Counted from the stretch's first letter, positions 1 to 64,000 are shown. The stretch is DNA of 64,000 nt from Planctomycetota bacterium (GCA_020060765.1 JAGUZQ010000098.1:1-64000), one strand, 5' to 3'. Made by a program: numbers and translations. Notes: generated by a model not told the origin, from the letters alone.

Positions 1-2
1 CG

Positions 3-212
3 TCGGCGACCGACCGCCTGCTCTGCACCCGCCTGGGCACCCGCGCCACGGCGCTGCTGGCGGAAGGGATTTACGATGTGATGGTGGCGATCAAGGGCAA
101 CGAGTGCGAGCCGATCGCGCTGGAAGACGTGGCGGGAAAACGCAAAACCGTTCCCGACGACCACCCCTGGATCGAGGCCGCCCGCTTCGTCGGCACCTGC
201 ATGGGTACGTGA
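3..212 (+). CDS. pfkA: 6-phosphofructokinase, C-terminal fragment (5' end outside window)
   Basis: The open frame enters from the left edge and runs 69 codons to a TGA. The visible residues include S-A-T-D-R-L-L-C-T-R-L-G, then A-L-L-A-E-G and M-V-A-I-K-G-N-E. This is the usual C-terminal pattern of PfkA-type enzymes, in which the helix after the fructose-6-phosphate-binding arginine is followed by a glycine-rich strand. The family phosphorylates fructose 6-phosphate to fructose 1,6-bisphosphate in glycolysis. The part that would distinguish ATP-using from pyrophosphate-using enzymes lies outside the window, so the phosphate donor is unknown. A hairpin terminator follows 20 bp downstream. Confidence 0.85.
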   Translation, partial: SATDRLLCTRLGTRATALLAEGIYDVMVAIKGNECEPIALEDVAGKRKTVPDDHPWIEAARFVGTCMGT

Positions 213-231
213 ACGGCTTTCTTTCAAAAAA

Positions 232-270
232 AAATCCCCGCTCCGGATAAGGGCGGGGATTTTATTATTC
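232..270. terminator. Bidirectional intrinsic terminator between pfkA and the fecR-like gene
   Basis: A perfect 10-bp stem pairs positions 232-241 with 253-262 (aaatccccgc / gcggggattt). It is flanked by an A-run on the left and a T-rich run on the right, so it can work for both converging genes. Confidence 0.8.
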
Positions 271-282
271 AGGTTATTACTA

Positions 283-1599
283 TTAAAAAGTTGCACCCGG
301 TTGCTTTTTGTTATTTTCCTTATCCTGTTCGATTTTTCTTGTTTTCTTCATTTCGCTTTCCGTCAGTTTTCTGAGACAGACGCTATCTTCATTCACATCC
401 ACCTTTACATTGTTGCCTATGTTACTGGCAAGCCATTTCAATACTGTCATTGCCGACACTTCCTTAAAATTCAATGATACCTTCCTGTCTGATTCGACGG
501 TGGCTGTGATTTTTACTCCGGTTTTTTTCGTAAGATCGGCCAAGATGTTATCCAGAGATTCTTCTTGATAGTCGACGCTGATACGTGTTTTTTCCAGATT
601 GGCAACAACATCGGCGGGACTTTGTTTTTTGTTTTTCTTTATCTTATCTTCCGTCATTTCTCTGAGGAAGACACCATCTTCATTCACATCCACCTCACTG
701 CCGATGATCTTGGCAAGCCATTTCAATGCTACCATTGCCGACATTTCTTTCAGGCTCAAGGATACCTTCCTGCCAGATTCGACGTCGGATGTGATTTTTA
801 CTCCGGTCATTTTCGTTAGATCGGCCAAGATGTTATCCAGAGATTCTTCTTGATATTCGACGCTGATACGTGTTTTTTCCAATTTTGCAACAACATTTGC
901 AGGACTTTGAGTTTTACTTTTCGCCTCCGGCTTTACGGCCTGTATGTCTATGGCTTTTTCCCCACCGCCAACGGTTTTTTCTTCCCCCGCCTTGAGTTCA
1001 TACTGTCCCCACGAACCGGAGACAATCACCGCTCCCGCCAGAACCTTCACGAATAACTGCTTGAACATTTTTTCTCCTTCGTCTTTTTCTTCCAGTAATC
1101 TCACAATGAATTTTGTCCCTTTGACGGAAACGGAACCTGCTTCCGTCTGCACGACAAAACCGCCCTTGCCGCTTTCAACCTCGCAGTACACCCCGCCGCG
1201 GACGAGATATATCTGCTCCTGTTCATCTTTTCCCTCGATTCTGATTTCGGTATCTTCCTGGGCAATGACTTTGCAATATCCGCCCAGGTTAAGCTCTGCT
1301 TCAGTATCTTTCGTGGCAAGCACGCTCCCTCGTCCGCCCTGTCCGCTGACAAGCGTAAAATTCAGGCCGATCTCCGGACCCGGATAACTTAACGCCGGCA
1401 GCAGCCACAAGGAGCCAATGATAAGCATGACACTGGCCGCGACCGAAACCGGCAGAATCCAGATCATCCGGGATGGTTTCCGAGAGCTTATCTTCGCCAT
1501 CACCTTCCCGCGCAAGTCGGGGATTTTTTTGTCGCCCGCGACTTCATGTAGAAGCACATCTATCAGCTGGTCGCGCCGGTCGTCATTATTATCAGTCAC
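283..1599 (-). CDS. FecR-like anti-sigma/sensor protein with two tandem STN-like domains
   Basis: The protein has 438 residues: a short cytoplasmic N-terminus, one membrane helix (about 45-69, ending L-W-L-L-P-A-L), a FecR-type beta domain (about 85-215), then two near-identical modules of about 80 residues (roughly 240-318 and 332-415). Each module starts K-T-R-I-S-V-x-Y-Q-E-E-S-L-D-N-I and resembles the STN / secretin N-terminal fold. FecR proteins hold an ECF sigma factor at the membrane and release it on a periplasmic signal. The GTG start overlaps the stop of the upstream sigma factor gene by 4 nt, so the two are probably translationally coupled. No TonB-dependent receptor is nearby, so the classical FecIRA iron circuit is not indicated. 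The module duplication is also visible at DNA level. Confidence 0.75.
   Translation of the reverse strand: MTDNNDDRRDQLIDVLLHEVAGDKKIPDLRGKVMAKISSRKPSRMIWILPVSVAASVMLIIGSLWLLPALSYPGPEIGLNFTLVSGQGGRGSVLATKDTEAELNLGGYCKVIAQEDTEIRIEGKDEQEQIYLVRGGVYCEVESGKGGFVVQTEAGSVSVKGTKFIVRLLEEKDEGEKMFKQLFVKVLAGAVIVSGSWGQYELKAGEEKTVGGGEKAIDIQAVKPEAKSKTQSPANVVAKLEKTRISVEYQEESLDNILADLTKMTGVKITSDVESGRKVSLSLKEMSAMVALKWLAKIIGSEVDVNEDGVFLREMTEDKIKKNKKQSPADVVANLEKTRISVDYQEESLDNILADLTKKTGVKITATVESDRKVSLNFKEVSAMTVLKWLASNIGNNVKVDVNEDSVCLRKLTESEMKKTRKIEQDKENNKKQPGATF
361..909. repeat. Tandem duplication inside the fecR-like gene
   Basis: Positions about 361-625 and 653-909 are direct copies with long identical stretches. 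For example, 'aagatgttatccagagattc' occurs in both at the same relative place. Each copy encodes one STN-like module. The high nucleotide identity suggests a fairly recent duplication or ongoing gene conversion. Confidence 0.85.
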
Positions 1600-2123
1600 G
1601 CCAAACCCTCCTCGCCGCGACCCTCAACGCATTTGCCCAATGCCGCCCTGATCCTTCTCAGCAGGATTTTCACTCCGTCCTCGGTTATTCCAAGGAAGCA
1701 GGCGATCTCCTTGCGCGATTCTCCGGCGGAATAATGCCGGTCTATCACTTCACGCTGTTTGACAGGAAGCTTTTTCAAGCATTCGCGCAGTGCCTCGATC
1801 AAGTCGAAGCCGTCGCCGCCGCGCAGGAAGTTCTCTTTCCAGAAAGATTCCGCCTCATCCAATTGGCGGCTGTCGAACCTGACCGGATTGCGTTTTTTAT
1901 TACGGCAGTCCATCAGAAAAACATTGCGGGCTATTCCGCGCAGCCACGCCGCCCGGCCTCGGTCATCGTCAGATTCCAACTTTTCCAGAGAACGGTAAGC
2001 TCGGATAAAAGTCTCCTGTGCCAGATCCTCGGCGGAGCTTTCCCCGGCACCCAGGTAGCGGAGATAGCGGTAAATCTCCGCCTGGTGCAAGGTCATCAGA
2101 TCTTCGAATTCACTGTCGGTCAT
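1596..2123 (-). CDS. RNA polymerase sigma factor, ECF subfamily
   Basis: I choose the ATG at 2121-2123 because GGAGAGGTG lies just before it; the open frame extends 25 codons further upstream without a site. The protein has 175 residues. Region 2 (about 5-50) contains A-E-D-L-A-Q-E-T-F-I-R-A-Y, and region 4 (about 110-165) contains L-P-V-K-Q-R-E-V-I-D-R-H-Y and an A-C-F-L-G-I-T-E-D helix-turn-helix. There is no region 3, as expected for ECF sigma factors. Its last codons overlap the fecR-like gene, its probable membrane-bound regulator. Target genes cannot be read from the window. Confidence 0.88.
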   Translation of the reverse strand: MTDSEFEDLMTLHQAEIYRYLRYLGAGESSAEDLAQETFIRAYRSLEKLESDDDRGRAAWLRGIARNVFLMDCRNKKRNPVRFDSRQLDEAESFWKENFLRGGDGFDLIEALRECLKKLPVKQREVIDRHYSAGESRKEIACFLGITEDGVKILLRRIRAALGKCVEGRGEEGLA

Positions 2124-2198
2124 AATTTCACCTCTCCGGCTGCCGCGCTTTCCGTATGTAGGTTGCCATATATCGGACAAAGGGTACAAAAAAAACAT

Positions 2199-2230
2199 GC
2201 GCGTTGCAGATTCTTTTTGTTCCCAGCGGA
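2199..2230 (-). promoter_or_regulatory. Possible ECF-type promoter upstream of the sigma factor gene
   Basis: On the minus strand GGGAACAAAA (complement of positions 2220-2229) resembles the GGAAC -35 element of many ECF promoters and lies about 100 bp before the sigma start. The expected -10 partner is not convincing, so autoregulation is only a suggestion. Confidence 0.25.
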
Positions 2231-2332
2231 GTTTTCGGGTAAAATTGACGTAACATTGGATTTTGGCCGTGCATTCAATTTGTCCGGGTCGGCTTCCGAA
2301 AGTCGACTTATTTCCCGTTAGGGCGCAAAACC

Positions 2333-3112
2333 ATGCTTATCACTTTTCTCGGCACCGCCGACGAGTCGCTGGAATATTCCAAGCGCCAGCATTCCTCGGC
2401 CGTGATCGAAACCGACACCGGCGCGTACTGGCTGGACGCGGGCGAGGGCTGCGCCCACACCGCCGAGCTGTGCGAAATCGACCTCCTGACCTTTCAGGCG
2501 GCATTTATCAGCCGGATGTCGATGGGACGCACCGGCGGCCTCGCCCGGCTGCTGTGGGGAATCAGGAACCTGCACGTCAAGCACGAACCGCTGCCCCGCA
2601 TCATCCGCCTGTACGTTCCCCACATGGCGCCCTGGCACTGCATCATCGAACACCTGGAGTTCTCCACTTCCAACAGTTTCGCCAAGGGATTCCTGCTGCA
2701 GGTGGAGGAGTACCGCGACGGCATCGTCTACCAGGACAGGGGCGTAAACATCAGGGCGGCGCACAATTCTTTTCTGGGAAATCCGTGGAAGGGTTACGAC
2801 TGGCGCACCTATGGGTTCCGCTTCGAGGCGGAGGGCGCGAAAGTGGCCTACTCCGGCGACCTGCGCGATCCGGTCGACCTGAAGAATCTCACCCGGGAAC
2901 CCTGCGACGCGCTGCTGCTGGACTGTGCGCATTGCCGGCTGGAAGAACTGTTCCGGGGCGTACATTCCTCCGGAGCGAAATTCGAAAAGCTGTTCCTGGT
3001 CAATATCGGGCAAGAAGTCATGGATCAACCCGAAGCCGCCGCCAGAAAAGCATCCTCCATCACCAACCGGGAAACAATCATTCCCGAAGACAGGCAAAGC
3101 TTCGAATTTTGA
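2333..3112 (+). CDS. Metallo-beta-lactamase-fold protein (RNase Z-like) with metal site lost
   Basis: This 259-residue protein starts M-L-I-T-F-L-G-T-A, typical of the RNase Z / MBL-fold superfamily, and keeps the later Y-S-G-D (D176) and a histidine at 144. In active members the signature H-x-H-x-D-H binds two metals. Here the same place reads R61-M-S63-M-G65-R66-T-G-G-L, so all four ligands are replaced. The C-terminal 'T-H-I-G' type motif reads V-N-I-G-Q-E (N224 instead of His). The rest of the fold, including T-G-G-L and L-W-G-I, is well kept. Hydrolase activity is therefore unlikely, and a binding or regulatory role is more plausible. The start is preceded only by a weak AGGGCG. The neighbouring genes do not reveal its job. 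Confidence 0.75.
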   Translation: MLITFLGTADESLEYSKRQHSSAVIETDTGAYWLDAGEGCAHTAELCEIDLLTFQAAFISRMSMGRTGGLARLLWGIRNLHVKHEPLPRIIRLYVPHMAPWHCIIEHLEFSTSNSFAKGFLLQVEEYRDGIVYQDRGVNIRAAHNSFLGNPWKGYDWRTYGFRFEAEGAKVAYSGDLRDPVDLKNLTREPCDALLLDCAHCRLEELFRGVHSSGAKFEKLFLVNIGQEVMDQPEAAARKASSITNRETIIPEDRQSFEF

Positions 3113-3118
3113 GCGCAA

Positions 3119-4696
3119 TCATCCCTTGCCGTGGTCGGCCAGTCCTCCCACCCAGGGGCGTTCGGGCGCGGCGTCGCGCAGCAGCGGGAATTGCGTCACC
3201 ACCCGAACCATGTCCTTTTCCATATCCTCGACGACCGACAGCGGGCCGCGGAAGACAGTTTTCATATTCGCCCGGAGATGCGCAAAACGCACCATCACCC
3301 CCGCGTGCAGCATCTCGTTCACGTTGATCTGGTTGACGCAGTTGCGCAGGCGCGACTCGTGCAGTTTCAGCCGCTGCTCCTGCGCGCGCTCGATCCGTCC
3401 CCGCAGCTTGCGCATCAAAGGCAGCAGTTCCTGCAGGATCGCTTTCTGCTCCTTGTTGATGGCCACCGTCCCCAGTTCACCCCGCAACAGAGGATCAAGG
3501 CTCTCGTTGATCTCGCGCGCCCTCTGCTCCATTTCCCCGATATCCTTATCCAGCTCCGCGATCAGTTCCTCGGTGCGCCAGTCCATACCGGAGGAAATCC
3601 TGGTGGCAATCCCGAGTTCGCTGCCAAGGGAACCAGCCTCGACCCCCGAGAAAGCCACAGCCTCGCCGCCGAGGATCGAGCCACGCGGAATGAGCAGCCT
3701 GCCTCCAGCTCGCAAGGTAGAGTTTACCACCTCGTTCTCCACCGAGATATCACCGTCGGCCTCGACCAGCACGTCGTTGAGATACCTGGCGCTGACCGCC
3801 CCCCCCGCGGAAATTTTCCCCCGCCCCCTGCCCGCCACGCCGCCCTTGAGCAACACGTCGCCGTCGGAACTGATCTGGCAGGAACCGACGTTGCCGGCGA
3901 TGGTGACACCCTTACGCCCGTACACGTCGAAATCGTCTAGCACATTGCCATGCACAATCACCTCGCCGACGAAGTCGACGCTGCCGATGCTGTAATCCAC
4001 GTTCCCCAGCACCTCAAAGCGGGAGGAGATCGACAGTACGCCGTTTTCGAAAATGACACGCCCGTCCCTGTCAGCGAAAAGCTTGGCCAGGGACTGGTCG
4101 GCGCGGAGCCCCTCCCCCATGCGAAGAGTAACGCGCTTGCCGTCGACGGCAGGAATTTCATTGCCGAAGATATCCACCCCCGCCCTGCCCTTGGTCGGCG
4201 GATGGATAACCGCCACGGTATCGCCTTTCAGGGTGTTCTGGATGAGATTGGGACGATGAAAATCCACATTTCCATTTTCGTCGAGATCGTAGCGAACTTC
4301 CTGCGAGGTGGGCTGGATAGCGAACTCTATCTTGCCGTCCTCGCCGTCGAGCGCCGGGATTCCCTTCGCCAGCTGAAAAGGCCCCACCGGCTCTTCGCCG
4401 TGATTAAGCAGTTCCACCAGCAGCGCCAGCGCATCGTCGTCGATGCCGCGCACCACCCCCGCCTTTTTCAGGCAGGCGCGGATGTCCTCGAAATCGGCGT
4501 CGTGGGGAAGCAACCGCGTATAATGGAGAAACGCCTTGTACCCGTGGAAAGTCAGCACCCGGACGCGGCGGAGTTCGTTTTCCTCGAACAGCAGCACCTT
4601 GGCTTCCAACCGCCTGCCCCCTGCTCCGGCCACGGAAGTGACCGTGTGCAAGTCCTCGTCCTCGGGCAGAAACAGGTCTTCATCCGGAGCAGCCAT
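3119..4696 (-). CDS. FapA-like (DUF342) polymer-forming protein
   Basis: A cytoplasmic protein of 525 residues without signal peptide. The central part is a series of short beta-helix rungs (V-D-F-V-G-E-V-I-V-H-G-N-V-L-D-D-F-D-V, I-A-G-N-V-G, V-L-L-K-G-G-V-A-G) typical of FapA / DUF342. A long charged coiled coil follows (about 375-445: E-L-I-A-E-L-D-K-D-I-G, R-K-L-R-G-R-I-E-R-A-Q-E-Q-R). The N-terminal 110 residues carry a second domain common in this family. FapA proteins are linked to surface-appendage assembly and signal relay, but there are no flagellar genes here. It ends 6 bp from the MBL-fold gene on the other strand. Confidence 0.78.
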   Translation of the reverse strand: MAAPDEDLFLPEDEDLHTVTSVAGAGGRRLEAKVLLFEENELRRVRVLTFHGYKAFLHYTRLLPHDADFEDIRACLKKAGVVRGIDDDALALLVELLNHGEEPVGPFQLAKGIPALDGEDGKIEFAIQPTSQEVRYDLDENGNVDFHRPNLIQNTLKGDTVAVIHPPTKGRAGVDIFGNEIPAVDGKRVTLRMGEGLRADQSLAKLFADRDGRVIFENGVLSISSRFEVLGNVDYSIGSVDFVGEVIVHGNVLDDFDVYGRKGVTIAGNVGSCQISSDGDVLLKGGVAGRGRGKISAGGAVSARYLNDVLVEADGDISVENEVVNSTLRAGGRLLIPRGSILGGEAVAFSGVEAGSLGSELGIATRISSGMDWRTEELIAELDKDIGEMEQRAREINESLDPLLRGELGTVAINKEQKAILQELLPLMRKLRGRIERAQEQRLKLHESRLRNCVNQINVNEMLHAGVMVRFAHLRANMKTVFRGPLSVVEDMEKDMVRVVTQFPLLRDAAPERPWVGGLADHGKG

Positions 4697-4710
4697 AGCG
4701 CTTGATCCTG

Positions 4711-4750
4711 TCAGAGACTGAGAGACTAAGGGACTAGGGGACTAAATAAA
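4711..4750. repeat. Tandem octamer repeat, G-rich half (locus 1)
   Basis: Five consecutive 8-nt units fit exactly: tcagagac, tgagagac, taagggac, taggggac, taaataaa. They face the C-rich half at 4866-4905 about 115 bp away, so the two halves can pair. Confidence 0.7.
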
Positions 4751-4865
4751 ACTTGCCGAGACAAAAGAGAAAGCGCCAAGGTTATTTCCTCCTCTTACAA
4801 GGGCAGTTGGGAAGGATGACTACATTTCCCCTCTAATTCCCCTGCCCTCTCACGCAAAGAAAATC

Positions 4866-4905
4866 TTAGTCCCTCAGTCCCTTAGAGCCTTAGTCCCTCT
4901 CACGC
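4866..4905. repeat. Tandem octamer repeat, C-rich half (locus 1)
   Basis: Units ttagtccc, tcagtccc, ttagagcc, ttagtccc, tctcacgc run with exact 8-nt period into the last codon of metG. They are complementary to the G-rich half at 4711-4750. The roughly 115 bp between the halves contains no gene. Confidence 0.7.
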
Positions 4906-6600
4906 CAGATGCGGCGCAATCGCCTCATCCTCGATTTTCGGAAACAGCACCTCCGCCTTGCCCAGTTCGTGTCCCGGCGCGAGTTTCGCCGCCGTATGCC
5001 AGTCGCCGTCGATCAACGCAGGGAGGTTCAGCATCTCCCGCAGTTTTGCCGCCGAGAACGGCAGGAACGGATACATGAACACCGACAACGCCTCGACAAT
5101 CCGCATCCCGACCAGCAGCGTCGCGGCGCAAGCGTTCATGTCGGTTTTGCGGGATTGCCAGGGAGTTTCCTCGGCGAAGAACTGGTTGCCGCTGCGGCTG
5201 AAACGCATCAGCCTTTCCAGCGCCGCCTTGAACCTGCACCCGGCCAGCAACTCACCTATTTCGCGGCGCGCGGTTTTTATTTCCTCCAGCATGGCCTTGC
5301 CAGTGTCGGTCGTGACTTCGGCTTCCGGCACGCGACTGTCGAAATACTTGGCGACAAAACCGAGGGTGCGCTGGATGAAATTGCCCAGGTTGTCGGCGAG
5401 TTCCCCGTTGTTGCGCACCTGGAAATCCTTCCACACGAAATCGGAGTCGCTGGCTTCCGGCGCGATGGCGGTGAGGTAATACCGCAGCACATCGGGCGAA
5501 AAATATTTCAGATACTCGTCCACCCAGACGGCGTAATCGCGGCTGGTGGAAATCTTGTCGCCTTCGAGGTTGAGGAATTCGTTGGAGACGACCGCGTCGG
5601 GCAGGCGGTAGTCGCCGTGCGCCATCAGCATTCCCGGGAAGATTACGGCGTGAAAGACGGTATTGTCCTTGCCGATGAAGTGCACCAGGCCAGTCCCGGA
5701 ATTCTGCCAGAATTCTTTCCACTTCTCCGGTTCACCCAGGGATTCGAAATACTGGCGGGTAAAAGTGATGTAACCGATCGGCGCGTCGAACCAGACATAA
5801 AGCACTTTCCCTTCCGCACCGTCCAGCGGAACCGGCACACCCCAGGGCAGATCCCGGGTGATGGCGCGTTCGCGCAGACCCTGGTCGAGCAGCCCGTAGC
5901 TGAAACGCTTTACCGTCTCGCGCCATTCCGGATGGGCGTCCACGAATTTACGCAGATCGTCCTGAAAAGTTTCCAGGCGGAAATACCAGTGTTCGGTCTC
6001 GCGCACCTCGATATGCCCGCGGCTGGCGCGTTTCTGCATCCGGCAGATCATACACTCGGGGTCGATCAGCTTGGTGGCGTCTATGGTGCGCCCGCACGCC
6101 TCGCACTGGTCGCCGCGCGCGCCGGTTCTGCCGCAGTCTTCGTAATAGCAGGTGCCCTCGATATAGCGGTCGGGCAGGAACATGCCGCACTCGGTGCAGA
6201 AGACCTGCGAGGAGGTTTTTTTCTGGATATGCCCCTGTTCGTGCAGGCGGACGAAAAACTCGCGCGAGATTTCCTCGTGGCGGGGGCAATGGGTACGCCC
6301 GTAGATACTGAAGGCGATTCCCAGATCAGCGAAGGCTTTTTCGTTGATCGCGTGGTAGCGGTCGATGATGTCCTGGGGACCAACGCCTTCCTTCATGGCG
6401 CTGAAGGTGATGGGCGCGCCGTTCTCGTCGGAGCCGCAGATGAAATGCGCCTCGCGCCCGGCCAGGCGCAGAAACCGCACGAACTGGTCCGGCGGCAGGT
6501 AAGCCCCGGCGATGTGCCCCACGTGCAGGCGTCCGTTGGCGTAGGGCAACGCGGCGGTGACAAGATAACGTTCTTTCAAAATCTTGCTGAAAGCGTCCAC
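4900..6600 (-). CDS. metG: Methionyl-tRNA synthetase
   Basis: A class I aminoacyl-tRNA synthetase that charges tRNA-Met in the cytoplasm. The H-V-G-H signature is at residues 26-29 and the K-I-S-T-S version of KMSKS at about 349-353. Between them lies a two-knuckle zinc insert with C-T-E-C, C-Y-Y-E-D-C, C-E-A-C and C-M-I-C pairs. I place the start at the GTG at 6598-6600 because GGAG lies 6 nt upstream; an in-frame TTG 24 nt earlier has no site. At 566 residues the enzyme has the catalytic and anticodon-binding domains but no C-terminal tRNA-binding (Trbp111-like) extension. Confidence 0.93.
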   Translation of the reverse strand: MDAFSKILKERYLVTAALPYANGRLHVGHIAGAYLPPDQFVRFLRLAGREAHFICGSDENGAPITFSAMKEGVGPQDIIDRYHAINEKAFADLGIAFSIYGRTHCPRHEEISREFFVRLHEQGHIQKKTSSQVFCTECGMFLPDRYIEGTCYYEDCGRTGARGDQCEACGRTIDATKLIDPECMICRMQKRASRGHIEVRETEHWYFRLETFQDDLRKFVDAHPEWRETVKRFSYGLLDQGLRERAITRDLPWGVPVPLDGAEGKVLYVWFDAPIGYITFTRQYFESLGEPEKWKEFWQNSGTGLVHFIGKDNTVFHAVIFPGMLMAHGDYRLPDAVVSNEFLNLEGDKISTSRDYAVWVDEYLKYFSPDVLRYYLTAIAPEASDSDFVWKDFQVRNNGELADNLGNFIQRTLGFVAKYFDSRVPEAEVTTDTGKAMLEEIKTARREIGELLAGCRFKAALERLMRFSRSGNQFFAEETPWQSRKTDMNACAATLLVGMRIVEALSVFMYPFLPFSAAKLREMLNLPALIDGDWHTAAKLAPGHELGKAEVLFPKIEDEAIAPHLA

Positions 6601-6734
6601 TAAAATCTCCGTTGAGGGAAGCAAAGCGAATGAGGCGAAATCAAATCCCCTATTTTGCAGAAGTCGCGGAAACAGTCAACAGGCTTTTTGCGCTGCGTGC
6701 GCCTGGGTTGAGGATATCGCATTTCTGGTATGAG

Positions 6735-7754
6735 TCAGACATCTTTCGGCAGATACAGGCGCGGAGGCACCAATATCTGGCAGGTACCGGACTCTTCCCC
6801 GCCCAGCAAGGACAGCAGACGCCTGGCTGCCTGGCTGCCGATCTCCAGCGCGTCCTGCTCGACATAAGGCAACAGCGAGCTCCAACTTGCGGAAAGTTTT
6901 TCCTGCTCCAACGTTCCGGACTCCAGGCGATCAAACCCAATCAGACCGATATCCTCGGGAATCCGCACGCCTTGCTCCAGCAGCCAGCGCAGCCCCGGCG
7001 CGAAATAAAGCAGACTGCCGGCGAAAATCCCGTCAGCCCCCCGCGCGCGGGTTGCGACCAGCGCCTCGATCAGGGCGCGGTCGTCCGTAACTTCGGTAAA
7101 TATCAGTTCCGGCGCGGGCGCGATGCCAGCCGCCTTCAGCGCGTCTTCGTATCCGGCCAGACGATCCGCCACCACCGGCAGCCGCGTGCTGGCGCCCAAA
7201 AAAGCGACGCGCCTTCTGCCCCGCGCCAGCAGATACTCCACCGCGTCGCGCGCGCCCTGGCGGTTATCGCTGACCACGTAATCCCATCCGGTTTCCGGGG
7301 AATAATTATCGACCTGGACGACCGGGATTTTCCCTTCCTGCAAAGCAACCGGCAACCGCCGCTTCTCTCCGGAAAGCTGGGGGCAGAAAATGATCCCGTC
7401 AACGTGGCGCTGCTGGAAATGCTGGAGATGCGTTTCCTCGTCCCGGCCAAAATCGGAATTCGCCAGCAGCAGGTAATATCCCGCGCGCGCCAGTTCCTTT
7501 TCAATTCCGGCCAGCAGGTCAAGATTGTAATACCGCGCGAGGTCGGGCAGAAGGCCGCCCACGGTCCAACTCTTGGCCTGCCGCAGTTGCCTGCCCATGG
7601 CGTTGGGATGATAGCCGCAGTCCTTGATGACCTTGGCAACGCGTTCGGCCAGTTTCTCGCTGATGCCTTTTTCCCGCCACTTGTCGTTATAGACGTAGGA
7701 CACAGTGGCGATGGAGACCTTGCACTTCGCCGCCACTTCCTTCAGACTCGGCAT
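6735..7754 (-). CDS. LacI-family transcriptional regulator
   Basis: The 339-residue protein has an N-terminal LacI helix-turn-helix (M-P-S-L-K-E-V-A-A-K-C-K-V-S-I-A-T-V-S-Y-V), then a hinge (H-P-N-A-M-G-R-Q-L-R) and a periplasmic-binding-protein-like sensor domain (G-G-L-L-P-D-L to about 335). The family represses sugar-use genes and is released by a small ligand. The ATG is preceded by a strong AAGGAGGTGGTATT. It is not next to sugar genes; the nearest carbohydrate locus starts 14 kb away, so its targets are unknown. Confidence 0.9.
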   Translation of the reverse strand: MPSLKEVAAKCKVSIATVSYVYNDKWREKGISEKLAERVAKVIKDCGYHPNAMGRQLRQAKSWTVGGLLPDLARYYNLDLLAGIEKELARAGYYLLLANSDFGRDEETHLQHFQQRHVDGIIFCPQLSGEKRRLPVALQEGKIPVVQVDNYSPETGWDYVVSDNRQGARDAVEYLLARGRRRVAFLGASTRLPVVADRLAGYEDALKAAGIAPAPELIFTEVTDDRALIEALVATRARGADGIFAGSLLYFAPGLRWLLEQGVRIPEDIGLIGFDRLESGTLEQEKLSASWSSLLPYVEQDALEIGSQAARRLLSLLGGEESGTCQILVPPRLYLPKDV

Positions 7755-7835
7755 AATACCACCTCCTTCACAATCGTTTATATGCAGGAGGAACTGGTTG
7801 TCAAGGAAACGACCGGAAAAAACGCGGCTTCAGCG

Positions 7836-8357
7836 CTACAGCATCACCGCCAGCCCCGCCCAGGCGAGCAGGACAAACAATATCATGTTTACCCCGGTCG
7901 CAAACAGCCAGATCGATTTGTCGACCCAATGCCATTCCTCGCCGCTTCGCCTGCGTTCCCAGCGGAAGAGAAAAGCCAGCGCCACGGTCAGGCCAACGCA
8001 CAGGGTCAGTATGAATCCGGGAGTATGAAAAAAATTAACGGTGAAATAGCACAAAGAAGGACTAGGTCGCCATAGTTTGCGTAAACCATGCCATACAACA
8101 TCAATGCAAATAAAAAAACCGTTGCTAGGGATAATATATCCGCGAGGAAACGGAAGCATCATGCACCACACCGAAACAATATTTACGTACGCGGACAGCG
8201 CCGCCAGCAGGCAGATCGTCCCCAGGGACAGATATCCCCGGCATAAAAGACAAGAGAAGTGAGGAGTAATGGCGTTCCGGAAAACCCTAAGTTGTCCTAC
8301 TCGTTTGCCCGCGACGACATTCCGGGAAATCTGACTGATATCCAGGCGCGGCCTCAT
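7836..8357 (-). CDS. Predicted membrane protein of unknown function
   Basis: A 173-residue frame with at least three hydrophobic stretches: about 34-68, about 108-133 (H-T-P-G-F-I-L-T-L-C-V-G-L) and about 146-173 (I-W-L-F-A-T-G-V-N-M-I-L-F-V). TAGGGGACACGC precedes the ATG. I recognise no family. The first 60 residues look less protein-like than the rest, so the true start may be internal. It lies behind the LacI gene on the same strand. Confidence 0.5.
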   Translation of the reverse strand: MRPRLDISQISRNVVAGKRVGQLRVFRNAITPHFSCLLCRGYLSLGTICLLAALSAYVNIVSVWCMMLPFPRGYIIPSNGFFICIDVVWHGLRKLWRPSPSLCYFTVNFFHTPGFILTLCVGLTVALAFLFRWERRRSGEEWHWVDKSIWLFATGVNMILFVLLAWAGLAVML

Positions 8358-8427
8358 GCGTGTCCCCTAACGCAATGCGGTTAACGTGAGGAAAAATCTT
8401 TCTGTTTTAATTAAAAACTTGCGAATC

Positions 8428-8455
8428 GTCATTCCCGCGAAGGCGGGAATCCAGG
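8428..8455 (+). repeat. 29-bp palindromic repeat, copy 1
   Basis: Consensus CGTCATTCCCGCGAAGGC followed by GGGAATCCAGG. The ATTCCC-N8-GGGAAT core resembles dRS3-type repeats of Neisseria. Confidence 0.8.
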
Positions 8456-8593
8456 TGCGTGCCGCACACGCATGCTTAGCAAGCGCATTCGACCGCACAA
8501 CGCTACCGTGCGTTCTTCGCCCGCGACCAACGGAAGCACGGATGCTTGTTGTGCGCTGAAACGCTTGCGAAATATAGCAGCGGGGCTTCCCCG

Positions 8594-8622
8594 CCTGGAT
8601 TCCCGCCTTCGCGGGAATGACG
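8594..8622 (-). repeat. 29-bp palindromic repeat, copy 2 (inverted)
   Basis: Reverse complement of copy 1, forming a facing pair with it across about 140 bp. Confidence 0.8.
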
Positions 8623-8689
8623 ACCGTACGATTTTTCTGAATACAGAAAGATTTTTCCTTAATTAAACCGTATTGACCCTAGTACCCTT

Positions 8690-10261
8690 TCAGACTGGCG
8701 CAGAATCGATTAGGATCTCGTCCACCCTTAGCGCGGAGTCGGCCAGTATCGCCACGCCGTGTCCCGTCTCCGCCTCCAATGCGGAAATTGCCGCGCGCTT
8801 GATGTTGTTGACCGCCAGCGCCATGTCGGGATGCAGCCGCGCGACGAGGTTGGCTTTCTTTTCCTCGAATGCCACCCGTAGCCGCCGGACAAAATCCAGC
8901 GCCATCACTTCCGGATTCTTGCGCAGTCCCGATCCGCCGCAGGTAGGGCAGACCGCGAACATCGAACGCTTCAGGCTGAGGCGCACCCGCTGGCGGGTCA
9001 TCTCCATTACTCCCAGGGTGCTGATGGGAAGGATGGTCTTGCGGGCGCGGTCAGAGGAGAGGAGTTCCCGCATCAGGTTTTCCACCTTGCGGCGATCCTC
9101 GGCCGGTTTCATGTCGATGAAGTCGATCATGACCAGCCCGCCCAGGTCGCGCAGACGCAGTTGCCGGGAGATTTCCCGCGCCGCCTCCAGGTTGATGGCG
9201 AGAATGGTTTCGCGGGTGCTGTCGCCCTTGCGGAAGCTGCCGGTGTTGACGTCGATAGTCACCATCGCCTCGGTCTGCTCGATCACGATGCTGCCGCCGC
9301 CGGGCAGCGGCACCTGCCGGGCGAAGACATTTTCTATTTCCTTGTCGATGCCGAAGCGATGGAACAGCGGCGTCGCCTCGGTGTAAAGCCTGGCGCGCTT
9401 TTCGTAACCCGGCATCACCATTTTCAGGAATTCGCAGGCGCGGGTGTAATCCTCCTCGCGGTCGATGACCAGCTCGGTCACATCGTCGTAGAAATAGTCG
9501 CGGATGGCGCGGGTGGCGAGGTCTGATTCCTGATAAACCGGCGCCGGGCTTTTCAGCTTCGGCGTCTGCTCGATAATCGCGTCCCACAGGCGCGCGAGAT
9601 AGTCGATGTCTCCCTCCAGTTCCTCCTTGCCCCGCCCCATCCCCGCGGTGCGGATAATGTAACCCAGTTTCCCCGGCGGGTTGAGCTCGTCCAGAGTCTT
9701 CTTCAGTTCGCGTCGCTCTTCCTCGTCGGTGATCTTGCGGCTGACGCCGCGCTTGGGCACCGCCGGCATCAGCACCAGATAGCGACCGGGGATAGAGATG
9801 AAAGTGGTCAGGCTCGGCCCCTTGTTCCCGAGTTGCTCGCGGGTGATCTGTACCAGCAGTTCCTGCCCCTTATGCAGCATCTCCTCTATCTTGGGTCGGG
9901 CGGTGTCCTGGGGCGGTTTACGCTTGCGCTTTTTCAGGACGTCCTCGTAGCCGCCATAGGGGCGCACCACGTCGGAGACATGCAGGAAGCCATTCTTTTC
10001 CGAACCGATATCGACGAACGCGGCCTGCAGGGTCGGCTCGATATTGACGACCTTGCCTTTATAGATGTTGCCATGCACGAAGCCGCTGCCGGAACGCTCG
10101 ATGTAAATTTCTTCCAGCCCCCTTTCGCCGATCAGGGCGACGCGCACCTCCTCCGGGTCGACCACGTTCATCAACATGCTGCGACCCTTTGCCTTCACTT
10201 CGCCCTGCGGTTCAGCCTTGTCTTCCGGCTTTTTTCTCTTTCCGCCTCTTTTGCGACTCAA
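8690..10261 (-). CDS. rng: Ribonuclease E/G family protein
   Basis: A 523-residue endoribonuclease of the RNase E/G family, which trims rRNA precursors and degrades mRNA. A basic N-terminal tail (R-K-R-G-G-K-R-K-K-P) leads into an S1 RNA-binding domain (about 45-125; G-N-I-Y-K-G-K-V and A-A-F-V-D-I-G). The catalytic domain follows, with magnesium-site aspartates in V-T-I-D-V-N-T-G and V-M-I-D-F-I-D-M, then the zinc-link C-P-T-C-G-G-S-G. There is no long C-terminal degradosome scaffold, so it is closer to RNase G in size. The start is TTG with AAGGAG at good spacing. It pairs with the DUF2344 gene upstream, a frequent neighbour. Confidence 0.9.
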   Translation of the reverse strand: MSRKRGGKRKKPEDKAEPQGEVKAKGRSMLMNVVDPEEVRVALIGERGLEEIYIERSGSGFVHGNIYKGKVVNIEPTLQAAFVDIGSEKNGFLHVSDVVRPYGGYEDVLKKRKRKPPQDTARPKIEEMLHKGQELLVQITREQLGNKGPSLTTFISIPGRYLVLMPAVPKRGVSRKITDEEERRELKKTLDELNPPGKLGYIIRTAGMGRGKEELEGDIDYLARLWDAIIEQTPKLKSPAPVYQESDLATRAIRDYFYDDVTELVIDREEDYTRACEFLKMVMPGYEKRARLYTEATPLFHRFGIDKEIENVFARQVPLPGGGSIVIEQTEAMVTIDVNTGSFRKGDSTRETILAINLEAAREISRQLRLRDLGGLVMIDFIDMKPAEDRRKVENLMRELLSSDRARKTILPISTLGVMEMTRQRVRLSLKRSMFAVCPTCGGSGLRKNPEVMALDFVRRLRVAFEEKKANLVARLHPDMALAVNNIKRAAISALEAETGHGVAILADSALRVDEILIDSAPV

Positions 10262-10315
10262 AATTTTCTCCTTGTGCTGCTCTCAATGTTGTTGAAAAAT
10301 ATTTCGAGGAACTTT

Positions 10316-10960
10316 TCAGGCAAGTTCCATTTTTATTTTCTCGATAATAATATGTTCAATGCGGTTGCCGGTTTTTTCCGCCAGCAAGCGGCATAATTCG
10401 TCGGGACGTCCCGCGCCCCTGGGAGCATGCAGCAGCCGCATCCATAAAACCTCGCCACGAAGTTCCATGCGGTCGAGATAAGGCCGCGCGTCGACGCTGC
10501 GCTCGCCCTCCTTGCCGCGATGGAAAACCAGTTTGTCGGCGGTAAGCATTTCCGCGACGGCGGCGCTCACGGCGTCCTGGTTGCACCAGCCTACCGCCTC
10601 GTACTCGCACACCCGCGCCACTTGGCCGCCCTTAACCGGGCGCAAAACCTCGCACTCCAACATCTGCACCACCGGTACCACCGCCTCCGAAACCAGTTCC
10701 AGAATCTTTTCCGGCCTGATCCAGTCGGCCAGCTCCACCTCCAGCCGCTCGCAGGTGGAAGCTATTCCCAGCCCCAGCGCATGGGGAAACACCATGCGCA
10801 AATGCGGATTGAAACCGCTGGTCTTCCGCACCGGCAATCCGACGCGGCGAAAAGCCCTGGAAAAAAGTCGCATCAGGTCGTGGTGTGAAAAAAAACGGGC
10901 ATAACCCGTCTTGGCGAAACGGAGAGAAACTTTCTGCACGATTTCGTTTTCAGGCAACAC
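10316..10960 (-). CDS. DUF2344 / TIGR03936 protein (radical SAM-linked), stand-alone
   Basis: The 214-residue protein has the family's opening R-F-A-K-T-G-Y-A-R-F-F-S-H-H-D-L-M-R-L-F-S-R and the G-L-P-V and F-N-P-H motifs. In many bacteria this domain sits directly behind, or is fused to, a B12-type radical SAM protein and next to rne/rng. Here rng is present but no radical SAM gene adjoins it. The function is unknown; a role in RNA modification has been suggested by context. The start may be the GTG at 10960 or the TTG one codon later, which has better spacing to GGAG. Confidence 0.8.
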   Translation of the reverse strand: MLPENEIVQKVSLRFAKTGYARFFSHHDLMRLFSRAFRRVGLPVRKTSGFNPHLRMVFPHALGLGIASTCERLEVELADWIRPEKILELVSEAVVPVVQMLECEVLRPVKGGQVARVCEYEAVGWCNQDAVSAAVAEMLTADKLVFHRGKEGERSVDARPYLDRMELRGEVLWMRLLHAPRGAGRPDELCRLLAEKTGNRIEHIIIEKIKMELA

Positions 10961-10977
10961 TCGCTCCAGTAAACCCT

Positions 10978-11009
10978 AAGAAAAAGCGGCTCCGCATCAG
11001 CGGAACCGC
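10978..11009 (-). terminator. Intrinsic terminator of the pil operon
   Basis: Read on the minus strand, gcggttccgc - tgat - gcggagccgc forms a 10-bp stem with one G-T pair, followed by TTTTTCTTA. It lies 37 bp after the pilQ stop. Confidence 0.85.
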
Positions 11010-11046
11010 CATTATATACAATAAGGTCAGACAATTGCAATAGGCG

Positions 11047-12858
11047 TCACATCCCGGCGGCAGCCAGATCGCGCATATCCTCCAGTTCCTTATTGAAGCC
11101 TTCACCGTGATTCGAACGCAGAATCCAAGGTGTGACCATGATAATGGTGTTGTTCACGCTCTTGGAAGTATTGCGGCTCTTGAACATATAACCCAGCACC
11201 GGGATATCCCCCAGGAACGGCACCTTGGACTCGCCTTCGGTGGAGGAACGCTTGATCAGACCCGCGATCACGCCGGTTTCGCCGCTGTTAAGCATCATCC
11301 GGGTGTGGGCGATCTTGATGTTGCTTTCCGGCAGATCCAGCGTGTACTTGCCGGCGTTGCGGCTGACGAAGTTGGGCTCTTCCTCTTCCTTGGGCACGAT
11401 TTCAAGAATCACCTGGTCGGTGTCACCGCAGATGTGCGGCACCACCATCAGCTGCACACCGACCATCAGTTCCTTCTGCTCCAAGCCTTCAGACGCGCCT
11501 GCGTCGGTCGTTTCCACCGTCAACAACGCGTAGCGGGTGACCGAACCGATAAAGACGGTCGCTTCCTGGTTGTCCATGGTAACGATTTCCGGTGCCTGCA
11601 CGATGTCGACCTTGTTGCTGGTGGCGGCGAGCTTCAGCGTCGCCTTCAACTGCTCGAAACTCAGCGTTCCCAGCGTATAGGAGTCGGTCGGAGTTGCGGC
11701 GACGGGGTTGCTCGCCCAGTTCAGCTTAAGCGCCTCGTCCAGCAGATACGGCCCTTCCGGATGCTTGAACGCCGGCTCCAGGATGCCCAGGCTCATGGTG
11801 GACTCGCTGGAGAAGGGGAATGCGTTCTGGTATTTCACGCCGCTGGTCTGTTCGGCGATCAGGCCGTTGGCCCAGTTGACGCCGTAGTTCATCGTCTCCG
11901 GCCCGATGCGATGCGTCAATATCCGGCTTTCAACCTTGACCTGGCGCGGTGCCCGGTCGAGCACCCGGATCAGTTCCACCATCTCCTCGATGCGGGTGGG
12001 GGTGTCCTTGATGATCAGCATGTTGCTGCGCGGCTCATAGGTGACGCTGCCATCGGCGCTCTTAAGCTGCCCCAACACTCCCAGCAGCGACTGCTCCAGG
12101 CTGCTTTCTGTGGTTCCCGCGCGGCGGGAGACGAAGGAACTGGCTCTTTCCGAAACCAGTTCGGGCTGGAAGTGGGCGCCTTCCGGCTGGATGTATTTCA
12201 GGGCTATCGCACGGACTTCCCGCTGAGCCTCGACCGCCTGGGGCGAGACGATGCGGATGATACCGCTTTCTTCCTCGACCTTGACCAGGCCGTAAGTCTT
12301 GAGGATGCTCCCCAGAGCCTTTTTCCAAGGCACGTCCCGCAAGTCGAAGCTAACGTTCTCGATAGTGTCGACGGCAGGGCCGACAATGATATTGGCACCA
12401 CTCTGCTTGGCGATAAGCTTGATGACAGCCGTCAGCTTCGCACCCTGCACGTTCATGGTGATGCGTGGCGGGCGCTCCAGCAGCAGCACCCCTTCCGACT
12501 CGTTGTCGGCGTTGACGACGAAGCGGTACTTGTTGGCGATATAGTCGACGGCGGTGCGCCAGGAGACGTTGGACAGTTCGACCGTCACCAGCATCCGGCG
12601 CAGGTTTTCCTCCTCCTCCGCGTCGTCGACGCTGATCTTGATATTCACCCCGCGCGAGGAGCGGCTGATATACTCCAGCACCCTCTCCAGCGGCACGCGC
12701 CTATAGGAAAGACTGATGCGCGCGCCGTCGGCGGCCTCGACACCGTCTCCCCCGGCATCCTCCGCCGCGGTCAGCGCACCGCCCGTCAGCAGCAGGGCGA
12801 ACACCGCGGCCGTAGCCGCGACGCGCCAGTTCTTGATTTTATTCAACATGCGGAACAT
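11047..12858 (-). CDS. pilQ: Type IV pilus secretin PilQ
   Basis: Outer-membrane secretin, 603 residues, with a signal peptide (about 11-32; A-A-T-A-A-V-F-A-L-L-L-T-G-G). Two STN-like N-domains (about 45-125 and 130-215) come before an N1-type domain (T-Y-E-P-R-S-N-M-L-I-I-K-D-T) and the beta-barrel secretin domain (about 310-595), which has the G-E-T-G-V-I-A-G-L and V-P-F-L-G-D-I-P-V-L-G-Y-M-F family motifs. It forms the pore through which a pilus or pseudopilus passes. GGGGAGGTG precedes the ATG. It is the last gene of pilMNOPQ. The many pseudopilins elsewhere in the window could use this machine. Confidence 0.92.
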   Translation of the reverse strand: MFRMLNKIKNWRVAATAAVFALLLTGGALTAAEDAGGDGVEAADGARISLSYRRVPLERVLEYISRSSRGVNIKISVDDAEEEENLRRMLVTVELSNVSWRTAVDYIANKYRFVVNADNESEGVLLLERPPRITMNVQGAKLTAVIKLIAKQSGANIIVGPAVDTIENVSFDLRDVPWKKALGSILKTYGLVKVEEESGIIRIVSPQAVEAQREVRAIALKYIQPEGAHFQPELVSERASSFVSRRAGTTESSLEQSLLGVLGQLKSADGSVTYEPRSNMLIIKDTPTRIEEMVELIRVLDRAPRQVKVESRILTHRIGPETMNYGVNWANGLIAEQTSGVKYQNAFPFSSESTMSLGILEPAFKHPEGPYLLDEALKLNWASNPVAATPTDSYTLGTLSFEQLKATLKLAATSNKVDIVQAPEIVTMDNQEATVFIGSVTRYALLTVETTDAGASEGLEQKELMVGVQLMVVPHICGDTDQVILEIVPKEEEEPNFVSRNAGKYTLDLPESNIKIAHTRMMLNSGETGVIAGLIKRSSTEGESKVPFLGDIPVLGYMFKSRNTSKSVNNTIIMVTPWILRSNHGEGFNKELEDMRDLAAAGM

Positions 12859-12875
12859 GTAGGCACCTCCCCTTT

Positions 12876-13655
12876 TTATTCGCTTTCAGCCACGATTTCC
12901 TTGCGGAACCGTTGTCCTTTATAGATGAATACCACCGCGCCTTCCTCGATCACTTCTATCTGCAGCGGAGACTTGGAGCGCAATCCATCCACCCGTTCTC
13001 CCGGCTCGTAGACCTTTTCGTTGATCAGCACCGCCGCGCCCTGGGGAGTCCAGCGGATGCCTTTCACCTCCAGTTGCAGCGCCTCGAACTCCCGTCTTGT
13101 TTCGCGCGCCTGCCGCAGCCTGCGGGCAGTTTTTTCATAAGACAGTATCTTGCGCCAGAGGCGGTTGTTGTCCACGTTGGTCGGAGGCCCGCCCCATTCC
13201 GTGGTCACCGTGGCGCGCACGGTTTCCCCCACCCGGATAGCGTCGTCGTAATTGTGCGCCAGCAGCAGGAATTCCAGCCGCAAGCGATGCTCCATCAGGA
13301 ACCTCGCCTGCTCCTCCGTACTGGGAGGAAAGATGCTCGGTGTTTTTTCGGTGCGGTTGTCCTGATTGTAATCAACCTGTTTCTTCTCCTCCGCCTTGGC
13401 CTTGCGGAAGGTGAAGGGATCGCGCCCGCCCGGAACGTACTTGAAAGCCTGGAACGCGCGCAACTCATCCAGATCCATATCGACGAGTTTCTTGCGCTCC
13501 TGCGTTTCCGGTTCTTTCTTTTCCTCGCCCGGTTGCGGCGCGGGGCCAGGCATCGGCATTTCACCCGCCCAGACCCGGCAGACGGCGAAAAGCGTCGCGC
13601 CACCAACCAGCAGGCGCAGCAAGCCCGTCATGTTTTTCGACACATACTTAATCAC
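12876..13655 (-). CDS. PilP-like pilus assembly protein
   Basis: The 259-residue protein has an N-terminal membrane or signal segment (about 10-29), a proline-rich linker (M-P-G-P-A-P-Q-P-G-E-E-K-K) and the motif P-G-G-R-D-P-F that marks PilP-type proteins. The C-terminus (G-V-R-S-P-L-Q-I class, here G-L-R-S-K-S-P-L-Q-I-E) resembles a small HR/PilP beta domain. Much of the middle is not recognisable. The position between pilO and pilQ is exactly that of pilP, which links the inner-membrane PilNO pair to PilQ. The start is GTG after a strong AGGAGG. Confidence 0.72.
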   Translation of the reverse strand: MIKYVSKNMTGLLRLLVGGATLFAVCRVWAGEMPMPGPAPQPGEEKKEPETQERKKLVDMDLDELRAFQAFKYVPGGRDPFTFRKAKAEEKKQVDYNQDNRTEKTPSIFPPSTEEQARFLMEHRLRLEFLLLAHNYDDAIRVGETVRATVTTEWGGPPTNVDNNRLWRKILSYEKTARRLRQARETRREFEALQLEVKGIRWTPQGAAVLINEKVYEPGERVDGLRSKSPLQIEVIEEGAVVFIYKGQRFRKEIVAESE

Positions 13656-13674
13656 GCGTCCGCCTCCTGATCTT

Positions 13675-14334
13675 CTACATCTGCGCCGGAGCGATATACC
13701 GGAAAGTCTGCATGGTAAGCTTGCACCGGTTTATGCCGTCTTCGGTCACGCCGTTGCCGGGAGCGGAAATCTCCAGCTCGCGCACCGCGAAAAACCGTTT
13801 TTCCATCTGCCCGCTGGGCGCGGCGATTTCAAACTCCTCCATCTTGTTGATAAACACCGCAATCTGGTCGTAGGTGCCTATCAGGTCGATCCGGAAGAGC
13901 CATTCCTCCTGCTTTGCGCCACCGCCGCCACCGCCGCCAGGCCCCGGCATACCGGGAGCGCCGAAGCCGGGTCTGCCGCTGTCGCTACGGCTGGGCTTGA
14001 TGTAACGGGGCTTGACCCCAGCCTCTTCCGCCTTTTTACGAATCGCGCGCAGGAGATCGTCGGGGGTGCTTTCCGAAGGCAGCAACTGCACCGCCTTCTT
14101 CTCCTCCTGCTGCCACTTTTTCAGTTCCACCCGCTTGTCGGGCAATTGCGCTATTTTAGCTTCGGCGTCCTCGATCGCCCGTTGCGTCGTGTCAATCTGC
14201 GCCTTCACGCTGGTCGGATTCTTGAACGGATCGTCGCCGACATACGACATCTGGCGGTAAAGCTGGAACATCAGTCCCAGCACCACGGCGGCGAAAGCGC
14301 CTATCGTTATACCCAGCTTGACATTTTCGTTCAT
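13675..14334 (-). CDS. pilO: PilO-like pilus assembly protein
   Basis: The ATG at 14334 is preferred because GAGGGTG precedes it; the frame is open 7 codons further. One inner-membrane helix (about 5-25), then a coiled-coil stretch (about 45-75; I-D-T-T-Q-R-A-I-E-D-A-E-A-K-I) and a ferredoxin-like PilO domain (about 125-219). A glycine run (about 148-156) splits the latter. PilO pairs with PilN to form the periplasmic alignment ring of type IV pili. Confidence 0.8.
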   Translation of the reverse strand: MNENVKLGITIGAFAAVVLGLMFQLYRQMSYVGDDPFKNPTSVKAQIDTTQRAIEDAEAKIAQLPDKRVELKKWQQEEKKAVQLLPSESTPDDLLRAIRKKAEEAGVKPRYIKPSRSDSGRPGFGAPGMPGPGGGGGGGAKQEEWLFRIDLIGTYDQIAVFINKMEEFEIAAPSGQMEKRFFAVRELEISAPGNGVTEDGINRCKLTMQTFRYIAPAQM

Positions 14335-14365
14335 TTCACCCTCGTTTTTTTTCAAGCGCCCGGCA

Positions 14366-15220
14366 TTACTCGATTTCTTGCGGGGTTTTCAGATTCATGT
14401 TTATCTTGAACCTGTACGCGCCCACGGGCAGGAAAGCCGCGCCCTTCAACTCCCGGTCAGCGTTCAGCCCGCCTGCCTGCCAACTGGTTTCGTCCAGTAT
14501 CGGGCTGCCTTCGCGGAAGAAATTGATAAACGGCATCTCCGCCACTCCCCCCGATTCCCGCTTCTCCACCAGAGCCAGCTTTTCCTTGAGTTCCTTTTCG
14601 TCGGGGCTGACCGGAGGCAGTTCCGGATTTTCGCTGCGGATCTTGTGCCAGGATTTTTTCGCCTCCATCAGCATCTGCTCCAGCCGCTCCCTTTCCTCCA
14701 CTTCCGGCGCCTGCGAGGCGGAGTATTCGCGCAACTGCTTGAGGAAATCCTCTTCCAGCCGCACCGCCACCACTTCCGTGGGAGCGGAGGCATAGCCTTC
14801 CATCTCCAGCTTGCTGCCGACACTGGCAACCACCTTGGTCACCCAGAGATAACGCAGTTCCGGGTTGGCTTCGTTGGCAGTAGCGTCGAAAGTCACTATT
14901 TTCCTGAAGTCGTACAGCAGCTTCGACCAGATCATGCGACCGCGGTAAAGTTCCTTGATGGCGTTAACGCGCGCCTGGATCAGGTCAAGCTTGGCGTTGA
15001 TTTCGTCCAGTTCCTTCGCGGTGGTTTCGGCCTTGGTCTTCTCGGCGATTTTCCGCTGCAGTTCGTCCTCCACGTCGCGCGTGTGGACGAAATGGTGGTG
15101 CGCGACGTACGCGCCGAGGCTGCACACCAGTATCACCCCCAGGCAATAGGCCATGAACCTGCCCAGCGGCGTACCCTCGGTCTTGCGCAACGATTCCGGT
15201 AGTAGATTAATCTCAATCAT
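14366..15220 (-). CDS. pilN: PilN-like pilus assembly protein
   Basis: Begins M-I-E-I-N-L-L-P-E-S-L-R, the conserved cytoplasmic tail by which PilN docks on PilM. A membrane helix follows (about 25-46; Y-C-L-G-V-I-L-V-C-S-L-G), then a coiled coil (about 50-95) and a ferredoxin-like domain. At 284 residues it is longer than typical PilN (about 180-200); the extra length is a C-terminal coiled-coil extension (about 190-245). It sits between pilM and pilO with short gaps. Confidence 0.82.
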   Translation of the reverse strand: MIEINLLPESLRKTEGTPLGRFMAYCLGVILVCSLGAYVAHHHFVHTRDVEDELQRKIAEKTKAETTAKELDEINAKLDLIQARVNAIKELYRGRMIWSKLLYDFRKIVTFDATANEANPELRYLWVTKVVASVGSKLEMEGYASAPTEVVAVRLEEDFLKQLREYSASQAPEVEERERLEQMLMEAKKSWHKIRSENPELPPVSPDEKELKEKLALVEKRESGGVAEMPFINFFREGSPILDETSWQAGGLNADRELKGAAFLPVGAYRFKINMNLKTPQEIE

Positions 15221-15252
15221 GACTGCTGCACGCTTTCAAACGGTTTATAAAA

Positions 15253-16266
15253 TCAGGCCATGCCGCGCAAACGCGAAGCCAGCCCCAGCGCCACGACCAT
15301 ATCCGACGCCTTTTCCTGCATGATCACGTCATCATTGACCGCCAGTTCCAGGGTTTCAAACGGCATGAACCGGCGCGTCTCAACATCCAGCGCCTGCCCC
15401 ATCCCCTCGATCAGGCCGGGGAACATGATGGTGCCGCCCGACAGGTAAACCCGGCTGACCGTCTGCTCGAACTGGCTTTCGTAATAATCGAAGGAAAGCC
15501 TCACCTCTCCGCCCAGGTCGTCGATCACCGGCAGCATCGCGTCTTTCATGCTGGCCATCGCCTCGCCGGGGTCTTCCTTCATGGTTTCGACCACCGTCGG
15601 CTCCTCGCCGAAGCGCTTGGCCACCGCGTCGGTCATGGCGTTGCCCGCGGTGTACACCTCGCGCGTGAAATATTCCGAAGCACCTTTCTGGATGCAGATG
15701 CTGGTCTTGGAAGCACCCACGTCCACCAGCGCGACCGCCTCGCCCTCCGCCGCCAGCTCCGCGCGCAGATTGCACGCCTCGAAGGCGTTGGCAATGGCGA
15801 ACAGATCGACGTCGATCATGCAGGGCACGAATCCTACCCGCTTCAGCATGGCCAGATGGTCTTCGATCAACTGTCTTTTGGCCGCCACCAGCAGCACCCG
15901 GTTCTGCTCCCCGCCGGCGACAGGCCCCAGCATCTGGCAGTCGAGCTGAACGTCGTCCACGTCGTAGGGAATATATTTGTCGGCCTCGTAGCGGATCGCC
16001 TGGCGCAATTCCTCCTGCTCCATTTTCGGCATCACCACGTGGCGGACGATTACCGAACGCCCGCTGACGGAGGTAATCACGTTCTTGGTCTTGAGGTTGT
16101 TGTTGGCCAGCACCGCGTGCACCGTGTCCTCGATCAGGTCTGGCGAGGGAATTCTTTCCCAGCCCACGCCGGTGACGGTGAAATTGTCGTTGGTGCCGGT
16201 CAGCTCCACCGCTTTCACGCTGTAACTGCCGATATCCAGGCCTAAAACCGTGCGTTGTCTAGCCAC
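15253..16266 (-). CDS. pilM: Type IV pilus protein PilM (actin-like ATPase)
   Basis: The 337-residue protein starts with the FtsA/actin-like phosphate loop V-L-G-L-D-I-G-S-Y-S-V-K-A-V-E-L and has the second loop V-A-L-V-D-V-G-A-S-K-T-S and the adenosine motif Y-L-S-G-G-T-I-M-F-P-G-L. PilM is the cytoplasmic ring component that binds the PilN tail. GTG start, GGGATG upstream. It is the first gene of the operon; the promoter should lie in the 229-bp divergent space before the response regulator. Confidence 0.9.
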   Translation of the reverse strand: MARQRTVLGLDIGSYSVKAVELTGTNDNFTVTGVGWERIPSPDLIEDTVHAVLANNNLKTKNVITSVSGRSVIVRHVVMPKMEQEELRQAIRYEADKYIPYDVDDVQLDCQMLGPVAGGEQNRVLLVAAKRQLIEDHLAMLKRVGFVPCMIDVDLFAIANAFEACNLRAELAAEGEAVALVDVGASKTSICIQKGASEYFTREVYTAGNAMTDAVAKRFGEEPTVVETMKEDPGEAMASMKDAMLPVIDDLGGEVRLSFDYYESQFEQTVSRVYLSGGTIMFPGLIEGMGQALDVETRRFMPFETLELAVNDDVIMQEKASDMVVALGLASRLRGMA

Positions 16267-16439
16267 TTTCGCATCCCGTCTACTTTGTTTTCGACATATA
16301 CAATCACCGTGTGATACTGCCCCGGATGTAAAGATCCGGAAAACACTTACTTAACTATATCGGCATAACTGAAGGAATACTCGCAACCATTTTTCAAGCT
16401 TACGGTTTAGGTTGATTATCCCCCGGCTCAGGATAGTTC

Positions 16440-16467
16440 TTGACTCCGGAAGATACCTATATAAAAT
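16440..16467 (+). promoter_or_regulatory. Likely sigma-70 promoter for the response regulator gene
   Basis: TTGACT (16440-16445), a 16-nt spacer and TAAAAT (16462-16467). The start codon lies 62 bp further. Confidence 0.6.
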
Positions 16468-16528
16468 GCCTTTGTTTGGTAAAATCTTTCGCTAAATGTC
16501 CTTTACCCGCAGTTTTTCGGAGAAAACG

Positions 16529-17134
16529 ATGTCCGAAAATCAGAAATCCGTCATTATTCTTGAAGACAACCAGGATATCGCCGATTTCCTAGGTCAGCTC
16601 GTCACTAGTTACGGCGTCTCGCATATCGTCTGCACCAGCCAGAACGAAGTTCTGCAAGCGATTGACCAGCATGAGATTATACTGGCACTACTGGATATCA
16701 TGCTGCCTGAAACCGATGGGCGCAACGTGGCTGGCGCAATCAGGGAAAAGGGTTGCTCGTTCCCTATCTACTTCATGACTGGCGTCCATACAAAAATCAT
16801 CAGCCAGGAATTGCAGGCCGTCACCAACGGCGTTCTACGCAAGCCTTTTTCAATCAATACCTTGCGTAATATTCTCGACAAATCGCTGAAAACGCCTTCC
16901 GTCTGCGAGGGAAAAGCGAAATTCAGGCGGGAAGTGCTGGAAATCATGGCGGCGATAGCCAGCGACGGGGAAAGCCTTTTGCGTAAAAAAGAGGAAATTT
17001 ATCAAACCTTCGTCGACTGCGGCGAAAAAACCAATCCACAAGTTTTCCTGGAATTACTCGACAATTTTGAAACAGTAGTCAAGGAAGGTCTCAAGCAACT
17101 GAATAAACGATTAGAGGATATCAAATCACTTTGA
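16529..17134 (+). CDS. Single-domain-like response regulator with helical tail
   Basis: I use the ATG at 16529, preceded by CGGAGAAAACG, rather than the upstream in-frame one. It has 201 residues. The receiver domain (about 5-120) has the acidic pocket E12-D13, phospho-acceptor D56 in L-L-D-I-M-L-P, T84 and K105 in L-R-K-P-F. The C-terminal 80 residues are helical (L-E-I-M-A-A-I-A-S-D-G, F-L-E-L-L-D-N-F-E-T-V-V-K-E-G) and contain no recognisable DNA-binding domain. It probably works by protein contact. No kinase is adjacent; it lies divergent from pilM and 34 bp before tyrS. Confidence 0.82.
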   Translation: MSENQKSVIILEDNQDIADFLGQLVTSYGVSHIVCTSQNEVLQAIDQHEIILALLDIMLPETDGRNVAGAIREKGCSFPIYFMTGVHTKIISQELQAVTNGVLRKPFSINTLRNILDKSLKTPSVCEGKAKFRREVLEIMAAIASDGESLLRKKEEIYQTFVDCGEKTNPQVFLELLDNFETVVKEGLKQLNKRLEDIKSL

Positions 17135-17168
17135 AATTTCTGAACCTCTATTATTTACGGAACCAGAT

Positions 17169-18443
17169 ATGACAGACATCTTGCAAGAACTGCAAAACCG
17201 TGGCTTGGTGCACGACGTTTCCGACCAGTCCCTGGGCGAAAAGCTTACCACAGGCATGGTTTCCTTCTACACCGGCTACGACCCCACCGCCAAAAGCCTG
17301 CAAATCGGCAATCTCTGCGCGATCATCACCATGCGCCGCCTGCAACTGGCCGGACACCGTCCCGTCATCATCGTTGGCGGCGGCACTGGCATGATCGGCG
17401 ACCCTTCGGGCAAAAATGCCGAACGCAATTTATTGGACGAAAACACCATAGCCGCCAACATCGCCGGGCAGCGCGCGCAGTTGGAAAAGCTGCTGGATTT
17501 CGACTGCGGAAAAAATTCAGCCATCCTGCTGAATAATTACGACTGGCTGAAACAATTCTCATTTATCGATTTTCTGCGCGATGTGGGCAAGAATTTCCGC
17601 CTGGGGGAAATGCTGGCCAAGGAATCGGTCAAGCGCCGCCTGAACAGCGACGTCGGCATCAGCTTTACCGAATTCTCCTACCAGATATTGCAGGCGTACG
17701 ATTTCCTGCACCTCTACCGAAAGGAAGGCGTAACCCTGCAACTGGGCGGCTCCGACCAGTGGGGTAACATCACCGCCGGCATCGACCTCGTGCGCAAGCT
17801 GGAGAGCGCCCAGGCTTACGGCCTCGTCATCCCTCTCGTCACCGACGGGCAAGGCAAGAAATTCGGCAAGTCCGAAAGCGGCACCATCTTCCTCGACCCG
17901 GAAATGACCAGCCCCTACCAGATGTACCAGTACCTCGTCAACAGCGACGACCAGAGCGTGATCGGTTATCTGAAAAAGTTCACCTTCCTGCCGCTGGAGG
18001 AAATCGCGGCGCTGGAAAAACGTACTGCCGAAAATCCCGGCGCGCGCGAGGCGCAGAAAATTCTTGCGGCGGAAGTGGTGAAAATCGTGCACGGGGAAAC
18101 CGGCCTGGAGGCGGCATTACGGGCGACGCGCATCTTTTTCGGCGAGGCGATAGAGAACGTGTCAGACGCCGACCTGGGCGCGATTTTCGCCGACGTGCCC
18201 TCTATCGACATCGCAAAAGACCAGCTTGCCGCCGGAATAAACGTGATGGATCTGCTGGCGCTTACCACCCTGTTCAGCAGCAAAAGCGACGCCCGCCGCT
18301 CGATCCAGCAGAACGGGGCGTATATTAATAATGTAAAAGTGGACGATATCGACCGCACCGTCTCCACCGCCGACCTCGCCACCGACAACGCGCTGGTGGT
18401 GCGCAAGGGCAAGAAGAATTATTGCGTGGTGAAAGCGGTGTGA
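17169..18443 (+). CDS. tyrS: Tyrosyl-tRNA synthetase
   Basis: Class I synthetase charging tRNA-Tyr, 424 residues. The Rossmann-fold catalytic domain carries Y-T-G-Y-D-P-T-A-K-S-L-Q-I-G-N-L (the HIGH region, here Q-I-G-N), G-G-S-D-Q-W-G-N-I and K-F-G-K-S (the KMSKS variant). A C-terminal S4 RNA-binding domain (about 350-420; R-R-S-I-Q-Q-N-G-A-Y-I-N) completes it, giving the usual bacterial TyrRS length. Confidence 0.95.
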   Translation: MTDILQELQNRGLVHDVSDQSLGEKLTTGMVSFYTGYDPTAKSLQIGNLCAIITMRRLQLAGHRPVIIVGGGTGMIGDPSGKNAERNLLDENTIAANIAGQRAQLEKLLDFDCGKNSAILLNNYDWLKQFSFIDFLRDVGKNFRLGEMLAKESVKRRLNSDVGISFTEFSYQILQAYDFLHLYRKEGVTLQLGGSDQWGNITAGIDLVRKLESAQAYGLVIPLVTDGQGKKFGKSESGTIFLDPEMTSPYQMYQYLVNSDDQSVIGYLKKFTFLPLEEIAALEKRTAENPGAREAQKILAAEVVKIVHGETGLEAALRATRIFFGEAIENVSDADLGAIFADVPSIDIAKDQLAAGINVMDLLALTTLFSSKSDARRSIQQNGAYINNVKVDDIDRTVSTADLATDNALVVRKGKKNYCVVKAV

Positions 18444-18481
18444 AAACGGGTTGACGGGTAAGCGGGTTGACAGGTGTTTTC
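18442..18481. repeat. Tandem octamer repeat (locus 2)
   Basis: Units gaaaacgg, gttgacgg, gtaagcgg, gttgacag, gtgttttc start inside the tyrS stop codon. Only a G-rich half is visible here. Confidence 0.6.
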
Positions 18482-18485
18482 TCGG

Positions 18486-18504
18486 AATACGGCTTAATTA
18501 AGGA
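18486..18504 (+). repeat. aatacggYttaattaagga motif, copy 2
   Basis: The 19-bp core matches 40487-40505 and the complement of 8656-8674 except for one C/T. It contains the palindrome TTAATTAA. Confidence 0.7.
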
Positions 18505-18678
18505 CTCGTTCAAAAACAAGTTTTTTCCTGAACATTTTCACGAACCCTTTTCCGGCATTTTTGGCATATAAATTATTGCAGGCGAAGTTTATTATCGCGA
18601 TAGGTAAACGCATCGGGTTTTACCCGGAAATATTCAAAGAATCTGACTTTTCCGCAAACCGGAGGCCGAACCACCATC

Positions 18679-19995
18679 ATGAACAACACCCCGCTTGAAA
18701 TCTTCGGCAAGGAGTTCACCCTCCCCGACGGCTCGACCGATGTGCTGGAACCGCGCGAAATCATTTACCGCGAAAACGCGCTGGCTGACCTCCCCCCGAT
18801 CATGGAGCGCCTAACCGGCGGGCGGCGCGTGACCGTGGTCATGGACGAGCGCAGTTGGGGCGCGGTCGACGGCGGCGGCACTATCCTGATGGACAACGGC
18901 TGGGACGTGACCGAGGTCATGCTGCCCGATCCCGAGGACGGCGGCTATCCCGTCTGCGACGACCGCACCAAGGCGGTAATCGAACCGGAAATCGGCGAAC
19001 CAGACATCATGCTCGCCGTCGGCAGCGGCGTCATCAGCGACCTGACCAAGTGGCTCGCCTGCGAACGCAAAATCCCGTATGTCAGCTTCGCCACCGCCGC
19101 CAGCATGAACGGTTACACCTCCGCCAATGTCGCACCGACCATCGAGGGCGTGAAAACCCTGCTGCGCGCATTGCCGCCGAGGGCGGTGCTGGCCGACCCG
19201 CAAATCCTGGCCGACGCCCATTACCGCTTGACCAGCGCGGGTCTGGGCGACATCCTCGCCAAATCGGTCAGCTCCGCCGACTGGAAGATGAACCAGCTTC
19301 TGTTCGGCGACCATTATTCCGAACAGGCGGTAAACCTGATCGCGGAAATCGAACCGCTGTATCTGGAAAACCCGCATGGCATCAGGGAACGCCAGCCGGA
19401 GGCGATCGAGGCGCTGTTCAAGGGGCTGCTGCTGACCGGCGCAGCCATGACATTAGCGGGAACGTCCTCCCCTTCTTCCGGCGGCGAGCACATGGTCAGC
19501 CACGCGCTGGACATGATGAGCACGGTCGACGGACGCCCCCACGATTTCCACGGGCGGCAGGTGGGGGTAGGCACGGTGCTGACGAGCGAGCTTTACCGGC
19601 GCGTGCTGGCGCTGGATGCGCCTGATTTCATCGAAGACCTGCCACTTGTGAACAAGCAGTTCTGGGGCAGCCTGGGGCCGGTGGTGGTGGCGCAATATGA
19701 AAAGAAACGCGGGCGGCTGCTTGCGGCGTGCGAGTTTCTTTCCCACAAAAACAACTGGGATAACCTGCGCGCGGAGCTTGCGCCGCTACTGCGCAAACCG
19801 GAGAAAATCCACGGCTGCCTAAAGGAAGCCGATGCGGCGGTCACGGCAGAAGATATAAAGTGCAACAGGCGCAGGCTGCTGACGGCGTTCCGGCAGGCGC
19901 ACGAAATCCGCAGCCGCTTCACCGTCCTCGACCTCGCACACCTGACCGGCCTCATGCCGGAAGCGGCGGAGGAGATCATAGAACAATGGGCGTAG
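18679..19995 (+). CDS. sn-glycerol-1-phosphate dehydrogenase family protein (EgsA/AraM-like)
   Basis: The 438-residue protein belongs to the iron-containing alcohol dehydrogenase fold. The NAD(P) site has A-V-G-S-G-V-I-S-D-L, followed by F-A-T-A-A-S-M-N-G-Y-T-S. The metal ligands of glycerol-1-phosphate dehydrogenases are present: D in G-L-G-D-I-L-A-K, H in G-G-E-H-M-V-S-H-A-L-D and H in H-D-F-H-G-R-Q-V-G-V-G-T. Family members reduce dihydroxyacetone phosphate to sn-glycerol 1-phosphate, the archaeal lipid backbone; bacterial AraM does so for other products. No geranylgeranylglyceryl phosphate synthase lies in the window, so the product's fate is unknown. Monocistronic after tyrS. Confidence 0.85.
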   Translation: MNNTPLEIFGKEFTLPDGSTDVLEPREIIYRENALADLPPIMERLTGGRRVTVVMDERSWGAVDGGGTILMDNGWDVTEVMLPDPEDGGYPVCDDRTKAVIEPEIGEPDIMLAVGSGVISDLTKWLACERKIPYVSFATAASMNGYTSANVAPTIEGVKTLLRALPPRAVLADPQILADAHYRLTSAGLGDILAKSVSSADWKMNQLLFGDHYSEQAVNLIAEIEPLYLENPHGIRERQPEAIEALFKGLLLTGAAMTLAGTSSPSSGGEHMVSHALDMMSTVDGRPHDFHGRQVGVGTVLTSELYRRVLALDAPDFIEDLPLVNKQFWGSLGPVVVAQYEKKRGRLLAACEFLSHKNNWDNLRAELAPLLRKPEKIHGCLKEADAAVTAEDIKCNRRRLLTAFRQAHEIRSRFTVLDLAHLTGLMPEAAEEIIEQWA

Positions 19996-20051
19996 GGAGA
20001 AAGCCACGGGCTGCTTTCCGGTGACGCCTGCTTTTCAGGGAAGGAAGCGAA

Positions 20052-20936
20052 ATGAGCCATCGTGGGTCAACGTTGATTTTGCTTATCACCGTCCTGCTCC
20101 AGGCGACAACCAACGCGGGCGAGAATGAACCAACCAACCCGACAAATGCCGGAGAAAAAGCAGGGCTGCTTGCCCAGGTCAACTGGCTGACTGGCGGTCT
20201 GCCGGAAATCGACAACAAGAAAGCCAAAGGAAACCAGGCGATACAGCTTCATATCGACCAGATGAAAACCGTCGGCGAAAATCTCGCGGGGAAGAAGCCT
20301 ATCCTGATCGCCTTCGTCACGCCCCAGGAACAGGCTCCCAACTACCGGGGCAACGTTATCCCCACCAAGTACGGCATCGCGTCAAACAACATTCTCAACA
20401 AACTTTTCGGAAGCCAGGATAACGATTACACCATGATGGCCAAGTGCCAGCTCCTATCCTGCATAAAGGTCGACCTCTCCGGCGTCAAGCCCGAGGACAG
20501 CAAAACGCTTAGCCAGGAAGACTGCCCCATTGTAGTCCTGCTCGACGAAAAGGGAAAAATCGACGCCTGCGTCAAAGGCTGCAAAACCGACACGTTCAAA
20601 AAAATCAACAAAGCCGCCGACTCGCTTCTGAAGAAACGCGGCCTGGGCAATCCCGCCAAGTTCGGCGAAGAGGCGAATGTCCTGCTCAACAAGGTCAGGC
20701 GCGGACATATCACTATACTCGACCGGGAAAAAGCCTTGGCGGAAACCCAGAAGATGCTCGACCAACTCATGGCGCATCCGACCCTGTCTGACAAGGAAAA
20801 AGAAAAGAAAAGCGAATTTCCCAAAAAGAGAATCGCGGAAATTCAGGAGATCATGAAGCAGGCGGAAACCGACATCAAGCAGTTTTCCGAACAATATTCG
20901 CAACTCCTGGCTGGCGCGCTGCAGGAACTGAAATAG
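20052..20936 (+). CDS. Secreted protein, possible thioredoxin-like fold, unknown function
   Basis: Preceded by AGGGAAGGAAGCG. It has 294 residues with a signal peptide (about 7-22; T-L-I-L-L-I-T-V-L-L-Q). Residues about 75-185 read like an exported thioredoxin-like domain (K-K-P-I-L-I-A-F-V-T and D-C-P-I-V-V-L-L-D-E-K-G-K-I) but without a CxxC; four scattered cysteines occur (C-Q-L-L-S-C, C-P, C-V-K-G-C). The C-terminal third is a charged helix or coiled coil (about 215-290). No family assigned with confidence. Confidence 0.7.
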   Translation: MSHRGSTLILLITVLLQATTNAGENEPTNPTNAGEKAGLLAQVNWLTGGLPEIDNKKAKGNQAIQLHIDQMKTVGENLAGKKPILIAFVTPQEQAPNYRGNVIPTKYGIASNNILNKLFGSQDNDYTMMAKCQLLSCIKVDLSGVKPEDSKTLSQEDCPIVVLLDEKGKIDACVKGCKTDTFKKINKAADSLLKKRGLGNPAKFGEEANVLLNKVRRGHITILDREKALAETQKMLDQLMAHPTLSDKEKEKKSEFPKKRIAEIQEIMKQAETDIKQFSEQYSQLLAGALQELK

Positions 20937-21082
20937 ATTCCGTAACCATTCACGGTTGTCATCCTCAAAAATAAGCTACCCGGCAGAAATGCATACGAGG
21001 TGTTGTTCATCTGCAGGGATACCTGGATAAGGCCGGAGCGAATGCGGAACTGCTCCAGAAGAAGTCGTCTATTTCCAAGGCT

Positions 21083-21169
21083 CCGACTTTCGAAGCTCAA
21101 CTATGCCGAGATCAAGCGCAAGCGATTGGAGCTGGGTTCGGGTGTCGTGGCGAGCGCAATCGTCTTGTA
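21083..21169 (+). pseudogene. Transposase C-terminal remnant
   Basis: A 28-codon frame ending in TAA reads L-N-Y-A-E-I-K-R-K-R-L-E-L-G-S-G-V-V-A-S-A. This resembles the conserved 'YAE..R..GLPIGSGVVE.A' segment of ISKra4-like transposases. The rest of the gene is absent or scrambled. Confidence 0.4.
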
Positions 21170-21264
21170 ATCTGATTTCACCCGCAGAAAATCAAGAACC
21201 TTCTTCGTACATCGTAATGTGAACATGAAAACCTCTACTCATAAGCTGCCACCATATCCTGTCA

Positions 21265-21505
21265 TCAACGACCAAGCGCCTGTCCAACCATCTCCTTGCC
21301 TGGCTTGAAAGTGACCACCTTTCTTTCTGCCTTCGCGAACGATGGTGTCGGCAATACAGTCAAACAACATCTGAATGATTCTCTGGGCGTCGGTCTGTAG
21401 GATTTCGAGCTTGCCTGCTATTGTGGTGGCGATTTCGTTTTTGGTTATGCTGCTCGCCGGGAGCTGCCAGTTTAAGAAAAGAAGATTTTTCGGATGTTTG
21501 CGCAA
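21265..21505 (-). pseudogene. Broken HU/IHF-family DNA-binding protein gene
   Basis: The N-terminal half is intact in one frame (T-K-N-E-I-A-T-T-I-A-G-K-L, Q-R-I-I-Q-M-L-F-D-C-I-A-D-T-I-V-R-E-G-R), the helical dimer part of HU. The C-terminal tail continues in another frame as K-V-V-T-F-K-P-G-K-E-M-V-G-Q-A-L-G-R and stops at 21265-21267. The DNA-binding beta arms between the two are deleted, with a frameshift at the junction. The codon expected to be ATG before T-K-N is ATA. It cannot make a working HU. Confidence 0.65.
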
Positions 21506-21772
21506 GGATTATTAGAGGATGTGTTAAATACTATAAGCAACTATAACGCCTTATATTCCGAGAGGATATAGATAGTTATTAACTATTTGGATGAGCTTAT
21601 TCATGAAATCGTTAGCGCCAATCAATCTATGAGTTAAGATATATCTATATTCGGGATTGATAGCTTTAGTCCAACTCTTTTCCGAATAGTACGAATTCGT
21701 GCGGTTTGATTTGTGCATACAGATTTTCGTCTTTTCATGGTAGCGTTCAGCCTTGTTACAACTAGGGGAAAA

Positions 21773-23206
21773 ATGGGATTTACGGGACCTATTAACTCTA
21801 GACGAGAAAACCTATACGAAATCGCAGAGCAGCAATACGGCTACTTTTCTGCGCACCAGGCTATTTGCGAAGGTTACTCGAAGTACAATCACGTATACCA
21901 TGTCTCGCGTGGAAATTGGATAAGAATATCAACCGGCCTATTTCGACTTCCTGGGTATCCAGATTCCAGGGAATCGGATTTCACAAAATGGTGCCTCTGG
22001 AGCCGTAATCAGCAGGATCAACCTCAAGGAGTCATCAGCCATAACAGCGCTTTGGCTTTGCATGACTTGATAGATTACAATCCGACAGCAGTACACTTGA
22101 CAGTTCCTTCTCGTTTCCGTAAGGAAATACCCGATGAAATCATAATTCACAAGGCATCCCTGCCTCTTTCCGCCATTGAAAGCCATGGCAGTTTTATGGT
22201 CACCCGTCTCGGGCAGACTTTGCTCAATATGCGCCATGAATTGGAGGCAAAGGGAGAATGGGATGGTATAATTATGAAAGTCGTGGCGGGAGATATACTT
22301 TCACGTGAAGAGATGACAAATCTAGGTATGGTTCATAAGTCCCAAACAGGTTCTGAAAATAATAAATTTGAATTAAATGCTTGCTCTGGGCGAGTAGCTA
22401 GGTGCGTGTTTAAGCAAAATAATGAGCAAATGGAAGCACAGCCAGGCAGTGGCAGATTATTCGATCCCGTATCCGAAGAAGTATGGAATATGATTTACGA
22501 TAGGGCAGAGACAGGGCGGCGGAGATCGCGGGCGGGATTTACACTAGTGGAACTGTTGGTGGTGATCGGGATAATCAGCATACTGGCTGCGATGTTGTTA
22601 CCCGCGCTGCACTCCGCGCAAGCTCTTGCCAGGCAAGCCGCCTGCGCCAATAATCAACGACAGGTTTACTTCAGTCTCGATCTTTACGGCCAGGATTACC
22701 GCTCGTGGCATCCCCACCTCCGCGACTCCGCCAATTCATTTTTAGTCTGGTTTTGGTTTCTCGCTCCCTATAACGGAAATTCCCAGTTGTATACCTGCCC
22801 GGCGCAACCTGAGCCCTGGGATCTGCGCTGGAAAAGCGGTTCGCCTACTCCGCCCGGCGGCTGGCCCGACAGTTATCCTCAAAAGGTGGGAGGTAATATT
22901 GGTTACAATTCCCACCCTAACAAGTCGCAATATGGAAGTTACGGGTGGAAGCATGTAAAAGTCTCCCGCATCCGAAATCCCTCGCAATGCCTGCTCCTTG
23001 CCGACATTGTGAATGGATTTTCCATCGGGAGTCTGCAGCCAATCACCGGAGGAAACACATCCGTTGATTACCGCCATAGAACCAAGGCTAATCTTTCTTA
23101 TCATGATGGTCATGGAGGAACACTATGCTTTCCCGCGCCCTTTATCGACGTGCAATGGAATTGGCCGGACGACTCGCCCTCCAGCCGCTTTTGGACAGGA
23201 GAGTAA
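21773..23206 (+). CDS. AbiEi-like DNA-binding domain fused in frame to a type II pseudopilin
   Basis: I choose the ATG at 21773 (AGGGGAAAA upstream), giving 477 residues. Residues about 8-190 resemble AbiEi-type antitoxin / transcriptional regulators: a winged-helix N-terminus (E-N-L-Y-E-I-A-E-Q-Q-Y-G-Y-F-S-A-H-Q-A) then G-V-I-S-H-N-S-A-L-A-L-H-D-L. After a linker the frame continues into R-R-R-S-R-A-G255 / F-T-L-V-E-L-L-V-V-I, a textbook prepilin peptidase site and pilin helix, and a pseudopilin globular domain ending W-T-G-E. The leader would be 255 residues, against the usual 5-25. An internal ATG at 22490 would give a normal 16-residue leader, but its ribosome site is weak. No toxin partner (AbiEii) is adjacent. 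The regulator half is AT-richer than the pilin half. Confidence 0.72.
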   Translation: MGFTGPINSRRENLYEIAEQQYGYFSAHQAICEGYSKYNHVYHVSRGNWIRISTGLFRLPGYPDSRESDFTKWCLWSRNQQDQPQGVISHNSALALHDLIDYNPTAVHLTVPSRFRKEIPDEIIIHKASLPLSAIESHGSFMVTRLGQTLLNMRHELEAKGEWDGIIMKVVAGDILSREEMTNLGMVHKSQTGSENNKFELNACSGRVARCVFKQNNEQMEAQPGSGRLFDPVSEEVWNMIYDRAETGRRRSRAGFTLVELLVVIGIISILAAMLLPALHSAQALARQAACANNQRQVYFSLDLYGQDYRSWHPHLRDSANSFLVWFWFLAPYNGNSQLYTCPAQPEPWDLRWKSGSPTPPGGWPDSYPQKVGGNIGYNSHPNKSQYGSYGWKHVKVSRIRNPSQCLLLADIVNGFSIGSLQPITGGNTSVDYRHRTKANLSYHDGHGGTLCFPAPFIDVQWNWPDDSPSSRFWTGE

Positions 23207-26200
23207 CCGGTTGGCGACGTCTCTGCGCGACCGGTTTATTTGCGACGGCGCTTTTCGCCTTGACCAGTGTGTTTGCGGCTGAGGTTAAACCCGAGTGGGA
23301 TTTGGCAAGCGCGGAGCGAAGCGTAACGGCCACGCGCGACGCGGTGACGCTGAACAGCCTCTGGGAAGCCGAACCCGTGACGGGAGAGGATGCGCCTGAT
23401 CAGCCCCCGCGGGAATTTCATTTCTGGCTAAAAGTCCCGGGCGTGTGGGGACGACGGGACGGTGCGGATGTGCTGGCGAAAGAAGACTTGCAGCCAGTCA
23501 CCAGCCTTCAGGACGTTCCGCTGAACCGCTTGGCGCGCCTCTGGTTGCGACGGACTTTTGTTTGTCCGAACAACTGGCAGGGACGCCGGGTCGCCCTGCG
23601 GTGCGAAAGCGTGGGCGAGCGCCTGCTGGTCTTCGTAGACGGGCAGGAGGCGGGATCGCTCAGGCGCTCGGGAACCGTGGATATTTCCAGTTGGATAAAA
23701 CCGGGCATCGAACAGGAGCTTGTCCTGCTTGTCGACGCTCGCAAGATTCCGCCCGAACGGTTGGCGGCGGAACTGAACGAAGCCGAGAAAAAGACCGATA
23801 CTGTCGTCGGGTTTGGCGCCGGGGCGGAATGGGGCGACAAGGAAAAGCTGGCGATTTCCCCTTTCCCCGGCGTGATCGCCGATCTGATGCTCGAAAGCCG
23901 CCCCGCCGATGTCTACCTAGAACACGCGGAGATCGTCACGTCCTGGCAACGGAAAAGACTCTCTGTCGTCGGTCGCCTCGTGAATGCGGGCAAGGCCGAT
24001 TTTTACGGAAGGATCCGCTTCTCCGCTTTCCGGGGAGAAACAACGGAACTGACCTTTCGCGGCGAGGAGGTGCGCATTCCCGCAGGCGATACGGTGGATT
24101 TTCACAGCGACGCCTCCTGGGAAAATCCGAGTCCGTGGTCTCCGGACACGCCGAATCTGTACCAAGGGCGCATCGAAGTCCTGGCGGGAAACGAGCAACC
24201 GGTTGACGTCTGGGACGCGCGTTTCGGCTTTCGGGAACTGGTCGTGGACGGACGGGGATATCGTTTGAACGGGAAGTGGATTCGCCTGTACGGCGATACC
24301 CAAAATGCACCCGCTTATCTCGCCAGCGAGGATCCGGAATCAGTACGCGCGTTTTTCCGTTACATGAAGTCCCTGGGACATAATTGCTATCCGACCGATT
24401 TTTCCGTTCTCGGCGCTAATCTTGAGGATATCCAGTACCGGATGCGTTCCGACCGGTTCTACGAAATCGCCGACGAGGAAGGGATTCTGGTCACCCTGTC
24501 TCTGCCGTGCTTTATTCGCCAGGAGGTGAAGGACTATCTGGAAAATCCGACCTACCAGGAACGACTTCACCGCCTGGTTCGCACTTGGCTGGAGCGTTAC
24601 GGCCAACACGCCTGCGTGGCGAAACTCCGCTCCCCGCGCGCCGTTTCCACCGGCTATCCGAATTGGACCAATCCGCAATGCCTGTCGGGTTACCAGACCG
24701 GCTATGCTCACGAATATCCGCGCCGGCAGCGGGACGCGGCACTGCGGTTGCGTGCATTCGTCCGCAGCATTGATCCGGGCGGGCGACCGCTCAACAACGG
24801 CGGCGGCGATTACGACGGATTCGTAACAGCCTACCATTACCCGAATTTCGGCATTCCCGTGCAGGAACTGGCGGATTGGCCGAGCCGGTGGGCGACGGAA
24901 GGACAGAAACCGCTGGTGCTGGAGGAAGGCGACTTTACGGGAAGCTGCGGGTTTTACTGGCGCAACTGGCGCATGCAAAAGTGGGGCAATGGAGAGACCG
25001 GGCGGGGAGAGAAGCGGTTCGGATCTGCAGAAATAGAATCTGCCCAGGCTGAACACGCTGCTCGCTTTTCAGGCGACTCCGCGTATGCGGATTTGGCGGA
25101 ATCCTTCGGCGAGCTCTCGAACGTACAGCGCAATCAGGCGCGGGATCGTCAGGAAGACCGCGCGGGACTTACCGTCTATTACAAGAGCCGTCCGGCTCAG
25201 GCGGTGATGGCGGAGTATTGTCGACGGGTTATTCCCGCATGGCGGGCATATGGCATTCCGGAAATATGGCACCACGGCGTCACCAACCAGGGAATTCAAA
25301 ACTGCGTATGGGCAAGCGGGTGGCGACCAGAGGGATCGCCGCGACTGCAAGCCCTGGCGAAACGCGGCATGTGCCTGGATCGTTTCTACGGCACCCTGGA
25401 AGCCAAAGTGTACGATTCCCTGCCGCTAGAGATTCGTGACAACGAGGCCGTTGCGGCTTATCGGCGCGCCATGCGCCCGCTGCTTCTTTTTCTGGGAGGG
25501 CCGGAAAAACGCTTTACGACGGTCGAACACGCCTACGCCAGCAATGAGGTATTGCAGAAACAAGTAGTCGCGGTTAATGAAACCGGCGTAGATCAGTCTT
25601 TGGATTTGACAATTTCCCTGATCGACGGAGCGGGAATGCCGGTGACGACCTGTTCGGCGAAAGGACTGGCGCGTCAGGGCGAGACAGCCTTTTTCCCGTT
25701 TGCCTTTCCTCTGCCTCGCGTGGCAAGCCGCACCGAATACCGGCTTCGTCTTACCCGCGCTAACCGCACCGAAGACGAATTGCCGATCCAGGTTTTTCCG
25801 CCCCTGTCCGCGTTAGCCTGTACTGACATCGCTCCGGCGGTGGCGCTTTATGACCCGGCGGGACGCACCAGGCCTCTCCTGGCAAAGATGGGAATATCCT
25901 TCAATTTGCTGGAAAATCTTGACAGCTTGGCGGAGATCAAGCTGCTCGTGGTGGGGCGCGAAGGATTGACGCCGCATTTTGCCAAGCTGGCCAACCTGCT
26001 CCGGTTGCCCGAGGCTGTCCTGGCCGGACTGAACGTCGTGGTTTTTGAACAGTCGGCTTTTCCGCAGGATGACTTCAAGGACACGGAAGGAGACCTGAAG
26101 ACTGCCAGCCAGCGGCGGGTGTTTATCCGCGCGCCTGATCATCCGCTGTTTTCCGGACTGAGCAATGAAGATTTTGCCGACTGGCGAGGCGCCTCGACGC

Positions 26201-27168
26201 TGATTGCGCCATATCCTCCCAACGAATATGAAACGTGGAATTACGATCATCGCCGTTTTCAGAAATGGGGGAACGAAGGCATCGTCACGACCTGCGTTTT
26301 TGAAAAACCTGACGTCGGCAATTTCCGGGTACTGCTGGATTCCGGCTTCGATCTCTGGCAAACTCCGCTGGTGGAATACCGGTCCGGTCGCGGTCGAATG
26401 ACTTTCTGTCAATTAGACGTCACGGATCGCTTTGGAACAGACCCCGTGGCGACGCTGTTGGTGCAACGCCTGCTGGAGGATGGCTTGCGCAGTCATTCCC
26501 AATGCGACGGAAAGCTTGCCGTCATTCCCGGCCACGCCGTGGCTGCGGCGCTTGAGAACATTCCGGCTGAGACCAGGAATGTCAAGCTGCCTGCGGATCT
26601 GGCCGGAGCAGCCGCATTGGCTCTGGATGCGTCCGAGGAACCGGCAGCGCCTCTCCGGGACGCAATCCTGGCCTATGCGCAGGCAGGCGGAACGGTGCTC
26701 TTGTTTTGCGAAACCGGCAGCGTCCCGCAATTAGGCTGGCTGCCGTTTCCGGTTGAACTCCGGGAACAGTCGCTGTGGCGGGCCACTCTGCGCCAGCCCG
26801 GCGGATTGTTGAGCGGTTTGGGGAACTCGGATTTTTTCTGGAGAAAACCGGTCTGCTTCCCAGTGCTTGTCAATGTACCCGCCAACGCGAGCTTGCCGCT
26901 AAATCCGGCGATTATGGCTGTGGTTCCTTTCGGACAAGGGCGTCTGGTTTTATTGCCGGCGTGGTCAACGCGGGAGGTTATTCCCGATCATACGATCCGT
27001 CGTGCCGGGGCCAAGCGCAGTCGTTTCTATTCCACGCTTTTAACCAATCTCGGCGTCGAGGTAAAAGGCGTACCGGATTTGACCAAGACCTTGTCGCGCG
27101 AAAGCGGATTTTTTATCCGTGCGCCGCAAACGTCCGATTTCGATCCGGATTATCATGTCCAATGGTGA
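23125..27168 (+). CDS. Secreted GH2-like glycoside hydrolase family protein
   Basis: The 1347-residue protein starts at an ATG with GGAGGAACACT in front, overlapping the pseudopilin gene by 82 nt. The signal sequence is late (about 33-52; G-L-F-A-T-A-L-F-A-L-T-S-V-F-A-A). A GH2-type jelly-roll (about 115-205; W-L-R-R-T-F-V-C-P-N-N-W-Q-G-R-R-V-A-L-R), an Ig-like domain (about 260-360) and a TIM-barrel (about 370-680; Y-R-L-N-G-K-W-I-R-L-Y-G-D) follow. Then come a beta-sandwich and two glutamine-amidotransferase-like segments typical of large beta-galactosidase relatives. L-V-L-E-E-G-D-F may hold the nucleophile; the usual W-S-x-x-N-E acid/base motif is not visible. Substrate unknown. Confidence 0.75.
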   Translation: MLSRALYRRAMELAGRLALQPLLDRRVTGWRRLCATGLFATALFALTSVFAAEVKPEWDLASAERSVTATRDAVTLNSLWEAEPVTGEDAPDQPPREFHFWLKVPGVWGRRDGADVLAKEDLQPVTSLQDVPLNRLARLWLRRTFVCPNNWQGRRVALRCESVGERLLVFVDGQEAGSLRRSGTVDISSWIKPGIEQELVLLVDARKIPPERLAAELNEAEKKTDTVVGFGAGAEWGDKEKLAISPFPGVIADLMLESRPADVYLEHAEIVTSWQRKRLSVVGRLVNAGKADFYGRIRFSAFRGETTELTFRGEEVRIPAGDTVDFHSDASWENPSPWSPDTPNLYQGRIEVLAGNEQPVDVWDARFGFRELVVDGRGYRLNGKWIRLYGDTQNAPAYLASEDPESVRAFFRYMKSLGHNCYPTDFSVLGANLEDIQYRMRSDRFYEIADEEGILVTLSLPCFIRQEVKDYLENPTYQERLHRLVRTWLERYGQHACVAKLRSPRAVSTGYPNWTNPQCLSGYQTGYAHEYPRRQRDAALRLRAFVRSIDPGGRPLNNGGGDYDGFVTAYHYPNFGIPVQELADWPSRWATEGQKPLVLEEGDFTGSCGFYWRNWRMQKWGNGETGRGEKRFGSAEIESAQAEHAARFSGDSAYADLAESFGELSNVQRNQARDRQEDRAGLTVYYKSRPAQAVMAEYCRRVIPAWRAYGIPEIWHHGVTNQGIQNCVWASGWRPEGSPRLQALAKRGMCLDRFYGTLEAKVYDSLPLEIRDNEAVAAYRRAMRPLLLFLGGPEKRFTTVEHAYASNEVLQKQVVAVNETGVDQSLDLTISLIDGAGMPVTTCSAKGLARQGETAFFPFAFPLPRVASRTEYRLRLTRANRTEDELPIQVFPPLSALACTDIAPAVALYDPAGRTRPLLAKMGISFNLLENLDSLAEIKLLVVGREGLTPHFAKLANLLRLPEAVLAGLNVVVFEQSAFPQDDFKDTEGDLKTASQRRVFIRAPDHPLFSGLSNEDFADWRGASTLIAPYPPNEYETWNYDHRRFQKWGNEGIVTTCVFEKPDVGNFRVLLDSGFDLWQTPLVEYRSGRGRMTFCQLDVTDRFGTDPVATLLVQRLLEDGLRSHSQCDGKLAVIPGHAVAAALENIPAETRNVKLPADLAGAAALALDASEEPAAPLRDAILAYAQAGGTVLLFCETGSVPQLGWLPFPVELREQSLWRATLRQPGGLLSGLGNSDFFWRKPVCFPVLVNVPANASLPLNPAIMAVVPFGQGRLVLLPAWSTREVIPDHTIRRAGAKRSRFYSTLLTNLGVEVKGVPDLTKTLSRESGFFIRAPQTSDFDPDYHVQW

Positions 27169-27214
27169 CAGCATTACATTCTGATTATTTGAAAAACAAT
27201 AAAGGGAAAAACTT

Positions 27215-30082
27215 ATGTCAAAATATTCGCGAAAATACTGCCTGTCATTGGCTTTTTTTATTGCCAGCGGAATCATTCAGGCGGCTGAGTTCCCATCCAT
27301 GGTACCCATGCCAAGAGAGACGAATGTATCCGGGAACAACGTTATCCTTCAACAAGATAAGGCGAGGATCATAGTTTGCACGGAACATCCCATAGTCCGT
27401 AGCGGTTTGTCTCTCCTGCAAAAGGCGATAACCGATCTTGGCTGTGCAGCATTGCCAGAAGAATCCGCCCAGGAAGAGGATGCGCCTGGTGGCTGGCGCA
27501 TTCTGCTGGGAACCGCTGATGCCAAGCCGCTTGTTGAAGAAGGTGCGGCCGAATTGACGCCTGATGAAATTCAAGGCTATGCCATCGATGTGCGCCCGAA
27601 GGCAGACGGAGGCGGCGTTGTGCTTCTTGCAGGCCACGACCCGGAGGGGGCAATGTACGCTTGTGTCACATTTGCGCGTATGCTTTCGGCGGCAGAGGGC
27701 AATCTATTAGTTCTTCCCGCGCAGGTGCGCGACTGGCCAGACTTCAAACTGCGCGTTCTGGACTCGGAAATGGAACTCCTGAACTGGATGCAAAACATAA
27801 CAGATAAGGACGAGCAGAAATCACGTCGCGCTGTTGAAACCGCAAAGCGATTCATCCGCGAGCAAGTCGTTGCATACAAGATCAATGTCGTGGATCTGGG
27901 ATTCAAGACTTTTGGCCGCTATTCCAATGAAGCGATTCTGGATGCTCTTGACAGCGGCGGATATAACTGGGTGCGTGAGATTACTGATTATGGACACGCC
28001 CACGGCGTTAAATTTTCCTATATTTTTTGGACGGGGGTGGCGCCGATTAAGGGTAATGAAAACAATCCCCGCTACAATAATCTAATGCAATTGGCTGGCT
28101 ATTACCACACCTGGGGAGACGACGAACTGTTGCAGGAGCGCTATTCTAAGCTGGCTCGGGCGTTTGCGCATTTCGGTTATGATATCATATTCGCGCACCA
28201 CCCGGACACCGTAAATGAAAATTGGCCAAACCGTTCGGCTCACGACAGGGAACGCTTCGGCGATGATCGCGCAGCGGCGGATGCCAACCTGATACAGCAA
28301 TATTCCACGGCAATCAAAAAAGGCATCCCAGGCGCGGTTGTGTACGCAATAGTGCACCCCTATAGCCCCGCATATCTCAAAAGAAGCAATTATTACCACG
28401 AATTTTTCCCGCGACTAGGCAAACTCATGCCGAAGGATGTTGGCATCATGCTGCGTGAGGGTACCAGGGAGGAATATGAGATACTCGGTCGCTACTATGA
28501 AAATCGTCCCATAGCCTGTTACCACGAAATCTTTCATGCAATCATTGACCAAGGGAAAATCGCGGGGGTTGATCGGGCGTATATTTCAGAACAGCCGCGT
28601 TTCGCTAAGACGTTTTTCTTTCCTCATCCTCAAAGCTGCTATTACAATATATGGGCAAACGACCGAAGCGTTATCAGGCTTCTCAAAGCTTGGTATTCAT
28701 GGAACGTGAATGCGCCTGGCGGAGAAAATTCGTTCAGTAAAAAATATGGGCTTACCCTTTTCGACCAAATGGGAGCTAATCTGCCGGAGTCAGTTCTTCG
28801 CCCCGTGTTGCGGGAGTTATATGGGGAAGTACACTTGGCGGAGTTTCTGGAATATTGGCGCCAACCGCTCAAGCCAATGTGGGTTGGAATGCCAGAGATC
28901 ATCATGCAGGCGTCGGTGCAACGGATCAATGAGTGGAACCTGAGTGAAATTTCCCTGCCGGATCCTGTCGGCGAAGTTAGCCGGCAGATTGAGGCTGGCA
29001 TCCGGGCGGTAGCCGCGATGGATCGCGTACTCGCGGACGATACTTTAGCTCCGCAAGCGCGTAAGGATGCCCAAGACCTGCGAAAATACGCACTGGTTTT
29101 CAAGTTTTTGGGACCACCGCAGCTATTGTATGCGAAGGCTTATCAGCAGCTGAAAAATAATGATATCGCAAATATCTTGCCTATGGTGGAAACAGGCAAG
29201 GATGAACTTATCAACGCAGGCACGAAGCTCAAAGCCGAGAACGTTAACGGGGTTCGCTTTGAATCCTGCGGAATTGCAAACGGCAAGCGGGTTGGCGTGC
29301 ATTGGGACAACTCACTGATCGACACTCTTTTTCTGCCCCGTTTTGAAAAGCTTGAGGAAATAGTTAAAAAAGGTACGGCTGGTTCTGAACGCGCGGTTCC
29401 GAATGACGTTCAGGAAAATTTGAACAGCCGCGTACTTTGCGCTACACTTCTGAAAGAGGGAGAAGCTGTCAATCTGGATGGTATCGTCGATGAGGAGGCA
29501 TGGGCGCGAACCCCTGCCGCTGAAACATTCATAGCCATAGGCAAGACTCGCCGCGGAGAAGTTGTGTTTCCGGAAGCGCAGACCTCGGTGCGATTTCTCT
29601 ATAACGATCAGGGCTTGTATGCCGCGTTCCGCTGCATAGAGCCAGGAACGGATGACATGCTTGCCGGCGCCGCGCGACGGGATGATTTCGCGATATTCAA
29701 CGATGACGAAATTGAGCTGTTTTTTCTGCCTGCTCCTGAGTCGAGCGTACGCGCCCATATGGTATTCAATATCGGTGGGCAAAAATTGGACATGATGCCA
29801 GAGAAGCAGCCTGACGGCACAATTATCAATATCGTCCGATGGAATCCTGAATGGAGCGTGAAAATCGCCGTGGATCACATGACGGCATGGACCGCGGAAG
29901 TTTTTATTCCCTGGAATGCTTTCCAGGATGAACACTTCGCCATATTAAAGGACACGCCAAAGGTTGGCACTACATGGAAAGTAATGGTTGGCAGATCGCG
30001 ACGCCAACTCGAGTATTCAGGCGTGGTCTGGAGTACAAGCTTTCACGATACCGATCGATATCCTACATTGATTTTTAAATAA
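27215..30082 (+). CDS. Secreted GH20/GH84-like hydrolase with C-terminal CBM9-like domain
   Basis: Signal peptide (about 8-24; C-L-S-L-A-F-F-I-A-S-G-I-I-Q-A-A). Residues about 25-170 match the alpha/beta N-domain found before GH20, GH84 and related hexosaminidases (M-V-P-M-P-R-E, L-A-G-H-D-P-E-G-A-M-Y-A). A TIM-barrel-like centre follows (about 175-560; F-I-R-E-Q-V-V-A-Y-K-I-N-V-V-D-L-G-F and H-G-V-K-F-S-Y-I-F-W-T-G). The C-terminal about 190 residues form a CBM9-like module (A-V-N-L-D-G-I-V-D-E-E-A-W, D-E-I-E-L-F-F-L-P). I could not identify the catalytic acidic pair. It lies 46 bp after the GH2-like gene and 12 bp before the next. Confidence 0.72.
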   Translation: MSKYSRKYCLSLAFFIASGIIQAAEFPSMVPMPRETNVSGNNVILQQDKARIIVCTEHPIVRSGLSLLQKAITDLGCAALPEESAQEEDAPGGWRILLGTADAKPLVEEGAAELTPDEIQGYAIDVRPKADGGGVVLLAGHDPEGAMYACVTFARMLSAAEGNLLVLPAQVRDWPDFKLRVLDSEMELLNWMQNITDKDEQKSRRAVETAKRFIREQVVAYKINVVDLGFKTFGRYSNEAILDALDSGGYNWVREITDYGHAHGVKFSYIFWTGVAPIKGNENNPRYNNLMQLAGYYHTWGDDELLQERYSKLARAFAHFGYDIIFAHHPDTVNENWPNRSAHDRERFGDDRAAADANLIQQYSTAIKKGIPGAVVYAIVHPYSPAYLKRSNYYHEFFPRLGKLMPKDVGIMLREGTREEYEILGRYYENRPIACYHEIFHAIIDQGKIAGVDRAYISEQPRFAKTFFFPHPQSCYYNIWANDRSVIRLLKAWYSWNVNAPGGENSFSKKYGLTLFDQMGANLPESVLRPVLRELYGEVHLAEFLEYWRQPLKPMWVGMPEIIMQASVQRINEWNLSEISLPDPVGEVSRQIEAGIRAVAAMDRVLADDTLAPQARKDAQDLRKYALVFKFLGPPQLLYAKAYQQLKNNDIANILPMVETGKDELINAGTKLKAENVNGVRFESCGIANGKRVGVHWDNSLIDTLFLPRFEKLEEIVKKGTAGSERAVPNDVQENLNSRVLCATLLKEGEAVNLDGIVDEEAWARTPAAETFIAIGKTRRGEVVFPEAQTSVRFLYNDQGLYAAFRCIEPGTDDMLAGAARRDDFAIFNDDEIELFFLPAPESSVRAHMVFNIGGQKLDMMPEKQPDGTIINIVRWNPEWSVKIAVDHMTAWTAEVFIPWNAFQDEHFAILKDTPKVGTTWKVMVGRSRRQLEYSGVVWSTSFHDTDRYPTLIFK

Positions 30083-30094
30083 ACGGATATTCAT

Positions 30095-31435
30095 ATGCGG
30101 CTCTCACTCATTTTGCGGCTATTGTTAGCTTTTTCCTCTTTTGCATGGCTCGCGTCTGCTGAAGAAGAAATGCCGCATTTCAGGATAGGCTTATTGACAA
30201 ACACAGGCGCGGAAGTGGCGGCAGCAAAGGCTAGCGTAATGCCGGATATCGGAGTTGAAGTCGTAGACCTAAGAACTGGCGAAATGACGCTGCTACGGAA
30301 TTTCCCCCTGGCCATAGTAACAGCCACGTGCGACGAAGGGTCCATCAAAGCATTTGAGGATTATGTAGTCAGCGGCGGCACAGTGGCGTTTCTGGGCCAC
30401 GCCGCTTTATCGGAACGCATCCGCAAACTCTGTGGCCTGGAAGTAGCCACCACGGGAGGTTGTTCTTCACTGCGCCTCTGGGGGTATACGCCACTCTTTA
30501 TCGGCATCCGGGATTATTCCTGCCAGCAGCTTCCTGAGCGAACTTTCCCAGCCGTGTTGGCTTTCCCAGACACAAAAGCAGAAATGCCGGCAATTTTTGC
30601 CTCCGCCGAATTCTCGCCCGACTTTTCTGTGGACCGAAATGGTTGTCGGATCTATTCATGGTACAATGCAACTCGCTGTTATGATGAAGGAATTTATCTC
30701 TCCGTGCTGGCACGAGGGCAGGGCGCAGCAATATTCGTAGCTGAAAACCTGCTATGCAACGGGGCAAGAGATCAGCGTACGAGGTTTATCTTGACGAACT
30801 TGCTTTCGCCGCTAGCCTTAACACTTAAAGGAACCTCTTCGCCTGCACCACCTCTGTTTGCAAACACGGACGGAAATCTGCTGTTGAATGGAAACATGCA
30901 GGCTGATTGCCTTGTCAGCAATTCTCATTCAAAAGACAAAGTAAGCCCGTCTCCTCATAAAGTTGCCATGGGGTGGACACATAATTTCTGGAACGGGCAG
31001 TTTCGAGTGATGTTGGTTGAGGAGAAAAGCGGCAATCGATACATGCAAACGACTTTCTGTGGCTCCGAGAGCGAGGCATTGGGAGCCTGCTGTGTATTTC
31101 GCCAGCATCGGCGTCTTGTCCAATTAAACACAAAAGTGCCCTATACATTACGCTTTAGCATACGGGCAGACTGCTGTGTGCGCGCAAGCCTGCGCGGGCA
31201 ACTTTCTGACGGAACACACTGGGAATATTCTATCATGGATGCAGATCCGTCTCTCGGAAAATCAACGGACGATGCCTGGGTTATTCGTGAGTGTACATTT
31301 CAGCTTCCTGCGACATGCTTCAACGGACAAGAACCGCAGCCTGGATTTTTTTTGGATTTCAGCATGCAAGACGGTAGACGGTGTGCTCTGGACGACGTTT
31401 CGCTTAAACAACTAACAAAAGGAACTTTCCCATGA
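30095..31435 (+). CDS. Exported protein with GATase-like and carbohydrate-binding-like domains
   Basis: A 446-residue protein with a clear signal peptide (about 3-22; L-I-L-R-L-L-L-A-F-S-S-F-A-W-L-A-S-A). Residues about 25-235 resemble the flavodoxin-like, catalytically inactive amidotransferase domain of beta-galactosidases and ThuA-like proteins (D-L-R-T-G-E, Y-V-V-S-G-G-T-V-A-F-L-G-H). Residues about 265-440 look like a CenC-type jelly-roll binding module (L-L-L-N-G-N-M-Q-A-D). It ends in an ATGA overlap with the next pseudopilin gene. No catalytic residues recognised; it may bind the same polysaccharide as its neighbours. Confidence 0.65.
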   Translation: MRLSLILRLLLAFSSFAWLASAEEEMPHFRIGLLTNTGAEVAAAKASVMPDIGVEVVDLRTGEMTLLRNFPLAIVTATCDEGSIKAFEDYVVSGGTVAFLGHAALSERIRKLCGLEVATTGGCSSLRLWGYTPLFIGIRDYSCQQLPERTFPAVLAFPDTKAEMPAIFASAEFSPDFSVDRNGCRIYSWYNATRCYDEGIYLSVLARGQGAAIFVAENLLCNGARDQRTRFILTNLLSPLALTLKGTSSPAPPLFANTDGNLLLNGNMQADCLVSNSHSKDKVSPSPHKVAMGWTHNFWNGQFRVMLVEEKSGNRYMQTTFCGSESEALGACCVFRQHRRLVQLNTKVPYTLRFSIRADCCVRASLRGQLSDGTHWEYSIMDADPSLGKSTDDAWVIRECTFQLPATCFNGQEPQPGFFLDFSMQDGRRCALDDVSLKQLTKGTFP

Positions 31436-32124
31436 TAATGAGACGAAATGGATTTACCTTGGTAGAGCTTTTGGTAGTGATAAGCATAGTCAGTATATTG
31501 GCAGGACTGATGCTGCCAGTGTTGAAATCCGCAATGGAAAGCACGCGGGCGGTTCAGTGCGCCAGCCAGTTCAAGCAGATTTATCTTGGGTTCACTATGT
31601 ACGCTGACGATTGGATCGGGCAATATCCCCTCTCGCGCTACTCTGATAACCCTAACGTCTACTGGATGTGGTTCCTTGCCCCGTATGAGGTGACTCCGCC
31701 GTGCTATCTTTGCCCAAGCCAGACGAGTGTTTATCTTGAACGATGGAAGTCAGGAACTCCGCCGCCTGCAGGGGGCTGGCCTGCCGCATACCCCAATCCG
31801 ATCAAAACCAACGTAGCATTTAACTACTACGCAGCCAAAGCCATCACGGGGCTATATACAGTGTCTTATCACATCAAACGCGCCAAGATAAAACAGTCGT
31901 CCAAATACATGCTTCTGATTGACGTGTACAAGGGGGGCGTGGTGAGTACCTTGGATCCGTCAGGCAACACCGGTGCGTGCTATCGACACAGCAATGCGGC
32001 AGATATTTGCTATGGTGACGGGCATACCGGCATTTTGCGTTTAGGTCATGAATATGGAGATGTAACTGCGATGGCAGACGCGCCCAACGGTTCACCCACA
32101 AGCGTACTCTGGACTGGCGAATAG
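31432..32124 (+). CDS. Type II secretion-like pseudopilin
   Basis: The leader M-I-M-R-R-N-G is cut before F-T-L-V-E-L-L-V-V-I-S-I-V-S-I-L-A, a canonical prepilin peptidase site and N-terminal helix. The 230-residue protein is a paralogue of the pilin half of the fused gene at 21773. Both share W-K-S-G-x-P-x-P-x-G-G-W-P, a D-G-H motif and the terminal W-T-G-E. The Y-G-D-G-H-T-G part recalls the H-x9-DG proteins numerous in Planctomycetes and Lentisphaerae. AAAGGA precedes the ATG, which overlaps the upstream stop. Confidence 0.85.
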   Translation: MIMRRNGFTLVELLVVISIVSILAGLMLPVLKSAMESTRAVQCASQFKQIYLGFTMYADDWIGQYPLSRYSDNPNVYWMWFLAPYEVTPPCYLCPSQTSVYLERWKSGTPPPAGGWPAAYPNPIKTNVAFNYYAAKAITGLYTVSYHIKRAKIKQSSKYMLLIDVYKGGVVSTLDPSGNTGACYRHSNAADICYGDGHTGILRLGHEYGDVTAMADAPNGSPTSVLWTGE

Positions 32125-32235
32125 AAGCAGGCCTGTTTCCACACGGAGGTGACGCAAATACGCCGCCAAGGGATTGCGTGGGCAGTATTGACGCATTCAA
32201 AGCCAAAAAATATTTTAATGGCATCAGCGGCATGC

Positions 32236-32282
32236 AAGGATCACTCCCAGTTCGGTAATCATGGCGTGATCCTTTATTCCGT
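32236..32282. terminator. Hairpin between convergent genes
   Basis: AAGGATCAC (32236-32244) pairs perfectly with GTGATCCTT (32266-32274) across a 21-nt loop; the right side continues TTATTCC. It ends at the stop codon of the minus-strand gene. Confidence 0.5.
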
Positions 32283-34241
32283 AAGAGCCAGGATGCCGTA
32301 AGTCTTCAACGGCGGCAGGGCAAATCTGTAACTGTTGCCGCGTTTGACCGGTTTGGCTACTTTTCCGGTTTTAGCGTCGGAGGCGTCGGGGCTGTAATAG
32401 TGAAACTCTCTTCCTGCGACCAGATCGGGGCGTAACGCCACTGTGACACCCCGCGCGGCGCGTTCGTTGCGGTAATTGACCAGATGCACGCACAACACGC
32501 CTGCGCCGGAACTGCGCAGTTCGGCAGTGACAGTGTCGGGCGCATCGACTGCGAGCAGCCGTCGCTTGCCCAGAAGCTTTCCCATCAACGTCGCCAGCTT
32601 CCCGGCGGCGGCAGGCAGTTTGACCCGCACGGAATAGCCCGCAGGCAGTTCGTTGACCGCTTTTTCCGGCGTGTCAGGCAGCCAGACGACGCGCTGGTGT
32701 CCCCGCAGAGCCTCCAGAGCGTTTAGTTCATACTCGCGGAAATTGTCGTCGCACTCGCCGGTTCTGCCGGTCAACAATAGCGAACCCCCGTTTTCCACGT
32801 ATGCGGTAATCGCCTCTGCCCGACGTTCACCCAAACAGGAGACGTTAGGAAGGATCAAAAGATCGAATTCGCTCAGGCGGCTCAAGTCCGAGTCGGACAG
32901 GATGGCGTAGGGAATCTTCTTCTGTACACAGATCTGCTCCATGCCGAAAAAACACGGATAGCAGGCGGGACGGTCGAACATATTGGCGCTGGCGCCATAG
33001 AGTAGCGCCACTTGCGCGAACGGACGCGATTCCGCATAAAGCTCCTCATGCTGGCGGAAGAATTGCAAATAATGCTCCGCCGGTTTGCGCAGTATCGCCT
33101 CGTCGAACAGGAAGCCGTTGCCCTTATCCCGTGCGCGCAATGCCCAATTCAGTCCCGGCAGCCCGCCAAACGCTATCGTCTCCGCCAGCCCCAGCACGAC
33201 GTCTGCGCCTTTTTTCGGCAGGCCGCTACCCTCGGCGTCGTGTTTCCAGGTTGTCGGCACCGCCACGTAGCCAGCCGCCTCTGCCAGCCGGAAAGCGTGC
33301 GCCTGATGCACGACGCAGCCGTTTTCCGCGCGCGGGAATTGGCCGTTCTCCGCCCAGATCATGTCTACGGTTCGCCCGTAGGAAAACGGCTCCACTCCCC
33401 GCAGCGCGGCGAGGTTGGTTTCGCCCCGGGGCAGGCAGGGATTGGCGATAATCGCCGCCTCGGGATTGCATTGCCGGATATGCTTGCGCAACTCCCCCAG
33501 TGCGCCGTTCAACCCCTCAATCCGAAACCGAATCCACTCCTGCACCAACGGGTCATAGATGCTTCCCTCCAGTTTCGCTTCCGGCGGCAAACCGATTTTA
33601 GCAAAACTGCCCAGGCCGAAACGCTCGCGCGGCTCAGGCTGCCGCTTAAGAAATTCCCCGAACTCGCGTCGGCAGTTTTCGCAATAACAGGGCATGCTAT
33701 ACGAATTGTCGAAGTGGATTCCGTCCAGTCCCGTCTCTGTCAGGCCATGACTGATGCACCTTTTCAGATAATCAATGAACTCCCTGTGGCGACAGCAGGC
33801 ACGGGAGCGGTAATACAGCCCGCTCCAGGCGCGCGGCTTGCCCTGCTCGTCCAGCTCCAGCCACTTTTCCGCTTCGGGGACTTCCTGGAAAAACTGCTCG
33901 TGGTAAAGCGTGCCAAACTGCGTATAGCCGATTACGCGAATACCGTTGCGGTGACACCTGGCCACCAGCTCCTTTGTCCGCGCCATTCCTTCCTGTTCGT
34001 ATTCCAGGCCGAAGCCTTTGAAAAAATGGGTGACCGCCAGATTGACTCCCGCCGCCGCCATCATCTCCACGGTTTCTTCCGCGTGGATGCGGTCGTACCA
34101 GCGCGGGAGCCAGCGGGCATTGCCGATGACGCCTGCCATGGGGTGACCCTGGCGGCGATAGGCGTAATCCGGTTCCCACGCCCACCACGCCCAGCGCAAC
34201 TTGCCGGGATCAAGCCATTCCGGTCTATCGTTCATGTTCAT
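32274..34241 (-). CDS. Putative cytoplasmic glycoside hydrolase (GHL6 / beta-galactosidase-like)
   Basis: No signal peptide. 655 residues: a TIM barrel (about 10-380) with W-A-W-W-A-W-E-P-D-Y, G-L-D-G-I-H-F-D-N-S-Y-S-M-P-C-Y-C-E-N-C-R and I-R-V-I-G-Y-T-Q-F-G. Then comes a beta-galactosidase trimerisation-like domain (about 400-530; Y-V-E-N-G-G-S-L-L-L-T-G) and a small beta C-domain. The pattern fits the hypothetical glycosyl hydrolase 6 group. The D-N-S pair at the end of a barrel strand is a candidate catalytic site. Two Met codons (1 and 3) follow GGAAAGGG; either may be used. It is transcribed toward the exported hydrolases and probably handles their imported product. Confidence 0.72.
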   Translation of the reverse strand: MNMNDRPEWLDPGKLRWAWWAWEPDYAYRRQGHPMAGVIGNARWLPRWYDRIHAEETVEMMAAAGVNLAVTHFFKGFGLEYEQEGMARTKELVARCHRNGIRVIGYTQFGTLYHEQFFQEVPEAEKWLELDEQGKPRAWSGLYYRSRACCRHREFIDYLKRCISHGLTETGLDGIHFDNSYSMPCYCENCRREFGEFLKRQPEPRERFGLGSFAKIGLPPEAKLEGSIYDPLVQEWIRFRIEGLNGALGELRKHIRQCNPEAAIIANPCLPRGETNLAALRGVEPFSYGRTVDMIWAENGQFPRAENGCVVHQAHAFRLAEAAGYVAVPTTWKHDAEGSGLPKKGADVVLGLAETIAFGGLPGLNWALRARDKGNGFLFDEAILRKPAEHYLQFFRQHEELYAESRPFAQVALLYGASANMFDRPACYPCFFGMEQICVQKKIPYAILSDSDLSRLSEFDLLILPNVSCLGERRAEAITAYVENGGSLLLTGRTGECDDNFREYELNALEALRGHQRVVWLPDTPEKAVNELPAGYSVRVKLPAAAGKLATLMGKLLGKRRLLAVDAPDTVTAELRSSGAGVLCVHLVNYRNERAARGVTVALRPDLVAGREFHYYSPDASDAKTGKVAKPVKRGNSYRFALPPLKTYGILALTE

Positions 34242-34426
34242 GCCCTTTCCATAATCAGAGTTTGCACTTCCGTAAATACCCCGCGCGGTCGGCAGTGTCG
34301 GTCTCGCCTACGAAAATCCTCCTGTCATCGGTAAAACAAATATCGTGGCCGAGAGGTGTTGCGTGCGGTTTCCCCACTGCGGAAAGCAGAATTCATCACG
34401 CTTTGGCTCCTGTTTGGTATATGTCA

Positions 34427-34454
34427 AATATACTCCATAAATATCGCTTGTCAA
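34427..34454 (-). promoter_or_regulatory. Sigma-70 promoter of the minus-strand hydrolase
   Basis: On the minus strand TTGACA (34449-34454), 16-nt spacer, TATATT (34427-34432). Both boxes are near consensus. Confidence 0.7.
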
Positions 34455-34457
34455 GCG
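34445..34457. promoter_or_regulatory. Palindromic operator candidate CGCTTG-t-CAAGCG
   Basis: A perfect 6-1-6 palindrome covers the -35 box, where a bound repressor would block RNA polymerase. The form is compatible with LacI-family operators, but the regulator is not identified. Confidence 0.55.
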
Positions 34458-34799
34458 AACATATCGTACATTCGCGTGAGCAAAACTGAAGAAGCTGCCG
34501 ACCTATGTTTTAAATCCGGTAATCGAAATATGTTCATGTCTTTCCTGAGCGATCTCGCGGAAGCTTTCGCGCAACAGCGACGACTGGGGGGGAAACTGAT
34601 AACTGTTTCGCTTTACAAAATGCCACGTTTAATGATAATTGCATCCAGTAGCCATTCAGCTATTCAGCCCTTTCCGGCGGATTTTGCATCATTTGATGCG
34701 ATTGCCCTGGTGAATAGCCCTCGGCTGCCGGATTTTGGTTGACCTGCCCCTTTCCTCTTGGTTCAATCTAAACATAGTGTCCATAAATGCGGAGAACGG

Positions 34800-35942
34800 A
34801 TGACTCAGCAGCATGAAAAAATTTACCGGGAACACGAGCCTATCTGCCTGCAAGGAAGCGAGGCCGATTGCCTGTATGTCCTGCGGCGGGGCGCGGTGGC
34901 GATCTACGTCAACACCGACAAGGATAAGCCCGAAATCGCCGAGGTGCTGGGCAAAGGCATTCGGGTGGGCGTGTTCAACACCCGGGACGCGGTGATCGGC
35001 GAGGGCGGGCTTTTCCTGCAGCGGCGCTCCGCCAGCCTGATCGCCCAAGCCGACGACACCGCCCTGCAACACATTCCCGTCGGCGGGAACGGTTTGCAGA
35101 AAGCGATGCTGGAACGCGCCAGCCTGGGGCTGACGGTCTGCCGGAGTCTCGCCGCGCGCCTGCGCGATCTGGCGGAAGTGGCACGCGACGTTTCCCACCT
35201 GGCGGAAGCGGTTTCCCGCGCCAAGTGCAACCTCGCCGTCGATCTTGCTCACCTGCTGGAACAAATCCCGCCGCTGTTCCCCCATCATCCGGAATTGAAA
35301 CATCTGTTCGAGGAGATGGAAAAATTCCCCCAGGCACAGGAAGGCAAGGAACTGCTCCATCAGCGCCGCGACACTTCCGTCATCATTATGCAGGCCTTGG
35401 CGATGCGACAACGTTCCGGCGTCCTGAACCTCAAACCCGGCGATCTGCTGTGCGAGGAAGGCAAATTCGGTCGCACCGTCTACTTCGTCAAGAAGGGCAT
35501 TCTCGACGTGACGGTCGGTTCGAGCATTATCGGCCGGATCGGGCACGACGAAATCGTAGGCGAGGTGGCGGTACTGCTGAAAGAGGCTCCCAAGCGGATC
35601 GCCACGGTCAGGGCTTCTGTTCCCTGCGTGCTGCAGTGCATTCCCATCACCGAATTCCTGGAGTTGGCGGAGAGCAAACCGGCGTTGATGGTGCCTATCG
35701 CCAAGCGGATGGCGATGCGGCTGGAAGCAACCAACCGGCTGGTCTCCCTGCGCAGCCATGCCTCGCGTACGGAACTGGACTCGCTGGCCAAGGCGCCAGG
35801 TTCCTGCGAAGAGCTATTCCTTCGGTTGGCGGCGCAGTTGGAGAGTTACGATGACGCAGAAAGCATTACCAGCAAAGCCCGGGCGCACGCGCTGGAAGCC
35901 TCCCGCCTGCGCAACGAAATCGCCCAGGGCTGCCTGGGCTGA
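34800..35942 (+). CDS. Protein with two cyclic-nucleotide-binding domains
   Basis: The ATG at 34800 (GGAGAACGG upstream) gives 380 residues. Two cNMP-binding beta-rolls are visible, at about 5-105 (L-Y-V-L-R-R-G-A-V-A-I-Y-V, I-G-E-G-G-L-F) and about 215-330 (V-Y-F-V-K-K-G-I-L-D-V-T-V, V-G-E-V-A-V-L-L-x6-R-I-A-T-V). The second keeps the Glu and Arg of the phosphate-binding cassette, while the first lacks the clear Arg-Ala pair. There is no DNA-binding or kinase domain, so it probably senses a nucleotide and contacts another protein. It lies 23 bp before the first beta-propeller gene of the electron-transfer block and may regulate that complex. Confidence 0.8.
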   Translation: MTQQHEKIYREHEPICLQGSEADCLYVLRRGAVAIYVNTDKDKPEIAEVLGKGIRVGVFNTRDAVIGEGGLFLQRRSASLIAQADDTALQHIPVGGNGLQKAMLERASLGLTVCRSLAARLRDLAEVARDVSHLAEAVSRAKCNLAVDLAHLLEQIPPLFPHHPELKHLFEEMEKFPQAQEGKELLHQRRDTSVIIMQALAMRQRSGVLNLKPGDLLCEEGKFGRTVYFVKKGILDVTVGSSIIGRIGHDEIVGEVAVLLKEAPKRIATVRASVPCVLQCIPITEFLELAESKPALMVPIAKRMAMRLEATNRLVSLRSHASRTELDSLAKAPGSCEELFLRLAAQLESYDDAESITSKARAHALEASRLRNEIAQGCLG

Positions 35943-35965
35943 TAATTTTCCCCGCGAGCGAAAGC

Positions 35966-37363
35966 ATGGCACTGGTCTCACGCGACGTTATTTTCCCCGC
36001 AACAGTTTTTATCTTTGGCCTTTTCGTTTTTCACTGGTGGCTGGTCGGCGAAGCGCCGGAGTCGAGGCTGCGCCTTCCCGGAACTGATCGCGTTTCGGCA
36101 GGAGTTTCCACCCTCCGGGAAGGGTTGGAGTTCGGGCACTGGCAACAAGGAACCGGCACTCCGTCTCCCCTGCCCGGCTGCTGGCCGCAGTTTCGCGGAG
36201 AAAACCACGACAATGTCATCCGCTCCGCCGTGCCGCTGGTCAGGGAATGGCGCAACTCCGAGCCTGATATTCTCTGGAAAATCGAACTGGGGGAAGGCTA
36301 TGCCGCGCCCGTGGTTTATGGCGGTTGCGTCTATATTCTGGACTACGACCAGGAGAAACGCGAGGACGCGCTGCGCTGCCTGTCGCTGGAGGACGGCGCG
36401 GAAATCTGGCGCTACGCCTATCCTGTCAACGTGAAACGCAATCACGGCATGTCGCGTACGATGCCTGCCGTGGACGAAAATTACGTGGTCGCGCTGGGGC
36501 CGAAATGCCACGTCATCTGCCTGGAGCGCAAGACCGGTCGCCTGCTGTGGGGACTTGATCTCGCGCGCGACTACGGCGCCACCGTGCCGCAGTGGTACGC
36601 GGGGCAATGCCCGCTGCTTGCCGACGGCAAGACGGTACTCGCGCCGGGCGGCAAGGAACTGCTAATCGCGGTGGATTGCGCCAGCGGGAAAGTGGTCTGG
36701 AAAACGGAAAATCCGGGCGGTTGGGAGATGACGCACGCGTCTATCCTGCCGATCGAATTTTCCGGCAGAAAGATGCTGGTCTATGCCGCGACCGGCGGGG
36801 TGGCGGGAGTGTCGCCGGAAGACGGGAAAATACTCTGGCAAAGCGCGGCGTGGAAAGGACGGGTGATCGTGCCGACGCCAGTTGATCTTGGAGAAGGAAA
36901 ACTCTTCTTTTCCGGCGGGTATAATCTCGGCAGCGTCATGCTGCAATTGCGGGAGGAGAAGGGAAATTTTGTCGCGGAGGAAACCGCGCGGCTCGCTCCT
37001 GAAGTTTTCGCCGCCGAGCAACAGACGCCGGTTTTTTATAACAATCACATTTACGGCACCAGTTACGGCGTCAGACCCAAGGGGCAACTGCTTTGCCTCG
37101 ACATGGCGGGAAAAGTGCAATGGCAAAGCGGGGAGACATTCGGCCTGGGGCCGTTTATCATCGCCGACGGCGTCATTTATATCCTGGATGATTTCGGCAA
37201 CCTGTCGACGGTCGAGGCGACACCGTCAGCGTACCGCAAAATCTCCGGCTGCAGAATTCTTGAAGGTCACGATTCCTGGGGGCCGCTGGTGCTGGTGGAG
37301 GGGAGACTGCTGGCGCGCGACCTGACCAGAATGGTCTGTGTCGATCTGCGGGAGAAAAAATGA
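35966..37363 (+). CDS. Membrane-anchored PQQ-type beta-propeller protein
   Basis: 465 residues: an N-terminal membrane helix (about 8-28; V-F-I-F-G-L-F-V-F-H-W-W-L-V) then an extracytoplasmic propeller. Repeats such as C-L-S-L-E-D-G-A-E-I-W-R, C-L-E-R-K-T-G-R-L-L-W-G and A-V-D-C-A-S-G-K-V-V-W-K carry the A-x-D-x-x-T-G-x-x-x-W signature of PQQ-like blades. W-P-Q-F-R-G-E-N-H-D-N opens the propeller, as in a large family in PVC bacteria. The residues that bind PQQ and calcium in true quinoprotein dehydrogenases are not recognisable, so it is more likely a scaffold or BamB-like protein. Four-nt overlap (ATGA) with the next gene. Confidence 0.82.
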   Translation: MALVSRDVIFPATVFIFGLFVFHWWLVGEAPESRLRLPGTDRVSAGVSTLREGLEFGHWQQGTGTPSPLPGCWPQFRGENHDNVIRSAVPLVREWRNSEPDILWKIELGEGYAAPVVYGGCVYILDYDQEKREDALRCLSLEDGAEIWRYAYPVNVKRNHGMSRTMPAVDENYVVALGPKCHVICLERKTGRLLWGLDLARDYGATVPQWYAGQCPLLADGKTVLAPGGKELLIAVDCASGKVVWKTENPGGWEMTHASILPIEFSGRKMLVYAATGGVAGVSPEDGKILWQSAAWKGRVIVPTPVDLGEGKLFFSGGYNLGSVMLQLREEKGNFVAEETARLAPEVFAAEQQTPVFYNNHIYGTSYGVRPKGQLLCLDMAGKVQWQSGETFGLGPFIIADGVIYILDDFGNLSTVEATPSAYRKISGCRILEGHDSWGPLVLVEGRLLARDLTRMVCVDLREKK

Positions 37364-38355
37364 GCGAACCAAATAAAAACGGCGGAGTGATCGGGGCGGC
37401 GCTGCTGGCGGGGGTGCTGGCCGGGATGCTGGCACTGCACTTTTTACAGCAGCGCCGGATCGACCGGGAGATTCCGCCGGGATATCGCTATACTGAAAAA
37501 AATGACGATGCTCCGGTAAAAACGGCACCCTATGTTCTGCTGGCGGAAAATACTTATAGCGACGTAAGCCTTGCGCGAGTTTCTATAGTCGACGAGAGGG
37601 TGTTGGCGATTTGCGGCGGCAGAGACATCTTTATCGAAGAAAAGCCGGTTGCTCCCGGCAGGCATATATTTTTAACCTTCACCCCTAACGACGTCGCCGG
37701 ATATCGGGATAATGGCGAAATGAAACTGCTGGCGATTTCGCAGACAGAGCTATATGCCGGGAACGAGGAAAAATTCCGGAAAATCTGGGCGACGGAAAAG
37801 GGACAGGCGTTTTTCAAGTCGCTGGCCACAGACGGGCATCTGGTATTTATCGCCGACGCGGGAGAAAAGCTGATTCACATCCTCACTGTCGAAGGAAAAT
37901 ACGTGCGCGCCATTGGCGCGAAAAATGCGGAAAAAAATATTCCCGGCCTGATCCTTCCCAGCCCCTACATGGACTTGGCGCTGGCGAAAGACGGCTTGCT
38001 GCGGGTAACCAACTGCGGTCGCCACCGGGTGGAAAGCTATACGGTCGAAGGCGACCTGGAACACTGGTGGGGCAAGCCTTCGGCAAGGGCGGAGGATTTC
38101 TGCGGCTGCTGCAACCCCATCGCCATTGCCCTGTTGCCGGACGGCGGTTACGTCACTGCCGAAAAGGGCAAGCCGCGCATCAAACTTTACGACAGCGATG
38201 GGAACTTTTCAGGTGTACTGGTTCAGGAAAAGGATTTCTCTCCCGGCGACAAACCGGATGTGGCGGTGGACGCGGACGGGAAAATCTATGTGCTGTTTCC
38301 GACGCAAAATCGTATAGCAGTTTATGGAAAAATCACAGACGCAAAATCGGAATAA
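37360..38355 (+). CDS. Membrane-anchored NHL-like beta-propeller protein
   Basis: 331 residues with one N-terminal membrane helix (about 7-27; G-V-I-G-A-A-L-L-A-G-V-L-A-G-M-L-A-L). The rest resembles a six-bladed NHL/SMP-30-type propeller: G-K-Y-V-R-A-I-G, L-A-L-A-K-D-G-L-L-R-V-T-N, H-R-V-E-S-Y-T-V-E-G-D and V-A-V-D-A-D-G-K-I-Y-V-L-F. A cysteine pair in F-C-G-C-C-N-P is striking and recurs in related Fe-S-associated propellers. Starts in the ATGA overlap with the previous gene and ends 4 bp before the next. Confidence 0.75.
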   Translation: MSEPNKNGGVIGAALLAGVLAGMLALHFLQQRRIDREIPPGYRYTEKNDDAPVKTAPYVLLAENTYSDVSLARVSIVDERVLAICGGRDIFIEEKPVAPGRHIFLTFTPNDVAGYRDNGEMKLLAISQTELYAGNEEKFRKIWATEKGQAFFKSLATDGHLVFIADAGEKLIHILTVEGKYVRAIGAKNAEKNIPGLILPSPYMDLALAKDGLLRVTNCGRHRVESYTVEGDLEHWWGKPSARAEDFCGCCNPIAIALLPDGGYVTAEKGKPRIKLYDSDGNFSGVLVQEKDFSPGDKPDVAVDADGKIYVLFPTQNRIAVYGKITDAKSE

Positions 38356-38359
38356 TGAC

Positions 38360-38587
38360 ATGGACAATATTTCCAGACGCGAACTGTTCAAATCATTGGC
38401 GCGAGGAGCAGCGTTGACCGCGCTGGCGTCCTTGGGCTGGGCAGGCACGCGCGGCAAGTCTCCCGCGACCGAAGGCGAGTGCGTAAACGCTGGCGTCTGC
38501 CGGGGCTGCCAGATAGCAGAAACCTGCGCGCATCCAGGAGCCTTGATGCTGCGTGGGTACGGGGAGCCGGGCAATGCCGGAAAATAA
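38360..38587 (+). CDS. Tiny Tat-exported cysteine-rich protein
   Basis: The 75-residue product starts M-D-N-I-S-R-R-E-L-F-K-S-L-A-R-G and continues with an alanine-leucine segment, a complete twin-arginine signal. The mature part is only about 45 residues and has four cysteines, in C-V-N-A-G-V-C-R-G-C and E-T-C. This spacing could hold a small Fe-S cluster. Tat export implies that folding or cofactor insertion happens in the cytoplasm. No family recognised. It overlaps the next gene by 14 nt. Confidence 0.65.
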   Translation: MDNISRRELFKSLARGAALTALASLGWAGTRGKSPATEGECVNAGVCRGCQIAETCAHPGALMLRGYGEPGNAGK

Positions 38588-39158
38588 AAAAACGCGGCGG
38601 GAAGTTCTGCGCGACGGCGGGCGCCTGCTGGCCTTGGCCGGGGCAGGCGCGGCGCTGGGTTATGCCGCCGGTTCCGGGAAAAAGCGCGAATACGTCTGGC
38701 AGCTTGATCCTTATAAGTGCATCCAGTGCGGCAAGTGCGCGACGGAATGCGTATTGGAGCCGTCGGCGGTGAAGTGCGTCCATGCCTTCGCGATGTGCGG
38801 CTATTGCGAATTATGCACCGGCTATTTCGAGCCAGACGCCGAAAAACTGGACACCGCTGCGGAAAATGCGCTGTGCCCTACGGGAGCGATCAAGAGAAGT
38901 TTCGTGGAAGACCCGTATTACGCATACGTCATCGACGAGGCGCTGTGCGTCGGCTGCGGCAAGTGCGTCGCGGGCTGCGCCAAATTCGGCAACGGCAGCC
39001 TGTTCCTGCAAGTCAGGCACGACCGTTGCGTCAACTGCAACGAATGCGCGATTGCGAAAAAATGCCCGGCGCAGGCTTTTTCCCGCGTGCCTGCCGATCA
39101 GCCGTATTTATTGAAACAGGCGGCTGCGAAAAAATCAGAACCCGGAAAAGCCGAATGA
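38574..39158 (+). CDS. Tat-exported polyferredoxin (4Fe-4S)
   Basis: The ATG at 38574 has GGGGAG upstream; 194 residues. The twin-arginine signal (T-R-R-E-V-L-R-D-G-G, then A-L-A-G-A-G-A-A-L-G-Y) sends it to the periplasm. Fe-S motifs in order: C-I-Q-C-G-K-C-A-T-E-C, C-V-H-A-F-A-M-C-G-Y-C-E-L-C, C-V-G-C-G-K-C-V-A-G-C and C-V-N-C-N-E-C-A-I-A-K-K-C-P. This suits three or four 4Fe-4S clusters, as in NrfC/TtrB-like electron-transfer subunits. It lies between the tiny Tat protein and the NosR-like gene (ATGA overlap) and likely exchanges electrons with the latter. Confidence 0.85.
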   Translation: MPENKKTRREVLRDGGRLLALAGAGAALGYAAGSGKKREYVWQLDPYKCIQCGKCATECVLEPSAVKCVHAFAMCGYCELCTGYFEPDAEKLDTAAENALCPTGAIKRSFVEDPYYAYVIDEALCVGCGKCVAGCAKFGNGSLFLQVRHDRCVNCNECAIAKKCPAQAFSRVPADQPYLLKQAAAKKSEPGKAE

Positions 39159-40438
39159 GACTGTTGCCGATTATTTTCGCTGTCCTGCTGACTGCCTGCC
39201 GCCTGGGCGCGGGCGAGGAATTCCGCTTCCCTCCGCCGGAATTCGAAAGCGGTTATTCCCTGCCGCAAACAACGCATCCGGCGGTTTCCTCATGCGAGAT
39301 CGTCGATATCGCCCTGCTGGCGCTGGCGCTGCTCGCCGCCGGATTCCTGGCGCACCGCGCGCGCAGCAGGCGGGGACTGGTGGCGCTGGCGGTGCTGTCG
39401 CTGCTGTATTTCGGCTTCTGGCGGCAAGGTTGCGTGTGTCCGGTAGGCAGCATTCAGAACGTGGCGCTGTTTCTGTCGGGAGGAATCGCGTCCTTGCCGA
39501 TTGTGGTTGTAGTGTTTTTCATTCTGCCGCTGCTGTTTGCCTTGTTTCACGGGCGCACGTTCTGCGCGGCGGTCTGTCCGCTGGGAGCGGTGCAGGAATT
39601 GGCGCTGTGGAAACCGGTGAAGGTGCCGGAGTGGCTGGAACATATTCTGGGAACGCTGCCTTATGTTTTTCTGGCAACCGCGATTCTCTTCGCCGCGACC
39701 GGGGGGCAGTTTCTCATCTGCCAATACGATCCCTTCGTGAGCCTGTTCCGCCTGAGCGGAAAAGTTTCCGCGCTGGCAGGCTGGGGCGCGGTCTTGTTTG
39801 TCTGCCTGTTTATCGGGCGCGCGTACTGCCGTTTCATTTGCCCCTACGGCGTGCTGCTGAAGGCTTGCGCGCGGCTGGCGAGGAAACGGATTACCATCAC
39901 CCCGGACGAGTGCATCCGGTGCCGCCTGTGCGAAGACGCCTGTCCCTATAACGCGATCCGGATTCCCGTCCCCGGCGGAGTAGAGCGGAAAACCGCCCCG
40001 CGGGAAAGGAAAATCCTCGCCGCGCTGATTCTGCTGCTGCCGGTGCTGGCGACGCTGGGTGCGCTGGCGGGAGGGCGGCTGGGAGTTTTTCTCGCGGCGA
40101 AACATCCAGCGGTTAAACTGGCGGAAGATATAAATAGACGCAACTTGGGCGAGACTCCGAAAGATAACCTTCCGCTGATCGCTTTGCGGATCAATCGCGG
40201 CGACGAGGGACAGGTCTTGCTCCGCGCGGAAAAAATCAGGCGGCAGATGAAAGCTGGCGCGGCGACAGGCGGCGCGATTCTGCTGTTCCTGCTGGGGATG
40301 AAATTAATTTTACTGACGGTGCGACCGCCGAGGCGCGACTACGAAGCCGACCCGGCGGCGTGCGTTGCCTGCGGGCGCTGTTATGAATATTGCCCGCGCG
40401 AACAGGCGAGATTGAAAATAGTACCGTTTGACAATTAA
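39155..40438 (+). CDS. NosR/NapH-like polytopic membrane Fe-S protein
   Basis: The ATG at 39155 overlaps the ferredoxin stop. 427 residues with a signal-like N-terminus (L-L-P-I-I-F-A-V-L-L-T-A-C) and at least five more membrane helices. The family C-x3-C-P motifs are present (C-V-C-P-V-G-S, C-A-A-V-C-P-L-G-A, C-R-F-I-C-P-Y-G), as is a 4Fe-4S domain (C-I-R-C-R-L-C-E-D-A-C-P). The C-terminal C-V-A-C-G-R-C-Y-E-Y-C-P follows another helix. NosR, NapH and CcoG relatives move electrons across or along the inner membrane. The N-terminal FMN domain of NosR is absent. It is the natural membrane link of this block. Confidence 0.85.
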   Translation: MRLLPIIFAVLLTACRLGAGEEFRFPPPEFESGYSLPQTTHPAVSSCEIVDIALLALALLAAGFLAHRARSRRGLVALAVLSLLYFGFWRQGCVCPVGSIQNVALFLSGGIASLPIVVVVFFILPLLFALFHGRTFCAAVCPLGAVQELALWKPVKVPEWLEHILGTLPYVFLATAILFAATGGQFLICQYDPFVSLFRLSGKVSALAGWGAVLFVCLFIGRAYCRFICPYGVLLKACARLARKRITITPDECIRCRLCEDACPYNAIRIPVPGGVERKTAPRERKILAALILLLPVLATLGALAGGRLGVFLAAKHPAVKLAEDINRRNLGETPKDNLPLIALRINRGDEGQVLLRAEKIRRQMKAGAATGGAILLFLLGMKLILLTVRPPRRDYEADPAACVACGRCYEYCPREQARLKIVPFDN

Positions 40439-40614
40439 ACTTACAAATCGTCATTCCCTTAAATAAACCGCATTGCGGTTAAAGGCAATACGGTTTAATT
40501 AAGGAAATGCCGTTCTGTTTTTAGAATAAAGTTACGCACGTCATTCCTGCGAAGGCAGGAATGACGATACACGTTTTTCCCTTAATTTAACCGTCTTGCG
40601 GTTAAAGGTTTCTT
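40439..40614. repeat. Composite repeat between the NosR-like and propeller genes
   Basis: Within 176 bp lie the perfect palindrome AACCGCA-t-TGCGGTT (40466-40480) and the core motif aatacggYttaattaagga (40487-40505). A perfect 12-bp hairpin (40539-40566) follows, then a second, diverged 'ttaaccgtcttgcggttaaagg' copy near 40585-40607. It shares parts with the element at 8375-8689. Confidence 0.7.
40539..40566. repeat. Palindromic repeat, copy 3
   Basis: cgtcattcctgc - gaag - gcaggaatgacg: a perfect 12-bp stem, variant of the 29-bp family. Confidence 0.8.
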
Positions 40615-42318
40615 ATGCGCAAACAGTTCCTATCCGAAATCGCAAAAAGACGCGCGGCACAAACCGCGCTGGCGCTGGCGGCGGTTGCCGTACTGGCGCT
40701 GCTGGTCGGCGCTGCGCGACTGAACCGGGATGTAATGCGCAAGAATACGCTGCTGGAAAAAGCCAGGGTTGACTTGCGCGGACAAGATGGCGGCGGGCGG
40801 GACGAAATCCGGCGGCTGGACGCGGAATATCGGCAGGCGCAACTGCGTCGAGAAATTTTCGTCAGAAAAGGCGCGCTTGCGTGTGCGCTCCTGGTCTGCC
40901 TTTTTTTCCTGTGCAATATTTTTCTCCAGGCCAGGACTCTGCCCGAGGTGCGCAAGCCCGGGGAGAAACCGATCTCCGCTGCTCTGGCGCGACCGGCTTT
41001 GGCGGGAGTTTCGGGCTTCGCGCTGGTAATGGCTTTTGCTTTTATCCTGACGCATGGAAAAGTCCCTGCCGAAAAATTCACGCCTCCTCTCCAGCCGGAC
41101 AAACCCGCTCCCGGAGCAGAAGACTTCCGCCGCAATTGGGCGCGGTTTCGCGGCCGTGAAGGCGCGGGAATCGCCGTCGGGGAGCCGTATCCGACCAGTT
41201 GGAATGCCGCTACCGGAACAGGTATTATCTGGAAAAAAGAATTGTCGTTGCCGGGAGCGAGTTCGCCGATTATCTGGAACGAACTGGTTTTTCTTACCGC
41301 CGCCGACAAAGACAGCCGCCTGGTTTACTGCTTTTCTGCGAAAGACGGCGCCGCGCAATGGGAGCGGCGAATTCTTGTGCCGGGCGGAACGGCGGAAGCG
41401 CCGAATGTGTGGGACGAGGACGTCTACGCCGCCGCCACTCCCGCGACTGACGGCGAAAAGCTGTTTGTTGCTTTCGCCACCGGCGATCTGGCCTGCCTCG
41501 ATTTTTCCGGCAACGTTCTCTGGGCGAAAAAACTTTCCCCGCGTGAACTACCTGACAACAATTACGGCCATTCCTCCTCGCCGGTCGTGGTCGCGGACAA
41601 ACTGATAATACAATTCGACCAAGGCTCGCTCGCCTCCGACGGGAAATCGTTTCTGCTGGCGCTGGATAAAAATACAGGGAATATAATCTGGAAAACCCCG
41701 CGCGCCGTGCCCAACTCCTGGAGCACGCCGATCAGCGCCATTCACGCCGGGCGGGAAATCATCGTGACCACTGCCGATCCGCTGGTGCAGGCTTACGACG
41801 CGGGAGACGGACGCGAATTATGGAGCGCGAATCTGCTGGGCGGGGAACACACCGCCTCGCCGGTCTACGCCGATGGTCGCGTTTACGCCGCCACCGAAAG
41901 TATGCGCCTGGCCTGCCTCGACGCGGGCGGCGCGGGCGACATTACGCAAAGCGGCTTGAAATGGGAAGCGTTTGACGGCCTGCCGAATATCGCTTCGCCG
42001 CTGTGTTATAACGGCCTGATATTCCTGGCCGACAGCGGGGGCAAGGTCACCTGTTACGACGCGGCCAGCGGCGAAAAGTTATGGGAGCAGGAATGCGGCA
42101 CGCCTTTTCAATCCTCTCCCGTAGGCGCGGGCGGGAAGGTTTATTGTTTCGACGAAAAGGGCACGGCGCATATTTTCTCCGCCGGTAAAACGCTTGCACC
42201 GGTCGGCACGGCGGAAATCAGCGAACCGGTAAAAAGTTCCCCCGCTTTGGTCGCGGGCAGGATTTTTGTCCGCACGAAAAAGCATCTGTTCTGCATTGGA
42301 ACCGGCAATGACGGATAA
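40615..42318 (+). CDS. Membrane-bound PQQ-type beta-propeller protein
   Basis: 567 residues. The N-terminus has three hydrophobic segments (about 13-33, 86-106 and 126-148) with a charged helical stretch after the first. The propeller starts at about residue 175 (N-W-A-R-F-R-G-R-E-G-A-G-I-A). Blades include C-F-S-A-K-D-G-A-A-Q-W-E, A-L-D-K-N-T-G-N-I-I-W-K, A-Y-D-A-G-D-G-R-E-L-W-S and C-Y-D-A-A-S-G-E-K-L-W-E, all PQQ-like. It resembles the first propeller of the block but has a larger membrane anchor. AAAGG lies before the ATG. It overlaps the diaphorase gene by 11 nt. Confidence 0.83.
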   Translation: MRKQFLSEIAKRRAAQTALALAAVAVLALLVGAARLNRDVMRKNTLLEKARVDLRGQDGGGRDEIRRLDAEYRQAQLRREIFVRKGALACALLVCLFFLCNIFLQARTLPEVRKPGEKPISAALARPALAGVSGFALVMAFAFILTHGKVPAEKFTPPLQPDKPAPGAEDFRRNWARFRGREGAGIAVGEPYPTSWNAATGTGIIWKKELSLPGASSPIIWNELVFLTAADKDSRLVYCFSAKDGAAQWERRILVPGGTAEAPNVWDEDVYAAATPATDGEKLFVAFATGDLACLDFSGNVLWAKKLSPRELPDNNYGHSSSPVVVADKLIIQFDQGSLASDGKSFLLALDKNTGNIIWKTPRAVPNSWSTPISAIHAGREIIVTTADPLVQAYDAGDGRELWSANLLGGEHTASPVYADGRVYAATESMRLACLDAGGAGDITQSGLKWEAFDGLPNIASPLCYNGLIFLADSGGKVTCYDAASGEKLWEQECGTPFQSSPVGAGGKVYCFDEKGTAHIFSAGKTLAPVGTAEISEPVKSSPALVAGRIFVRTKKHLFCIGTGNDG

Positions 42319-44641
42319 TCATTTATCTGCGGAAGACAGCAGCAGCCTGGAAAATCTGCTGGCGGAAATCGGCTCGGGTCGCGAGGCGGTGCTGCCACTG
42401 CTACAGGCGGTGCAGGAAAAATACGGTTATCTGCCTGAGACGGCGCTGCGCTGGCTGGCGGCAAACAGCGGTTTGCCGGAAACGGCGCTGTGGGAAGTAG
42501 CGACTTTCTATCCGCAGTTCCGGCACTGCCCGGCGGGAAAATACGAAATACATGTCTGCCACGGCACCGCCTGCCACGTCAAGGGCGCGCCCCGCATCAG
42601 CGACGCGATCAGGCGTTACCTGAAAATTCCAGACGGCGCCGACACCGACCCGGAAAAGATTTTCACCCTGCGGGAAGTCGCGTGCCTCGGTTGCTGCACG
42701 CTGGCTCCGGCCATGCAGATCGGCGACCTCACCTTCGGCCATCTCACGCCTGCCTCGATCGGTACGGCACTGGAGGATTTTCTCCGCTACGAAGTTGAAC
42801 GCACAAATCCGCAAATAGAACCGGAAGTATCGGATACGGACGCCGAAATCCGCATCAGCATGGTGTCCTGTTGCATCGCGCGCGGTTGCGGCGAGGTGCG
42901 GGACGCGGCGGAGGAATTTCTGCGCCAGACCGGCGTGCGCGCGAAACTGAAGGAAGTCGGCTGCGTCGGCCTCTGCTACCAGACGCCGATGCTGGAAATC
43001 ATCTCTGCCGATAAATCGTCGCATTTATATCTGCGGGTGCGTCCGGAGGATGTCGGCGAATTGCTGCTGCGGCATTTCACTCCGCCAGGTCTGCTCAGAC
43101 ACGCAACGGCGACGCTCGCGGTCAAACTCGATCATCTGCTGGGAAAAGCTCCGGCGGAGGAAAAATCCGACCGGGAGAACGCGCCCGGACAACTGCTGAT
43201 TGCGCTGGAAGATTGCGGTCGATTCGCCCCCTGCGACTTGCGGGAATATCAATCCGGCGGCGGTTTTGAAGCTTTGCGAAAAGCGCTGGATATGACTCAC
43301 GCCGAAATCATCGGCGAGATCGGAACCAGCGGCCTGCGCGGGCGCGGCGGCGGCGGTTACCCGACCGCGAAAAAATGGCGGCAGGTGCGAGAGAATTCCG
43401 GCGCGGAAAAATACCTGATCATGAACGGCGACGAAGGCGACCCCGGCGCGTTCATGGACAGGATGCTGATGGAAAGCTATCCGTTCCGCCTGATCGAAGG
43501 CATGTCGATCGCGGCGCTGGCGGTGGGCGCGCGCCGGGGAATACTTTACATCCGCGCCGAATATCCGCTGGCGGTGCGCCGGATGCGCGAGGCGTTGCGC
43601 GTGGCGGAAAACGCTCGCCTGCTGGGAGACGATATTCTCGGCTCGCAATTTTCCTTCTCGCTGGAAATCCGCCAGGGCATGGGCTCGTTTGTCTGCGGGG
43701 AGGAGACGGCGCTGATTTCCTCGCTGGAGGGAAGACGGGGCTTTCCCCGTCCGCGACCGCCCTATCCCGCCGAAAGCGGCTTCCGCAACCGACCGACGCT
43801 GGTCAACAATGTCGAGACTTTCGCGGTCATTCCGTGGATCATCCGGCACGGCGGCGAAAAATTCGCGGCTGTCGGCACCGGCTCCAGTTCCGGCACCAAA
43901 GTCTTCGCGCTGGCCGGACGGGTCAGGAATGGCGGGCTGATCGAGGTACCGATGGGAATCAGCGTGCGCGAAATCATCGAGCGTTTCGGCGGCGGCATGG
44001 AGGAAGGGCACGCGCTCAAGGCGGTGCAGATCGGCGGGCCTTCGGGTGGCTGCCTGCCCGCGAATCTCTGCGACACGCCGGTCGATTACGAGGCGCTGGC
44101 CGGAACCGGCGCAATCATGGGCTCGGGCGGACTGGTGGTACTGGACGAACGCGACTGCCTCGTCGATCTGGCGCGCTACTTCATGGCCTTTATCTGCCAG
44201 CAGTCCTGCGGTCGCTGCGTGCCCTGCCGGATCGGCACCGGGCAAATGCTGGAAATTCTGGAAAAACTCTGCGCGGGAACGGCGAGGGAAAAGGAGTTGC
44301 AGGAACTGGAAAAACTTGCCGGATACGTGAAAGACGCTTCGCTCTGCGGCCTGGGACAGACCGCGCCGAATACGGTTCTGACCACCCTGCGTTATTTCCG
44401 CGAGGAATACGAGGCGCACCTGCGGGGAAACTGTCCTGCCGGCAGATGCGGGCAACTGGCGCGCTATTTCATCACCGACAACTGCATCGGCTGCACCCGC
44501 TGCGCGCAGATTTGCCCGGTCGAGGCGATTGCCTTTACGCCCTATGAACGCCACGTCATCGATCAGGAGAAATGCGTCAGATGCGGCCTCTGCGCCTACG
44601 CCTGTCAAGCCATTACCCTGGAGCAGATATGCCGGGACTGA
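42308..44641 (+). CDS. Fused NuoE-NuoF type NAD(P)H diaphorase with extra Fe-S domains
   Basis: The ATG at 42308 gives 777 residues. Residues 1-160 are NuoE-like, with a 2Fe-2S set C84, C89, C126, C130. Residues about 175-270 form a second thioredoxin-like 2Fe-2S domain (V-S-C-C-I-A-R-G-C, V-G-C-V-G-L-C). Then comes NuoF: FMN loop G-L-R-G-R-G-G-G-G-Y-P-T, NADH loop N-G-D-E-G-D-P-G-A-F-M-D-R, an SLBB region and the 4Fe-4S motif S-C-G-R-C-V-P-C-R-I-G. Two ferredoxin clusters (C-I-G-C-T-R-C-A-Q-I-C-P; C-V-R-C-G-L-C-A-Y-A-C) end it. The layout is that of HydB/HndC/HoxF-type subunits of bifurcating hydrogenases and formate dehydrogenases, but no such catalytic gene is here. Confidence 0.9.
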   Translation: MTDNHLSAEDSSSLENLLAEIGSGREAVLPLLQAVQEKYGYLPETALRWLAANSGLPETALWEVATFYPQFRHCPAGKYEIHVCHGTACHVKGAPRISDAIRRYLKIPDGADTDPEKIFTLREVACLGCCTLAPAMQIGDLTFGHLTPASIGTALEDFLRYEVERTNPQIEPEVSDTDAEIRISMVSCCIARGCGEVRDAAEEFLRQTGVRAKLKEVGCVGLCYQTPMLEIISADKSSHLYLRVRPEDVGELLLRHFTPPGLLRHATATLAVKLDHLLGKAPAEEKSDRENAPGQLLIALEDCGRFAPCDLREYQSGGGFEALRKALDMTHAEIIGEIGTSGLRGRGGGGYPTAKKWRQVRENSGAEKYLIMNGDEGDPGAFMDRMLMESYPFRLIEGMSIAALAVGARRGILYIRAEYPLAVRRMREALRVAENARLLGDDILGSQFSFSLEIRQGMGSFVCGEETALISSLEGRRGFPRPRPPYPAESGFRNRPTLVNNVETFAVIPWIIRHGGEKFAAVGTGSSSGTKVFALAGRVRNGGLIEVPMGISVREIIERFGGGMEEGHALKAVQIGGPSGGCLPANLCDTPVDYEALAGTGAIMGSGGLVVLDERDCLVDLARYFMAFICQQSCGRCVPCRIGTGQMLEILEKLCAGTAREKELQELEKLAGYVKDASLCGLGQTAPNTVLTTLRYFREEYEAHLRGNCPAGRCGQLARYFITDNCIGCTRCAQICPVEAIAFTPYERHVIDQEKCVRCGLCAYACQAITLEQICRD

Positions 44642-46017
44642 TTATCGACGGAAAACCGGTTGACGTGCCGACAGGCGCGACCGTGCTGGAGGCGGCGCGG
44701 AAACTGGGAATCGACATCCCCACGCTCTGCTTCGCGCCAGGCTTTGAAGCGGGGGCGGGATGCATGGTCTGCGCGGTCAGGATCGACGGGAAACTCCGCC
44801 CCTCCTGCGCGACTGTCGCGCGCGAAGGCATGGTAGTGGAAAGCGAAACCGCCGACATCATGTCTGCCCGCAGACAGGCGGCGGAACTGATTTTGCGCCA
44901 CCACGCAGGCGATTGCGAAGCGCCCTGCCAGACCGTGTTCCCGACCGGGCTGCATATTCCGGCAATGCTGCGCCTGGTTGCGGCAGGAAAATTCGACTCA
45001 GCCCTGGAACTTGTCCTGCGGGAGACGCCGCTGTTGTCACTGGTCGCGGAGGTGGAGGATGCTCCTTACGAACGCGCCTGCCGACGCGCACAGCACGATG
45101 GGGCGGTGAATATCGGCGGCATTGTCAAACATCTGTCGGCACGGGAAAATCAACAGGGAACCCCATCCGCGCCTGCTTGCAGGGAGAAGATTAACCGAAA
45201 GGCGCTGTTAAACAGTCCCGGCGCAACCGGGCTGGCGGCGGCTTATTTTCTGCTGCGCGAGGGAGTATCTTGCGCCGTCTGCGGGAAAATTCAGGAACTG
45301 CCTTTCCCCGGCGACATGGCGCGAGAAATCAGGCGACTGGAACAGATGGGACTGGAAACAACCGTCGGCTCCGCGCCCGAGCCGGACGTGATTATCTCTC
45401 CGCCGGAATCTAATCCCGCGCAACCGGACAACGTGTTTATCTGTCGGGAAGAACCGAATCTTTTTGCCTGCCTGCGAGCCGGACGGAAACTCGCGGGCGA
45501 GGTCTTGCGCTATTTAAAGATTGATGCAGGAACCTTTTCCCGTCGGCGGTCGGTGCATCTGGGCAGCATTTCTCCGGAGGAGATGGCTGTCTTTCTCAAA
45601 AACGCCAGTGCGGAAGCACGAACGGAGTTTTCCGGAAAAACAGCGGCGGCGGAAATTTCCCGCGAGGCGAAGCGGTGTCTGCATTGCGACTGCCGGGCGG
45701 CGGCAGACTGCCGCCTGCGGGAAGTGGCGGAAAAACTGGGCGCGTCATTCTCCCGGCACGGCGACAGGCCGTTTGCGTTTGCGGTGCGCGACCATAATCC
45801 GCGAATTATTTACGAGCCGGGCAAATGTATCGCCTGCGGGCTGTGCGAAAAATTAAGCGAAAAAAATGGGGTGACTGCCGGTCTGTGCCTGGTCGGTCGC
45901 GGCTTGGGAATCAAGGCCGGGATGCCGCTGGATGACTGGAGCAGGCTGGCGCAATTGGCACAAGCGGAGGAATACGCGCGCGTCTGCCCCGCCGGCGCGC
46001 TGGCCTTGCGCGATTGA
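44629..46017 (+). CDS. NuoG-like 2Fe-2S ferredoxin with eroded GltD-like domain
   Basis: The ATG at 44629 overlaps the diaphorase gene by 13 nt; 462 residues. The N-terminus is a plant-type 2Fe-2S domain (L-C-F-A-P, C-M-V-C, S-C-A-T) followed by the H-H-A-G-D-C-E-A-P-C motif that binds a 4Fe-4S cluster in NuoG/HydA. Residues about 190-360 look like a shrunken GltD/FAD domain: the dinucleotide loop expected as G-x-G-P-A-G-L reads N-S-P-G-A-T-G-L. The C-terminus has K-R-C-L-H-C-D-C, C-I-A-C-G-L-C and C-P-A-G-A-L, suiting one or two more clusters. It should take electrons from the diaphorase. It ends 3 bp from a convergent kinase gene. Confidence 0.82.
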   Translation: MPGLIIDGKPVDVPTGATVLEAARKLGIDIPTLCFAPGFEAGAGCMVCAVRIDGKLRPSCATVAREGMVVESETADIMSARRQAAELILRHHAGDCEAPCQTVFPTGLHIPAMLRLVAAGKFDSALELVLRETPLLSLVAEVEDAPYERACRRAQHDGAVNIGGIVKHLSARENQQGTPSAPACREKINRKALLNSPGATGLAAAYFLLREGVSCAVCGKIQELPFPGDMAREIRRLEQMGLETTVGSAPEPDVIISPPESNPAQPDNVFICREEPNLFACLRAGRKLAGEVLRYLKIDAGTFSRRRSVHLGSISPEEMAVFLKNASAEARTEFSGKTAAAEISREAKRCLHCDCRAAADCRLREVAEKLGASFSRHGDRPFAFAVRDHNPRIIYEPGKCIACGLCEKLSEKNGVTAGLCLVGRGLGIKAGMPLDDWSRLAQLAQAEEYARVCPAGALALRD

Positions 46018-46020
46018 ACA

Positions 46021-47550
46021 TTACTTGCGCGACAGGATTTGAGCCACTTTGCGGGAGAGTTCGAAAATATCGTAGGGCTTGCGGATAAAGCCGTCAGCAC
46101 CGGCGGCCAGCGCCTTCTCCACCATTCCCCCGCGGCTGTAGCCGGAAGTCAGCAGAACCTTTATTCCCGGCTTGATCTGCTTCATCTCGCGGAAAAGCTC
46201 CTCCCCGCTCATCACCGGCATCATCATGTCGAGCACGACGATGTCGAAGCCGTCCGTCTTTTTTGCGAAGATTTTCAGCGCCTCCCTGCCGGTCTGGCAG
46301 CAGGTGACCTGGTAACCCGCGCACTGCAGCGACTCTTCCGCCATTTCCAGGATACTCTGCTCGTCATCCACGACCAGAATATTACCGCTGCCTTCAATCA
46401 CCTTTTCCGCTTTTTTCGGCAGGAAGCGCGTGCTGTCATTTTTCACCAGGGGCAGGCTGACGGTGAACTTGGTTCCCACTCCCGGCGCGCTTTCCACCCC
46501 GATGTTGCCCTTGTGGCGCTTCACCGTGGTGTAAGCGATAGACAAACCCAGCCCCGTCCCTTTTTCCGGCCCCTTGGTAGTGAAGAACGGCTTGAAAATC
46601 TCGCCGATGATGTGGTCGGGAATCCCCTTGCCGGTATCGGATATCTCGATGCAGACATGCTTGCACGTCTCGCCATCGATTTCGTGGGGAAGATTTTCAA
46701 CCATGGTCCGGAACGAAAGCGTTCCTCCTTCCGGCATGGCGTCGCAGGCGTTGATGGCGATATTGAAAAAGATATTTTCCAACTGGCTGCGGTCTCCCGC
46801 CACCTGGCACCTTTCCGCGCCGAACCGCGGGCGGATTTCAATGCGCTTGTCGATGCCGTGCTCCAGCAAGGCGATGACGTTGCCCAGACAGCGGTGAATA
46901 TCGACTGTCTCGTGCCGTTCGAGGTTGCTGCGGGAGAAGTTGAGCAACTGCTTGGCGAGGTCGGCTGCCTGGCGGGAAGCGGAGATGATCTTGTCCAGCG
47001 AATGCAGCAGGCTTTCATCGCCCTCGGTTTTCTTTTTCAGCAGGCTGGCGTGGCCGAGAATCACGCCCAATCGATTATTGAAGTCATGCGCCACGCCGGC
47101 GGCGATCTGCCCCAGCGCTTCCATTTTCCGCACCTGGATGGAATTCGTGTCCGGGAGTTCACGCGACTCTTTTTCGAGCAGGCGCGCCACCCCCAGGAAA
47201 GAGGAGTTGCCTTCTCCGGGAATATTGGACAGACTGATCTCCACCGGGAGGGCGGATTTATCCTTGCCTTTGGCGACGCGCTTGATCCTGACGCTGCCGT
47301 TTTTCTTGAGGCAGCGGAAAAACGCCTTGAGCTTGCGGGGGGAGAGGTCGAGTTGCAGATCGGCCAGATTGAGCGTCACCAGTTCGTCCAGCCCGTAACC
47401 GGTAAATTCTTCCAGCCGCCGGTTGGTGTCGACGATGTTACCGTTCTGATCGCAGACAAAAAAGGCGTCGGTCGCGTTCTGGGCGAAAGCGGAAACTTTC
47501 AGAAACCTGCTTTCAGAGGCGGCCTGTTGGGAAGAATGTGGATTTACCAT
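46021..47550 (-). CDS. Hybrid PAS sensor histidine kinase with C-terminal receiver
   Basis: I place the start at the ATG at 47550 (AAAGG upstream; 509 residues); the frame is open 36 codons further without a site. A PAS domain (about 16-135; D-A-F-F-V-C-D-Q-N-G-N-I-V-D-T-N-R-R) precedes a HisKA dimerisation helix with the phospho-accepting His in G-V-A-H-D-F-N-N. An HATPase_c domain follows (N-I-A-I-N-A-C-D-A-M, D-T-G-K-G-I-P, G-T-G-L-G-L-S-I-A), then a receiver (D-I-V-V-L-D-M-M-M-P, I-R-K-P-Y). No membrane helix is seen, so it senses a cytoplasmic signal. It faces the electron-transfer block, whose redox state it might monitor; that is only inference. Confidence 0.88.
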   Translation of the reverse strand: MVNPHSSQQAASESRFLKVSAFAQNATDAFFVCDQNGNIVDTNRRLEEFTGYGLDELVTLNLADLQLDLSPRKLKAFFRCLKKNGSVRIKRVAKGKDKSALPVEISLSNIPGEGNSSFLGVARLLEKESRELPDTNSIQVRKMEALGQIAAGVAHDFNNRLGVILGHASLLKKKTEGDESLLHSLDKIISASRQAADLAKQLLNFSRSNLERHETVDIHRCLGNVIALLEHGIDKRIEIRPRFGAERCQVAGDRSQLENIFFNIAINACDAMPEGGTLSFRTMVENLPHEIDGETCKHVCIEISDTGKGIPDHIIGEIFKPFFTTKGPEKGTGLGLSIAYTTVKRHKGNIGVESAPGVGTKFTVSLPLVKNDSTRFLPKKAEKVIEGSGNILVVDDEQSILEMAEESLQCAGYQVTCCQTGREALKIFAKKTDGFDIVVLDMMMPVMSGEELFREMKQIKPGIKVLLTSGYSRGGMVEKALAAGADGFIRKPYDIFELSRKVAQILSRK

Positions 47551-47851
47551 GTGCCAGAACCTTTGCAACAAGATAAATAACCAGTCCGCGAAGCGTGGAT
47601 CACGCTTGGTCATATTAATCTGGATATCTGGAATTATTACTGCCACATAAGCATACACTATATCGACAGGGTAAGCAAGTAATATAAATTAAAAGTAGAT
47701 AAATTGATACAAATAAAGTCGCAAGGATTTGCGGGCATGTAACCCAAGGGGTGTATTCTCTTTTACCACAAACACTTATGTTTTATTAATATTAGAGCGT
47801 GGCGCTGACATTAACGCCTGCGCCACGCGAGAAAAAATTAAACTCTCGACT

Positions 47852-47880
47852 CGTCATTCCTGCGGAGGCAGGAATCCAGG
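47852..47880 (+). repeat. 29-bp palindromic repeat, copy 4
   Basis: Variant cgtcattcctgcggaggc followed by aggaatccagg. Confidence 0.8.
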
Positions 47881-47910
47881 CGGCTTTGCGTGCGATTTCC
47901 CACGGTACTC

Positions 47911-47930
47911 TTGCCTCCGCAGGAACGACA
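47911..47930 (-). repeat. Palindromic repeat, copy 5 (partial, inverted)
   Basis: ttgcctccgcaggaacgaca is complementary to the centre of copy 4, forming a facing pair. Confidence 0.7.
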
Positions 47931-47971
47931 AACAATAGATATCTGTTAGCTGAACATAACTTCTCTCAGTT

Positions 47972-48244
47972 TCATGGCGCTTTCATGGCGACGAACGCGC
48001 CCCGTGCCTCGCCGTCCAGGGGGATGCCACGCTTTTTACACCAAGCCACCAATTCGGGAACGTCTACCTCGACCTTCACCATGCGCAGTCCCTGTTCCGC
48101 GAACATGGCTTCGTGTTTTATCCAGTTCTGCACCCACTCGAAGTAGGTGTCTTCCAGTTCGTCGCGGTCAACGCTGGCCTCCAACAGGTCGTCCCATTGT
48201 TTCGCCTTATACCACGCGACCCGGAGTATCTGTTCTTTCATCAT
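47972..48244 (-). CDS. Small conserved-looking protein, function unknown
   Basis: A 90-residue soluble protein starting M-M-K-E-Q-I-L-R-V-A-W-Y-K-A-K-Q-W-D. AAAAGGTTGAACCC precedes the ATG. It is acidic and helical in the first 60 residues (L-L-E-A-S-V-D-R-D-E-L-E-D-T-Y-F-E-W), then V-K-V-E-V-D-V-P-E-L and W-C-K-K-R-G-I-P-L-D-G. Codon use matches the GC-rich chromosome. I recognise no family. It lies alone between the kinase and the DUF3800 gene. Confidence 0.65.
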   Translation of the reverse strand: MMKEQILRVAWYKAKQWDDLLEASVDRDELEDTYFEWVQNWIKHEAMFAEQGLRMVKVEVDVPELVAWCKKRGIPLDGEARGAFVAMKAP

Positions 48245-48349
48245 GGGTTCAACCTTTTCATGGTTATTTCAGCCATTGCGAAAGCCCACGGGAGACGCAT
48301 TCCTTTTCCACACCCTGTGCGAACAACGCCTAATTTGCGGCCAAAATTG

Positions 48350-49579
48350 TTATTCCTCTTCAACTTCGTAGTTGTTTTTCAATAGTATATCGTCTCGTGA
48401 TGCCGTGAAAGAATCTGTGATGCGTTTAATGGTTGCGAATTCTTCACGATCTAAGAAGTCATAATTATTGCACCTTTTTCTTACAACTTCTCTGGCTATT
48501 TGCAATCTCATAAGTCGAGGTTCAATTTGTGAAGCATTACGGCGAACATAGTTGTGTATGTCAGCAAGAGAAGAGGCAACCTTAATTCCGTTATCAGTAC
48601 CGGTTATAATGATCCCATTGTCTCTAAGAATGGCAGTAATATTATGCCCAATATACCTCTTCACCTTTGTGTTTTCGTTGGGGGTAATGCAAAAACCTTC
48701 TTTCCTGAGTTTCTCTGCCAAAACTGAGGTATCCATATATTCTTGGTTGCCTGAATACTGCTCTCTTGAAAGAAGAATTCTTAATGCGGCTGCTGGCATT
48801 AAGAATTCTTCTTTTGTTCCACCATCATACTGATTTACAAAAGAAAAAGCAGTTTCCGTTAAGATATAATTCAAGTATTCATCAATTTCCACAGTGTTTT
48901 CAGGAGAGCTTCGATCACTTTTTGTAAACCTTAGCGGCCAAACTGAAAGATAAGATTTATGTGGAGCAAGGAGTTCTTGATACCTACTTGAATACTCACT
49001 CTTTCGCTTTTCGTCATAAATATACGCAAGCATTCCGGCTACCAGGTCTGCCATTTGTACGAATATTTCATTCTTTGAATCTATAAAATTATGTTCAAAG
49101 CTGTTAAAGAGATTAGAACAGAGGTTGTGCTTTTTAAGGTAATCATTAAAGCTATCTCTGAATTCGCGCCTGCCATAGTTGTCCTTTACAACAAAAATAT
49201 GGTTATATTCAGTGCTAAGTTGGCTATATAATATTCTGCTTATCCTTTTATACGCAGAACCTTTCCATCTCATGCCAGAATTGGGGTCTAAATTACTTTT
49301 ATTTGTAATGAGAGCATAATACTTGAATTCAATCTCGGTTAGCTTTTCTAAAACGCGGGCTCGCCTGACATTGTCTGTGCCAATATTAACGCTTTTCATA
49401 ACTCCATTAACATTGAATTCATTATTCTTAATCGATTCTAATTTTCTTCTTGAATCATCGATTTTATTTTCTGGTATCACAACGGCAACACAAATATAGA
49501 GATGACTGTTGTCTTTGGGTGATAAAGTCGTAGTGCCAAATTCATCTATAAATGCGTATACGCGTTCTGATATATCCAT
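48350..49579 (-). CDS. DUF3800 domain protein, AT-rich, probably acquired
   Basis: 409 residues, GAGGAAAAA before the ATG. Residues about 5-215 match DUF3800: Y-A-F-I-D-E-F-G-T at the start (the D-E-x-G motif), V-V-K-D-N-Y-G in the middle and V-Q-M-A-D-L-V-A-G at the end. The acidic residues recall an RNase H-like fold, and the family is often found near phages and defence genes. Residues about 235-400 form a second, mostly helical unrecognised domain. Base composition is much lower in GC than both neighbours. It sits just outside the prophage repressor and is a possible defence or exclusion gene. Confidence 0.72.
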   Translation of the reverse strand: MDISERVYAFIDEFGTTTLSPKDNSHLYICVAVVIPENKIDDSRRKLESIKNNEFNVNGVMKSVNIGTDNVRRARVLEKLTEIEFKYYALITNKSNLDPNSGMRWKGSAYKRISRILYSQLSTEYNHIFVVKDNYGRREFRDSFNDYLKKHNLCSNLFNSFEHNFIDSKNEIFVQMADLVAGMLAYIYDEKRKSEYSSRYQELLAPHKSYLSVWPLRFTKSDRSSPENTVEIDEYLNYILTETAFSFVNQYDGGTKEEFLMPAAALRILLSREQYSGNQEYMDTSVLAEKLRKEGFCITPNENTKVKRYIGHNITAILRDNGIIITGTDNGIKVASSLADIHNYVRRNASQIEPRLMRLQIAREVVRKRCNNYDFLDREEFATIKRITDSFTASRDDILLKNNYEVEEE

Positions 49580-49671
49580 TTTTTCCTCAGAAAACCGGAG
49601 AAAAAGAGAGACGCCATGCTAATCTTCTCTTACCCCAACGACTGCCCCGTCAACCGAACAACCACCCCCCC

Positions 49672-50397
49672 TCACCCGATCCGCGCATGCACCGTCTGCA
49701 CCAGGCCGATGATGCGGTCGCCGTCGTCGAGGTGGATGGCGCGGTTTTCGTGGGTCGGGTTGTCGGGCACGCCCACGAAGCCGCCGCGCGCCGTGCGCTG
49801 CAACCGCTTCAGGGTCACGCCGCCTTCGCGCAGGCTGATAGCCACCGCCTTGCCCACGAGGCGTTCAGGCTCGTTTTCCGCGCGGTCGATAGTGACGATC
49901 GCCCCGGCGGGAATGGTCGGCTCCATGCTGTTGCCGCTGGAGTGGACGCGCACGTAATCGGTCTCGCGCGGATGGGGACACCAGGCGCGGTGGATAATGG
50001 CCGGGCCCTCGATCTCGGTGTCGCGCACCTCGCGCGGAACACCGGCGGCAACTTCGTCAGAGTAGAGCGGCAGGATGTAAAACTCGGCGAGCTGCCGGTC
50101 GTCGACCTCGGCGGAAGTGAGGCTGATAGCCTTGATCGCCATGTCGCGCACATTTTCGGTGGCGTTGGGGCCGCCGCGCATTTCGCCTTCCCCGAACAAC
50201 AGCCAGTAGGGATTGGCGCCCATGCGCACCATGTTGGCGACAACGTGATGCGGCACACGGGTGCCGTTTTCGTAGCCGCTCAAACGCTGCTGGTCGATGT
50301 CCAAAGCCGCGGCGAAAGCCTGCTGGGTGCTGCAACCGGCGCAGCTTTTGCGGAAAATCTTCACCCGTTCCGCAATCGTGGGAGCATCTTCAGCCAT
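49672..50397 (-). CDS. S24-type phage repressor (LexA/CI-like)
   Basis: The ATG at 50397 follows AAGGAGAAAAAA; 241 residues. The N-terminal Xre-like helix-turn-helix (about 24-55) has S-T-Q-Q-A-F-A-A-A-L-D and Q-R-L-S-G-Y-E-N-G-T-R. The C-terminal S24 peptidase domain has Ser157 in G-N-S-M-E-P-T-I and Lys197 in V-T-L-K-R-L. An Ala118-Gly119 pair in the linker is a possible self-cleavage site. Such proteins keep a prophage silent and are inactivated after RecA activation. It is divergent from the head genes, with a 431-bp control region between. Confidence 0.88.
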   Translation of the reverse strand: MAEDAPTIAERVKIFRKSCAGCSTQQAFAAALDIDQQRLSGYENGTRVPHHVVANMVRMGANPYWLLFGEGEMRGGPNATENVRDMAIKAISLTSAEVDDRQLAEFYILPLYSDEVAAGVPREVRDTEIEGPAIIHRAWCPHPRETDYVRVHSSGNSMEPTIPAGAIVTIDRAENEPERLVGKAVAISLREGGVTLKRLQRTARGGFVGVPDNPTHENRAIHLDDGDRIIGLVQTVHARIG

Positions 50398-50828
50398 TTT
50401 TTTCTCCTTACAAGTATATGAAAATAAAAGCAATACAATTAAACATGAAAAAATGCGGAAAAACTCATTGACATTTAAGCAGGTAAGCCCCTAATTAGCG
50501 TTATCGGGTTTAACAAAAACAATTGATAACGTGTTTGAGAAATCAAAAGACTGGATTCTGATTTAACTCTTGCTGCTTCACACTTTAGCTGTAATACTGA
50601 ATCATGAAAGCGGTAAAATCAAACACAGTTCCAAGCTCCTTGGCCTCCATCGCCAGTCTTTCAGGGAGACAGGCAGTTGCTGAAAAATCTTCCGTACCGG
50701 CTTAACTCTAAAACGTGATTTAGTGTACTGCAAAAACTAAAATCACTCGCGCCGCCTGTACCTGAATTCATGAAAGCATATAAAACAATATTAAGATAAT
50801 CATAAAATAATATTCAGGAGGATTAGTC
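50398..50828. promoter_or_regulatory. Prophage control region (431 bp)
   Basis: AT-rich DNA between the repressor and the first head-module gene. It contains CGTTATC (50499-50505) facing GATAACG (50525-50531), and AATATTA (50787-50793) facing TAATATT (50808-50814) just before AGGAGG. Both are candidate operators. A 33-codon frame at 50604-50705 has no ribosome site and is not called. Confidence 0.5.
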
Positions 50829-51158
50829 ATGTCAAGAGAAAATAACACGAAAATACGGAAGATGCAAAAATTTGCGCCACGTCGCGGCTGGCCGGTAGTG
50901 GCAACCGGAACGGCGGAGCGGCCAAATTTTCCCGCCTATGCCAGGTGGCGTAAGTTGCTGAGTTTGCCGGAGGAGTCAGAGGATTTTTCCGACCGAGACG
51001 CTTTTGACGTAGCCGGCCATGTTATCGCCAACGCGCCGCGCGAGGAATTGCCGCCGCTGGTGGTCAAGGCTTTGCAGCTTGGCACAGACAGCGTGAACGA
51101 ACGCGAAGTCGCGGACTTCATAGACTTGCAGGAATACTCCCGTGAGTTGGCGGGATGA
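50829..51158 (+). CDS. Small phage-type protein, unknown function
   Basis: 109 residues after a strong CAGGAGGATTAGTC. A basic N-terminus (K-I-R-K-M-Q-K-F-A-P-R-R) is followed by an acidic helical part (L-P-E-E-S-E-D-F-S-D-R-D-A-F, E-V-A-D-F-I-D-L-Q-E-Y). It is the first gene of the rightward prophage unit. Position suggests packaging or regulation, but no family is recognised. Confidence 0.65.
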   Translation: MSRENNTKIRKMQKFAPRRGWPVVATGTAERPNFPAYARWRKLLSLPEESEDFSDRDAFDVAGHVIANAPREELPPLVVKALQLGTDSVNEREVADFIDLQEYSRELAG

Positions 51159-51162
51159 ATTC

Positions 51163-51237
51163 AGGCTGACGGGTTGTCTGAATCTGACGCGAATCATTAA
51201 CCCATTAACCTATCAACCCGTTACCCCCGTCAACCCA
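51163..51237. repeat. Tandem octamer repeat (locus 3)
   Basis: A short G-rich half (aggctgac, gggttgtc) is followed by C-rich units cattaacc, cattaacc, tatcaacc, cgttaccc and, after one extra C, cgtcaacc. It ends about 5 bp before the AAAGG ribosome site of the next gene. Confidence 0.7.
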
Positions 51238-51253
51238 ACAAAGGAAAAACCAA

Positions 51254-51757
51254 ATGAACCTGACCATAACCAGAAACGGAAACGGGAAAAAGGCGCGCCC
51301 CGACGCCGACCGCCTGGAAAGCCTGTCTCCCGGCGCGGAGCCGGTTGAGGCGTCTGTCACGGTGCGCGACGGCGCGGAGGTGGCGCTGGAATGCCTGCGC
51401 CGGGGCATGTCCGAGGAGCGGATTCTTTCTGTCCTGCGCCGGGAGCACGGGATGCGCCCCACGCAGGCGGCCAACTGGCTGGAGCGCGCCTACGAAACAT
51501 TACGCGGCCTGCACGAACGGCGCGCTCCCATCGCCAAACTCGCGCGCGCGGTGGAGCAGCGCGAGCACATTGTCGAGAAAGCCCTGGCTAACAACGACTA
51601 TCGCATCGCCTTGTCGGCGATCGAAAGCCGCGACAAAATTCTGGGGCTGGGCGACAGCGACCTGACCGCCGAGGATCAGGCCGCGCGCAGCCTGCTGCAA
51701 CTGGCTGAACTCGCGCGCAACTCGGCGAATATGACGGATGAGGGACTGAGTCCCTGA
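51254..51757 (+). CDS. Putative terminase small subunit
   Basis: 167 residues. A helix-turn-helix-like centre (about 55-80; M-S-E-E-R-I-L-S-V-L-R-R-E-H-G-M-R-P-T-Q) comes before a long helix and the segment A-L-A-N-N-D-Y-R-I-A-L-S-A-I-E-S-R-D-K-I-L-G-L. The 'ND/GDY..AL.A...R.KLLGL' type of tail is common in small terminase subunits, which recognise the packaging site. The large subunit lies 4 kb further instead of next to it, so the call rests on pattern only. Confidence 0.5.
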   Translation: MNLTITRNGNGKKARPDADRLESLSPGAEPVEASVTVRDGAEVALECLRRGMSEERILSVLRREHGMRPTQAANWLERAYETLRGLHERRAPIAKLARAVEQREHIVEKALANNDYRIALSAIESRDKILGLGDSDLTAEDQAARSLLQLAELARNSANMTDEGLSP

Positions 51758-51769
51758 AAAGGAGAACAA

Positions 51770-52456
51770 ATGTCTGCATACGAAAACAATCCCGAACTCC
51801 CGGCGCCGCCCACGCGCACGCCGGTAACGGTGGAGCCTACCCGTATCGACCGCGACACGCGCACTCTGGAGGTGACTCTCACCACCGCTTCGCGCGACCG
51901 CCAGGGCGATGTGGTCGAGCCGACGGGTCTGGACTTTTCCAACTATCTGAAAAACCCGGTAGTGCTCTGGGCGCACGACCTGTCTCTGCCGCCGGTGGGA
52001 AAAGTGCTGAATGTCACGGTCGGCCCGCGCGAAGTCAGCGCCAGGGTGTTGTTCGCGTCGACCGAATTCGCGCGCGAGGTGTTTGACCTCTACGCTGACG
52101 GATTCCTGAATGCCTGGTCGGTCGGGTTTATTCCGAAAAAATGGAACCGGCTGCCGTCGGGCGGAAACGCTCCCGGCGGATGCCACGTGCTTGAAGCCGA
52201 GGTGGTCGAAGTCTCTGCCGTGCCGGTGCCAGCCAATCCCGAGGCGCTGACGCGGATGCTTTCCCACATCAAGAGCATCCGTCTCCGCGACAGTCTCGAA
52301 CAGAGAGCCCCGAAACCGATCACACTGGCGCAACTGGGAGTGCTCGGCCGCAAGATGGTGGAAGCGCTGACCCCCCGCCTCACCCGCCGCTGCCTCGACC
52401 TGGCCCGCGGGGTGGCTGCGCCACACGCATACTCGCAAGCGTTGGCGAACGCATAA
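51770..52456 (+). CDS. Prohead protease (HK97 family, U35-like)
   Basis: 228 residues; AAAAGGAGAACAA before the ATG. It shows the family order: V-T-L-T-T-A-S-R-D-R-Q-G-D-V-V-E-P-x-G, N-Y-L-K-N-P-V-V-L-W-A-H-D (the catalytic His), F-L-N-A-W-S-V-G-F (the catalytic Ser) and L-E-A-E-V-V-E-V-S-A-V-P-V-P-A-N-P. It cleaves scaffold and capsid precursors during head maturation. It lies before the capsid gene, as expected, with an antisense gene in between. Confidence 0.9.
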   Translation: MSAYENNPELPAPPTRTPVTVEPTRIDRDTRTLEVTLTTASRDRQGDVVEPTGLDFSNYLKNPVVLWAHDLSLPPVGKVLNVTVGPREVSARVLFASTEFAREVFDLYADGFLNAWSVGFIPKKWNRLPSGGNAPGGCHVLEAEVVEVSAVPVPANPEALTRMLSHIKSIRLRDSLEQRAPKPITLAQLGVLGRKMVEALTPRLTRRCLDLARGVAAPHAYSQALANA

Positions 52457-52503
52457 TTCTGTCGCGCTCCCTTCGTTCGCGGTTTAAAGGGAATCGTACG
52501 AAA

Positions 52504-52532
52504 CGTCATTCCCGCGAAGGCGGGAATCCAGG
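52504..52532 (+). repeat. 29-bp palindromic repeat, copy 6
   Basis: Consensus form, 48 bp after the protease stop. A partial second copy (cgggaatccagg) lies near 52634-52645. Confidence 0.8.
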
Positions 52533-52692
52533 CGGGGAAACCTTCGCAATACATTAACCGCGGGCGAAGACCGCGAGGAAATAACATGCGCACGATAACG
52601 CCTGCGAAAAAAGTCAGCGGCGACCCGCCGCCGGGAATCCAGGAGGGGAAACCTTCGCGTCTACGCAAAACGACGCAAGCGAAAAAACAAGT

Positions 52693-52719
52693 CCCCTCTC
52701 CCCCTATAGGGGGAGAGGG
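52693..52719. terminator. Perfect hairpin after the protease gene
   Basis: ccctctccccc (52694-52704), loop tata, gggggagaggg (52709-52719). It lies between the protease and the convergent antisense gene. Without a T-run its terminator role is uncertain; related GC-rich arms recur at 54438 and 60024. Confidence 0.5.
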
Positions 52720-52740
52720 TTAGGGTGAGGGGGAACATTG

Positions 52741-53109
52741 CTATCGCGGCGCCGACAACCCCCGCACGAGGCGGTGAATACCGAAGATAATCGCGCCACT
52801 GGCAACGACGTAGGATTGTCCCGGCTTGGCCGTTGAGTAGGTAAAGGCGGTAATGGCGACACCGGCAATCAGGCCAATGATGCCGTACAGCATATCGTTA
52901 TTGGCGTCTGTCTTGCGCTGTTTCATCTCTTCGGTGACGGGAAGGTTTTTCAGGATAAGCCCGGCGGTTTCGTGGTCGAGACCTTCCTGCATGAGGCGGC
53001 TGCCGATTTCGATATCGTTGTGCCCGGCATTCTTCATCTCGACGGCAAGACGGAACTTGTCTTCCGGTATCAACTCCTGCGGAGCTACCGCAACGGCTTC
53101 TTCTGTCAT
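52741..53109 (-). CDS. Antisense small membrane protein inside the prophage
   Basis: 122 residues, AAAGGATGACAC before the ATG. The N-terminal half is soluble and helical (I-E-I-G-S-R-L-M-Q-E-G-L-D-H-E-T-A). Two membrane helices follow (about 72-90, M-L-Y-G-I-I-G-L-I-A-G-V-A-I-T-A-F; about 98-115). It is transcribed against the head genes, typical of a moron expressed in the lysogen. No family recognised. Possible roles are exclusion or host surface change, neither of which the sequence shows. Confidence 0.68.
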   Translation of the reverse strand: MTEEAVAVAPQELIPEDKFRLAVEMKNAGHNDIEIGSRLMQEGLDHETAGLILKNLPVTEEMKQRKTDANNDMLYGIIGLIAGVAITAFTYSTAKPGQSYVVASGAIIFGIHRLVRGLSAPR

Positions 53110-53250
53110 GTGTCATCCTTTGTGAAAATTCGCCCAGACGAAACTGTATACATTATATAAAGCGCGCCGTCAGGCGCAAAATAAAAAATGGTGAGAATCG
53201 GCTGCATGGACAAACTGGTCATTGGGGAACATAGCGGTGAGGAATCTTCC

Positions 53251-53290
53251 CGATAACCCGTCAACCCGTCCACCCGTCAACCCAACACAG
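53251..53290. repeat. Tandem octamer repeat (locus 4)
   Basis: cgataacc, cgtcaacc, cgtccacc, cgtcaacc, caacacag: exact 8-nt period, directly before the AAAGG of the capsid gene. Confidence 0.75.
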
Positions 53291-53301
53291 AAAGGAACAA
53301 A

Positions 53302-54396
53302 ATGAACGAGAACGTGAATCTTTCCGACCAGCAGTTCGGAACTTTGCTTGACGAGATGGCCAGGCGCTTCCAGCCGGTCATCGAGGAAAAGGCGCACCAG
53401 GCCATGCGCGACGCCGGGCTGACCAAGGTCGACCGCAAGCACGCCATGTTCCCCGGCGCCGACGACGCGAACCTGCCCGCCAAGGAACGGAGCTACCGTT
53501 TTTTCCGCGCGGTGCTCGGGGGCGACCTGCTGGGACTGAAGGCGCTGTCGGAAGGCAGCACCACCGCCGGGGGCTACCTGGTGCCTGACGGTTTCCGCGA
53601 GGAAATCATCGCGCGCCTGCCCGACCTGTCCGAACTCGCGCCCTACGTGCGGGTAGTGCCGGTGCGCGCCGACACCGGCAATGTTCCCAGTCTCGCTACT
53701 GACATCGCCATCACCTGGCGCGGCGGCGCGACTGCGGAAAATACGGCGTTTGGCGAAAGCGATCCCGTGCTGGGACAGTTGACCTGGAGCCTGAAACGCG
53801 CCGACGCCATCACCAAGATGAGCCGCGAACTGGTGGCCGATTCCGCGCCCAGCATCGTCGAATTCGTCACGCGGCTGTTCCGCGAAGCCATCGCCACCGA
53901 ACGCGACAAGATGATCGCGGTAGGCGACGGCACCACTCAGCCGCAGGGCATCTACTCCGCGTCCGGCATCGAATCGGTCTCGGTCGGCGGCGCGCTGACT
54001 TTCGCCAAACTGGTGGAACTGGAACAGACCCTGCCGCGCAAGTACCGCACGCGCGGACGCTGGATCATGAACGGCACCAACCTGCGCCGCATCTACTCGC
54101 TGGAAGACGACAACGGCCGCCCGCTCTTCGTGCGCGACATGGTGGCGGGCGTTCCCGAAAGCCGCATCCTGGGCTACCCGGTCGGCCAGCAGGACAATCT
54201 GCCTGATCACACCATTTTCTTCGGCGACCTCGGGTATTACCTCTGGTTCGACCGCGAGGAGATGGGAGTGGAATCGACCACCTTCGGCGGCGACGCTTTC
54301 GAGAAACACCAGACTTGGGTAAAAGTGTGGGAGCGCGCCGACGGCAAGGTCGGCCTGAGCGAAGCTTTCGTCAAGGGAGCAGGCATCACGGCATAA
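53302..54396 (+). CDS. Major capsid protein (HK97 fold)
   Basis: 364 residues. A short helical N-terminal delta domain (about 1-75) precedes the mature capsid, which begins with L-S-E-G-S-T-T-A-G-G-Y-L-V-P, the usual start of HK97-type coats. Further family motifs are W-R-G-G-A-T-A-E-N-T-A-F-G-E-S, S-R-E-L-V-A-D-S-A-P-S-I and the tail A-F-E-K-H-Q-T-W-V-K-V-W-E-R. It forms the icosahedral shell. The short delta domain suggests an internal scaffold cut by the protease upstream. Confidence 0.93.
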   Translation: MNENVNLSDQQFGTLLDEMARRFQPVIEEKAHQAMRDAGLTKVDRKHAMFPGADDANLPAKERSYRFFRAVLGGDLLGLKALSEGSTTAGGYLVPDGFREEIIARLPDLSELAPYVRVVPVRADTGNVPSLATDIAITWRGGATAENTAFGESDPVLGQLTWSLKRADAITKMSRELVADSAPSIVEFVTRLFREAIATERDKMIAVGDGTTQPQGIYSASGIESVSVGGALTFAKLVELEQTLPRKYRTRGRWIMNGTNLRRIYSLEDDNGRPLFVRDMVAGVPESRILGYPVGQQDNLPDHTIFFGDLGYYLWFDREEMGVESTTFGGDAFEKHQTWVKVWERADGKVGLSEAFVKGAGITA

Positions 54397-54672
54397 TCCT
54401 GCGGAAACCATTTCTGCCCTCGCAAAACTGAAAGCCTCCCCCTCTCCCCTTGGGCGAGGGCAGGGATGAGGGGATACTATAGCAACATACAGGCGATCTT
54501 GATTTGCAACTGAAGAAAATAGCCAAGCGTTATCAAGTTTTTCGCGGCGGGGAGGCGCATCATCCGGTTTGACCACGGCCAGTCCGCGAGCCGGTCGGGA
54601 CGGGCGCGCTGACAAATAACTGCGGCTCTCCCGCGCTTCTCCGCCGCTTTTATGCGAGTGATACAAGAAGCA

Positions 54673-54701
54673 CGTCATTCCCGCGAAGGCGGGAATCCAG
54701 G
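54673..54701 (+). repeat. 29-bp palindromic repeat, copy 7
   Basis: Consensus form, in the gap before the glycosyltransferase gene. Confidence 0.8.
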
Positions 54702-54790
54702 CGGTGTTGCTGACGATTTAGAGAAAGACCCGTGTTTTGATAAATCTGCAGCAACTCATAAACAAAAGTTAATGTACTCCCAGCGAGTAT

Positions 54791-54822
54791 AAACCCAGTA
54801 ACCCAATAAGCCATCAACCCAA
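54791..54822. repeat. Tandem octamer repeat (locus 5)
   Basis: aaacccag, taacccaa, taagccat, caacccaa, ending at the GAAAGG site of the next gene. Confidence 0.65.
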
Positions 54823-54834
54823 GAAAGGAATGAC

Positions 54835-55689
54835 ATGCCAGCACCTGATTTTGATGACGTCCTGGTCGAGCCTCTGCTGGAACGCGGAGCGATGGACGGC
54901 AAGGTCGACGTCGTCATTCCCTGCTACCGGGCGGAAAGGCATCTGCCCTTGCTGCTGAAAAGCATGAATGCAATTTTCACCGCCACGCCGGAATTGTGCA
55001 ATGTGATAGTAGTCATTGACGGCGACGACTACGAACCGGAGGAAACGATTCTCGCACACGTGCCGGAAAATGTGAGTGCACGTGCGGCTAAATTGTCGAA
55101 AAACACCGGCTATGCCCACGCCAGCAATGTCGGCACGGAACTGGGGCGCGCGCCGTACATATTATTATTGAATGCCGACGTGCAGGCGCGGGATGATTTT
55201 GTCACGCCCCTGGTCGAAGCGCTGGAAAGCAATCCCGAAGCGGCGGCGGCGGGCGGGCTTATTCTTGATCCGCGCGGCAGGATTCACAGTTGCGGCTCGG
55301 AATACAATCCCGCTTCGCTGTGCTACGACCATGTGCATCGCGACTGTCCCGCCGATCTGGACGATCCGTACGTGCGTGAGCCAGGCGAGCGGGATATGCT
55401 GACGGCGGCGGTTTTCCTGGTGCGCAGACGCGACTTCGAGGACGCAGGCGGCTTTGACGAAGCTTATGTACAGGCGTATTTCGAAGACACCGATCTGTGC
55501 ATGAAACTGCGCCATGCTGGCAAGAAAATACTTTATGTCCCTGCCAGCATATCCATGCACGAGTGCGGCCATAGCGGCGTCTCTTCACACAAGTTTTACG
55601 CGCACAATCGCGACCTCTTCCACCGCCGCTGGGTCGAGACCGGACTGGTCTACAAATTCGCGGAGGAACGTCGAACAAGCGAAGCATAA
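54835..55689 (+). CDS. Family 2 glycosyltransferase inside the head module
   Basis: 284 residues of GT-A type. V-D-V-V-I-P-C-Y-R-A-E-R-H opens the nucleotide-sugar domain (about 24-35). N-x-G-Y-A-H-A-S-N and L-L-L-N-A-D-V-Q-A-R-D-D (the DxD region, here N-A-D) follow. The acceptor part has L-V-R-R-R-D-F-E-D-A-G-G-F-D-E and Y-F-E-D-T-D-L-C-M-K. This is the rhamnosyltransferase-like GT2 pattern. No membrane helix. It lies between capsid and terminase genes, so a virion protein or the host surface polysaccharide could be the acceptor. GAAAGG precedes the start. Confidence 0.85.
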   Translation: MPAPDFDDVLVEPLLERGAMDGKVDVVIPCYRAERHLPLLLKSMNAIFTATPELCNVIVVIDGDDYEPEETILAHVPENVSARAAKLSKNTGYAHASNVGTELGRAPYILLLNADVQARDDFVTPLVEALESNPEAAAAGGLILDPRGRIHSCGSEYNPASLCYDHVHRDCPADLDDPYVREPGERDMLTAAVFLVRRRDFEDAGGFDEAYVQAYFEDTDLCMKLRHAGKKILYVPASISMHECGHSGVSSHKFYAHNRDLFHRRWVETGLVYKFAEERRTSEA

Positions 55690-55734
55690 GCTGATACCGC
55701 ATATCTCAGCAACTTACAAACGGAGATACCAAAA

Positions 55735-57084
55735 GTGAATGCCACGATTGCAAGAAACCTGATGGAACGCCTGAAATGCGACCCGGCGTTTTTCTGCAAA
55801 AACGTACTGGGCGTGGAACCGTGGGAAAAGCAGTTGGAAGTCCTGCGCAAGCTCCGCGACGGCGACCGGGTAGCGGTGCGCTCCGGCCACGGCACTGGCA
55901 AAAGTTTCATCGCCGCCGCCGCCGCGCTATGGTTTCTTTATTCGCATCATCCCGCGAAAGTCATTACCACCGCGCCGACGTGGAATCAGGTCAGGCATAT
56001 CTTGTGGAACGAGATCAAACGCCTGCACGCATTCGCGGTCGTGCAACTGGGAGGAACCTCTTTGGAGGAACGGATTAAAATCAGTCCCGATTCCTTCGCC
56101 ATCGGCTTTTCCACCGACGAAGCCGAACGCTTTCAGGGTTTTCACGCGGAACATGTGTTGGTGATTCTCGACGAAGCACCGGGCGTGCGTGAGGAAATCT
56201 GGCACGCGGCGGAAACTTTGCTGACCGGACGGGTGGGGAAAATTCTCGCCATCGGCAATCCCACCCGACCCGCCGGATTGTTTTACGAAGCATTTCGCGA
56301 CGGTTCGGGCTGGGACAGAGTGCATATCTCCTGTCTCGATTCGCCCAACGTCGGCGGCGATGTCAAGTTTCCTCGGCTGGTCACCGAACGTTGGCTGGAC
56401 TCGCGCAGGCGGGAATGGGGCGAGGATTCGCCGTTGTGGCAGGCGCGGGTGCTGGGCGAATTTCCCGAGGACGACATCAATCTGCTGGTGCCGCGCAAGT
56501 GGCTGGAATTGAAAAAGGCAAAACCAGAACAGCGCGGACAATTGCGCCTGGGCGTGGACGTGGCGCGGCAGGGGAACGACTCGACAGTGTTTCTTGTACA
56601 CGCTGAAACAGAGATTTTGCATCTCGAAGCCCGGCACGGCTGGAGCACGATGGAGACGGCGGGGCGGGTGATTGCGCTGATGAAGCAATTCAATCTCGAC
56701 GCCAACGAAGTGTTTGTAGACGATACCGGACTCGGCGCGGGAGTGACAGACCGTTTGCGCGAACAGGGGTATTACGTGCGCGCGGTGCTGGCCGCCAGTC
56801 GCGCGGAAGACGCCGAACATTTTTCCAATCTGCGCGCGGAATGCTACTGGCGGCTCAGGCAAAGCCTGTCGCCCGACGGCAGCCTGTCAATTCCGGAAAA
56901 CGAAACCGAATTGCGGCGGGAACTGGGCGCGTTGACTTTTTCCTATTCCTCCAGCGGCGCGATAAAAATCGTGGACAAGGTGGAACTGCGCGGGCGGCTT
57001 TCCGGTTCGCCCGACCACGCCGACGCGCTGGCGTTGACTTTCGCAGGTATCAACAACGCCGCGCCGGAAGTGATGATTATCTAG
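55735..57084 (+). CDS. Terminase large subunit
   Basis: 449 residues from a GTG with GGAG upstream. ATPase: Walker A G-H-G-T-G-K-S at 51-57, Walker B V-L-V-I-L-D-E at 141-147, coupling motif I-G-N-P-T-R. Nuclease (RNase H-like): G-V-D-V-A-R-Q-G-N-D at about 265-274, V-D-D-T-G-L-G-A-G-V and the final H-A-D-A-L. It pumps DNA into the prohead and cuts it. All catalytic residues look intact. Confidence 0.93.
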   Translation: MNATIARNLMERLKCDPAFFCKNVLGVEPWEKQLEVLRKLRDGDRVAVRSGHGTGKSFIAAAAALWFLYSHHPAKVITTAPTWNQVRHILWNEIKRLHAFAVVQLGGTSLEERIKISPDSFAIGFSTDEAERFQGFHAEHVLVILDEAPGVREEIWHAAETLLTGRVGKILAIGNPTRPAGLFYEAFRDGSGWDRVHISCLDSPNVGGDVKFPRLVTERWLDSRRREWGEDSPLWQARVLGEFPEDDINLLVPRKWLELKKAKPEQRGQLRLGVDVARQGNDSTVFLVHAETEILHLEARHGWSTMETAGRVIALMKQFNLDANEVFVDDTGLGAGVTDRLREQGYYVRAVLAASRAEDAEHFSNLRAECYWRLRQSLSPDGSLSIPENETELRRELGALTFSYSSSGAIKIVDKVELRGRLSGSPDHADALALTFAGINNAAPEVMII

Positions 57085-57106
57085 TCCCCTTATGCAGGAG
57101 CTCAAA

Positions 57107-58249
57107 ATGAAATTGACGCAACGCATGAAAACCGCCTGGGAAATGTTGCGCGGGCGGGAAACGAAATCGATAAAACCGGTGTTCCGCTCGTTCGCACCCG
57201 GAACAGGCGAGGCTTTATGGCGGGATGACCCGCAGCAACAGGTGCGGATGTGCCGCCATTGGGTGTACGTGGCGGTCCGGAGCATTGCGGCGAAAGTCGC
57301 AGGCACGCCGATCATGTTTCTTGATGAGAAGACTGGCGAGAAATTGCCGCACGCGCATCCCCTGCCGAAACTTTTTCGCGAGGTCAACCCTTTCGAAACC
57401 GCCGTCGGCTTGTGGATGAAGACGGTGATGTTTCTGGAACTGACCGGCAACGCCTTCTGGTACGTAGCGCGAAACGGCCTCGGGGCGGTAGCGGAAATCT
57501 GGATCCTGCCCAGCCAGAACATGCGCGTGTTGCCCAGCCGTACACGGTTTATCGACGGCTATATTTTCCGCAACGCTGGAGTGGAGGAGCGGTTCGAGGT
57601 CGATGAAATCATTCATCTCAAATACCCGTCACCGGAGTCGCAATTTTACGGGGTAGGGCCACTGCAGGCCGCAGCCGAATCAGTCGACGCGCACGCCGCG
57701 ATGAAAACAGCTGAGCGGCGCAGTTTTGAAACCGGCGCTTTTCCCGGTCTGGCAATCCAGACCGACGAGAAGCTTTCGCCCGATGTGCGGCGCAGGCTGG
57801 AGGAAACTTTTGCCGCCGGTTTCAGCGGCGCGGAACGCGCAGGCAAGACCCTGATTCTCGAACAGGGCTTGAAGGTGCGTCCCTTCACGTTCAGTCCGCG
57901 CGAGATGGATTTTCTGGAAAGTTCCAAAATGACGCGCGACGAGATCCTGTCGGTGTTCGGGGTGCCTGCGGCAGTGGCGGGAATCGCCGAGGACGTCAAC
58001 CGCGCGTCCGCCGAGGCAATGCTCTACACCTTTGCAGAAAACACGATCCTGCCGAAACTGCGGATGATCGAGGCTCAGCTTACGCAGGACTTGTGCAGCA
58101 CGTTTTCCCCGGAAATCGCGGCGCGGTTCGACAATCCCGTGCCGGCAGTGCGCGCCGAAGATCGGGCGGATATGGTCGCGCGCGTCGCCAACGGCATCAC
58201 CACCCCTGACGAGGAACGGGCGCGTCTGGGACTGCTCGCGAGAGGATAG
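57107..58249 (+). CDS. Portal protein (HK97 family)
   Basis: The ATG at 57107 follows CAGGAGCTCAAA; 380 residues. It has the clip/stem pattern of HK97-type portals: V-Y-V-A-V-R-S-I-A-A-K-V-A-G-T-P, N-P-F-E-T-A-V-G-L-W, L-T-G-N-A-F-W-Y-V-A-R-N, V-D-E-I-I-H-L-K-Y-P-S-P and G-V-G-P-L-Q-A-A-A. The C-terminal V-F-G-V-P-A-A-V-A-G-I and F-A-E-N-T-I-L-P-K are also typical. The dodecamer forms the DNA entry vertex. It lies directly behind the terminase. Confidence 0.92.
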   Translation: MKLTQRMKTAWEMLRGRETKSIKPVFRSFAPGTGEALWRDDPQQQVRMCRHWVYVAVRSIAAKVAGTPIMFLDEKTGEKLPHAHPLPKLFREVNPFETAVGLWMKTVMFLELTGNAFWYVARNGLGAVAEIWILPSQNMRVLPSRTRFIDGYIFRNAGVEERFEVDEIIHLKYPSPESQFYGVGPLQAAAESVDAHAAMKTAERRSFETGAFPGLAIQTDEKLSPDVRRRLEETFAAGFSGAERAGKTLILEQGLKVRPFTFSPREMDFLESSKMTRDEILSVFGVPAAVAGIAEDVNRASAEAMLYTFAENTILPKLRMIEAQLTQDLCSTFSPEIAARFDNPVPAVRAEDRADMVARVANGITTPDEERARLGLLARG

Positions 58250-58251
58250 GC

Positions 58252-59217
58252 ATGCGCGTGCATTACGCGACCGAATACGAGGGGATGGGAAATTCCTATG
58301 GCTATTCGGTGCATAACGCCCGCGTGAAACAGGCGCTGGCGGCACAGGGAGCAGAGTTTTCGGAAGACGCGCGTATCGCTTTTCACGTCGCGAGCGCGTC
58401 CGTATTCAAGCCTGCCGCGGACAAGATAAATGTACTTTATACCGCGTGGGAAAGCGATTCGCTGACAGATGAAGCGGCGGAATCGTATGCACGGGCGGAT
58501 CTTATCTTGGTGACTGCGCCGTTCCTGGTGAATGTTTTTAAGCAGGCGCTGCCGGATAAGGAAGTCCTTTGCGTGCATTTGGGAGTGGATACGGATCAAT
58601 ACCGTTATGTGCGTCGGCACTATGACCAGAGAAAACCGTTCCGTTATCTCTGGGTTGGTGCGCCTAATGCGCGCAAGGGATTTGAAGTCATTTTGCAGGC
58701 GTGGAAGCTATTTGAAAACAATCCTGCTGCAGAATTATATCTGAAGACGACTGTTACAGGCAAATACGCGATACATGGTAACGTAATATTTGATTCACGC
58801 CGGTTGCCGGAACAGGTTTTGGCGTCGCTGTACCAAAGTTGTCACGCATTCGTGTTTCCATCTTTTGGTGAAGGTTTCGGGCTGACGTTGTTCGAAGCGC
58901 TGGCGTGCGGGTGCCCGGCGATCTGGACCGACTGCACGGCGATGAAGGATTATCTGGGCGCGAATTACGGCTATCCCCTGCAAGGAAAACCGGTGCCCAG
59001 CGCGGTGGGAAACCTGTGCCAGTGCGACGCGGGAGAGCTGGCGGCAAAAATGGCGCAGGTGCGGGAAGATTACGCGAATAACCGGGCTTTGCGCAAAGCC
59101 GCGCGCGCGGCAAAACTGGTGCGGCAGGAATTCACCTGGGATAACACGGCGCGGAAGATTATCGGGGTGCTGGGAGAGGAGATGAGGACTGTTGCATTGG
59201 AAGACAACAAATGGTGA
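58252..59217 (+). CDS. Family 4-type (GT-B) glycosyltransferase inside the head module
   Basis: 321 residues. GT-B architecture with a short N-domain (about 1-110) and a GT1/GT4 C-domain. Key motifs are F-R-Y-L-W-V-G-A-P-N-A-R-K-G-F-E, F-V-F-P-S-F-G-E-G-F-G-L-T-L-F-E-A-L-A-C-G-C-P and the E-x7-E pair G-E-G-F-G-L-T-L-F-E. The start lies 3 nt after the portal stop with AGGATAGGC in front, so it is part of the operon. With the GT2 gene this gives two sugar transferases embedded in the head module. Confidence 0.85.
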   Translation: MRVHYATEYEGMGNSYGYSVHNARVKQALAAQGAEFSEDARIAFHVASASVFKPAADKINVLYTAWESDSLTDEAAESYARADLILVTAPFLVNVFKQALPDKEVLCVHLGVDTDQYRYVRRHYDQRKPFRYLWVGAPNARKGFEVILQAWKLFENNPAAELYLKTTVTGKYAIHGNVIFDSRRLPEQVLASLYQSCHAFVFPSFGEGFGLTLFEALACGCPAIWTDCTAMKDYLGANYGYPLQGKPVPSAVGNLCQCDAGELAAKMAQVREDYANNRALRKAARAAKLVRQEFTWDNTARKIIGVLGEEMRTVALEDNKW

Positions 59218-59238
59218 AAATTCTCCAAGACCCACGAA

Positions 59239-59267
59239 CTTCATTCCCGCGAAGGCGGGAATCCAGG
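59239..59267 (+). repeat. 29-bp palindromic repeat, copy 8
   Basis: Near-consensus copy, facing copy 9 across about 95 bp. Confidence 0.8.
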
Positions 59268-59361
59268 AGGCATGGACTGGTACGGGCAAAAGGTTTTTTT
59301 GTGAAGCTTTGCCGGAGATTTTTGCGAATACGAGTTGTTCTGGTTTGCAAAGATATCCCCG

Positions 59362-59388
59362 CCTGGATTCCCGCCTGCGCGGGAATGG
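59362..59388 (-). repeat. 29-bp palindromic repeat, copy 9 (inverted)
   Basis: cctggattcccgcctgcg followed by cgggaatgg; forms a facing pair with copy 8 before the connector gene. Confidence 0.8.
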
Positions 59389-59428
59389 CAAGTTCCGTAA
59401 AACTGACAACCAAAACAAGGAGAAGAAA

Positions 59429-59998
59429 ATGTCTGCCTCGACAGACCTGACGAGTTTGGCGAAATTGAAAACTTATCTGGGAATTGGAGCGAGCGAGCAT
59501 GACGAGTTGCTGGAGGCGTTGATCGACGCGGCTTCCGATGCGATCGAGCATTACTGCGGGCGCGAATTTGCGTACGGCTCTCGCATCGAAATCCGCGACG
59601 GTGTGGGCGCGCGCACGGTGGTGTTGAAATGCCGTCCGGTGGAAAGCGTGACCAGCGTGCATATCGACTCTGCGATGGAGTTCGACGACGGTGCTTTGCT
59701 GCCCGAAAGCGAGTATACGTTTTATCCGGAGGAAGGCTTATTAACGCGGATGGCGGGTGTGTTTTCGCCCGGCGTGCGCAATGTGAAAATCGTTTACGTG
59801 GCCGGGTATGAAGCGATTCCTCCGGCGGTGGAGCAGGCGGCCAATATTCTCGCGGCGCACTTTTTCCACCGCGGCCACCAGGGAGGCGACGGCATCGAGT
59901 CGGAAAATATTGGCAGCTACACCGTCAGTTACGACACCTCCGACTGGCCGCACCAGGCGCGCGCGCTGCTGGCGGAGTTTCGGGAAATGCTGGTGTGA
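59429..59998 (+). CDS. Head-tail connector (gp6-like)
   Basis: The ATG at 59429 (AAGGAGAAGAAA) gives 189 residues. The N-terminus is typical of gp6-like connectors: S-L-A-K-L-K-T-Y-L-G-I-G-x5-D-E-L-L-E-A-L-I-D-A-A-S-D-A-I-E-H-Y-C-G-R. The central beta part has C-R-P-V-E-S-V, and the C-terminal helix contains P-P-A-V-E-Q-A-A-N-I-L-A-A-H. It docks below the portal. The longer open frame upstream runs through the repeat pair and is not the gene. Confidence 0.85.
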   Translation: MSASTDLTSLAKLKTYLGIGASEHDELLEALIDAASDAIEHYCGREFAYGSRIEIRDGVGARTVVLKCRPVESVTSVHIDSAMEFDDGALLPESEYTFYPEEGLLTRMAGVFSPGVRNVKIVYVAGYEAIPPAVEQAANILAAHFFHRGHQGGDGIESENIGSYTVSYDTSDWPHQARALLAEFREMLV

Positions 59999-60023
59999 GC
60001 GCTATTCAAGTTAAGGATAAGTT

Positions 60024-60102
60024 CCTCCCCTTCCAGGGGAGGTTAGGAGGGGTGAATGCCATTCCCCTTTCACCCCCTCTAACTCCCCCTGGAAGGGGGG
60101 GA
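60024..60102. repeat. GC-rich inverted repeat
   Basis: cctccccttccaggggaggt (60024-60043) and its neighbour are matched by an inverted copy at 60071-60102. They could form a long imperfect hairpin between the connector and the antisense gene. Confidence 0.65.
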
Positions 60103-60180
60103 GAAATCGCATCGGTGCAGGCGGCAACAGCGGGTATGGTCGTCGGTGCGCATAATCGCGAATACCCTGGAAGGACTTTA

Positions 60181-60549
60181 TTAGAGATAAGAAAGAAGTC
60201 GAAAAGCTGAACCACCAATGAATAAAAAAAGCACTAGCCAATGCAACCAGTGAATTCTCAAATCCGCCTGCAGCCACATGCAGCCGCTCCACCACAGGAA
60301 ATAATACTGAAGCAACACTAGTGCGATCATTGCCGGAATCAGCGGATCCATGAATCCATGCGGCGTGGAGATTTCGATAAATCTTGCCAGAATATATAAT
60401 GGCGAAACCGCAAACGCGAATGGAATAAAGAGGATGGAACTCCATCCTAAAAAGACCCTTAAGGCAATTGTCAAGACAGAAAAAACAAACAGCATCGCGC
60501 ACGGCACAGTCCATCTTCGCAGGCGGCAACAGCGTTTGTCGTAGTTCAT
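60181..60549 (-). CDS. Antisense small membrane protein, second in the prophage
   Basis: 122 residues with three or four hydrophobic segments (about 15-34, F-V-F-S-V-L-T-I-A-L-R-V-F-L-G; 36-55; 67-90, I-P-A-M-I-A-L-V-L-L-Q-Y-Y-F-L-W-W-S-G; 98-118). GGGATAAGCGCG precedes the ATG. It is transcribed against the structural genes like the gene at 52741, but the two share no obvious sequence. No family recognised. Confidence 0.6.
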   Translation of the reverse strand: MNYDKRCCRLRRWTVPCAMLFVFSVLTIALRVFLGWSSILFIPFAFAVSPLYILARFIEISTPHGFMDPLIPAMIALVLLQYYFLWWSGCMWLQADLRIHWLHWLVLFLFIGGSAFRLLSYL

Positions 60550-60599
60550 CGCGCTTATCCCGGGCGGAAAAATTCAACTATATATAAGGAAGGGCAACC

Positions 60600-60944
60600 A
60601 TGTCAATCAAATCATTGTTAAGGCAACGGGCAACCATCGAACGCGCGACACTCGCCGTCGACGGGGCGGGAGGAGCAGCACGCACCTGGGCGCAGGTCGC
60701 AAGCGACGTTCCCTGTCTGATCGAGGTGAAGCGCTCCGATGCCGAGATCCGCTCAACCGGCAGAGTCAGCCTTGCCTTCGCACGCGGATATTTCGCCGCT
60801 GACACCGATCTGCGTCCGCGCGCCGATGCCGACGGCGCTGACCGGGTAACGGTGGAAGGCGTGACTTACGACGTGACCGGCTGCCGCGTCGAGGCGGGGC
60901 AGGCGGAGAAACTGTTGGTGGCGGAATTGGCGGTTGCCGGTTGA
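60600..60944 (+). CDS. Phage head closure / head-tail adaptor protein
   Basis: 114 residues, AAGGAAGGGCAACC before the ATG. R-Q-R-A-T-I-E-R-A-T-L-A-V-D-G-A-G-G-A-A-R-T-W, V-P-C-L-I-E-V and D-R-V-T-V-E-G-V-T-Y-D-V-T are typical of gp16/SPP1-like head completion proteins, a small beta-barrel closing the connector after packaging. Its stop codon lies inside the octamer repeat that follows. Confidence 0.78.
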   Translation: MSIKSLLRQRATIERATLAVDGAGGAARTWAQVASDVPCLIEVKRSDAEIRSTGRVSLAFARGYFAADTDLRPRADADGADRVTVEGVTYDVTGCRVEAGQAEKLLVAELAVAG

Positions 60945-61042
60945 CTGGTGGACGGGTTGACTGGTGGACGGGTAGACGGGATAGAAGAGTTTTTCCCATC
61001 AACCCGACAACCCGTCTATCTGTCAACCCGTCTATCTGTCAA
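60933..61042. repeat. Tandem octamer repeat with both halves (locus 6)
   Basis: Six G-rich units (gttgccgg, ttgactgg, tggacggg, ttgactgg, tggacggg, tagacggg; 60933-60980) and six C-rich units (cccatcaa, cccgacaa, cccgtcta, tctgtcaa, cccgtcta, tctgtcaa; 60995-61042). The halves are complementary around a 14-nt loop and can form a hairpin of about 48 bp. Confidence 0.8.
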
Positions 61043-61070
61043 CCCCTTCCCCCGACAAGAAAGGACAAAC

Positions 61071-61316
61071 ATGGATACCAACGCTTTTACCGATCCGGTG
61101 GTGCAGCATGGGTTCGCGGGTCTGGCCGCAATCCTGTTGGCATTGTTGGCGTGGCTGGTGCGCCGGCTGCTGGAACTGTTTGCGCAGACTACCGCCGTGA
61201 TCGAGAAAAACACCGCCGCCATCACCGGGCTGGAAGACCGCACCGGCGAACTGGCGCGCGTGGCGGGCGAGATGCGTGACCGGCTGCTGGTACGCCCCTG
61301 CCTCGCGGCTGAATAA
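61071..61316 (+). CDS. Small membrane protein with coiled-coil tail, holin-like
   Basis: 81 residues from the ATG at 61071 (GAAAGGACAAAC). One membrane helix (about 11-32; G-F-A-G-L-A-A-I-L-L-A-L-L-A-W-L-V), then a polar helix predicted as coiled coil (T-T-A-V-I-E-K-N-T-A-A-I-T-G-L-E-D-R-T). Size and layout resemble BhlA-type holins, but the position between head closure and tail genes is not that of a lysis gene. The function is open. Confidence 0.6.
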   Translation: MDTNAFTDPVVQHGFAGLAAILLALLAWLVRRLLELFAQTTAVIEKNTAAITGLEDRTGELARVAGEMRDRLLVRPCLAAE

Positions 61317-61333
61317 TCAATTCGGGAGATGAC

Positions 61334-63409
61334 ATGGCTACTTTTACCGATACTGCGAATTTTACTTCCATCTCAAACTGCACCGTCGCCGACGGCAGCG
61401 TCACGGTCAACGATTTGGCTTCCCGCGCCCATCGCCTGGAGGAAGCCGACGGCACGACGCTTACCGATACCGGGCTCGTTGCAATCAATGGCACTCGCGA
61501 CGCAAACCTGGCCCGCGTCGCCGGGCCATTCGCAGGAACCTATGCGACCAAGGGCGACGGCGTGCATATTTGTTCAACGTCTAGTTCCGCCGCCTGGAGA
61601 AATTACTGGACGGTAGAGTTTCGAATCAAATTTACTTCAGCGGAATTGTCCGGCAGTAACGCACTATTTGGCCGTTACATTACTGGCAATACCATGTTAA
61701 GCACCTGGTGTGATTCTGGTAAACTTTGGCTGTACTGTGTTGGCTCAAGCGTAATAAATACCGGCACTGCCAGCGCTGTCATTGCGGCCGATACGTGGCA
61801 TCATGTACGGTATACATACGGCTCTGCTGGCGCTGGACAGGGTACTGCGACTATTTCCGTTGACGGCGTTCAGGCATTGTCTGTTGCCGGTGTCGGGCAA
61901 TTGGTAGCACCAACCGGAGACATCGGTATTTTTGCCGTAAATGTCATCACGCCCGCCAGTGTTTTTCGCGGTACGATGGCTGACTTCCGGTTTTACGATT
62001 CGCAAAAACCGGCGACTTACACCCCGCCGACTGAATACTATCGTAATTACGGTGACGTGTTAATACATGATGCCAGCGCAACACTACAAGATGCTGGCAG
62101 TGGTTTAGCATGGGACAATTCAACCGCGGCCAGAACTGTAACCGGTTCGCCAACAGTGAAATTTCAGTACGCAGATTATGCGACAGATCAGAGTTTCGCG
62201 GACGCCGCCGCAGTAGAGGCTGAAGCTTCCTGGAACGGGTCATGGCTTACCCTGGCGGAGTTACAAGCCGTTAGTGGCACAAACTGCCGCTATCGCTATT
62301 TAAAGTCACGGATAACTCCAACTACAGCAGGCGATTCTTTTGACGATTATTCGTGTGATACATACGCAACTGACACAACTCCCCCCGACGTGCCGACAAC
62401 AACAAAGTTCTCGTTGTTTGAAACCGACAACTACGCGATGATCTGGGTGGAGCCGGACGACGCTGATTTCTCCCATTGCGAATTGCGGCGCGACGTCGAC
62501 GGCACGACCTATTACCTGACGAAAAATGGTTACGGTTTGCCAGAATGGGCGACATCCGGCACATTTCTGACTTTCGCCGATGCCGATTCTTTCAGCGATC
62601 TGTCGGTGTCCAATTTCATCGACGAAGACATTTCGGGCGATAGCATTTCCTATTACGTCCGTTCCGTGGACGAAACCGGTAACGCCAGCGCGTGGACGCT
62701 TTTCACCGCGGGCGAAGGCCCGGATGCGCCTGACGCGCCGGTGTTGAGCGTCACGGACAACGGCAACGGCAGCGGCGCGATGGCGACGGTTTCCGGCAGC
62801 GACACCGGCACAACGAATACGGTTTACACTGCCTTGGTCGGGGCAACTTCCTGGACGGCAAAAGCGGTGATCTCTGGCGACGGCAGCGATGCGTTGTCGC
62901 TGACAATAGGGCAATATTGGGCGAAGGTGGAAAGCGCCGGTTCCGGCGGAGTGACGACCGGCAATGTCGTGAATTTCTGGGTGACTGACGGCGGAGTGTC
63001 GCTGCGGGAAATCAGGACATATCTGCGCGGACGGCTGGCCGGGGATTCGGCGCTGGCGGCATTGCTGGCGTCGGACAACTCCGTGCGCGCGGCGGGAGCG
63101 GTTCTTCCCGACGACGCGCCGTGCGTGATCTACGCGCTCGACGCCGACTGCGGCGAAGTTTACGAAACCACGGGAGCGCTGACCATTAAGGCGGAATTCA
63201 CGTCCTATTCACTTGACGGAGAAACGCTGGACTTGATCGACGATGCGTTGATAAGGCTGCTGGATAACCATACTTTCTCCACCCCGGTGTGGGAATGCAG
63301 ACGCTGCGCACGAGTCGGGTATTCCCCGAGGGAAACGCCCCCAGGCGACTTTTCGGCCAAGACCGTGGCGCGAACTGTGTTTTATGAATTTAATATCTTC
63401 CGGAAATAG
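61334..63409 (+). CDS. LamG-like adhesin fused to a tail-completion (DUF3168-like) domain
   Basis: 691 residues, GGGAGATGAC before the ATG. Residues about 55-235 form a LamG/concanavalin-like sandwich (Y-W-T-V-E-F-R-I-K-F, D-T-W-H-H-V-R-Y-T-Y, A-T-I-S-V-D-G-V-Q-A-L). Residues about 360-550 look like two Fn3/Ig-like modules (D-A-P-D-A-P-V-L-S-V-T-D). The last about 135 residues (L-R-E-I-R-T-Y-L-R-G-R-L-A-G-D-S-A-L-A-A-L-L-A, then D-D-A-P-C-V-I-Y and L-L-D-N-H-T-F) match DUF3168-type tail terminators in pattern and position. Normally that protein is about 130 residues and stands alone. The N-part may decorate the neck or bind glycans. Confidence 0.72.
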   Translation: MATFTDTANFTSISNCTVADGSVTVNDLASRAHRLEEADGTTLTDTGLVAINGTRDANLARVAGPFAGTYATKGDGVHICSTSSSAAWRNYWTVEFRIKFTSAELSGSNALFGRYITGNTMLSTWCDSGKLWLYCVGSSVINTGTASAVIAADTWHHVRYTYGSAGAGQGTATISVDGVQALSVAGVGQLVAPTGDIGIFAVNVITPASVFRGTMADFRFYDSQKPATYTPPTEYYRNYGDVLIHDASATLQDAGSGLAWDNSTAARTVTGSPTVKFQYADYATDQSFADAAAVEAEASWNGSWLTLAELQAVSGTNCRYRYLKSRITPTTAGDSFDDYSCDTYATDTTPPDVPTTTKFSLFETDNYAMIWVEPDDADFSHCELRRDVDGTTYYLTKNGYGLPEWATSGTFLTFADADSFSDLSVSNFIDEDISGDSISYYVRSVDETGNASAWTLFTAGEGPDAPDAPVLSVTDNGNGSGAMATVSGSDTGTTNTVYTALVGATSWTAKAVISGDGSDALSLTIGQYWAKVESAGSGGVTTGNVVNFWVTDGGVSLREIRTYLRGRLAGDSALAALLASDNSVRAAGAVLPDDAPCVIYALDADCGEVYETTGALTIKAEFTSYSLDGETLDLIDDALIRLLDNHTFSTPVWECRRCARVGYSPRETPPGDFSAKTVARTVFYEFNIFRK

Positions 63410-63423
63410 GCGAAAGGGAGCAT

Positions 63424-63801
63424 ATGTCCATAACTGTTACTTTAACTTTGGGAGAAAGCAGTCTGACTCTGCCTGCGCCGCTGCCGGGGGCAAGGGCGGA
63501 AACCTCGCGTCCGCAGGCGGCGGGGCTGAGCGCGTCGGGGCAGCGTTACGTCTACGACGCCGGGCTGGAAAATTTCACGCGCGTGGAAAATTTTACAGGA
63601 CTGACTTCGGCGCAGAAAGAGGGACTGGCGACATTCTTTCATGAAACCGCTGTCGGGATGCAGAATTCCTTCACCTACACTGACGCGGCGGCTAACGAGT
63701 ATGCAGCGTCTTTCGCCGAACCGCAGCTTTCATTTGTCCGGCGCGCGGCGGAAATCTGGGATGTTGGCGTGCCGTTGCGGCTGGCGGAGTTAGGAGCGTA
63801 A
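63424..63801 (+). CDS. Tail-region protein, unknown function
   Basis: 125 residues, GGGAGCAT before the ATG. The beta-rich N-terminus (T-V-T-L-T-L-G-E-S-S-L-T-L-P-A-P) leads to Y-V-Y-D-A-G-L-E-N-F-T-R and a helix (S-A-Q-K-E-G-L-A-T-F-F). It then has F-T-Y-T-D-A-A-A-N-E-Y-A and a final beta strand. This F-x-Y-x-D-x...-Y-x-V-x-F layout is common in small siphophage tail or minor tail proteins. Lies between tail genes. Confidence 0.6.
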   Translation: MSITVTLTLGESSLTLPAPLPGARAETSRPQAAGLSASGQRYVYDAGLENFTRVENFTGLTSAQKEGLATFFHETAVGMQNSFTYTDAAANEYAASFAEPQLSFVRRAAEIWDVGVPLRLAELGA

Positions 63802-63810
63802 GGGGGGGGC

Positions 63811-63907
63811 AGGTTGACTGTTAGACGGGTTGACTGATATAGCAATTCCCCTCATCTACCCAACAACCCGTTTACCCGTCCATCCGACAACCCGACCACC
63901 CAAAAGG
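63811..63907. repeat. Tandem octamer repeat with both halves (locus 7)
   Basis: G-rich units aggttgac, tgttagac, gggttgac, tgatatag, then six C-rich units from 63853 (catctacc, caacaacc, cgtttacc, cgtccatc, cgacaacc, cgaccacc), ending at AAAAGGAG of the next gene. Confidence 0.8.
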
Positions 63908-63914
63908 AGCAACC

Positions 63915-64000
63915 ATGAAAACCTTGACGAGCGCGGCGCAAACGGAATGCGGTGCTTTCGCTTCGCAACCGGCGCTGGTGTTGAAAATAGAATGTGGCGG
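63915..64000 (+). CDS. Start of a further tail-region gene (runs out of window)
   Basis: CAAAAGGAGCAACC precedes an ATG at 63915. The 28 visible codons begin M-K-T-L-T-S-A-A-Q-T-E-C and continue A-L-V-L-K-I-E-C-G-G. The start and spacing are like those of the neighbouring genes, but too little is visible to name a family. Confidence 0.6.
   Translation, partial: MKTLTSAAQTECGAFASQPALVLKIECG

Follow-up and report, generated by a model that had tools for sequence, protein, structure and literature searches.

The head module of a planctomycete prophage contains two different and intact glycosyltransferases (GTs), as originally predicted: a GT2 enzyme between the major capsid protein (MCP) and the terminase large subunit (TerL), and a GT4-type enzyme of GT-B fold (GT-B) behind the portal gene. 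Sequence comparison gives good support for both being phage genes that occupy a head-module slot kept in relatives, and they probably glycosylate one or more proteins of their own particle as late gene products. The window (the whole stretch of 64,000 nucleotides analysed) belongs to contig C123 (123 kb) of a 4.78-Mb draft genome. The head genes start at about 50.8 kb, and the prophage runs beyond base 64000 to contig position ~72 kb, with host genes resuming from ~72.1 kb. The features are listed in Table 1.

Table 1. Features of the prophage head module, in window coordinates.
Feature	Position	Strand	Evidence or remark
Leader motif 5' of TerS-like gene	51230..51246	+	
TerS-like gene	51254..51757	+	Unnamed by Pfam and PHROG; the unique leader precedes it and two further genes; homologues directly 5' of TerL in sister prophages
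Prohead protease	51770..52456	+	PF04586 1.8e-7, phrog_80 3e-23
Leader motif 5' of MCP	53277..53297	+	
MCP, HK97 type	53302..54396	+	PF05065 8e-53
23-bp dispersed palindrome, MCP/GT2 gap	54678..54700	+	Exact copy
Leader motif 5' of GT2	54814..54830	+	
GT2 glycosyltransferase, GT-A fold	54835..55689	+	PF00535 2e-14
TerL	55735..57084	+	phrog_2 5.5e-46
Portal protein	57092..58249	+	PF04860 1e-64
GT4-type glycosyltransferase, GT-B fold	58252..59217	+	PF00534 1.1e-15
23-bp dispersed palindrome, GT-B/adaptor gap	59244..59266	+	Exact copy
gp6-like head-tail adaptor	59429..59998 (likely start ~59429)	+	PF05135 5e-11, phrog_442 6e-38
Head completion protein	60600..60944	+	PF05521 2.9e-5, at cut-off
LamG-like protein, candidate substrate	61334..63409	+	No Pfam match of its own; 52% identity over 439 aa to L104:7229-9265

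To the right of the window, the prophage comprises a tail-tip-like protein, a radical-SAM enzyme, a GT9 and a small protein. The GT9 is a third GT of the same prophage; it is heptosyltransferase-like and lies just past the window end (C123:70305-71255, L009:7306-8256; PF01075 8e-16). Just left of the prophage is a DUF3800 gene (window 48350-49579, minus strand) with 36% GC, far under its surroundings. No tape-measure, major tail or integrase genes were recognised in the prophage or in a sister (C123 ~50.8-72 kb; L034/L035), and the prophage may be defective, tail-poor, or GTA- or satellite-like.

Both enzymes are encoded by full-length ORFs. The GT2 has 284 amino acids and matches PF00535 at 54.3 bits (cut-off 23.3); the GT-B has 321 amino acids and matches PF00534 at 58 bits (cut-off 26.4) and phrog_2170 (E=3e-32). 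The DXD-like donor motif N113-A-D115 and the acidic catalytic-base motif E217-D218 of the GT2 are invariant with L128 and L129 (three sequences only), and E207 and E215 of the EX7E motif of the GT-B are invariant among 14 aligned sequences. The predicted structure of the GT2, from an alignment of three sequences, is the less certain one; it has a GT-A fold with a pLDDT of 83, the other four models being clearly lower. Its closest PDB folds are polypeptide GalNAc-transferases, a likeness of the model that lends mild support to virion-protein glycosylation. The GT-B model has a GT-B fold (pLDDT 92.9), and its PDB matches are GT4-type enzymes. No membrane helix is predicted in the GT2, GT-B or GT9, and the peak 19-residue hydropathy of the GT2 is 1.39. 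A GtrA or GtrC partner is absent near both head-module enzymes, whose neighbours are TerL, portal and MCP. The composition was said to be common with the phage genes, which is partly right: GC3 is 0.66 in the GT2 and 0.61 in the GT-B, against 0.83 in the MCP, 0.70 in TerL, 0.72 in the portal and 0.60 in the LamG gene.

The leader TCAACCCAA(N0-8)AAAGGAA has exactly three copies in the 4.78-Mb genome, all within this prophage and placed before the TerS-like gene, the MCP and the GT2; shuffling gives an expectation of 0 for the window. Further AACCC units are common to the upstream regions of the leader-bearing genes. Because the leader is restricted to these three genes, the GT2 is tied to head-gene expression. 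The GT-B directly trails the portal, with its start 2 nt past the portal stop (3 nt in the original prediction) and its Shine-Dalgarno in the portal 3' end, which fits translational coupling of the two genes. A ribosome-site style common with the phage genes is thus strong for the GT2, while the GT-B has only an ordinary Shine-Dalgarno.

Sister prophages L033/L118 and L034, from the same bacterial family, have 61-64% identity in the MCP and 63-68% in the portal over the full alignment. They keep the usual order TerS-TerL-portal-protease-MCP-adaptor and have no GT in the TerS-to-adaptor stretch; with two close sisters lacking them there, the GT enzymes are not essential. In the window, the TerL-portal block is placed after the MCP, with the GT2 at its left joint and the GT-B at its right joint. 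The IMG/VR relative L040 has protease-MCP-TerL-GT-B-adaptor, so this arrangement, together with the GT-B, is common to both. A 23-bp palindromic repeat, TTCCCGCGAAGGCGGGAATCCAG, is intergenic at window positions 8432, 8595, 52509, 54678, 59244 and 59363, and is thereby present as exact copies in three head-module gaps (protease/MCP, MCP/GT2 and GT-B/adaptor). The palindromes at the joints are not claimed as the cause of the block swap, since the repeat is dispersed and the copies may be later insertions.

A search of IMG/VR by the GT-B sequence alone gave 17 loci from about 10 distinct phages. All 17 are head modules in which homologues of the MCP, the adaptor or both are encoded on the same strand, and the GT-B mostly falls between these two genes. 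This is its place in L038/L039 (two copies), L040, L049, L050 and L057; it comes directly after the MCP in L048, L051-L053 (contigs that stop before the adaptor) and L056 (first copy), whereas in L054-L056 and L058-L061 it follows a short way behind the adaptor. The planctomycete prophage L068 has MCP-GT-B-adaptor, and it is the only one besides the window with a GT-B above 100 bits among 392 genomes of the phylum. A scan of genome contigs with the GT-B alignment found no relatives, which is weak evidence of absence from a pattern-limited scan. In the GT-B tree, a branch supported at 98/95 divides 13 chromosomal GT4s from the GTs of the window, the slot and the actinophages; the root is not placed, and the tree shows grouping and no direction of transfer.

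Other genes are seen beside the GT-B in these metagenomic phage head modules. Radical-SAM genes of several kinds, some SPASM and some STM4011-like, adjoin it at L048:3446, L050:6683, L051:2498, L057:8838 and L059:5936, and a sulfotransferase-like gene is near it at L059:6735. Large fibre-like ORFs (L049:11100-13533, L050:9897-10844, L051:4529 and L056:1840-6731) start with an apparent secretion signal peptide, as judged by eye, an odd feature for phage structural proteins.

An independent sample comprises IMG/VR loci picked by the MCP, the closest five being at 44-60% identity (L127 is the L040 contig again). All five have a GT after the MCP. The slot GT of L126 has 1071 amino acids and four GT2 stretches, and is followed by a methyltransferase and then a nucleotide-sugar epimerase-like gene. 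L128 and L129 have GT2 enzymes of about 880 amino acids, L125 has a GT2-like start (by sequence) in a gene cut by the contig end, and L127 has the GT-B behind TerL. Counting also L068, the window and the two sisters without a GT there, seven of nine members of the clade have one. Among 75 more distant MCP-selected loci, at least L199/L200 (GT4-like and GT9) were flagged by profiles, a lower bound as many contigs stop early and the profiles are narrow. The MCP-adaptor gap has a median of 282 nt (n=55), and the three gaps above 1.5 kb contain the GT-B (L127), GT4-like and GT9 genes (L200), and a sulfotransferase-like ORF (L204, by motif). Sugar-pathway and tailoring genes in the slot include epimerase, GDP-mannose-dehydratase-like, methyltransferase, GT9 and sulfotransferase-like genes.

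The window GT2 clusters with the L128 and L129 domains (100/99) as against chromosomal planctomycete GT2s, a provisional grouping given the long branches. Scanning viral contigs with the single GT2 sequence gave zero matches. A scan with the slot-GT2 alignment gave 27 loci, of which L207/L129 are in the slot and L223/L224 beside the MCP; the head-gene profiles had no match at the remaining loci, and support for a GT2 slot therefore comes mainly from the loci picked by the MCP. Human-faecal 'Bacteriophage sp.' matches to the GT2 are unverified records and were left out of the phage evidence. Conserved GT genes in the same slots of related prophages, proposed earlier as a check, are found for most of the 17 GT-B loci, the five MCP relatives and L068. 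Clustering with host polysaccharide enzymes and absence from related phages, which were to count against the enzymes, are seen for neither of them.

Some slot GTs carry an additional domain. Those of L125, L126, L128, L129 and C39:61818-63884 have an N-terminal domain of 45-60 residues. A profile built from these five fusions and one stand-alone protein matches stand-alone small ORFs in the MCP-adaptor gap of L153, L180, L181 and L146 (E 2e-5 to 2e-3), matches that are short and weak; some of the stand-alone proteins also match DUF7302 or DUF7210. The small domain may have a head-targeting role. The L206 GTs were not counted as fusions, as the head-domain profile has no match to their N-termini.

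The C39 fusion is from a second, different prophage in the same genome (G000:C39 ~60-75 kb; L104, L117), where a GT-B-type fusion protein lies between capsid and adaptor in the order protease-MCP-GT-methyltransferase-like gene-small protein-adaptor. The LamG protein of this prophage is the homologue of the window LamG-like protein given in Table 1, and it matches PF13385 (1e-12). Profiles found no LamG homologue in the GT-less sisters, and L118 has a beta-helix-like protein after the head-completion gene in place of LamG. LamG and GT thus occur together in these few prophages, and on that ground the LamG protein is a reasonable candidate substrate and no more.

The tail-tip-like protein (contig C123:63915-66602, L009:916-3603) contains a CX3C-repeat tract. 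The enzyme downstream of it (C123:68494-70032, L009:5495-7033) is of the radical-SAM/SPASM type and is nearest to the PapB and SCIFF maturases, below their cut-offs. The same pair is present in the G007 and G385 prophages; loci of this kind include L034:17076-19643 with L035:2132-3418, L101:5544-9716 with 3827-5479 (both minus strand), and L242-L254. CX3C repeats in tail-tip-like phage proteins reach 124 units. An IMG/VR scan by radical-SAM alignment gave 14 loci, 9 of them with CX3C-rich ORFs near the enzyme, compared with 2 of 166 loci chosen otherwise, these two being the G007 and G385 prophages. The enzyme possibly introduces RiPP-like cross-links into a virion protein.

With regard to function, a sugar on the capsid or the LamG protein, as originally proposed, is the best reading of the position, the lack of predicted membrane helices, the co-occurring sugar enzymes and the fold similarity. 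Both enzymes would be made in the cytoplasm alongside the head proteins, the GT2 via the MCP-type leader and the GT-B from its place directly behind the portal. Activated sugars would be drawn from the host pool and placed on a virion protein, either the MCP or the LamG-like head or fibre protein or both, and the sugar would then be extended, perhaps by the phage GT9. We infer the acceptor protein and glycan, along with the donor sugar, the order of action and the benefit, which may be shielding, adsorption or avoiding recognition. A virion protein is the favoured acceptor in view of the variety of slot enzymes, the common leader and the phage-specific grouping of the GTs. MCP C-termini of GT-bearing and GT-less relatives are alike with no obvious difference; an added Ser/Thr tail on the MCP of GT-bearing phages was looked for and not seen.

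Modification of the host surface, in which an O-antigen-like polysaccharide of the lysogen is altered and superinfection is blocked or the receptor changed, is the way the best-known phage GTs work. The GT2 weakly matches the GtrB-like phrog_841 (E=1e-6), the GT9 is similar to heptosyltransferases, and planctomycete chromosomes have multi-domain GT2s about 30% identical to the window GT2. This rival is nevertheless improbable: the absence of a predicted membrane helix and of a nearby Gtr partner disfavours O-antigen conversion, there is no separate cassette, the GT2 has the MCP leader, and both enzymes cluster with slot enzymes of other phages. Sugar transfer to a modified base of the phage genome is very unlikely, even though DNA-glycosylating GTs encoded by viruses are known (Pyle et al. 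2024, as cited in PMC12619734), as the slot is in the head module and not a replication module and the prophage proteins searched, some of them from genes without names, include no recognised enzyme that would hydroxylate or hypermodify a base.

The GTs may also be neutral or decaying cargo with no selected particle role, in a capsid-adaptor gap that tolerates insertions and a prophage that is possibly defective. The dispersed repeats filling intergenic gaps, the lack of recognised tape-measure, major tail and integrase genes, the GT-less sisters and the rearranged head blocks are in line with this. It is doubtful, since both ORFs and their catalytic motifs are intact, many phages have sugar or protein-modification enzymes in the slot, the leader is common to head genes, fusions to a head-module-like domain exist, and the order MCP-TerL-GT-B-adaptor is common to the window and L040. 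Glycosylation of the particle's own proteins stays the preferred reading. A broader and tentative possibility is that planctomycete and related phages form a lineage with a built-in virion-protein modification programme. Its capsid-adaptor hotspot would supply GTs, some fused to a head-module domain targeting the assembling head, as well as sulfotransferase-like, methyltransferase and radical-SAM enzymes, and in some genomes a PapB/SCIFF-like radical-SAM maturase encoded at the opposite end would cross-link the CX3C-repeat tail-tip protein.

Four known systems can be compared with the window enzymes. Gtr cassettes (GtrA/GtrB/GtrC) are alike in that GtrB and the GT2 are members of one broad superfamily; the window enzymes differ in lying in the head module and in lacking predicted membrane helices and a flippase or GtrC partner. 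Chloroviruses glycosylate their own capsid protein. The GT of chlorovirus NY2A (PDB 3oy2) is a virus-encoded enzyme of GT4-like fold with a TMq of 0.75 to the GT-B model, but the virus group and hosts are unrelated and the identity is 15%, making this an analogy and not membership. The actinophage GTs of the Streptomyces and Rhodococcus phages Faust, Samisti12 and Grayson are the nearest cultured-phage relatives of the GT-B, at about 25% identity and adjacent in the tree; unlike the GT-B, they are near ribonucleotide reductase and endolysin genes and not in the MCP-adaptor gap.

Virion glycosylation is established in mycobacteriophages, with Che8 gp110, Corndog gp38 and Myrna as examples (Freeman et al. 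2023, as cited in PMC12363180, PMC12619734 and PMC11256854). In the papers covered, measurements of sugar on phage particles come mainly from a few mycobacteriophages, in which the sugar changes recognition by the immune system. In both cases phage-encoded GTs are thought to act on particle proteins; capsid and tail-tube glycans are measured in the mycobacteriophages and predicted here. No Mycobacterium phage was among the tblastn hits of the GT-B and GT2 (E<=1e-5), and searches of the open literature yielded no account of a capsid-adaptor GT hotspot or of GTs fused to a head domain. A conserved capsid-side slot holding varied sugar enzymes in uncultured phages would point to virion glycosylation as an evolved trait that is more widespread among phages. 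The slot also provides a genomic rule for finding more cases, namely to inspect the capsid-to-adaptor gap, and a question open to particle glycoproteomics, while the N-terminal head-domain fusions suggest a targeting route. The kind of system, phage-encoded virion glycosylation, is already known; compared with the mycobacteriophages, what is new here is the conserved MCP-adaptor slot, the variety of GT families and other enzymes, and the fusions to a small head-module-like domain, in phages of planctomycete hosts.
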